25,757 nucleotides of DNA. It comes from a virus. The stretch lies in the IMG/VR virus record IMGVR_UViG_3300030060_005625, positions 1-25,757 of that record; one strand, given 5' to 3'. Position numbers and translations under genes: made by a program. The notes under the pieces are model-generated. The model was not told where the DNA came from and made no database searches. It was given only the letters and a program-made list of their open reading frames with translations. This document shows positions 1 to 25,757 of this stretch, piece after piece (positions within the stretch are counted from its first letter, which is position 1; every line of letters begins with the position of its first letter).

Positions 1-434
1 ACAATATTATCAACTCGTCTATCTTCAATGTAATTGATTATCCCACGAAAGAACTCCATCTTATCATAGGTTAATTCGAACTCTCTGATTTTTTTCATGT
101 TACGAACATCACCAAACGCATTGAAATCAGAGTAGGCTATGTGACTACCCTCGTGAAGAGCCAGACCAACAACATAGTCAAAGTTCTTCTCATTGATATT
201 AGCACCAATAGTAACAGACTTACCATCAGTAAAACTATCTCCACGAGAAGGGAACTTGACAGGAATGTTTTGACCACTCACGATACGGACAAAGTTACCG
301 ATTGCCCTCTTGTGACCAGCAAGAGCAACATGGTCTTTACCTTTTTTTACTGGCTTGTCATCGACATCAGACAACAGGTCATCGACCAAACTTGTCCTTC
401 GATTGTCAAACCAAAAATCCGAATATTTACTCAC
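1..434 (-). CDS. CobT-like HExxH putative metallopeptidase (C-terminus beyond window)
   Basis: This reading frame runs off the left edge, so only the first 144 residues are visible. It begins at a GTG codon (432-434) with AAGGAG seven bases upstream. The segment LALHEGSHIAYSDF carries a zincin-type HExxH motif (H94, E95, H98). About 40 residues later comes IEDRRVDN, the pattern that follows HExxH in the peptidase-like half of CobT/VWA-associated proteins found in many large phages. Zinc binding and a CobT-like fold are inferred from these motifs; the VWA part, if any, lies outside the window. It is the first gene after promoter P1. Substrate and role are unknown. A truncated zincin of another family is the main alternative. 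Confidence 0.75.
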   Translation of the reverse strand, partial: MSKYSDFWFDNRRTSLVDDLLSDVDDKPVKKGKDHVALAGHKRAIGNFVRIVSGQNIPVKFPSRGDSFTDGKSVTIGANINEKNFDYVVGLALHEGSHIAYSDFNAFGDVRNMKKIREFELTYDKMEFFRGIINYIEDRRVDNI

Positions 435-462
435 TCAAAAACTCCTTATTTGTTACATATAA

Positions 463-494
463 AGCTAATACTAAAATACTATACAAGTCAAGCA
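463..494 (-). promoter_or_regulatory. Promoter P1 (sigma70-like)
   Basis: On the minus strand TGCTTGACT (494-486) gives a -35 TTGACT, followed by 17 bases and a -10-like TTAGCT (468-463). The expected transcription start is near 456, giving a leader of about 22 nt before the GTG of the HExxH gene. It is one of seven matching elements in the window. The TGA inside the -35 box is the stop codon of the gene upstream (488-490). The -10 is the weakest of the set. Confidence 0.65.
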
Positions 495-622
495 TTATTT
501 TCATATTTCTTAATATTTTTATGTTCCAAATCTAAATAAATAAGACAATCCCAACAGATAGTCCAAGATCTTGTCCTCGTTCTTGCTAAATCCTTATCCT
601 TTTTACACCTTTTACAATTCAA
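488..622 (-). CDS. 44-aa zinc-ribbon-like microprotein
   Basis: A 44-residue protein starts at a TTG codon (620-622) that overlaps the stop of the preceding gene as TTGA. AAGGA lies seven bases upstream. It has two CxxC knuckles (C3/C6 and C23/C26) separated by a basic stretch, which is the geometry of a small zinc ribbon or rubredoxin-like knuckle. Its TGA stop is embedded in the -35 box of promoter P1. The CxxC pairs and the translational coupling support a real gene. No function can be assigned. Confidence 0.6.
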   Translation of the reverse strand: MNCKRCKKDKDLARTRTRSWTICWDCLIYLDLEHKNIKKYENNA

Positions 623-1041
623 GGTAAAATCCTTTTATTAAATTGTTTGTATAGTTGATTGGCATACTTAGCCTGTTTAGGTGTTAACTTACCTTTGGAA
701 TGAACTCGTTTAGTTATACTGTCCAAGAACTCCATTTTCTCATATTCATACTGACGAGTATATCCACACTTCGTTAATAAATATTTGAGTTTGGTTATCT
801 TGGCTAACATTGCTTCTCTTTTTCTTTTATTATAAGGGTTACCGTAGGATTGATAGGTTGAAGCAGCAGTTTGAATAGCATCCAACATCTTTGGTGTTAT
901 TTTAAAATCACTAACTAACTTTCTGTGCATTTCAGATATAAACTGATGGTAACCATCTGGCAAAGTTCTGGTGTACTCGTTATCATCTAACAACTTTCTG
1001 AGGTCTTTTATTTCTTTTTGATATAAAGCTTTATTACTCAT
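619..1041 (-). CDS. Hypothetical protein with internal duplication (140 aa)
   Basis: I do not recognise this 140-residue, lysine-rich, mostly helical protein. It appears to contain two copies of one unit: residues about 14-64 (LRKLLDDNEYTR ... ITPKMLDAIQTAASTY) and about 85-134 (LKYLLTKCGYTR ... LTPKQAKYANQLYKQF). Both have L-K-LL---YTR at the start and a (I/L)TPK helix at the end. The ATG (1039-1041) overlaps the TGA of the 55-aa gene upstream as ATGA, so the two are probably translationally coupled. It lies in the P2 operon. The repeat suggests two copies of a small helical binding module, but this is inference. Confidence 0.8.
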   Translation of the reverse strand: MSNKALYQKEIKDLRKLLDDNEYTRTLPDGYHQFISEMHRKLVSDFKITPKMLDAIQTAASTYQSYGNPYNKRKREAMLAKITKLKYLLTKCGYTRQYEYEKMEFLDSITKRVHSKGKLTPKQAKYANQLYKQFNKRILP

Positions 1042-1205
1042 GACCAGACGATAATACCTTTGTCAACCCAAATAGATTTACCCGATACGAAGAATTTTAT
1101 CTTAAACTTATCACCACCATCAAAGTCTTTAACTTGGGACATTTTCCCATCTATCCAAACAACGGCGTCTTTCCAATGTCCATGTTTTATTTGATTAGGT
1201 TTCAT
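1038..1205 (-). CDS. 55-aa hypothetical, SH3-like beta-rich microprotein
   Basis: The ATG at 1203-1205 has a strong AAGGAG five bases upstream and is the first gene after promoter P2. The 55-residue product is beta-rich, with alternating hydrophobic and charged residues (DAVVWIDGKMS, KFKIKFFVSG, KGIIVWS), consistent with a small SH3-like barrel. I do not recognise a family. Its TGA stop overlaps the next ATG as ATGA. The ribosome site, promoter and coupling make it a convincing small gene. Confidence 0.7.
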   Translation of the reverse strand: MKPNQIKHGHWKDAVVWIDGKMSQVKDFDGGDKFKIKFFVSGKSIWVDKGIIVWS

Positions 1206-1227
1206 ATTAACTCCTTATTTCTACCAA

Positions 1228-1259
1228 AATTAACACCAAAAGATAATATGAGTCAAGCA
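1228..1259 (-). promoter_or_regulatory. Promoter P2 (sigma70-like)
   Basis: TGCTTGACT (1259-1251) is followed by 17 bases and TTAATT (1233-1228). The predicted start near 1221 leaves a leader of about 16 nt that is little more than the ribosome site (AAGGAG at 1216-1211) before the ATG at 1205. The TGA of the -35 box is the stop codon of the 179-aa gene upstream (1253-1255). Confidence 0.7.
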
Positions 1260-1792
1260 TTTTCTCTATTTTTTTTCCAATAATTTGTATCTTTTAACTT
1301 CTTGTAAGCAGTACCCAAAGCTTTTCTTGTCGCAATACTCGTTATAAAACAAGGAGCATTTTTTCGTGTTAATACACCATTCGTCTTTCTTTTGTCATAT
1401 GGATTGAAACAAACGGCTTTAAGGTGTCCTAAGTCTATTTTCTTTAAACTTTCATTGATAAAATTCTGATAGTTGACCACCGTATAGTTACCATGATAAT
1501 CGGTGTGTAGATACATAGCCGTGGTGTAGTCATCATTTTTATCAAACTTCTTTATTGACTCGAAAATAGAACCCTCTTCAGGATTGTAAAACTCAATCAG
1601 TAATTTATTTGTCTTTCGTTCAGGTGCCAGAAATGGACAAACAGGAAAACCACCAAAGTCATCATTTGGTGTCTCTAACCAATCCATCCATTCTTCTAAT
1701 TCTTGTAGTATTTTTTCTTTTACGGTGTGAATAGTGACCAAACCTTTTCTAACAATAACCCTACGAAACCAACTCCTATAACTCCTCTCCAT
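1253..1792 (-). CDS. Conserved-looking phage hypothetical with CPF motif (up to 179 aa)
   Basis: The core of this protein begins with an amphipathic helix (KILQELEEWMDWLETP) followed by FGGFPVCPFLAPER and a mixed alpha/beta body. The W-x-WLETP ... CPF arrangement recalls a protein of unknown function I associate with marine T4-like phages; that link is from memory, not from a search. The longest form starts at ATG 1790-1792 but would overlap the previous gene by 73 bases and has no good ribosome site. A TTG at 1739-1741 gives a 22-base overlap and starts just before the conserved-looking helix. The true start is undecided. Its TGA lies inside promoter P2. Confidence 0.75.
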   Translation of the reverse strand: MERSYRSWFRRVIVRKGLVTIHTVKEKILQELEEWMDWLETPNDDFGGFPVCPFLAPERKTNKLLIEFYNPEEGSIFESIKKFDKNDDYTTAMYLHTDYHGNYTVVNYQNFINESLKKIDLGHLKAVCFNPYDKRKTNGVLTRKNAPCFITSIATRKALGTAYKKLKDTNYWKKNRENA

Positions 1793-2004
1793 TTCTGTGA
1801 ATTTTCTCTAAACCTTGTATTCTCTTTTGTTTCAGCCCATAATCCTTCGTGTGGATTAAATAGGTTTTCTTTTATAAAACTTAATGATTCATCTGTTTTT
1901 AGGTGAGCTTTTTCCATGTCGTTTTTTAAATCAACAAGGTCTTGTCGCATATCGTCCAATTTAAGATGTGCTATCTCTAACTGTTTTCTGTCGTGTTGGT
2001 TCAT
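1720..2004 (-). CDS. Coiled-coil, C-terminally anchored membrane protein (94 aa)
   Basis: The N-terminal ~50 residues are a heptad-like, charged helix (EIAHLKLDDMRQDLVDLKND and following), predicted coiled coil. The C-terminus (WRGVIGVGFVGLLLEKVWSLF, about 72-92) is a single membrane helix. This layout, coiled coil then one terminal membrane span, resembles small phage membrane proteins of the XhlA kind, but sequence identity to that family is not evident. It starts at ATG 2002-2004 with only a weak, distant AAAGG. It is co-directional with two other small membrane proteins downstream of the methyltransferase. Function unknown; exclusion or lysis regulation are possible. Confidence 0.7.
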   Translation of the reverse strand: MNQHDRKQLEIAHLKLDDMRQDLVDLKNDMEKAHLKTDESLSFIKENLFNPHEGLWAETKENTRFRENSQKWRGVIGVGFVGLLLEKVWSLFTP

Positions 2005-2062
2005 AACTATAAATATACCTTTATTTTCACTTCGTTATATTTTCTCACATGGAATATATAAA

Positions 2063-2341
2063 TTATTTCTTTTTCTTAAGTCCTAAAACTCTAAGGTTAT
2101 GAGATATGAACCCACCTATCTCTTTACGACCAGTTTTACTTCTATAATAGTTTTCTAACCTAGTCCAAGGACACTCAAGTGTTCTACTAAAAGCCAAGTG
2201 CATTATCCACGCACACAAGGGTAATGATATATAAAATGGTTCACAAATCAATAGTAATGGAACTGATACACCAGTCAATATTAAAAATGTCCAATGTAAC
2301 CATTGTATTAAAAATAATAGTATTTCATCTATGATTCTCAC
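2063..2341 (-). CDS. DUF2784-like small membrane protein (92 aa)
   Basis: Two or three hydrophobic segments (about residues 5-20, 20-40 and 40-55 from the start) are followed by ECPWTRLENYYR ... GGFISHNL. That motif resembles the C-P-x-T-x-LE-x-x-x-R ... GGFI-x-H pattern of DUF2784 inner-membrane proteins. I start it at GTG 2339-2341 because GGAG lies six bases upstream; a TTG four codons earlier (2351-2353) is also open and would overlap the preceding gene. The C-terminus is a lysine tail. It follows the 86-aa membrane gene with almost no space. Function unknown. Confidence 0.65.
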   Translation of the reverse strand: MRIIDEILLFLIQWLHWTFLILTGVSVPLLLICEPFYISLPLCAWIMHLAFSRTLECPWTRLENYYRSKTGRKEIGGFISHNLRVLGLKKKK

Positions 2342-2343
2342 AA

Positions 2344-2604
2344 TTATCTCCAAGGTAACATTGTCATACCAATTGAATTAAGTAGATACTCCATCACAAT
2401 CACAAATAGTAAACCACCACCTAATTGCCAAGCCCACCATTTCCAACCTTCCAAACCATCTACCCATTGACGAGTCTTAGAGTTTCTAGCCTTATCATAT
2501 AGTCCACTACTCTCACCTACTTTACTAGCCCAATAGTTCGGGTCTGTCCATTCTTTTATTTTTATTAACGGCCAACATATTGTCCGTAGTATTTTCATTA
2601 TCAT
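2344..2604 (-). CDS. Small membrane protein (86 aa)
   Basis: The ATG at 2602-2604 overlaps the TGA of the upstream methyltransferase as ATGA and has GGGAG five bases upstream, so I prefer it to the in-frame ATG at 2622. The product has an amphipathic N-terminus, a polar middle (YDKARNSKTRQWVDG) and a C-terminal hydrophobic span (LGGGLLFVIVMEYLLNSIG). The middle is rich in Trp. It probably sits in the inner membrane with one C-terminal helix. I do not recognise a family. Tight coupling to the methyltransferase suggests co-expression in the P3 operon. Confidence 0.7.
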   Translation of the reverse strand: MIMKILRTICWPLIKIKEWTDPNYWASKVGESSGLYDKARNSKTRQWVDGLEGWKWWAWQLGGGLLFVIVMEYLLNSIGMTMLPWR

Positions 2605-3830
2605 TTTTTCTCCCATATCCAAATCGGTTCACAGAACCTTTTATCTTTAGTTTCTTCAGCGAGTTTTAGTGACTCCTCACTATATTGTGTAGTATCTTTC
2701 GCAGTTCCAGCTCCACCACTATTAGGTCTTTTTGCCATCTCCATTCCAATACAACCTATATATTCCATGTCTCTGTATTCATCAAGAAACTCATTCATAG
2801 GATCACATATTTTTAACCAACATCTATCCGATGACCATTTAGAATTAGCATAAACATCTGATATGTTAATACATAACTTACCACCACTTCTTAAAGTTGG
2901 TAACATATTATCAAGAGCTTTGTGTAGAAATTGATTATTCCAATTATCAATGTCTTTATACCTAACCCAACTTTGATTATCATCATGACTATATCTTTCC
3001 ACATTAAAATAAGGTGGTGATGTAAATATAATATCAAAGGTGTCTTCGTATCCATCATAATAGAAGTCCTCAGCAGCCTCACAATAAAAGTCAACCTTTT
3101 TCATGGTTTCAAACATCGTAAGTTGACCTTCGTAGTAATCAGCCTGTTCTCTGTAAATCGGATGGTTCTCTTTACGAGGATCGACACCAACATACAACTC
3201 GGTGTTCTGACTAGCAAAGAAACCAGCTAACCTATCTCCCCATCCCATCGAGAAGTCCATAACATTTTTGACCTTGAATAAGTCGTACATAGCTTTTGCC
3301 ACATTTGGTTTGAACTGACTACATATGTACTTACGAAGTCCTATCATAACTCTTAATGCTGACCTATCTATCTTTGGTAGTTTCAGACTATATGCTGAAC
3401 CCATCAATGATGTCATGAACTTTTCAGACTCCCAAGTTCGTTTGGGACCAGGTGATACAGAACCATCTACTGACCATCTGTTATCTTGTTGGAAATAGTT
3501 AGATGATTTGTTACCGATATTATTTCTAGCAAAATACCATTGTTCACCGTGATAAAGTAATGGATATTCATAACCGTCCTCAGACCTACCAAACCACTCC
3601 CCTTCTTTCAGAATGTCATAAACCCAAGTTCCTTTTAACTTGTTAAAATCCTTACGACAATCTTCTTCGGTCATCTCCATAGTTGGCATCGAATAAGTCA
3701 TAGCGACTTTTGCCAGAGATTCCTTTACGTCATCTTTCTCGAATGTATCTTTTATGTAAGTCCATTCTTTTTCATCGATGTGAAGATATGGTTCTTGGTT
3801 CTTAAACTTGTCGAAATAATCTAGGTACAT
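2601..3830 (-). CDS. TSPPY-type SAM methyltransferase, paralogue 1 (409 aa)
   Basis: A methyltransferase-like domain occupies roughly residues 150-409. MDFSMGWGDRLAGFFAS (191-207) is a motif-I-like SAM loop, VGVDP (214-218) is the acidic residue after beta-2, and FTSPPYF (269-275) is a motif IV of the N4-cytosine/N6-adenine amino-methyltransferase type. The motif order is I then IV. No target-recognition domain is obvious; the first ~150 residues are unassigned. It is clearly paralogous to the 534-aa protein at 7587-9191: both share GWG-R--G--AS, a G-DP, TSPPYF--E-YS-DD-QS and a later NI-D. The ATG overlaps the HD gene stop as TAATG with GGAG four bases upstream. DNA is the likely substrate, but this is not proven. 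Confidence 0.8.
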   Translation of the reverse strand: MYLDYFDKFKNQEPYLHIDEKEWTYIKDTFEKDDVKESLAKVAMTYSMPTMEMTEEDCRKDFNKLKGTWVYDILKEGEWFGRSEDGYEYPLLYHGEQWYFARNNIGNKSSNYFQQDNRWSVDGSVSPGPKRTWESEKFMTSLMGSAYSLKLPKIDRSALRVMIGLRKYICSQFKPNVAKAMYDLFKVKNVMDFSMGWGDRLAGFFASQNTELYVGVDPRKENHPIYREQADYYEGQLTMFETMKKVDFYCEAAEDFYYDGYEDTFDIIFTSPPYFNVERYSHDDNQSWVRYKDIDNWNNQFLHKALDNMLPTLRSGGKLCINISDVYANSKWSSDRCWLKICDPMNEFLDEYRDMEYIGCIGMEMAKRPNSGGAGTAKDTTQYSEESLKLAEETKDKRFCEPIWIWEKK

Positions 3831-4573
3831 TATTCTCCGAACAGGTCTTTGAATGCCTGATTCGCAGCTGCGGATTGTTGTGACTTCTTCTTTACCTCTT
3901 CTTCTTTCTCTACCTTGATATCATGGTCACCTCTTGCCCATTCATCATACTCAATCTTACTAGCCATCATATCAGCTTGATGTAAGATATAAGCAATGTT
4001 AGTCGCCAACTGATTATCTTTACTCCAATTCATATAGTAAGTCTTGTTAGCTTCTTCATATAATCCGTCTGTCAATCTTAACCCAATATATTCATTCTCT
4101 GACATATTGACACCAAAATGTTGAAGTAACCAACAGGCTCTATCAGTAACGGTCATGTATTGTAACTTTGGATTGTGTTTATAAATCAACCCTTGATTCT
4201 TTCTATGCCAGTCCGAATCATTATGTATGTAGTTATCCTCTGATAAGTCTCCAACTTTACCTAAGTCGTGATGAAGAGCAGCAAATATCAACTCTTCTTT
4301 ATCGAAGTTGTCAATGGTAGCACCATTTCTTCCCCACACATCCCATAATTGTCCAGCAAAATCAACAATATGTAAAACATGCTCCACATACCCACCTGGA
4401 TGAGCATTATGAAAGTGTTCTTTACCACTTGCTGGAGCAAGACACATTCTTTCTTCGAAATAACTATACATCTCTAACAACTTCTCCAGCCTTTCGCCGG
4501 AGAAGTTGTCGTTGATTATTTGTATGAGTTTATCCCAATTCTCTTGGATTTGTTCAGGTGTTAGTTCTTTCAT
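3830..4573 (-). CDS. HD-domain metal-dependent phosphohydrolase (247 aa)
   Basis: The HD signature is complete: AHPGGYVEHVLHIV (57-70), AALHHDLGKVGD (98-109, with H102-D103) and HQADMMASKIE (198-208, D201). The HPGG-x-x-EH spacing resembles the HD domain of YhaM-type 3'-5' exoribonucleases, but no OB-fold domain precedes it. The substrate (nucleotide, cyclic nucleotide or RNA end) cannot be decided. The start is ATG 4571-4573, which overlaps the DUF262-HNH stop as ATGA with AGAGGA upstream; longer in-frame starts lie inside that gene. The C-terminus (after ~215) is Lys/Glu-rich and probably flexible. It is coupled to the nuclease upstream and the methyltransferase downstream, so the three are likely made together. 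Confidence 0.85.
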   Translation of the reverse strand: MKELTPEQIQENWDKLIQIINDNFSGERLEKLLEMYSYFEERMCLAPASGKEHFHNAHPGGYVEHVLHIVDFAGQLWDVWGRNGATIDNFDKEELIFAALHHDLGKVGDLSEDNYIHNDSDWHRKNQGLIYKHNPKLQYMTVTDRACWLLQHFGVNMSENEYIGLRLTDGLYEEANKTYYMNWSKDNQLATNIAYILHQADMMASKIEYDEWARGDHDIKVEKEEEVKKKSQQSAAANQAFKDLFGE

Positions 4574-5982
4574 GCTGCTTCCTCTTGTTGATAAGTTACA
4601 AACTTCAGAGATGGAACAACTTGTGTCCACATATCATAATCCATGTTTGATTTCATACCGTTACAACGTTTACAAGCAACAGCAAGATTTTCATAAACAG
4701 TTTCTCCACCCTCTGAATGTGGTTCTTTATGATCACCAACTGAGTGTTCAAACTCTACACTATCTCCACAATATTCACAGCACTCTTCCTGTTCAACCCA
4801 ACGGGCATGACGTTGTTCTTTTGTGAAAGACCTAACAGAATCTACATTTGAGTAATTACCTCGTTTAATCACTCCCTCTGATAGTCTATTCACAATCTCT
4901 TGAATTGCCTCTTTAGTCGAAGCAAGTCTAAACAACTGAACATAATTGAATGTCTCTTCTTTACCGTCTGGATACTTCTTAGTACCAACTCGATTATAAA
5001 AAGTAATTAATTTGTCAGCACTTTTTAATTTCTCGTTCTCAGAAGTTAAGAATTTGAAAAATGTATCTGTATTGACTTTGTAACCATCATCCATCAATTT
5101 CGTTATGACAAAGAATGCCATAGAAACTAATTTCTTACCGATCATATCTGGTTGGTTAAAAGTACGCATTGAAATATCCAATACCTTTAAATACTTCTCA
5201 AACTTCTTAGCTTTTGATTCCAAGTCAAAGTCCTCTTTCTCAAAATGGTGTGTGTACAAATTCTGTAAATTAGGTTGAGCAACTTTAAACTCCCCTCTGT
5301 TTCTGACATAATTGAAACAATGTGCTATAACCTCTTCTAACTCTCTACCTTTAATGGGAACTTTATTATACTTATGTGAGATTTTATCATTAACCACATG
5401 CATCTCAAACATATTGTACTTTGGTGTGTCGACTAAAGATTGTATGTATTTTGCCCCATCATTATTCATTCCCGATCTCTTGTCTTGAGCTGTCAATGGA
5501 TTACCATCATTGATTTTAACAAATCTCTGATATAACTCATCCTCATTCAAACCTTCTGATGATTGTATCAATAGATGTGATTTACGAATCTTTTCTTGTA
5601 AATCATCTGGCAACCCAGCAAAATGCTTTCCAATATGAGGTCTATACTCCTCACCATACTTGACGACACTTTCAGATACAGTTACACAACCACTACATAT
5701 GGCTATGATTGTCTTAATCCTCTGTTGTCCATCTTCAATTGATTTATTTTGTTTATCTATCTTATTCAATTCAATCAATGGAATTGGTTGTCCAGCAAGT
5801 AAAGTGTCAAACAACTCTCGTTGCCATATGTGACCTTGACCAGTAGGAATATCGTTGAATAGATATTTTCTCTGTCTAAATTCATTGATTTTAAAGTTAC
5901 CCTTCTTGAAGACAATCTCTTCAACGGTAACCTTGTATAAAGACCATCTATCGTCTCCATAATTAAATGCTATTTTTTTCAT
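4570..5982 (-). CDS. DUF262 (DGQQR) - HNH nuclease, GmrSD/SspE-like (470 aa)
   Basis: The N-terminal DUF262 domain carries IEDGQQRIKTI (82-92), the DGQQR signature of the GmrS/SspE ParB-like NTPase fold, and a second DUF262 motif FVKINDGNPLTAQDKRSG (154-171). The C-terminus is an HNH finger: C402-x-x-C405, D417-H418, N432 and C437-x-x-C440. In known relatives (GmrSD, SspE) DUF262 senses modified DNA or uses NTP and a DUF1524 HNH-like domain cuts. Here the nuclease is a classic four-cysteine HNH, so the analogy is by architecture. It starts at ATG 5980-5982 with AGGAG upstream. It is the first gene of the P3 operon, behind a long leader hairpin, and its stop overlaps the HD gene. A phage copy could act against host or rival DNA. 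Confidence 0.85.
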   Translation of the reverse strand: MKKIAFNYGDDRWSLYKVTVEEIVFKKGNFKINEFRQRKYLFNDIPTGQGHIWQRELFDTLLAGQPIPLIELNKIDKQNKSIEDGQQRIKTIIAICSGCVTVSESVVKYGEEYRPHIGKHFAGLPDDLQEKIRKSHLLIQSSEGLNEDELYQRFVKINDGNPLTAQDKRSGMNNDGAKYIQSLVDTPKYNMFEMHVVNDKISHKYNKVPIKGRELEEVIAHCFNYVRNRGEFKVAQPNLQNLYTHHFEKEDFDLESKAKKFEKYLKVLDISMRTFNQPDMIGKKLVSMAFFVITKLMDDGYKVNTDTFFKFLTSENEKLKSADKLITFYNRVGTKKYPDGKEETFNYVQLFRLASTKEAIQEIVNRLSEGVIKRGNYSNVDSVRSFTKEQRHARWVEQEECCEYCGDSVEFEHSVGDHKEPHSEGGETVYENLAVACKRCNGMKSNMDYDMWTQVVPSLKFVTYQQEEAA

Positions 5983-6013
5983 TATTTTCTCCTAAATGTA
6001 AATGAAATCTTGT

Positions 6014-6052
6014 GGTTGGCTCGATGAAGATATATATCTTGATGAGCCAACC
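6014..6052 (-). promoter_or_regulatory. Long leader hairpin before the DUF262-HNH gene
   Basis: GGTTGGCTC (6052-6044 on the mRNA) pairs perfectly with GAGCCAACC (6022-6014). Inside it, after a small GAT/GATG internal loop, AAGATAT and ATATCTT can pair as well. The whole sits between P3 and the start codon, about 32 bases before the ATG. It has no following U-tract, so it is not a standard terminator. Possible roles are an operator for a dimeric repressor, an mRNA-stabilising or processing stem, or translational control. Confidence 0.7.
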
Positions 6053-6092
6053 TCTTCGATTTGATTTGTGATTTGATTAATTAACATAACTT

Positions 6093-6124
6093 ATCTTACG
6101 AAATAAAATTAAATAAGTCAAGCA
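6093..6124 (-). promoter_or_regulatory. Promoter P3 (sigma70-like)
   Basis: TGCTTGACT (6124-6116), 17 bases, then TAAGAT (6098-6093) preceded by TTCG. The predicted start near 6086 gives a leader of about 100 nt before the DUF262-HNH ATG. It is by far the longest leader of the seven promoters, and it contains the hairpin at 6014-6052. Confidence 0.78.
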
Positions 6125-6134
6125 AAATATTAAC

Positions 6135-6356
6135 TTATTTATCACTTTCGTAATAAGACTGAATGGCAGCTCTAATAGCATTAGAATTAGCCTTAACAAC
6201 TCTTCGCATCGCTGGTGTAAAATAATCCAGCTTACGAGCAGTTTCGGCTATTCCCAACAAGATTTCGTGAGTATTCTTAAAATCTTGTGCTAAACGAAGA
6301 GTCCAATCATACTGATTTTGAGTGATATCACTCATAACATCAGATTCATTATTCAT
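6135..6356 (-). CDS. Hypothetical helical protein (73 aa)
   Basis: Unrecognised. The 73-residue product is predicted to be all-helical and contains a run of Ala, Arg and Asn near the end (RRVVKANSNAIRAAIQSYYESDK). I start it at ATG 6354-6356 because GGAG lies five bases upstream; an in-frame TTG/ATG further upstream would extend it to 6392 without a ribosome site. It is the last gene before promoter P3. No cysteines, membrane span or catalytic motif are visible. Confidence 0.65.
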   Translation of the reverse strand: MNNESDVMSDITQNQYDWTLRLAQDFKNTHEILLGIAETARKLDYFTPAMRRVVKANSNAIRAAIQSYYESDK

Positions 6357-6453
6357 CATAACTCCAATTCTATACTCTAAAACTAAACACAATCTATGAC
6401 CATAATTGATGGTGAATCGTTATGTTTATTTTTATTTCTAGCGTTTGATTACG

Positions 6454-6466
6454 GTAATGTCATTAC
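6454..6466. repeat. 13-bp palindrome GTAATGTCATTAC
   Basis: A perfect 6+1+6 inverted repeat lies in the ~115-bp gap between the oxygenase stop (6474) and the next gene start. It is too tight for a stable RNA hairpin, so if functional it would be a protein-binding half-site pair. It may be chance in AT-rich DNA. Confidence 0.3.
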
Positions 6467-6473
6467 ATATACA

Positions 6474-7097
6474 CTACCAAAAAGTTTTTATCCCCAAAAG
6501 TCCTAATATATCGCTATTTACATAGGTATCAACAACCAAATGTATCCTATCAACATCACTATTGTTAGTTACAGCGTGTGGTGCCCTAACATCTACATAG
6601 TAATAATGACCTACTTCAAGATAGTTAGTTAACTTTTCTCTACCTTCCCAAAGGCAAAATTCTACTTGGTCATTAGTTCTAATCGGAACATGGATTCTAA
6701 CAATCTTACCATCTTCTAATCCAAAGTCCTTATCAATTTTATCTGAATGTTTTCCAATACCTGAGTTAGCTTTTATCTTCATCAATCTAACTCTTTCGAA
6801 TGTCGATGGTATCTTTGCCAATACATCGTTGATAACTTGAAATCCCATTTCATTTATTAACGATGTGTCTTGTAATTTTGCTTGTTCGTTAACTCCACTT
6901 TTCAACACATTTGGTTTTAAGATATCCAACGGGTCTGGTCCGTAACCTCGCAAAGATATTGCTGTCCAATCATCACCTTTACTATACTTCGTTTTTACCT
7001 TTGAAAATTCTGTATTATCTATGTAATCTAAAACACCACTAAAGTTTAATAATGATGGTTCAATATCCAAATGTTTTATTACACCTAACTTAGACAA
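6474..7097 (-). CDS. 2OG-Fe(II) oxygenase, Asp/Asn beta-hydroxylase-like (207 aa)
   Basis: The C-terminal half carries the double-stranded beta-helix signature. H117-S-D119 (GKHSDK) gives two metal ligands, H174 (RAPHAVTN) the third, and R184 (DRIHLVVD) is the 2-oxoglutarate-binding arginine. R-V-R-L-M-K-I before the HxD and VRIHVPIRT after it match the aspartyl/asparaginyl beta-hydroxylase-like branch. I start it at TTG 7095-7097, where AAGGAG lies seven bases upstream and the overlap with the GNAT gene is only 8 bases; the longer open frame to 7223 lies inside that gene. Substrate unknown: protein side chain or nucleic acid base. Position after a methyltransferase and acetyltransferase in the P4 operon hints at a modification pathway. 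Confidence 0.82.
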   Translation of the reverse strand: MSKLGVIKHLDIEPSLLNFSGVLDYIDNTEFSKVKTKYSKGDDWTAISLRGYGPDPLDILKPNVLKSGVNEQAKLQDTSLINEMGFQVINDVLAKIPSTFERVRLMKIKANSGIGKHSDKIDKDFGLEDGKIVRIHVPIRTNDQVEFCLWEGREKLTNYLEVGHYYYVDVRAPHAVTNNSDVDRIHLVVDTYVNSDILGLLGIKTFW

Positions 7098-7587
7098 ACT
7101 TATTCTCCTTATATCTATACAATGGCTTTTGTTCCAATAAGTAAACTTCGCCTTTGACTTGTTTTGTTTTACCCCATTCGATATCACTAACTTTGATAAA
7201 CCCATATTTCTTATAGAACTCAATAGCTCTTGTATTCAAACTTCTAACTGATAAAACAATATCTCTACCTTTATTGTATTCGATAAACTTTTCAAATACC
7301 CTTTTACCACTACCATCACCTTGATTTTTAGCAGCAATCTGATGTAATATACAATCACCTTTTTGAGCTTCATAAGCACTTATCACTCTGTCTTTCTCGG
7401 TCATCATAGCAACTGCCTGTTTTCTTTTATAACGATTGTATGTGATTAGAACTTTTTCTTCCCATATCACATTATGAAATTCAATCATTGTTTCTATCTT
7501 ATCTTTTCTGATATGTGGAAATGTATCTCCATATTGTTTGAACACATCCATTATCTCATCTAAATTATCTAAAGTAGCATGATTCAT
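7090..7587 (-). CDS. GNAT-family N-acetyltransferase (165 aa)
   Basis: The GNAT core is visible: a beta-4 strand LHQIAAKNQ followed by the acetyl-CoA loop GDGSGKRVFEKF (about 91-102), then VLSVRSLNTRAIEFYKKYGF (about 111-130), the usual N--A--FY-K-GF end of the fold. The N-terminus (residues 1-60) is variable and probably sets substrate choice. Start ATG 7585-7587 overlaps the methyltransferase stop as TAATG, so it is coupled to that gene. The substrate cannot be read from sequence. GNATs in phages can modify proteins, tRNA or DNA bases. Confidence 0.85.
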   Translation of the reverse strand: MNHATLDNLDEIMDVFKQYGDTFPHIRKDKIETMIEFHNVIWEEKVLITYNRYKRKQAVAMMTEKDRVISAYEAQKGDCILHQIAAKNQGDGSGKRVFEKFIEYNKGRDIVLSVRSLNTRAIEFYKKYGFIKVSDIEWGKTKQVKGEVYLLEQKPLYRYKENKFV

Positions 7588-9191
7588 TATGGTTTCCTAA
7601 ATATAAAAATTGGTTCATATTTCATTGTAACTCCATCCACATCGACTTTGTTTTTGACATTACTTTGGTCAACTCCAATCATTGACGCCATTAACATTTT
7701 CAACTTACCTTCATACTTACCACCAAGTGATTCAACGATATCAATTGAATCTTGTTCCAACGGATGAAAGTTATCTCCACTTAATTTGATGTCAGCAATA
7801 TTCCAAAGTAAATATCTGTCATTTCTGAGACTTTCATAAGCATTTGTTAATGTTGGTTTTAGAAAGTTATCTCTCCAATCTGAATACATCGGATATGCCT
7901 TGAATGATTGTTCGTCATCATCTGAATATTGTTCTCTATCAAAGTAAGGTGGTGAAGTAAACACCATATCTAACTTACCTTTATATTGTTGAAAGTCAGG
8001 ATGGTCACCAACATGTTCAGAACCTAAACAAAAATAATGGTAAGTGTTTTTTGGTTCTTCCCAAAATGGATTTGTCTCCAAGCCATGTTCGTTGAAAAAG
8101 TCCGCAACATACTCATATCTTGACTTATTTATTTCGTCTATCCAATTGTCTGTGTTCGGGTCTGTTCCGATATAATGTATTCTTTTCTTAGACGCCATAG
8201 CACCAAGTATCCGACCACCCCAACCACTCGAAGGATCGTATATATTGAGTGGCTGGTCTTGATCAATGTGGTCGGTAAATTTTTCATACAGAAGTCTTGC
8301 CGTAAGTGGTGGAAAATTAACTGCTGGTTGTGAGTTCAGACTTAACCTAAATATCTGAAATGCTTTGGGAAACAATCTTGTCTTTAAATCATAATATCTA
8401 ATCATAAAAACATTTGTTTTAGATTTACCACTCTTAGTCATTACAGTATCAGTAACATTATCAACAGATAATTTAGACTTAAGTGTAGGACACCATAAGT
8501 TTGTAACCATCTCATCAGTTATTAATCCATCTTTATATGCCTGTTTGATTTCATCAGCAGTTATAGTTACATAACTTTTTAAATACTTTTCTTGATGTGA
8601 CTTAGCAATCCATAGTCTGTGATTCTTAAACTTTAACTTATTATCGTGATAATACTGTAACCACTCTACAGCACTTTCACCATTCCAATAAGGTAATTTA
8701 TTCTTTTCGTTTTCTTTTCTATCTTGTGATATAGACTTACTGAAAGTATACATTGAATCTCTACGAAGACCTCGTTTCATCGCCTTATAAAATAATGGCT
8801 TGTTAACGTCCTCTTTGATTCTATCATAGATAGAGTTTAGTCCTTCTCCCATATCTCCAATACGAGTCTTTAACATCGTAGGAAAAAACTGATTCACACC
8901 ATTCGCAAACTTATTGAAATTCTTGATTACATTTCTCTGACCATCATCAGCTTTTTCTATAAAGCCGTGTATATCATACTCTCTGAGTTTCTTAAACGAC
9001 TTGATGATATCGTCAATATTTTGACCGACCATTGGTGGTATCCCACGATTATCCCAATCCTCGATAATGAACTGACGAGCTTCCTCTATCCACTCGTCAA
9101 GTTCTTCATCAGTTTTTATAAATAACTCGTGATAAGTAATATTGATTTTAGAATCAATGATACCACTTTTCTCGTAGTAGTATTTACTCAT
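7587..9191 (-). CDS. TSPPY-type SAM methyltransferase, paralogue 2 with long N-terminal region (534 aa)
   Basis: The C-terminal ~230 residues match the 409-aa methyltransferase at 2601-3830. YDPSSGWGGRILGAMAS (about 318-334) is the SAM loop, YIGTDPN follows beta-2, and FTSPPYFDREQYSDDDEQS (about 411-429) is motif IV, with LLWNIADIK further on. The first ~280 residues are an unassigned, mostly helical domain not shared with the other copy and could carry target recognition. I start at ATG 9189-9191 (AAGG six bases upstream); a GTG codon just before it is open too. The start overlaps the 42-aa gene by 8 bases. It probably modifies exocyclic amino groups in DNA, by motif; this is inference. Confidence 0.8.
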   Translation of the reverse strand: MSKYYYEKSGIIDSKINITYHELFIKTDEELDEWIEEARQFIIEDWDNRGIPPMVGQNIDDIIKSFKKLREYDIHGFIEKADDGQRNVIKNFNKFANGVNQFFPTMLKTRIGDMGEGLNSIYDRIKEDVNKPLFYKAMKRGLRRDSMYTFSKSISQDRKENEKNKLPYWNGESAVEWLQYYHDNKLKFKNHRLWIAKSHQEKYLKSYVTITADEIKQAYKDGLITDEMVTNLWCPTLKSKLSVDNVTDTVMTKSGKSKTNVFMIRYYDLKTRLFPKAFQIFRLSLNSQPAVNFPPLTARLLYEKFTDHIDQDQPLNIYDPSSGWGGRILGAMASKKRIHYIGTDPNTDNWIDEINKSRYEYVADFFNEHGLETNPFWEEPKNTYHYFCLGSEHVGDHPDFQQYKGKLDMVFTSPPYFDREQYSDDDEQSFKAYPMYSDWRDNFLKPTLTNAYESLRNDRYLLWNIADIKLSGDNFHPLEQDSIDIVESLGGKYEGKLKMLMASMIGVDQSNVKNKVDVDGVTMKYEPIFIFRKP

Positions 9192-9312
9192 CACCTACCT
9201 TTTGACGATATAGTTTCGCGTCATGTTCATCACGAGCTAAAAATGTAGTTCCATCTTTCAAGGTGAAAGTTTTGTAGTTGTCAAACTGACCTTTACTTTT
9301 CTTTTTTGCCAT
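9184..9312 (-). CDS. 42-aa hypothetical microprotein
   Basis: ATG 9310-9312 overlaps the stop of the gene upstream as TAATG and has GAGGAG upstream. The product has a lysine-rich start (MAKKKSKG) and a short beta-like stretch (YKTFTLKDGTTFLARDEHDAKLYRQK). Its stop overlaps the methyltransferase start by 8 bases. Coupling on both sides and the ribosome site support a real gene. Function unknown. Confidence 0.6.
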   Translation of the reverse strand: MAKKKSKGQFDNYKTFTLKDGTTFLARDEHDAKLYRQKVGDE

Positions 9313-9518
9313 TATTCATTCTCCTCATCTTTTAATTCTTCTGAAATCCACTCCTCGTAAATCTCATCTATTTGTTCTTCGGTTAATCCTCGTTTGGTGT
9401 AAGCTTCTTCTCGTGTCATGTAAGTCATTGGCACATCAGATAGATTATACTCCCTACCATATGTATCCACGAATATTGTTTGTTGTAACCAAGTTGGTTT
9501 ATACTCTCGGTAGGTCAT
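9312..9518 (-). CDS. Hypothetical acidic protein (68 aa)
   Basis: Unrecognised 68-residue protein. It has an aromatic N-terminal half (YREYKPTWLQQTIFVDTYGREY) and a helical, very acidic C-terminus (TEEQIDEIYEEWISEELKDEENE). ATG 9516-9518 overlaps the stop of the 38-aa membrane gene as TAATG. It is the second gene of the P4 operon. The acidic tail is reminiscent of small phage inhibitors or DNA mimics only in composition, and no role should be read into that. Confidence 0.65.
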   Translation of the reverse strand: MTYREYKPTWLQQTIFVDTYGREYNLSDVPMTYMTREEAYTKRGLTEEQIDEIYEEWISEELKDEENE

Positions 9519-9634
9519 TATTTTTTCATCCTTTTATGTTCATACTTCACACACTCAACAAAAAACCAAGAACCAAATCCAATTACGGCAATTGGTATAA
9601 AGTTGAAGTAGATTGCTACTAATATGTCATTCAT
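9518..9634 (-). CDS. 38-aa single-span membrane microprotein
   Basis: The first gene after promoter P4. ATG 9632-9634 has AAGGA upstream, and the stop overlaps the next ATG as TAATG. Residues about 4-27 (ILVAIYFNFIPIAVIGFGSW and following) form one membrane helix and the tail is basic (KYEHKRMKK). Positive-inside topology would place the C-terminus in the cytoplasm. Function unknown. Confidence 0.65.
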   Translation of the reverse strand: MNDILVAIYFNFIPIAVIGFGSWFFVECVKYEHKRMKK

Positions 9635-9657
9635 AGTTTATCCTTATTATTTCTACT

Positions 9658-9689
9658 AATTTACGAAGATTTTGGTAATTTGTCAAGCA
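9658..9689 (-). promoter_or_regulatory. Promoter P4 (sigma70-like)
   Basis: TGCTTGACA (9689-9681), 17 bases ending in TTCG, then TAAATT (9663-9658). The whole -35 and spacer lie inside the last codons of the nucleosidase gene, and the TAA of the -10 box is that gene's stop codon. The predicted leader is about 17 nt and carries AAGGA. Confidence 0.78.
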
Positions 9690-10380
9690 CTTTTTCCTTA
9701 AATTTTACAATGCCTTTTCCAACATTCTCTTCCCAATCATCACCAGCATTTCCATCAGCCTCATCTGTAATATATTTGAATGATATGAATGGAACATCAT
9801 ATAGCTTACATACTTTTGCTAAAGCATATGCTTCCATGTCTACTACATCAACCAAGTTTTTCCAGTTAAATTGATCAATTGTAACAAATGAATCACCACT
9901 ACCACAAAGAACATTTTTACCGATAGGATTGAAATCAGAATCACTCTCTACTATTATGGGGATGTCTTTTTCAAATGGTGTTTGACCTAACTTAAAACCA
10001 AGACCAGATACATCCATATCTCTTTGAACAAATCGTGTGCAATCAACTAAGTCTCCTTTACGATATTTCCAAATCTGTGAACCAGCAGTTCCATAGTTTA
10101 TTACTAAATCATATGGAATGTGACTACCTAACTTACCAAACTTTTGTGTTAATTTATATGTAGCGTTTACTTTACCGACACCAGTATATAAGACATCATA
10201 ATCTTCTAATTGACTTTGAGTTTCAACCTCAAGTGCACAAACTATTAATGTTTTTTTATTTGTATTTCCATAACCCATTAGATTTGTATTACCTTCTGTA
10301 TGTTTAGGTTCGTATGGACACATCAAACAACCATGTCCACAACAATAACCTCGTTTTACTAAAAACTCTTGTGATAACAT
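9661..10380 (-). CDS. MTA/SAH nucleosidase-like protein with N-terminal CC-x3-C-x2-CPY motif (239 aa)
   Basis: Residues about 42-235 look like a purine nucleoside phosphorylase/MTA-SAH nucleosidase fold: LIVCALEVETQSQ near the start (candidate E51 or E53), YTGVGKVNA, VINYGTAG, VVDMEAYALAKVC (E183, ribose contact) and FKYITDEADG (D206, catalytic acid). These match the family's key positions. Ahead of this is LVKRGYCCGHGCLMCPY (C13, C14, C18, C21), which resembles the small DUF5522-type cysteine motif. The ATG overlaps the PhoH stop as TAATG, so the longer form with the cysteine motif is supported. It would free adenine from MTA, SAH or 5'-deoxyadenosine, beside Apt, which salvages adenine. Promoter P4 is built into its 3' end. 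Confidence 0.8.
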   Translation of the reverse strand: MLSQEFLVKRGYCCGHGCLMCPYEPKHTEGNTNLMGYGNTNKKTLIVCALEVETQSQLEDYDVLYTGVGKVNATYKLTQKFGKLGSHIPYDLVINYGTAGSQIWKYRKGDLVDCTRFVQRDMDVSGLGFKLGQTPFEKDIPIIVESDSDFNPIGKNVLCGSGDSFVTIDQFNWKNLVDVVDMEAYALAKVCKLYDVPFISFKYITDEADGNAGDDWEENVGKGIVKFKEKVLDKLPKSS

Positions 10381-11105
10381 TAATCATGACTCAAATCAAT
10401 CTCGTGTTCATCCTCATATGTTTTTAATATTCTCTTTACCAAAGGATGTCGGACACAATCTTCTCTATTAAAAGCCATATGATTGACACCCTCTACATTT
10501 TTTAATCTAAACCAAGCATCATAGAACCCACTCTTTTCATACGCCGTAACTCCGTTAGCTTTGAACTTATCACATTGTGACATATCACCTTGTATAATCA
10601 TTTTACAATCTTCTGATATTCTTGTCATCAAAGTCTTTATTTGCATCGGTGAAACATTCTGAGCCTCATCAAGTATCACATAACAATTCTCTAAGTTAAC
10701 TCCCCTTAGAAAGTTTAGGACACCAATCTCTAACTTACCATCCGATATCATCTTTGTTGCTCTTGCTTTACCAATAATTTTATCTAATATGGTAAATGTG
10801 GATTCGTTATATTGTTGTATCTTTGACGACAACTCACCTGGTAAATACCCTAACTTATCTTCATTACCAACATCTACGGTTGGATTGATAATGATAAGTT
10901 TATGATAAGGTGTTCCTCTTCTTAAGACATCTTGTAGAGCCCTATAGATGGACACATAAGTTTTACCAGTACCAGCAATCCCATGACACAATATAAGTTG
11001 TGTGTCTTCACCCCCTATGATATTATAAAATGTGTTTTGGTTACTTGTTTTTGGTTTGAAATTATTTACAATTTTTGGTATAGCACCAATCGTCTTTTTA
11101 GCCAT
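10380..11105 (-). CDS. phoH: PhoH-like P-loop ATPase (241 aa)
   Basis: Walker A is GIAGTGKT (42-49), Walker B is VILDEAQN (143-150), and the segments LGYLPGELSSKI and MIIQGDMSQCDKFKANG are typical of PhoH. Only the core ATPase/helicase-like domain is present, with no N-terminal PIN or C-terminal domain, as in the short PhoH proteins of many marine phages. Its function in phages is unsettled; RNA-related ATPase activity is the usual suggestion. The gene overlaps apt by 8 bases upstream and the nucleosidase by one base downstream, so all three are probably translated together. Confidence 0.93.
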   Translation of the reverse strand: MAKKTIGAIPKIVNNFKPKTSNQNTFYNIIGGEDTQLILCHGIAGTGKTYVSIYRALQDVLRRGTPYHKLIIINPTVDVGNEDKLGYLPGELSSKIQQYNESTFTILDKIIGKARATKMISDGKLEIGVLNFLRGVNLENCYVILDEAQNVSPMQIKTLMTRISEDCKMIIQGDMSQCDKFKANGVTAYEKSGFYDAWFRLKNVEGVNHMAFNREDCVRHPLVKRILKTYEDEHEIDLSHD

Positions 11106-11592
11106 ATTGTATTACCGACCTCACATCTAAGTTAAAGTTATCTACTCTTGGAACATACTCTAAATCAACTAATACTAAATTACCAACCACTTTGTAACCA
11201 GCTTCTTCTGCTAAGTCATTAGTTGCTTTTAATGTCCCACCTGTTGCTAAAACATCATCTACTATAACTACCTCTCCCTCACCAGGTTGTAGCTCTAATG
11301 TAGCAGTTCCATACTCTAAGTCATATGTTTCACTTACAAACTCACCTGGTGTTTTTCCTTCTTTTCTTGCACATATCACACCACCACCAAAGTGAAGAGC
11401 AAGTGCTGAAGCAAATATGTAACCACGAGAATCTATTCCAATCCAATAATTAGGATTTCTAACTAACCTACCCATATCCGTAACCACAGATACAAAAGCT
11501 TGCTGGTCTGCTAGTAGTGGGGATATATCTTTGAAATTAACTCCCTCTATTGGAAAGTCTGATATTTCTTTTATAAAATTTTTATAATCCAT
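11098..11592 (-). CDS. apt: Adenine phosphoribosyltransferase (164 aa)
   Basis: This is a full-length short-type APRT. It has FPIEGVNFKDISPLL (13-27), WIGIDSRGYIFASALAL (50-66) and the PRPP-binding loop VVIVDDVLATGGTLKA (108-123). It converts adenine plus PRPP to AMP and pyrophosphate. The ATG has AAGGA nine bases upstream, inside the end of the lipoprotein gene. The neighbouring nucleosidase can release adenine, and ThyX and MazG-like genes nearby also serve nucleotide supply, so a purine-salvage role during infection is likely. It is fairly unusual in phages. Confidence 0.93.
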   Translation of the reverse strand: MDYKNFIKEISDFPIEGVNFKDISPLLADQQAFVSVVTDMGRLVRNPNYWIGIDSRGYIFASALALHFGGGVICARKEGKTPGEFVSETYDLEYGTATLELQPGEGEVVIVDDVLATGGTLKATNDLAEEAGYKVVGNLVLVDLEYVPRVDNFNLDVRSVIQYG

Positions 11593-11593
11593 T

Positions 11594-11752
11594 CTACATC
11601 CTTTCGATTGTAGGTTTGTTATTTCTTTTCTTTTTCTTTTGTTTTTCTCCGGTTGGGTTATCTATTTCGGGTCTGTCTTTTTTTGGCATTGGTATTGATG
11701 AGCAACCCATTAATAATATCATCAATATCACCATTAACTTATTTCCATTCAT
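11594..11752 (-). CDS. 52-aa lipoprotein
   Basis: The ATG (11750-11752) lies within the last codons of thyX, with GGAG eight bases upstream. The product has a short basic start, a hydrophobic h-region (LMVILMILLMG) and a lipobox ending at Cys17 (LMGCSS). After it come about 35 charged, proline- and lysine-rich residues. It should be exported and lipid-anchored. Small phage lipoproteins include Rz1-type spanins and superinfection-exclusion proteins; its isolated position, away from lysis genes, fits exclusion slightly better, but this is inference. Confidence 0.72.
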   Translation of the reverse strand: MNGNKLMVILMILLMGCSSIPMPKKDRPEIDNPTGEKQKKKKRNNKPTIERM

Positions 11753-12464
11753 GTGCTTCACTCCACAGTTCAGTTGTTTTTGGGAATACTTCTTTCATTT
11801 GTTCTAACATCACTTTAGCATACTCTTGTATTTCCCATTGTGATGTCTTTTCATTTCTTAACTCAATAAAATTCATAATAGCTTGAAAGGATGCTGTCCA
11901 ATATACTTCTGTATATTGTGATAATGGTAAGACTATCCTCGCTTGTTCTTTAGCCACACCTACACCTATCAATCTTTCATAATACATCTCAACTTGTTTC
12001 ATAAGTGAATGATACATATGGTCTGGTCTAGGATCAACTATCTCAGTACCATCTTCCTTAGTAAACATAACCTCACCCTCACTTGCCTGTTTGTTATCTT
12101 CTGATTGTTTTCTCCAAACATCAGGAACATAAAAGTCTTCAACCTCTACATATCTGCCACTTATTTCATTCCAAGCATGGTCTTTAGCAGATGAGTTAGA
12201 TGTAGTCTCAATACCAACTACATGTTTGTACCATTGTCTCATTACAAACTCTGGTGCTTTGATATGAAACTGAACTTGTAGATGTCTGAACGGAGAATAG
12301 TGTTTGTGTTTTGCTAGATAACGAACTAATCTTTCGTCTGACTTATCCCACTTTTCTTTTCTCTTACCGAATGATACACGAGCAGAATTAACTACGGTCA
12401 AATCATTACCGAGTGAATCAACGACCTCTATAAAACCCTTGTCTAAAACATCGGATTTAATCAT
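11739..12464 (-). CDS. thyX: Flavin-dependent thymidylate synthase ThyX (241 aa)
   Basis: ThyX makes dTMP from dUMP using FAD, NADPH and methylene-THF. Recognisable parts are HYSPFRHLQVQFHIKAPEFVMRQWYKH (55-81) and WNEISGRYVEVEDFY (98-112), together equivalent to the RHR-x7-S-R-Y signature. Between RQWYKHVVG and NEISGRY there is an extra ~12 residues (ETTSNSSAKDHA) where most ThyX have none. The C-terminal IVLPLSQYTEVYWTASFQAIMNFIELR matches the family. The ATG overlaps the 48-aa basic gene as ATGA. It is common in marine phages, where it supports DNA synthesis. Confidence 0.93.
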   Translation of the reverse strand: MIKSDVLDKGFIEVVDSLGNDLTVVNSARVSFGKRKEKWDKSDERLVRYLAKHKHYSPFRHLQVQFHIKAPEFVMRQWYKHVVGIETTSNSSAKDHAWNEISGRYVEVEDFYVPDVWRKQSEDNKQASEGEVMFTKEDGTEIVDPRPDHMYHSLMKQVEMYYERLIGVGVAKEQARIVLPLSQYTEVYWTASFQAIMNFIELRNEKTSQWEIQEYAKVMLEQMKEVFPKTTELWSEAHEWK

Positions 12465-12607
12465 CTACCTTGTCCTCTGTATTTTTTCTTGAACCTCTTT
12501 GAACCAACTCTGGTACTAAACTTTGTACCTCTACCTTGTCCTTGTCTTGTTTTCTTTTTGGCTTTGGTAACTCTATCAACACCAAAACCACCTTTAGCTT
12601 TTGCCAT
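12461..12607 (-). CDS. 48-aa highly basic microprotein
   Basis: ATG 12605-12607 follows AGAGG, and the TGA overlaps the thyX start as ATGA. About one third of residues are Lys or Arg, with the Gly/Gln-rich pattern KKKTRQGQGRGTKF and the end KKKYRGQGR. It resembles, from memory, short basic proteins found near metabolic genes in marine T4-like phages. RNA or DNA binding is likely from charge alone. No further assignment is possible. Confidence 0.65.
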   Translation of the reverse strand: MAKAKGGFGVDRVTKAKKKTRQGQGRGTKFSTRVGSKRFKKKYRGQGR

Positions 12608-12615
12608 ATAACCTC

Positions 12616-12696
12616 TTACTTTTTGTTTATTTTACCGAAATTTAGTTTGGGTGAACCTACTCTTCTTTTCAGTTCTAATAATGAAATATCACCCAC
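12616..12696 (-). CDS. Possible 26-aa microprotein
   Basis: A GTG-initiated frame (12694-12696) overlaps the end of the nuclease gene and fills the only spare space before the basic microprotein. It encodes GDISLLELKRRVGSPKLN and a lysine-rich end. There is no good ribosome site, so it may be an untranslated spacer. I list it because the surrounding genome leaves almost no non-coding DNA. Confidence 0.3.
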   Translation of the reverse strand: MGDISLLELKRRVGSPKLNFGKINKK

Positions 12697-13075
12697 CAAA
12701 TACTTTTTTCTTTTCGCCGTGGTACTCGTAGGCATGTCCGTTCTCCTTTAATAATTCATTAACTGACTTCTCATGTCCTTTAACGAATATCTCACCGAGA
12801 ACACGACCATATTTTCCTCTACCATGCGATATGATACTGAACTTACCTTCGTCTGAATTTTCTAATAGGTCTTTCACATAAGCTTTTGCTTCTAAACCTT
12901 TAGCTTTTTCTTCTAAGTCTCTTGTTCTTGATTCCCAAGTGTCTACACCATAGAATCTTATTCTTGATTTAACCCAAACATCAAATCCTAAATCTATCAT
13001 AGCGTCACAAGTGTCACCATCGACAACTCTAACTAATTTACAACTATAACCATGTTTTTTTACTTCTTTACCCAT
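12689..13075 (-). CDS. SNase-like thermonuclease (128 aa)
   Basis: A single staphylococcal-nuclease OB fold. It has VDGDTCDAMIDLGF (18-31) with the calcium-binding aspartate, IRFYGVDTWESR (39-50) with R40 and E48, and RGKYGRVLGEIFV (86-98) with R91, matching R35, E43 and R87 of the model enzyme. It should cut DNA or RNA using calcium. The start is ATG 13073-13075, with AGGAG six bases upstream; a GTG just before it is too close to the ribosome site. There is no signal peptide, so it is cytoplasmic. Likely jobs are host nucleic acid breakdown or nucleotide recycling with ThyX and Apt. Confidence 0.88.
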   Translation of the reverse strand: MGKEVKKHGYSCKLVRVVDGDTCDAMIDLGFDVWVKSRIRFYGVDTWESRTRDLEEKAKGLEAKAYVKDLLENSDEGKFSIISHGRGKYGRVLGEIFVKGHEKSVNELLKENGHAYEYHGEKKKVFGG

Positions 13076-13084
13076 CACTATCTC

Positions 13085-13375
13085 CTATCTAAAATACTTC
13101 TTGTCTCGCTTCAAATGACTCACATATTCTATCAACCTACCACATTTTTTACAAGATACTGGTATTACTTTTTCAACACTACTGTATGCCCTCAAGTGTT
13201 CTTCGATGTGATTTTCTACTAACTCCCAATCATGTTCATTATTTACATTGATTATATTTCTATCAACATCTTGATTACAACAAGGTGTCACATCTTTTTC
13301 ATCTTTATTTTTAGGTCTGTCTTTGTATTTAAAGTAATCCCTATCTAACGGCTCATTGCCTCTTGATTTTGTCAT
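13085..13375 (-). CDS. Putative zinc-binding protein (96 aa)
   Basis: Unrecognised. Residues 32-33 are CC and 75-78 are CKKC (ending SCKKCGRLIEYV), enough for one treble-clef or zinc-ribbon site. A helical acidic segment, ENHIEEHLRAYSS, lies between them. The N-terminal 30 residues are charged and probably disordered. ATG 13373-13375 overlaps the end of the basic gene upstream by 23 bases and has only a weak ribosome site, so the true start could be slightly downstream. It is followed closely by the nuclease. Confidence 0.7.
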   Translation of the reverse strand: MTKSRGNEPLDRDYFKYKDRPKNKDEKDVTPCCNQDVDRNIINVNNEHDWELVENHIEEHLRAYSSVEKVIPVSCKKCGRLIEYVSHLKRDKKYFR

Positions 13376-13760
13376 TTAGTTTCTTCTTCGCTTTCTTTAA
13401 AACTTTTTTCTTCTTCTCGTGTCTAGCCAAAAGAATTTCTTCTTTTGACCTACGCTTTGCTTTCTTTTTAGGTTTTATTTTGGTAGGTGGTAAAGTCCCT
13501 TTCAAATCCGGTTGTTCTTTACCCTTATAAAAAACTGTTCCATCTTTGTCAACGAACTCATTCATGAAATGCCAACCTGATGGGCGACCTGTCCTAACCC
13601 TCTTAGGTTTATCTTGTTCAGGAAACATTTTGTGTATTCTAGCCATAACAGCTTTACTACCTATGACAGATGTAGCTTCCGTACTTACATTACGAACTGG
13701 TTCTCCAGTAATCTTACAATCCATGTAAGGAACTCCATCTATGAAATAACCACCATTCAT
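13353..13760 (-). CDS. Hypothetical protein with long basic tail (135 aa)
   Basis: The N-terminal ~50 residues (GGYFIDGVPYMDCKITGEPVRN) look like a small beta domain. GRPSGWHFMNEFVDKDGTVFYKGKEQPDLKGTLPPTKI follows, and the last ~50 residues are almost all Lys, Arg and Glu, a probable nucleic-acid-binding helix. I start it at ATG 13758-13760 because GAGAGG lies upstream. The in-frame ATG at 13802 would sit at the predicted transcription start of promoter P5. It is the first gene of the P5 operon. Function unknown. Confidence 0.7.
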   Translation of the reverse strand: MNGGYFIDGVPYMDCKITGEPVRNVSTEATSVIGSKAVMARIHKMFPEQDKPKRVRTGRPSGWHFMNEFVDKDGTVFYKGKEQPDLKGTLPPTKIKPKKKAKRRSKEEILLARHEKKKKVLKKAKKKLNDKIKRQ

Positions 13761-13809
13761 TTCAAATAACCTCTCTTTATTTTCTTTTTGTTTTTGTTTC
13801 ATAACAAAT

Positions 13810-13842
13810 AATATACTTTTAAATAACTATTATTGTCAAGCA
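13810..13842 (-). promoter_or_regulatory. Promoter P5 (sigma70-like, 18-nt spacer)
   Basis: TGCTTGACA (13842-13834), 18 bases, then TATATT (13815-13810). It begins one base after the stop codon of the 59-aa gene. The predicted start near 13803 implies a ~42-nt leader to the preferred ATG at 13760. Confidence 0.7.
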
Positions 13843-14022
13843 TTAAATATCAAAAAATTCAGCATCTATTATTTTCATACATACATACCAATCATTGTCT
13901 TTTCGTAAAATAGTGTCGGCCAATCTCCATTGACTCTTTAACTCTTCAGTAGAGAACGAAGTATTGACCGACACAACACCGAGAACGATATAACCTTTAT
14001 CTCCTACGGAGACTATTTTCAC
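13843..14022 (-). CDS. 59-aa hypothetical protein downstream of hsp20
   Basis: A GTG codon (14020-14022) overlaps the hsp20 stop as GTGA. The frame then encodes a beta-rich start (KIVSVGDKGYIVLGVVSVN), a helix (STEELKSQWRLADTIL) and WYVCMKIIDAEFFDI. There is no separate ribosome site, so it would depend on coupling to hsp20. Its stop abuts promoter P5. The even hydrophobic pattern and the coupling suggest a real gene. The family is not recognised. Confidence 0.6.
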   Translation of the reverse strand: MKIVSVGDKGYIVLGVVSVNTSFSTEELKSQWRLADTILRKDNDWYVCMKIIDAEFFDI

Positions 14023-14495
14023 TTGATTTTCACGATGTTCTTCTTCGGTAGTTCGGGTTCTACTTTCGGAATTTCTACTGAAAGGATTCCATCCTTGAAA
14101 TTAGCAGAGATATTATCTCCATCTAATAATTCCCCCAAGGTGAATGACCTTTTAAATGAAGAGTGTTTTAACTCTCTACGAAGCACTTTAGCTTTTGCTT
14201 CGTCAAACACACCACGATGTTTCTCACCTGATATAGTTAAAGTTCCCTCTTCCACTTCAACATTCAAGTCTTTTTTATCAAGACCAGGAATTTCAGCGAC
14301 TAAACCAACCTTATCATCGTATTCATATACATTGACTTTTGGATATGCTGTATTACTAAAAGGTGTAACTCCAACTTGTTCGTTGATTTGTGGAAAAGAT
14401 GTCGATACTATATCATCAAACATCTTATCGAATGGTGTTAAAAATGATTCCCTATCTATTACAGGTAATCCTCTATGAAATGTGAATTTTGTCAT
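14019..14495 (-). CDS. hsp20: Small heat-shock protein Hsp20/alpha-crystallin (158 aa)
   Basis: The alpha-crystallin domain spans about residues 48-145. PKVNVYEYDDKVGLVAEIPGLDKKDLNVEVEEGTLTISGEK covers beta-2 to beta-5, and ANFKDGILSVEIPK is the A-x-x-x-G-x-L signature. A C-terminal NIVKIK supplies the I-x-I/V anchor for oligomers. It is an ATP-independent holdase that binds unfolding proteins and is common in T4-like cyanophages and other marine phages. ATG 14493-14495 has GGAG seven bases upstream. Both the start codon and the last base of the ribosome site can be paired in the leader structure at 14492-14573, so expression may depend on temperature. Confidence 0.93.
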   Translation of the reverse strand: MTKFTFHRGLPVIDRESFLTPFDKMFDDIVSTSFPQINEQVGVTPFSNTAYPKVNVYEYDDKVGLVAEIPGLDKKDLNVEVEEGTLTISGEKHRGVFDEAKAKVLRRELKHSSFKRSFTLGELLDGDNISANFKDGILSVEIPKVEPELPKKNIVKIK

Positions 14496-14573
14496 TGTAC
14501 TACTCCTATGTTATTCATTTGAACTAACGACATCCCACTTTGTGGCGATGTTCTTACCCTTATAGTACAATAA
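14492..14573 (-). promoter_or_regulatory. Structured hsp20 leader, candidate RNA thermometer
   Basis: On the mRNA, TTATTGTACTAT (14573-14562) can pair over 12 bp with GTAGTACAATGA (14503-14492), which includes the AUG and the last G of the ribosome site. Two of the pairs are G.U and would be A/C mismatches on the other strand. Nested inside is a second hairpin: ACATCGCCAC (14551-14542) against GTGGGATGT (14538-14530) with a three-base loop and one bulged G. The fold hides the start codon and leaves GGAG at the loop edge. Confidence 0.55.
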
Positions 14574-14611
14574 CTGTTCCAATAATTTTTTAATGACAAT
14601 ATGACAGAGTT

Positions 14612-14860
14612 TTATGGTTTATCTATGTCAAGGTATGACTGGTCGTCTTTCCACCATTCATATTGTTTATTTTGTAGTGTGGCTCTGTAAACAGATTCAT
14701 ACTCTTCATCAGACATAACTTTCCATAATTTATCAAAAGAACTTTCGTCTATTTTTTTTCTAGCAACAAAATACATTTTTGCTGCTTTTTTACCGTAGCC
14801 AGAGTGTAACTCTGTTGTATCAACGATATTGTCATGTTTATCAATTAATACCCATTTCAT
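14612..14860 (-). CDS. Hypothetical protein (82 aa)
   Basis: A beta-start protein (MKWVLIDKHDNIVDTTELHSG) followed by helices containing KMYFVARKKIDESSFDKLWKVMSDEEYESVY. I associate this pattern (ID-x-x-x-FDKLWKVM) with short unknown proteins of marine T4-like phages, from memory only. ATG 14858-14860 has TAGGAG six bases upstream, overlapping the stop region of the lipoprotein gene. No catalytic residues, cysteines or membrane spans are visible. Confidence 0.75.
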   Translation of the reverse strand: MKWVLIDKHDNIVDTTELHSGYGKKAAKMYFVARKKIDESSFDKLWKVMSDEEYESVYRATLQNKQYEWWKDDQSYLDIDKP

Positions 14861-14869
14861 CTTTATCTC

Positions 14870-15301
14870 CTACTCGTTATCTACAACATATACCTTTACA
14901 GAGTCCATTTTTGTGTGACCGTGGTCGTCTACATATCCACCATAAATAGTTATCGTGTATCCAATAAATTCTTCCCAAACAGCAAATACTATATGAGCAT
15001 CACCATCCTCATCTGTCATACTAGATGGATTGACTAAACTTACCCAATCAGTACCTATCTGGTACATATAGTCTGATTCCCACATTATGTGTTGTGCCCA
15101 CCCACACTCTGTTGTGATATCCAAAACTGAATAGGTTTGTCGTAGATTATTATTAAATTCTAATTGATATACACCATCATTTGATGGTAAAGTTGATGTT
15201 ATGTCAAAAACACACTCACAATCTTCCTCGGATACATCTGACATAAATGGATTTGAACAACCAATAACTAAAAAAATTAATGATAAAAATAACCTTATCA
15301 T
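14870..15301 (-). CDS. Lipoprotein (143 aa)
   Basis: I start it at ATG 15299-15301 because AGGAG lies six bases upstream and the protein then begins with a clean type II signal: MIRLFLSLIFLVIGC with lipobox Cys15. The mature part has a further Cys pair (DCEC) soon after the anchor and a later Cys (TECGW), then beta-rich sequence ending YGGYVDDHGHTKMDSVKVYVVD, which looks like an Ig-like or similar beta sandwich. A Gram-negative host would place it in the periplasm or outer membrane. In a phage, exclusion of other phages or envelope change are possible roles. Confidence 0.78.
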   Translation of the reverse strand: MIRLFLSLIFLVIGCSNPFMSDVSEEDCECVFDITSTLPSNDGVYQLEFNNNLRQTYSVLDITTECGWAQHIMWESDYMYQIGTDWVSLVNPSSMTDEDGDAHIVFAVWEEFIGYTITIYGGYVDDHGHTKMDSVKVYVVDNE

Positions 15302-15303
15302 TG

Positions 15304-15519
15304 CTACTCCTTTTCTATTTTTACATCCTTCATTTTTATGATTTTTAATTTGGTTTCCTCTAACCATTTTATCCACTCGTCAATCTGTGTAATAATTTTT
15401 ATTTTATCTACATCATGGTCTTCATTGTCAAGTATCTTATCTACCCATTTCTTTATCATAGCAAGATAACCTGACAACCATGTGGCAATCTCTTTTCTTT
15501 CTGTTTCCCAAACACTCAT
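15304..15519 (-). CDS. Hypothetical helical protein (71 aa)
   Basis: First gene after promoter P6. The start is ATG 15517-15519, seven bases after AGGAG; an adjacent ATG at 15520-15522 is closer than ideal, and earlier in-frame starts lie inside the promoter. The product is a helical, charged protein with several Trp (MSVWETERKEIATWLSGYL, KKWVDKIL, DEWIKWLEETK). Function unknown. Its stop is two bases before the lipoprotein start codon, whose ribosome site it contains. Confidence 0.65.
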   Translation of the reverse strand: MSVWETERKEIATWLSGYLAMIKKWVDKILDNEDHDVDKIKIITQIDEWIKWLEETKLKIIKMKDVKIEKE

Positions 15520-15533
15520 CATATTACTCCTAA

Positions 15534-15565
15534 AGTTAACGCTAAATAGCATTATTAGTCAAGCA
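15534..15565 (-). promoter_or_regulatory. Promoter P6 (sigma70-like)
   Basis: TGCTTGACT (15565-15557), 17 bases ending in AGCG, then TTAACT (15539-15534). The predicted start near 15527 falls at the ribosome site itself, so the leader would be only about 8-12 nt. The box starts at the stop codon of the 34-aa frame upstream. Confidence 0.75.
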
Positions 15566-15659
15566 CTTTGTAAACTATTTTTATTTCGTAAGAAGTGGTT
15601 GTCGTCCACTCATTTACTAACGGAGTAAAGGATTGATCTTTTGACTTTTTTACTTTCAT
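15555..15659 (-). CDS. Possible 34-aa microprotein
   Basis: ATG 15657-15659 follows AAGGA very closely. The frame encodes a lysine-rich start, TPLVNEWTTTTSYEIKIVYKVLD, and stops on TAATAA at promoter P6. The alternating hydrophobic pattern could be a beta hairpin. The ribosome site spacing is poor, so this remains tentative. Confidence 0.4.
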   Translation of the reverse strand: MKVKKSKDQSFTPLVNEWTTTTSYEIKIVYKVLD

Positions 15660-15676
15660 TTCCTTATCTATAAATA

Positions 15677-16270
15677 TCAAAATGAATATTCAAAACCTAT
15701 TTTAGCTTTGTAGAACTCTTTACCTTGTAACTTAGAGATTTCTCCAAGATTGTAAATTCGTATCTTATCAGTAAGTTTCCAGCTTACTTTAAATTTATCT
15801 TCAAACTCGAATGTATCTCTATCTTCTTCTTCACCTGGTGGGAAGTATCCATCGAATGTAACCTCAACTTCTATCTTATCGTTAAGATACTTTTTCTTTT
15901 TACTCATACCAAAAGATATGAATGTTACAAAGTTTGTACTGAAGACATTTTCATCTGTGTTACGACTGGTGAATCCATAAGACCAATCCTTCCACTTATT
16001 ACGCCAGTCAATCTTCAGATACTTAACATCACGACTTTGTTTATTCATATACTCAGGCTTGAAATATATTTGATTGTCTAGTTTCAACCAAACCAAATCA
16101 TCGACATAAGGTTGACCAAGTTCTCTTTCCCATTGTCTATTGATGTGAAAGTTTTTGTGGTTCAATCCGACACTAATTTCATAATCATCAGGATTAGGTT
16201 GTACATTTGGTGTACGAGCAGCAAAAGAACCGAACAACATTACACCAGCTAACAAACTGTCCAACACCAT
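15677..16270 (-). CDS. Outer-membrane beta-barrel-like exported protein (197 aa)
   Basis: An N-terminal hydrophobic segment (LLAGVMLFGSFAARTP, about 6-21) looks like a signal peptide with cleavage near FGSFA. The rest is beta-rich with alternating aromatic and polar residues: IYFKPEYM, WSYGFTSR, FVTFISFGM, KIEVEVTFDGYF, KFKVSWKL. It ends IGFEYSF, and a C-terminal aromatic residue is the recognition signal of outer-membrane barrels. ATG 16268-16270 overlaps the upstream stop as TAATG, with GGAG upstream. A barrel encoded by a phage away from structural genes could remodel the host surface or block adsorption. Fold and location are inferred. Confidence 0.68.
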   Translation of the reverse strand: MVLDSLLAGVMLFGSFAARTPNVQPNPDDYEISVGLNHKNFHINRQWERELGQPYVDDLVWLKLDNQIYFKPEYMNKQSRDVKYLKIDWRNKWKDWSYGFTSRNTDENVFSTNFVTFISFGMSKKKKYLNDKIEVEVTFDGYFPPGEEEDRDTFEFEDKFKVSWKLTDKIRIYNLGEISKLQGKEFYKAKIGFEYSF

Positions 16271-16416
16271 TATTTTCTCCTATCGGATTTAATGCCTGCC
16301 TTTCTTTTCTCGTATTTTCTTTTTCGTGGTTTCTTTTTTCTTCTGTCGTCACCACTTCTTTTATCCATACCAATCCATCTTTTCAATGTCTCGATTGCTT
16401 CAATAAACTTACTCAT
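16270..16416 (-). CDS. 48-aa basic microprotein
   Basis: ATG 16414-16416 has TAGGAG six bases upstream, and the stop overlaps the barrel gene as TAATG. The first 16 residues form an amphipathic helix (SKFIEAIETLKRWIG); the rest is dominated by Lys and Arg (DDRRKKKPRKRKYEKRK). Nucleic-acid or membrane-surface binding is plausible from charge. No family recognised. Confidence 0.65.
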   Translation of the reverse strand: MSKFIEAIETLKRWIGMDKRSGDDRRKKKPRKRKYEKRKAGIKSDRRK

Positions 16417-16431
16417 TATTTTCTCCTAGTT

Positions 16432-16638
16432 TTAAATTCCTAAAATATCTTCGTCATCTTTTGGTTTCGGATACTTAACAAATTTAGTTTTATAACTGCC
16501 AGACTTTAATAAATATCTTAAAGTCTTATTTAACCCAAATGAAATATGATAAAGGCCATTTGAAAATAAATAAGATAAAACAATGACAAGTAATTTACCT
16601 ATTTCATTAATCGTCTGATTTTCTAATCCTAACTTCAT
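16432..16638 (-). CDS. Small membrane-associated protein (68 aa)
   Basis: ATG 16636-16638 has GGAGG five bases upstream, one of the best ribosome sites in the window. It overlaps the preceding gene by 32 bases. A hydrophobic stretch at about 13-35 (IGKLLVIVLSYLFSNGLYHI) is probably one membrane helix. The C-terminus is polar (KYPKPKDDEDILGI). Function unknown. It belongs to a run of tiny membrane and basic genes after uvdE. Confidence 0.65.
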   Translation of the reverse strand: MKLGLENQTINEIGKLLVIVLSYLFSNGLYHISFGLNKTLRYLLKSGSYKTKFVKYPKPKDDEDILGI

Positions 16639-16777
16639 AAGGTCCTCCGGTTTTGTCTATTTTACAGTTATCATCGCTGTAAACATATATTGTTTTTTCT
16701 TTTTTAGCATTTCTCCAAAACCATTGTTCAAAATTATATGTAATCCAAGATATTATCGTTCTATATAAGTTTTTCAA
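16607..16777 (-). CDS. 56-aa hypothetical protein (TTG start)
   Basis: The frame is open further upstream, to a GTG at 16855, but that part overlaps the 41-aa gene. I choose TTG 16775-16777, which overlaps that gene's stop as TTGA, the same arrangement seen at 620-622. The product begins with an amphipathic helix (KNLYRTIISWITYNFEQWFW) and ends in a small beta-rich part with YVYSDDNCKIDKTGGPYEVRIR. If the longer form is real, it gains a membrane helix and the 41-aa gene is false. Confidence 0.5.
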   Translation of the reverse strand: MKNLYRTIISWITYNFEQWFWRNAKKEKTIYVYSDDNCKIDKTGGPYEVRIRKSDD

Positions 16778-16899
16778 AAAGACCAACCCATTATAACAAA
16801 ATGAAAGTATAAATATCCCAAGACCAACCACGCGATACCTTTGACATATTCCCACCTTACATCCGCTTCTGTTATACTTCTTTTTGATTTACCTTTCAT
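16774..16899 (-). CDS. 41-aa single-span membrane microprotein
   Basis: ATG 16897-16899 overlaps the preceding stop as TAATG. The N-terminus is basic (MKGKSKRS) and residues about 21-41 (WLVLGYLYFHFVIMGWSF) form one membrane helix, so a cytoplasmic N-terminus is expected. It competes with the longer reading of the next gene in another frame; the chain of TAATG and TTGA junctions favours this one. Confidence 0.5.
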   Translation of the reverse strand: MKGKSKRSITEADVRWEYVKGIAWLVLGYLYFHFVIMGWSF

Positions 16900-17000
16900 T
16901 ACCACTCTTCTCTTCTACCAAAGTCGTTCTTTGCTATTCTCTTTTTCAGATGTCTTTTATATTTCCAAAGAAACATCAACTTCTGTAACCTATCAACCAT
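16899..17000 (-). CDS. 33-aa basic microprotein
   Basis: ATG 16998-17000 lies inside the last codons of uvdE, and the stop overlaps the next ATG as TAATG. The product (VDRLQKLMFLWKYKRHLKK ...) is an amphipathic basic helix ending FGRREEW. The ribosome site is weak, so it relies on coupling to uvdE. Tentative. Confidence 0.45.
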   Translation of the reverse strand: MVDRLQKLMFLWKYKRHLKKRIAKNDFGRREEW

Positions 17001-17931
17001 GTAGTTCAAGATACTTAGCAACAGCCAACTCCTTGTGTTTAGCCTCTACCATGATATCAACATCATTACCATAAGTGTCAATATAATCGTAGACATAATC
17101 AGAATGGGCTTGAGGTCTAATTGACTCGTCAAGTCGTTCCTTACTGCGACTCTCGCTGTAGTGGACAACAGGTGTAATCCCCTTTGGCCAAGTTGACATA
17201 GCCATTTCCAAAGCCTCTTGTTCACTAAGCCCCCCATCACAAAAACGGTGGTGATGGTAGTCGAACACAATGGGCACGCCAATTCTACTGTATACTCCAT
17301 GATATAACTCCTTAACTGAATACATACTTGCTTTATCATCATTCTCTACCGTCAAACGAGATTTAACTCTATCAGGTAGTCTTTCAAAATTTTTACAAAA
17401 TCTTTCCATAGATGTTGGTTTATCTCCGTAAGCACCACCAATATGGATATTAATTTTATTGTATGGTGTTCTACTAAGATTCATCATATCAAATGTGTCA
17501 CCATGCATTGTCAAGTCACCAATACAATTCTCAACTACATGTTCATGTGGTGAAGTCAATACATTGAAAGGACCTGGATGTGATGTGATTCTAACACCGT
17601 GTGTGTCTACTTTTACACCAGCAGAGTGTAGATATATTTTAATCCACTTCAAGTCTTTTAGGTCTTCCCACTCATACTCAGACTTCCAAGGTGCTAAACC
17701 TGATGTGATACGAAAAAACTTGTAGCCATTCAATATGTTCCAAGAAATAATTTTGTCCAAATCTTTAGCATTAGCCAATGCAAGTTCACTAGCATAATCA
17801 ACACCTTTGGTATCAAAGGTTCTCTTAATCATACTACGACCTGTAGTAATTGGTTTAACTCCCTTTTCTTTACCACCATACTTTTGTGGGTATGACAGTT
17901 GCATGTTTATACACGCATAACCTATATTCAT
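16993..17931 (-). CDS. uvdE: UV-damage endonuclease UvdE/UvsE (312 aa)
   Basis: A TIM-barrel repair nuclease that nicks 5' of UV photoproducts and other lesions. Family landmarks are the start IGYACINMQL, a long NGYKFFRITSGLAPWKSEY segment, DTHGVRITSHPGPFNVL with metal-binding His, INIHIGGAYGDK, RLTVENDD, PIVFDYHHHRFC and VVHYSESR. Length fits bacterial members. ATG 17929-17931 overlaps the MazG stop as ATGA with GGAG nine bases upstream. In a marine lytic phage it would repair sunlight damage to the phage genome; T4 uses an unrelated enzyme, DenV, for this. Confidence 0.93.
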   Translation of the reverse strand: MNIGYACINMQLSYPQKYGGKEKGVKPITTGRSMIKRTFDTKGVDYASELALANAKDLDKIISWNILNGYKFFRITSGLAPWKSEYEWEDLKDLKWIKIYLHSAGVKVDTHGVRITSHPGPFNVLTSPHEHVVENCIGDLTMHGDTFDMMNLSRTPYNKINIHIGGAYGDKPTSMERFCKNFERLPDRVKSRLTVENDDKASMYSVKELYHGVYSRIGVPIVFDYHHHRFCDGGLSEQEALEMAMSTWPKGITPVVHYSESRSKERLDESIRPQAHSDYVYDYIDTYGNDVDIMVEAKHKELAVAKYLELHG

Positions 17932-18239
17932 AATAAGTTACTCCATTTTTTTAATTTTTCTTTTTTCCTTTCTACTAATATATCAACATCATTAAAACTG
18001 ATTAAGTCATACTCATGCATCAGTTCCAACATAGTGTATACATCAGCAACCTCTTCTAACAATTCAGTATTATCGTAGTAGTTATCACAACGAATTGCTT
18101 TACTACATTGTTGTATTAGTTCACCACATTCTTCCATAGTGATGGTCATTAATTCTTGTAATGGATTTTTCATCTGGTGTCTTTTTTCTTTCAATTCCAT
18201 AGCCATACCCTCTATCCAATTACTTGGTTGTTTTTTCAT
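17928..18239 (-). CDS. MazG-like nucleoside triphosphate pyrophosphohydrolase (103 aa)
   Basis: An all-alpha NTP pyrophosphatase core. MEECGELIQQCSKAIR (35-50) supplies the first EExxE-type metal site and ELLEEVADVYTMLELM (59-74) the ExxD site. Length fits a single-domain MazG-like protein such as those of marine phages. It would hydrolyse (d)NTPs or related nucleotides to monophosphates; in cyanophages MazG has been linked to nucleotide pools or alarmones, and that link is not proven here. ATG overlaps the previous stop as TAATG; the TGA overlaps the uvdE start. Confidence 0.85.
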   Translation of the reverse strand: MKKQPSNWIEGMAMELKEKRHQMKNPLQELMTITMEECGELIQQCSKAIRCDNYYDNTELLEEVADVYTMLELMHEYDLISFNDVDILVERKKEKLKKWSNLL

Positions 18240-18433
18240 TAAAATAACTCCAATTGATTTCGATTAGGTTTCATAGGCCTAAACCAATTACCATATTCAT
18301 CTATCCAAGTTTTCCAACCTGTTGCCGATAATTGTATTTCAATTGCTTGTAACATATTCATATCTAAATGGTCGGAACTTTCTAACGTAATCGGTAACTT
18401 ACTGTGTCTAATTTTTTTTATGTAATTACCCAC
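18239..18433 (-). CDS. Hypothetical protein (64 aa, GTG start)
   Basis: The frame opens at GTG 18431-18433 inside the end of the deformylase gene. No good ribosome site precedes it; an internal ATG at codon 25 is also possible. The product ends WKTWIDEYGNWFRPMKPNRNQLELF, and its stop overlaps the MazG start as TAATG. The C-terminal QLELF resembles a beta-clamp-binding peptide (Q-L-x-L-F), so clamp contact is conceivable. Otherwise unrecognised. Confidence 0.6.
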   Translation of the reverse strand: MGNYIKKIRHSKLPITLESSDHLDMNMLQAIEIQLSATGWKTWIDEYGNWFRPMKPNRNQLELF

Positions 18434-19047
18434 CCTTGATTTAAAAGAGTTTGTGCTTTCTTGTATTTTAACACTTTAACTGCATCACCTTTTTTAATCG
18501 TAACTAATTTGTTACGACCTATTTTCTTTTCAACTTGAACAGTAGTGTTTACTTTCCTATCCATACATACAATACCATTTAGATGGTCAATTTCGTGTTG
18601 AACACAGACAGACTCTAAGGTTCTTAACTCCGCGTCTTGTTTTTTACCTTGTTCTTTTTCCCAACTACCTTTACCATCACTTGGACTTTCTGCACCACTA
18701 AAATACCAACCACTCTCTGATTGAGCAGTTTGTATAATTACATCTCTGTATCTTTTGGTGTGAACTCCTTTGCCTGGATAAGATAAACAACCTTCATAAA
18801 AAGGTATCTCGTTGTGTTTCTCAATGATTTTAGGGTTGATGAGTACCAAAGGTTCACGAACATTGACAACGGCCACTTGTGCATCAATACCCACTTGATT
18901 AGCTGCCAACCCAATACCGTCCCCTCTTTTGTTAAGTATCTGAAATAGTTCTGTTGCGATAGATAGTCCTTCTTCAACTGACACCTCACGAAGCTTTTTG
19001 TTTATGATAGGGTTGTGTTCTTTTGTACAATTAATTACTTTCTTCAT
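18418..19047 (-). CDS. def: Peptide deformylase (209 aa)
   Basis: All three deformylase motifs are present: GIGLAANQVG (44-53), EGCLSYPG (85-92, metal ligand C87) and QHEIDH (150-155, H151, E152, H155). It removes the formyl group from nascent proteins. There is an insertion of about 25 residues between motifs 2 and 3 (rich in Ser, Gly, Lys), and a C-terminal extension of about 45 residues with VTIKKGDAVKVLKYKKAQ, longer than most phage deformylases. The ATG (19045-19047) has no ribosome site and sits where promoter P7 should start transcription, so the mRNA may be leaderless. Confidence 0.93.
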   Translation of the reverse strand: MKKVINCTKEHNPIINKKLREVSVEEGLSIATELFQILNKRGDGIGLAANQVGIDAQVAVVNVREPLVLINPKIIEKHNEIPFYEGCLSYPGKGVHTKRYRDVIIQTAQSESGWYFSGAESPSDGKGSWEKEQGKKQDAELRTLESVCVQHEIDHLNGIVCMDRKVNTTVQVEKKIGRNKLVTIKKGDAVKVLKYKKAQTLLNQGWVIT

Positions 19048-19053
19048 ATTAAT

Positions 19054-19082
19054 AAGTTACGAAGAAATAATGTATTTGTCAA
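19054..19082 (-). promoter_or_regulatory. Promoter P7 (sigma70-like)
   Basis: CTTGACA (TTGACA 19082-19077), 17 bases ending in TTCG, then TAACTT (19059-19054). Unlike the other six it lacks TGC before TTGAC. The -10 ends six bases before the deformylase ATG, so transcription is expected to start at or next to the A of that ATG. The TGA of the -35 box is the stop of the 56-aa gene upstream. Confidence 0.72.
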
Positions 19083-19249
19083 GGAATTTTTTTAATAATG
19101 TGAGATGGTATGACATAGACCGCACCTGTACCAGTAACAACTCTGATGAATCCCTCAGCAGCCTTTCCCTCTATTACCACTTTCTCTCCACGATGGAGAG
19201 CACCTTTGTCATTGTAAAAATCTTTGATTAACATTGCTTTTTGTTTCAT
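19079..19249 (-). CDS. 56-aa SH3-like microprotein
   Basis: ATG 19247-19249 overlaps the stop of the HNH gene as ATGA. The 56 residues are beta-rich: KGALHRGEKVVIEGKAA, GFIRVVTGTGAVYVIPSHII. The G-x-x-V-x-x-G turn pattern and the final V-P-x-x-x-I are typical of bacterial SH3-like barrels. No ribosome site of its own is clear. Its TGA lies in the -35 box of P7. Confidence 0.65.
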   Translation of the reverse strand: MKQKAMLIKDFYNDKGALHRGEKVVIEGKAAEGFIRVVTGTGAVYVIPSHIIKKIP

Positions 19250-19752
19250 TTGTAAAACCTCTCTGATGATGGCATGTGTCCGTTATGTGATAAGTAACAA
19301 TTAGGACATAACAATCTCAAATTTTCTAATGTGTTGTTAGTTACATCTCCGTCTACATAATCTAAACGAAGAGCAACTGATTCTTTACCTATGATGATTT
19401 CATTGTATCCACAAGAGCTACATTCTTCTTCAACCCACTTATCTTTAAGTAATCGTTTCTTAATGTATCCAGCTCTCATACGATACTTTTTAGTACCATC
19501 AAGAATTTGGTCAAGTGATTTTATCCACCTACCATAACCTTTTTTAATACCGACTCCTGATGGATTTAGATGTCCCTCAAATAAACCATATGTTTTAGCG
19601 TACTTACGATAGGTTAGATAACTTACACCTAACCAACGAGCAGCTGCCATGTTAGATTTGGTTTGAGATTGAGCATCTTCAATCATCTTTTTGGTAAGAA
19701 CGAGTTTCTTACCTTTGATTCTTATCGGTTTTTGAAAGTTACGACTTGACAT
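19246..19752 (-). CDS. HNH-type protein with HTH-like N-terminus (168 aa)
   Basis: The C-terminus has two CxxC knuckles, ECSSCGY (112-115) and LLCPNCY, around LRLDYVDGDVTNNTLENLRLLCPNC, the LR-DHIDGD-x-x-NN-x-x-NL-x-LCPNC pattern of HNH fingers. The expected His of the DH pair is Tyr, so catalysis may be changed or lost, though other phage proteins share this D-Y form. The N-terminus (KMIEDAQSQTKSNMAAARWLGVSYLTYRKYAKTYGL) looks like a helix-turn-helix. It could be a homing-type nuclease or a DNA-binding regulator. The start ATG 19750-19752 overlaps the previous gene by 14 bases. Confidence 0.75.
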   Translation of the reverse strand: MSSRNFQKPIRIKGKKLVLTKKMIEDAQSQTKSNMAAARWLGVSYLTYRKYAKTYGLFEGHLNPSGVGIKKGYGRWIKSLDQILDGTKKYRMRAGYIKKRLLKDKWVEEECSSCGYNEIIIGKESVALRLDYVDGDVTNNTLENLRLLCPNCYLSHNGHMPSSERFYK

Positions 19753-19960
19753 AGATTTCGTCTTTTTCTTTCAAAATCACCTCTTTCATGTCACTTATAT
19801 CTACAGCAACTCCGTCTTTAACTTTACGAAATCTCTTGGCATTATTTTGAGGAAAAAGTCTAAATACTTCTCCAATGTTTACATCACCAAAGTATTCTTT
19901 TTCCCAATCACTACCAACTTTTGGAGGATCATATCTATCTTGAGCGTGGTCGTTTGCCAT
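19739..19960 (-). CDS. Hypothetical protein (73 aa)
   Basis: Unrecognised small protein with an acidic, aromatic start (DHAQDRYDPPKVGSDWEKEYF) and a beta-like end (KVKDGVAVDISDMKEVILKEKDEIYV), possibly a small barrel. ATG 19958-19960 has GAGGA five bases upstream. It is followed with a 14-base overlap by the HNH-type gene. No cysteines or membrane spans. Confidence 0.7.
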   Translation of the reverse strand: MANDHAQDRYDPPKVGSDWEKEYFGDVNIGEVFRLFPQNNAKRFRKVKDGVAVDISDMKEVILKEKDEIYVKS

Positions 19961-19961
19961 G

Positions 19962-20177
19962 TTAATCCTCTACTCTTTCAGAATCTTGTAACTCTCTAAT
20001 TATTGTTGAAATATACCCAAAATTTTCTGATACAGAATCAAATATTTTAACCTCTGAGTAACTTACCTTTGCACCAAGATTTTTCTTATACAAAGATACA
20101 TTTAACTTATCGTACATATTATCAAGAGCAGCTCTAATTTTTTTTAATTCTACTGCTACATCATTACTTATTTTCAT
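19962..20177 (-). CDS. Hypothetical helical protein (71 aa)
   Basis: I start it at ATG 20175-20177, with GGAG six bases upstream and a 14-base overlap with the previous gene; the longer frame to 20246 lies within that gene. The product is predicted helical: MKISNDVAVELKKIRAALDNMYDKLN, then SENFGYISTIIRELQDSE, likely a two-helix coiled-coil hairpin. Function unknown. Confidence 0.68.
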   Translation of the reverse strand: MKISNDVAVELKKIRAALDNMYDKLNVSLYKKNLGAKVSYSEVKIFDSVSENFGYISTIIRELQDSERVED

Positions 20178-20391
20178 TTTTGTCTCCAAATTTAAGTTCT
20201 GTTTGGTTTTTGTTTTTGTCATCCCAAGGTCCATCTTCCATCTCATCTATATACTCAAATATAAAATCTGTGATGTCTTGATTTAACTTGGTTAGTTCAC
20301 TAAAGGCCAGTTTTCTAACAAAAAATCTTTCCTCTTTGTCTACTATAGTGGTCATCAGATTACTGATGTAAGAACCTAATTTATTTGTCAT
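20164..20391 (-). CDS. Hypothetical protein (75 aa)
   Basis: Unrecognised. ATG 20389-20391 has GAGG upstream. The N-terminal 50 residues are helical (LGSYISNLMTTIVDKEERFFVRKLAFSELTKLNQDITDFIFEYIDEME); the rest is charged and probably disordered. It follows the glycan cassette by about 28 bases with no promoter of the P1-P7 type, so it is probably read from the same transcript. Confidence 0.68.
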   Translation of the reverse strand: MTNKLGSYISNLMTTIVDKEERFFVRKLAFSELTKLNQDITDFIFEYIDEMEDGPWDDKNKNQTELKFGDKNENK

Positions 20392-20419
20392 TATAACCTC
20401 ATATTACACTTATAAATAG

Positions 20420-21643
20420 TTAATTAGTCTTACAAACGACTAAGTTTTTTTCATATGTTTCAAGTGATTTGATGTAGAATTTGAATATATCAAACTCCAT
20501 CTCACCTACATCACCACTATCTTGTAGCATTTCTGATAGATTAACTAACACTTGAAAATTTTCATTGTTCAATTGATTACAATCAAACTCCACACAAATA
20601 TCATGTTGTTCTGATATCTTGTTATGGCCATACAATTTTATTTTTTCCCCTAAATTAAACTGAGTATTTGGTTGTTCTTCCTTTACATAGTGACCAATAA
20701 TCTCTGAGTTTCTTAAATCTAAATATATCTTACTACACCAAGGCTCTAATTCATACAGCATCTGTTTAGTGCAATTATATGCTACAAAACCCACATCATA
20801 CTTGGGTGGCACTATCGGTTTTAAATACTCATCATGTTTTACCATATGTCCCCACTTACGAATAAAGTTACGAGTTGACCTAAGATTCTGAGCTAACCAC
20901 TCCGATGATTCTCTACCCTTCATAAACACTTGACCTGCTGGATTTCTCATAGCTCCATCTTTGAATCGTGAACCTCTACAGGTCATATGATATACGAACC
21001 CTTGCCATGTTTGTATAAATTTATAACCAGCCAACTGAAATCTGTTGAATATATCAGAGTCCTCTTTTGATTGTGGAGCATACAACGGGTCATGTCCACC
21101 GATACTTGTAAAGTCATCTTTATATATTGCCCAAGGAGCAAAGATACCATCTGTAACTTTATCTTCACCATATTTATCTTCTTCAAGAAACTTTAATAAT
21201 CCCATCTCATCAAACTCTTCGGGTTCTATACCAAAGTCTTGTAATATCTTTTCAGGACCGTCTGGATGTAGTGGTGGTTCTATCCGTGTAGCAGATACCA
21301 CCTTACCTCGTTCTAAATGTTTTAGAACTTCTTCGTCTAAACCAGGACAAGCATACATATCAGCATGATAAATCATCACAATATCATTACTAGCCATATC
21401 AACTAATGTATCGTAAAGTATCGTATGACCTAACCTTGTAGGTCCTTCGTTACGATGTATTTTTATATTGCCATCTTTTTCAGCAATCTCTTGCATCCAC
21501 TCCCAAGTTCCGTCATCAGAGAAATCATCAGCCCAACATATCTCATGTCGGTATCCAAGATTCTTTCTGATAGAGTTGTAACTCCATTGTAAATATTTTA
21601 GATTGTTTCTACTTGGTTGTATAAAACTTATTACCTTATCCAT
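20420..21643 (-). CDS. Family 2-like glycosyltransferase (407 aa)
   Basis: The N-terminal ~260 residues fit a GT-A fold: VISFIQPSRNNLKYLQWSYNSIRK, then WADDFSDDGTWEWM (37-50) for nucleotide binding, RNEGPTRLGHTILYDTLVDMASNDIVMIYHADMY with a D-x-D-like H-A-D (93-95), and later GHDPLYAPQSKEDSDIFNRFQLAGYKF, the typical acceptor/ED segment. The last ~130 residues (from about KYDVGFVAYNC) are an extra domain of unknown role. Donor and acceptor sugars are unknown. The ATG overlaps the end of the preceding glycosyltransferase gene by 8 bases. It probably helps build a surface glycan with its neighbours. Confidence 0.85.
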   Translation of the reverse strand: MDKVISFIQPSRNNLKYLQWSYNSIRKNLGYRHEICWADDFSDDGTWEWMQEIAEKDGNIKIHRNEGPTRLGHTILYDTLVDMASNDIVMIYHADMYACPGLDEEVLKHLERGKVVSATRIEPPLHPDGPEKILQDFGIEPEEFDEMGLLKFLEEDKYGEDKVTDGIFAPWAIYKDDFTSIGGHDPLYAPQSKEDSDIFNRFQLAGYKFIQTWQGFVYHMTCRGSRFKDGAMRNPAGQVFMKGRESSEWLAQNLRSTRNFIRKWGHMVKHDEYLKPIVPPKYDVGFVAYNCTKQMLYELEPWCSKIYLDLRNSEIIGHYVKEEQPNTQFNLGEKIKLYGHNKISEQHDICVEFDCNQLNNENFQVLVNLSEMLQDSGDVGEMEFDIFKFYIKSLETYEKNLVVCKTN

Positions 21644-22616
21644 TATGTAATTCCTCTAATATATTAGTTATATACGGTACGAAATTACTCTCCGTATACA
21701 ATGAATTTTTATAATGAGCTATAGTCTCAGCACTACAATGTTTGTAAAAATGTTCGTTTTTTAATTGTTTTGCTAATTCAACAGCACCTTTTAAATCACC
21801 ATCCTCTACTGTTAATTTTGGATGAAGTTCTTCTTGAGTGTCTAATCCTTTGTATCCAATACAAGGTATTCCGTGAAATGAACAATTTAATGCGAATGTT
21901 CCAGCAGCATGAGTTGGCATCATATGAACACCTACATGATATTGACTCAAACTGTTCATCCATTCTACCCAAGTCATATATGGTAAATGTTGTATGTCCA
22001 TTTCATCTTCTCTATCTATTTTTCTACCCATCGATGGAGCAACAATTGGCATGTTAAATTCTTGAGCTACTATATAAGAATCAAACCCACCATACCACCT
22101 AACCATATTACCACCAATAATCACAGCGTCACTCCATTCACTTCTTGGTTGAATACCCAACCTTTCAGCTAACATTAGTGTTGGCATTTTATGAACGGGT
22201 TTGTTTGTGATACCTCTATAATAATTTACATCTTTATGATTATGAGCAAACAACATATCAAATTCTGTAAGAGCATTAAACCACCAAATCTGTTGTTCCA
22301 TATCATAGTCCTGAAAATACCAATGAGGACCCTCTTGCATTGATATGGTTTTTCTACATAGTTTTTTCAAATCACCCAACATATCAAATGTCATCAATTT
22401 ATCCACATTCGTTTTAGGTAGTGTCACTATACCGAAGTCAAAATGATTCTCACCAAAATGCTGTAACACCTGTGGTAATTGAAAGATAGGATAATGTTCG
22501 GCACCTAAAATATATTTGGTAGATACATCATTCCTCATGTTAGGATTGCCTAATGAAACCTTACCTTGCCAACCACCCTCAGTAAACCAAGCTATTTTGT
22601 AATTTTTTATCCCCAC
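21636..22616 (-). CDS. GT-B-like glycosyltransferase (326 aa)
   Basis: The product starts KIAWFTEGGWQGKV and contains DAVIIGGNMVRWYGGFDSYIVAQEFNMPIV, followed by HVGVHMMPTHAAGTFALNCSFHGIPCIGYKGLDTQEELHP. This looks like the C-terminal donor-binding half of GT-B enzymes, where a small-residue loop and E/H-x-x-x-G-x-P follow a Rossmann strand. The N-terminal half is more divergent. It starts at GTG 22614-22616, eight bases after GGAG, overlapping the dehydratase gene by 10 bases. Sugar specificity unknown. Confidence 0.72.
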   Translation of the reverse strand: MGIKNYKIAWFTEGGWQGKVSLGNPNMRNDVSTKYILGAEHYPIFQLPQVLQHFGENHFDFGIVTLPKTNVDKLMTFDMLGDLKKLCRKTISMQEGPHWYFQDYDMEQQIWWFNALTEFDMLFAHNHKDVNYYRGITNKPVHKMPTLMLAERLGIQPRSEWSDAVIIGGNMVRWYGGFDSYIVAQEFNMPIVAPSMGRKIDREDEMDIQHLPYMTWVEWMNSLSQYHVGVHMMPTHAAGTFALNCSFHGIPCIGYKGLDTQEELHPKLTVEDGDLKGAVELAKQLKNEHFYKHCSAETIAHYKNSLYTESNFVPYITNILEELHNG

Positions 22617-23509
22617 ACTAATTTCTCCATTTCTTCTTGTGTCATATGTTCTGCACTAGCAGAATTATAAGGTTCTGATAATTTATTATCACCTTTATTT
22701 TTTTCCATTCTAATGTGTATATCATCTCCATAGATAAAGGTGTTTGATATTTCTCTTTCTGATATTAAATCCTCATCTGTTTTCTCACCAGGTCTTTTAC
22801 CAACCACCTCTATATCATCAGAAATAACTTTAGCTAAATCTAACATATTCACACACTTCATCTTGTAAGATTTCACGAATCCACCACCACTTTCTCTAGT
22901 AAAATTAATTGTTCTATTAATTAAACTAGCAGCATCTTCTTTGGTGAATATCAACCTATTCATATTTGGATCTGTAAGTTTAAGAGGTTTACCATCTCTC
23001 TTTAACTTCAACCAAAACGGTAATACCGAACCAGCACTATGTGCCACATTAGCAAATCTAGTTAATGAAAATCTGTTATCATCTGTATTAGTATTCATAA
23101 ACACCCTTTCCATCAAATACTTTGAAGCACCATATACACTCTCTGATAGACAAGCTTTATCCGTACTGATACCAACTGTTATTGGAATGTCATTTATGAT
23201 ACTAGCTTCTACCACATTTAAACTACCCATCACATTTACATTACATCCGGCAATTGGATTTAGTTCCATCAAATCAATATGTTTCATAGCAGCTGAATGA
23301 ACTACTACATCCGGTTTTACTTCTTTAAACACTCTTAGTAATAAAGATTTATCTTCTATATTACCTACATAACATTTGACATTTGGATATTCTCTTTTTA
23401 AGTTAGCTATGTTTTCTTCATTTCTACTTATGCTAATATACTCATTATTATTCTGTTTTACAAGAGCTTTACCAACTGTTCCCGTTCCTCCTGTTATTAA
23501 CACTTTCAT
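22607..23509 (-). CDS. CapD/PseB-like nucleotide-sugar dehydratase or epimerase (300 aa)
   Basis: An extended short-chain dehydrogenase. It has VLITGGTGTVGKALV (3-17) for NAD(P), HSAAMKHIDLMELNP (71-85), ISTDKAC (114-120) and VYGASKYLMERVF (125-137) with the Tyr126/Lys130 pair. AAxKH followed by E-x-NP and STDKA mark the inverting UDP-GlcNAc 4,6-dehydratase/FlaA1/CapD group. It would act on a UDP-amino sugar feeding the glycosyltransferases on either side. ATG 23507-23509 shares a base with the upstream stop. Exact substrate cannot be read. Confidence 0.88.
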   Translation of the reverse strand: MKVLITGGTGTVGKALVKQNNNEYISISRNEENIANLKREYPNVKCYVGNIEDKSLLLRVFKEVKPDVVVHSAAMKHIDLMELNPIAGCNVNVMGSLNVVEASIINDIPITVGISTDKACLSESVYGASKYLMERVFMNTNTDDNRFSLTRFANVAHSAGSVLPFWLKLKRDGKPLKLTDPNMNRLIFTKEDAASLINRTINFTRESGGGFVKSYKMKCVNMLDLAKVISDDIEVVGKRPGEKTDEDLISEREISNTFIYGDDIHIRMEKNKGDNKLSEPYNSASAEHMTQEEMEKLVWG

Positions 23510-24438
23510 TAATACTCCTCATTTATTAATAAATTTAATTTCTCAAAAAACTCTTTATCTTTCTTAGTCATAAACTTATTTAATTCTATTGATTTCATTT
23601 TATACTTTTCATAATTGTTGTTTATATCAATTACCATTTCTTGAAGTTCGTTTGTAGAATGTACAAAGTTCAGGTACTTTTCAGCACCATACCAGTCTAT
23701 TGTTTCATAGTCATAAGTTATAATAGGACACTCACAGACAGACATTTCTGTGTATCTATTGTTTATCATACCATGTTCTCTCTGCCCTTTAGCAATTATA
23801 CCCACAGCACACTTAGCAGAGGAATATAACTTACCAATATCTAATGGTGGCAACAAACCTTTTGAGTGTGGGAAATCGTTCCAACCATTTCCATAAACAC
23901 CAAAATCAAAAGATTGTTGTTTAAAAAATATATCTCTTTCTAAACTATATTGTGAGTCAGTCAATCTATTGAAACCCATTCCCAAAAACACACACTCATG
24001 GCTATACCTACTTTCAAATTGTTTTTCATCTTCTTTTATAGCAGAGTGATAATATTGATAATGTTTTGAAACTATCCCATTTTTCTGAAACTTTTCCAAC
24101 ATAATTTTAGAGCCAGTAAATATTTTATCATACCACTTACCTTTATAATCTAAAATAGCATCATAATCCACCAAAACTCCACCAGAGGCATGTAATAATA
24201 TTTTCTGACATTTCATTTGTTCTACTATCTTAAATGTCTCCTTGTCTAACATTTCATAATAAACCAAATCAAAGTCCATGTTAAGTATTTGCTCCACATA
24301 CTCATCAGTAGGTAACTGACCATTTAATTGTTCTAATGCATAGACTTCGTGACCATCAGATTCTAGTCTATCTGCTACCGCAATATTCAACTTATAGTTA
24401 CCCATCGGCCAAGGTTGGTGAAAAACTAAAATTCTCAT
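23509..24438 (-). CDS. CgeB-like GT-B glycosyltransferase (309 aa)
   Basis: The N-terminal half begins MRILVFHQPWPMGNYKLNIAVADRL. The C-terminal half has DFGVYGNGWNDFPHSKGLLPPLDIGKLYSSAKCAVGII, then REHGMINNRYTEMSVCECPIITYD. The order G-x-GW, L-Y-S-S-A-K, N-x-R-x-x-E-x-x-x-C-x-C-P is the pattern of CgeB/DUF3880-associated glycosyltransferases. Start ATG overlaps the methyltransferase gene stop as ATGA. It probably transfers a sugar in the same glycan pathway as the dehydratases nearby. Confidence 0.8.
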   Translation of the reverse strand: MRILVFHQPWPMGNYKLNIAVADRLESDGHEVYALEQLNGQLPTDEYVEQILNMDFDLVYYEMLDKETFKIVEQMKCQKILLHASGGVLVDYDAILDYKGKWYDKIFTGSKIMLEKFQKNGIVSKHYQYYHSAIKEDEKQFESRYSHECVFLGMGFNRLTDSQYSLERDIFFKQQSFDFGVYGNGWNDFPHSKGLLPPLDIGKLYSSAKCAVGIIAKGQREHGMINNRYTEMSVCECPIITYDYETIDWYGAEKYLNFVHSTNELQEMVIDINNNYEKYKMKSIELNKFMTKKDKEFFEKLNLLINEEY

Positions 24439-25103
24439 ATTGCTAAAACCATTTCCATGTGATACGGTTTATAAATACCAACATCAAAATTATTTCTTAT
24501 TTTTGATATCCATTCAAAAACAACCTCAAAAGTAACCTCTCTGTAGTCACACGCACTATTACCATTCTTGTCAATCTGTTTTTTTCCAAAAAGATGAGCA
24601 TCGTCAATACCAATCACATGATTTTTAATATGATGATTCGATATTACTTCTAATTCTTTTAGTAACGGAACATCAACATCACCGCGTGCATATTTAGATG
24701 CACCAGCGTGGGCGTCTAACCAAAAACAAACTGGCTCATCAATCTCCGAAAGAATATCTTTTAATTTTACAGATGAATCACCACAAATTAGTTTTAATTT
24801 ATTATCAAAAAAATATTTCTCTTCATTGAATAATAAATCTTTTTTATTTTCATGTGGGTTAAATTTAGAAACATCACAATTGTTACTTTCAAATAAATTG
24901 TATCTGTGACTGGCAACTTGACAAATTTCTTTTCCCAACTCTATCGTATACCATTTATCAAATGGTTTTAAATTACCATAAGTCTCCATAACTCTGTGTG
25001 GAATACCACCCATGAAAGTACCAGTCTCAACAAAAACTTTTGGTAGTTCTCTATCGTGCTCTTGACAAAGTGACTCATATATTTCTGGTAAAATATAACC
25101 CAT
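24435..25103 (-). CDS. SAM-dependent methyltransferase-like protein (222 aa)
   Basis: FVETGTFMGGIPHRVMETY (24-42) is a motif I loop (V-E-T-G-T-F-x-G). WYTIELGKEICQVASHRY has the acidic end of beta-2, LICGDSSVKLKDIL the motif II region, and PVCFWLDAHAGASKYARGD (124-142) the motif IV strand. This layout is seen in methyltransferases of glycan clusters, where they methylate sugars. ATG 25101-25103 has GAGGT upstream, ten bases after the GMD stop. An oxygen-methylated sugar is a reasonable guess for its product. Confidence 0.72.
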   Translation of the reverse strand: MGYILPEIYESLCQEHDRELPKVFVETGTFMGGIPHRVMETYGNLKPFDKWYTIELGKEICQVASHRYNLFESNNCDVSKFNPHENKKDLLFNEEKYFFDNKLKLICGDSSVKLKDILSEIDEPVCFWLDAHAGASKYARGDVDVPLLKELEVISNHHIKNHVIGIDDAHLFGKKQIDKNGNSACDYREVTFEVVFEWISKIRNNFDVGIYKPYHMEMVLAI

Positions 25104-25112
25104 TTATCAACC

Positions 25113-25757
<645 letters not shown>

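Follow-up and report, generated by a model that had tools for sequence, protein, structure and literature searches.

Why should a phage gene that resembles a nucleosidase begin with a short, cysteine-rich segment, and does this segment serve the enzyme to which it is joined or a purpose of its own? The question is raised by a virus record of 25,757 bases, which is referred to here as the window. A preliminary description of this DNA had pointed out a cysteine segment of the DUF5522 type joined to an MTA/SAH nucleosidase-like domain, and both parts are borne out by Pfam matches over the respective cut-offs (PF17653 and PF01048). The features of the window on which the argument draws are listed below.

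9661-10380, minus strand: fused ORF of 239 amino acids with an ATG start
10279..10380, minus strand: leader of the DUF5522 type, residues 1-34, MLSQEFLVKRGYCCGHGCLMCPYEPKHTEGNTNL, delimited by Pfam PF17653, alignment and pN/pS
10312..10344, minus strand: CC-x3-C-x2-CPY motif, residues 13-23 of the ORF (CCGHGCLMCPY)
10276..10278, minus strand: internal ATG, residue 35; leaders join their partners at or near the partners' own start codons
10291..10296, minus strand: GAAGGT, Shine-Dalgarno-like, within the leader, its GG 13 nt 5' of the internal ATG
9661..10254, minus strand: MTA/SAH-nucleosidase-like domain, residues 43-239 and stop, from PF01048, Foldseek and a PDB profile match
10378..10382, minus strand: TAATG, the phoH stop and the leader start, with a one-base overlap
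10380..11105, minus strand: PhoH-like ATPase, the upstream neighbour (PF02562, phrog_170)
11098..11592, minus strand: adenine phosphoribosyltransferase (APRT), two genes upstream (NCBIfam NF002636)
18418..19047, minus strand: peptide deformylase without leader (TIGR00079 95.9 bits, below the cut-off of 103.95)
16993..17931, minus strand: UvdE endonuclease without leader (TIGR00629 200.5 bits, cut-off 124.45)
20420..21643, minus strand: GT2-like glycosyltransferase without leader, about 58-61% identical to the leader-bearing L023, L024 and L025

PF17653 (DUF5522) matched residues 5-26 of the window ORF with 26.2 bits, over the gathering cut-off of 25, and the isolated 34-residue leader with 31.6 bits; in a control with 14 well-known genomes, seven gave a match at an E-value of 10 and none exceeded the cut-off. 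The match begins at position 25-27 of the 48 positions of the model and leaves the N-terminal half of the model unmatched. The DNA motif of the leader is found once in the window when up to three mismatches are allowed, and shuffled sequences gave an average of 0.03. The segment had been put at about 36 residues; it reads as 34, followed by a linker to the nucleosidase that is variable in length across the aligned sequences.

The TAA stop of phoH gives its last A to the ATG of the leader-nucleosidase ORF, and the suggestion that this TAATG junction goes with translation of the cysteine part has held up. Among 43 distinct leader DNAs, mean pS was 0.59 and pN 0.10, a pN/pS of 0.17. Purifying selection acts on the leader at the protein level, which rules out an untranslated leader. 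Cys13, Cys14, Cys18, Cys21 and His27 are invariant when the window leader is aligned with the leaders of 25 other loci, an invariance that for the cysteines and CPY is partly by construction in these 26 sequences, as the patterns RGYCCGH and GCLMCPY were used to find the viral leaders. Outside the search patterns, L2, S3, L7, P25 and H27 never vary among the 43 distinct leader DNAs. Judged by their residues, the four cysteines and one histidine probably form a metal site holding zinc or an Fe-S cluster. The spacing C14-x3-C18-x2-C21 fits the CX3CX2C cluster motif, which in radical SAM enzymes lies within a radical-SAM domain; no such domain is present among the two Pfam matches of the window ORF at an E-value of 1. 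AlphaFold gave no confident fold for the leader, either within the fusion or alone (pLDDT 40-63 for the block), and a sequence search of the PDB with the leader returned no match at an E-value of 10.

The nucleosidase itself is best read as ordinary. PF01048 (PNP_UDP_1) matched residues 63-223 with 56.2 bits (56-57) against a cut-off of 25.1. The VDMEA motif (Glu183) and the proposed catalytic aspartate in ITDEAD (Asp206) are present as described, and together with Glu53 they are invariant in 23 aligned sequences, the window included, and align with the Glu, Glu and Asp of the solved MTAN 4pr3. In the numbering of E. coli MTAN, we take the catalytic residues to be Glu12, Asp197 and, presumably, Glu174; mutants of Glu12 and Asp197 are named in PDB titles among the Foldseek matches. 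The best Foldseek match was the MTAN 5cce (E-value 1e-11, TM 0.60, from a model with a pLDDT of 67), and a profile search matched 41 PDB sequences, nearly all of which are named MTA/SAH or aminodeoxyfutalosine nucleosidases. Scores with NCBIfam nucleosidase models were below every matched cut-off (NF004168, 80.6 versus 129; TIGR01704, 53.6 versus 73.8). These comparisons point to a predicted MTA/SAH-type nucleosidase, which has in common with the MTANs of the PNP_UDP_1 superfamily the fold and the Glu/Glu/Asp positions of the solved structures and differs from them by the leader and by the NCBIfam scores below cut-off. The adenine that such an enzyme would set free could become AMP, as in known pathways, through the APRT encoded two genes upstream, which exceeds the NCBIfam equivalog cut-off (NF002636, 166.6 bits versus 125). 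Elsewhere in the window, two proteins contain TSPPYF (2601-3830 and 7587-9194, minus strand) and are presumably DNA methyltransferases; neither had an NCBIfam match at an E-value of 0.01.

A search for the fusion in other genomes, as had been proposed, recovered it in 22 further viral records, some of which are near-identical and one of which is cut by a contig end; a sequencing join artefact is thereby ruled out. When viral contigs were scanned with the whole protein, 40 loci were found, of which 18 carried leader and nucleosidase (one cut by a contig end), four the nucleosidase alone and 18 the leader only, sharing 31-44 residues of leader with the window protein. Scanning with the leader alone gave 49 loci, and a wider scan 50, including one new record (L208). 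Among the 51 viral records with a leader, the window included, the partner is the nucleosidase in 23, peptide deformylase in eight, UvdE in four and a family-2 glycosyltransferase in three; the rest comprise sulfotransferase-like (two) and P-loop-like (two) partners, a second cysteine-rich ORF (three), the type of L026 (one) and short tails (five), and these records are not independent, several being near-identical. The deformylase, UvdE and GT2 of the window, which lack the leader, have leader-carrying relatives in eight, four and three other viral records, respectively.

Pfam searches with one member per type supported glycosyltransferase 2, deformylase with SEC-C, and UvdE; L023, one of the leader-bearing relatives of the window GT2, matches Glycos_transf_2. 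The match of the sulfotransferase-like partner was weak (16.5 bits versus a cut-off of 22), and the P-loop partner is a putative one, named on a reading of its sequence. Forty-two viral records have a partner that is named, sulfotransferase-like or P-loop-like, and in all of them the leader is N-terminal and in frame, with no stop between motif and partner. Nine of the 51 records have short or unnamed tails; no leader without any tail was seen in this phage group, the shortest ORF having 49 amino acids. In L033 (2969-3742), the leader with a 'CLYSGLP' tail continues into the P-loop-like ORF, the start of which comes after a second KKGNTN stretch, and leader and 'CLYSGLP' tail occur nearly alone in L085. 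Leader-bearing deformylases end in a SEC-C-like cysteine motif (scored in L027 and seen in other sequences), which is not visible in the leaderless window deformylase. Named phages gave no match to the leader at an E-value of 1 and none to the consensus at 0.01. Weak, partial matches were found in phages, and on reading a related motif was present in a Synechococcus S-MbCM6 record, ACG-2014e, ACG-2014i and a Microcystis phage; it was absent from a fecal phage with a weak match.

The carriers change, and the number of leaders does not appear to. Whole-record searches of 49 viral records found one clear PF17653 match in each, and the match exceeds the cut-off in 46; 14 of the 49 are over 50 kb long. 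The records are contigs, many of them surely fragments, so second copies could be missed. A second match in one of the 49 had 13.7 bits and an internal stop. Each of nine other viral records that have the leader contained one copy. Leaderless forms made up 7 of 28 distinct nucleosidase ORFs, 17 of 24 deformylases, 21 of 24 UvdE and 8 of 11 GT2, counts that include a few partial copies of a single gene and that come from stretches fetched where whole-record searches had matches. Four records with a leaderless nucleosidase (G131-G134) had no leader anywhere in the record. Together with the other partners, the leaderless nucleosidases rule out that the leader is a part special to nucleosidases.

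In an unrooted tree, the leaderless nucleosidases of L072 and L076 group among leader-bearing ones, that of L072 at zero distance from the leader-bearing L013. The leader stands apart in both records, just upstream of the nucleosidase: as an ORF of 76 amino acids that follows phoH in L072, and as one of 91 amino acids that follows an APRT-like gene in L076. Trees built without the leader needed one change of leader label in deformylase, one in UvdE and four in the nucleosidase, at least three of these four being forced by well-supported branches. As the trees have no root, they do not distinguish gain of the leader from its loss. Homologues that lack the cysteine segment had been named in advance as a ground for rejecting the fusion. 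Such homologues exist, but given the selection on the leader they indicate that the nucleosidase can do without it, rather than that the leader goes untranslated.

The junctions suggest how one segment may come to stand before so many genes. The leader ends at, or a few codons before, the carrier's own start codon, and the internal ATG of the window ORF (residue 35) is likely the former start codon of the nucleosidase. The gene behind the leader of L071 begins immediately at its end, but in a different frame, and the two are not fused. Of 47 leader loci, 30 have a one-base stop/start overlap with the gene upstream, and these upstream genes differ; on reading of the sequences they include phoH, APRT-like genes, zinc-ribbon-like ORFs and an epimerase-like ORF. 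Before the carrier start of 35 fused genes, anti-Shine-Dalgarno scores ranged from -3.9 to -7.9 kcal/mol (mean -5.2, 83% at or below -4), compared with a mean of -2.6 and 22% at or below -4 for 119 in-frame ATGs inside these genes (Mann-Whitney p 1e-9); relatedness among the 35 genes makes this a non-independent test, and the spacing is often 13 nt. The leader's own start scored weakly (mean -1.7), no better than the control ATGs. In the window, GAAGGT encodes the K/E-G-N end of the leader, and its likeness to a Shine-Dalgarno site may be incidental. Six of seven partner types counted as starting directly after the leader are in frame, with P about 0.007 if frames are random and the types, which were chosen post hoc, are independent. 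In-frame joining thus looks commoner than chance, and fusion itself may be favoured; it may bring a benefit of its own, such as stability of a very small protein.

Relatives of the leader were also found outside this phage group. A search of cellular genome contigs with one narrow pattern confirmed one relative, a stand-alone ORF of bacterium TMED46. In the phylum of this bacterium, which we suspect to be Marinimicrobia/SAR406, 33 of 245 genomes had a PF17653 match over the cut-off. Thirty-eight bacterial loci were read (L093-L130): 11 are fusions with an aldo/keto reductase (L095, L098, L100, L102, L104, L113, L114, L119, L127, L129 and L130), in genomes of 0.7-1.0 Mb and with the partner Pfam-tested in one (L095), 20 are short ORFs and seven did not show the motif sought. 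No clear common partner emerged from the bacterial DUF5522 gene neighbourhoods that were read. Plasmids gave four weak matches to the leader, one of which comes from Aureibacter, where a protein annotated as DUF5522 is encoded next to a gene with the annotation diphthine-ammonia ligase. A split-off leader tail in L145 (2514-2744, minus strand) has a CWC cysteine pattern and resembles this Aureibacter protein; it had no Pfam match. C1orf53 is presumably a relative in eukaryotes.

In other viruses, scanning with the pattern CCGxGCxNCP[YF] gave at least 120 viral contigs (L236-L355). Among the 120 matches listed, 88 ORFs stop no more than 35 residues beyond the motif and 32 have a longer tail. 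For 64 of the 120 listed, a ribonucleotide reductase (RNR) gene on the same strand precedes the DUF5522-like gene by no more than 1 kb, a count that has no matched control and in which many contigs are near relatives with shared lineages. One such RNR is phrog_367, class-II-like, with a B12-type insertion domain just below the Pfam cut-off. Eight of eight of these viral records searched whole had one copy of the mini-protein. The related motif also follows purF in Microcystis phage MaAM05 (L356) and precedes purC in Synechococcus phages ACG-2014e (L357) and ACG-2014i (L358). As a lead only, the RNR, purF and purC neighbourhoods hint at a role beside nucleotide metabolism.

Compared to DUF5522 as known from PF17653, the leader has the same C-C-x3-C-x2-C-P-Y core and small size, but it covers only the C-terminal half of the model and extends unrelated enzymes at their N termini. 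Likewise, the DUF5522-like mini-proteins of other viruses, such as those beside a class-II-like RNR, have the core of the leader and often a K-G-N-like end, and differ from it in that most end shortly after the motif. A search of the literature for DUF5522 by name found no paper among those covered. Auxiliary genes of the SAM cycle, namely methionine adenosyltransferase and MTA/SAH nucleosidase, have been described in phages from Lake Baikal (PMC7678222), and they resemble the window gene as a phage-borne nucleosidase in a SAM-cycle setting; two passages of that article mention no cysteine-rich leader, and the word 'fusion' is absent from its main text (PMC7678222).

Several explanations of the leader can be weighed against these observations. 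The cysteine site could be a regulatory or catalytic metal or Fe-S domain of a SAM-recycling nucleosidase, much as the preliminary description had imagined a link to SAM recycling or radical-SAM by-products. The nucleosidase is indeed the commonest partner, and in L060 and L067 a gene that we take, from its start, to be metK lies one gene upstream of the gene preceding the leader-nucleosidase. However, the same leader is found on deformylase, UvdE, GT2 and aldo/keto reductase, a quarter of the distinct nucleosidase ORFs do without it, the linker has no fixed length and the leader is placed without confidence in the model, and this explanation is now quite improbable. Even harder to believe is that the leader lies outside the protein, with translation beginning at the internal methionine and the frame upstream open by chance. 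The internal start does have the better anti-Shine-Dalgarno score (-5.2 versus -1.7), but the 42 partner-bearing records without a stop between motif and partner, the low pN/pS, the overlap with phoH and the cysteines and histidine that stay invariant across partners all argue against it.

It is unlikely, though less so, that the leader is an N-terminal tag taking its enzyme to a place or a partner in the infected cell. A tag would agree with a leader that is N-terminal and in frame in all 42 records with a larger partner; it agrees poorly with one clear copy per record, with a carrier that differs between related phages and with short ORFs that have no large partner. A little more doubtful is a small mobile cassette that shifts from one start codon to another and persists through its own spread or by acting as a translation-initiation segment, in effect a portable ribosome-binding site. 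Such a cassette would be in keeping with the varied upstream and downstream genes, the one-base overlaps and the anti-Shine-Dalgarno scores at carrier starts. Those scores come from related genes, however, and 103 of the 120 listed other-virus genes, most of them short, have a K-G-N-like end, which could alone give the Shine-Dalgarno-like stretch. Moreover, the leader DNA varies at synonymous sites and the protein is conserved, which indicates that the moves are old and that selection is on the protein.

We consider it probable that the leader is a self-contained DUF5522 mini-protein, carried once and expressed as the N-terminus of whichever gene follows. The same leader on unrelated enzymes, at one copy per record, suggests that it is kept for its own sake. 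According to this explanation, these phages would carry one such mini-protein and express it as the N-terminal end of the next gene, joined at or near that gene's start codon. The purine-rich K-G-N end resembles a Shine-Dalgarno site, so that mini-gene and next gene could share the junction, the carrier's own ATG perhaps serving as a second translation start, and loss of the stop in a preceding mini-gene would fuse the leader with the next gene. A broader proposal, which we put forward tentatively and hold to be rather less than probable, is that DUF5522 is a once-per-genome mini-protein repeatedly attached to the starts of unrelated enzymes in phages and some bacteria, with a C-terminal end that doubles as the next gene's ribosome-binding site and a job independent of the carrier, which might lie in metal or redox chemistry for nucleotide synthesis.

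Domain fusions are routinely taken as a sign that the two parts work together. One 34-residue part on four unrelated named enzyme families of related phages and on a fifth in bacteria, at one clear copy per record, would, if true, be a clear counter-example. DUF5522 also becomes testable, as the leader can be deleted or mutated apart from its carrier, and in other viruses the frequency with which its relatives follow ribonucleotide reductase provides a first lead to its function.
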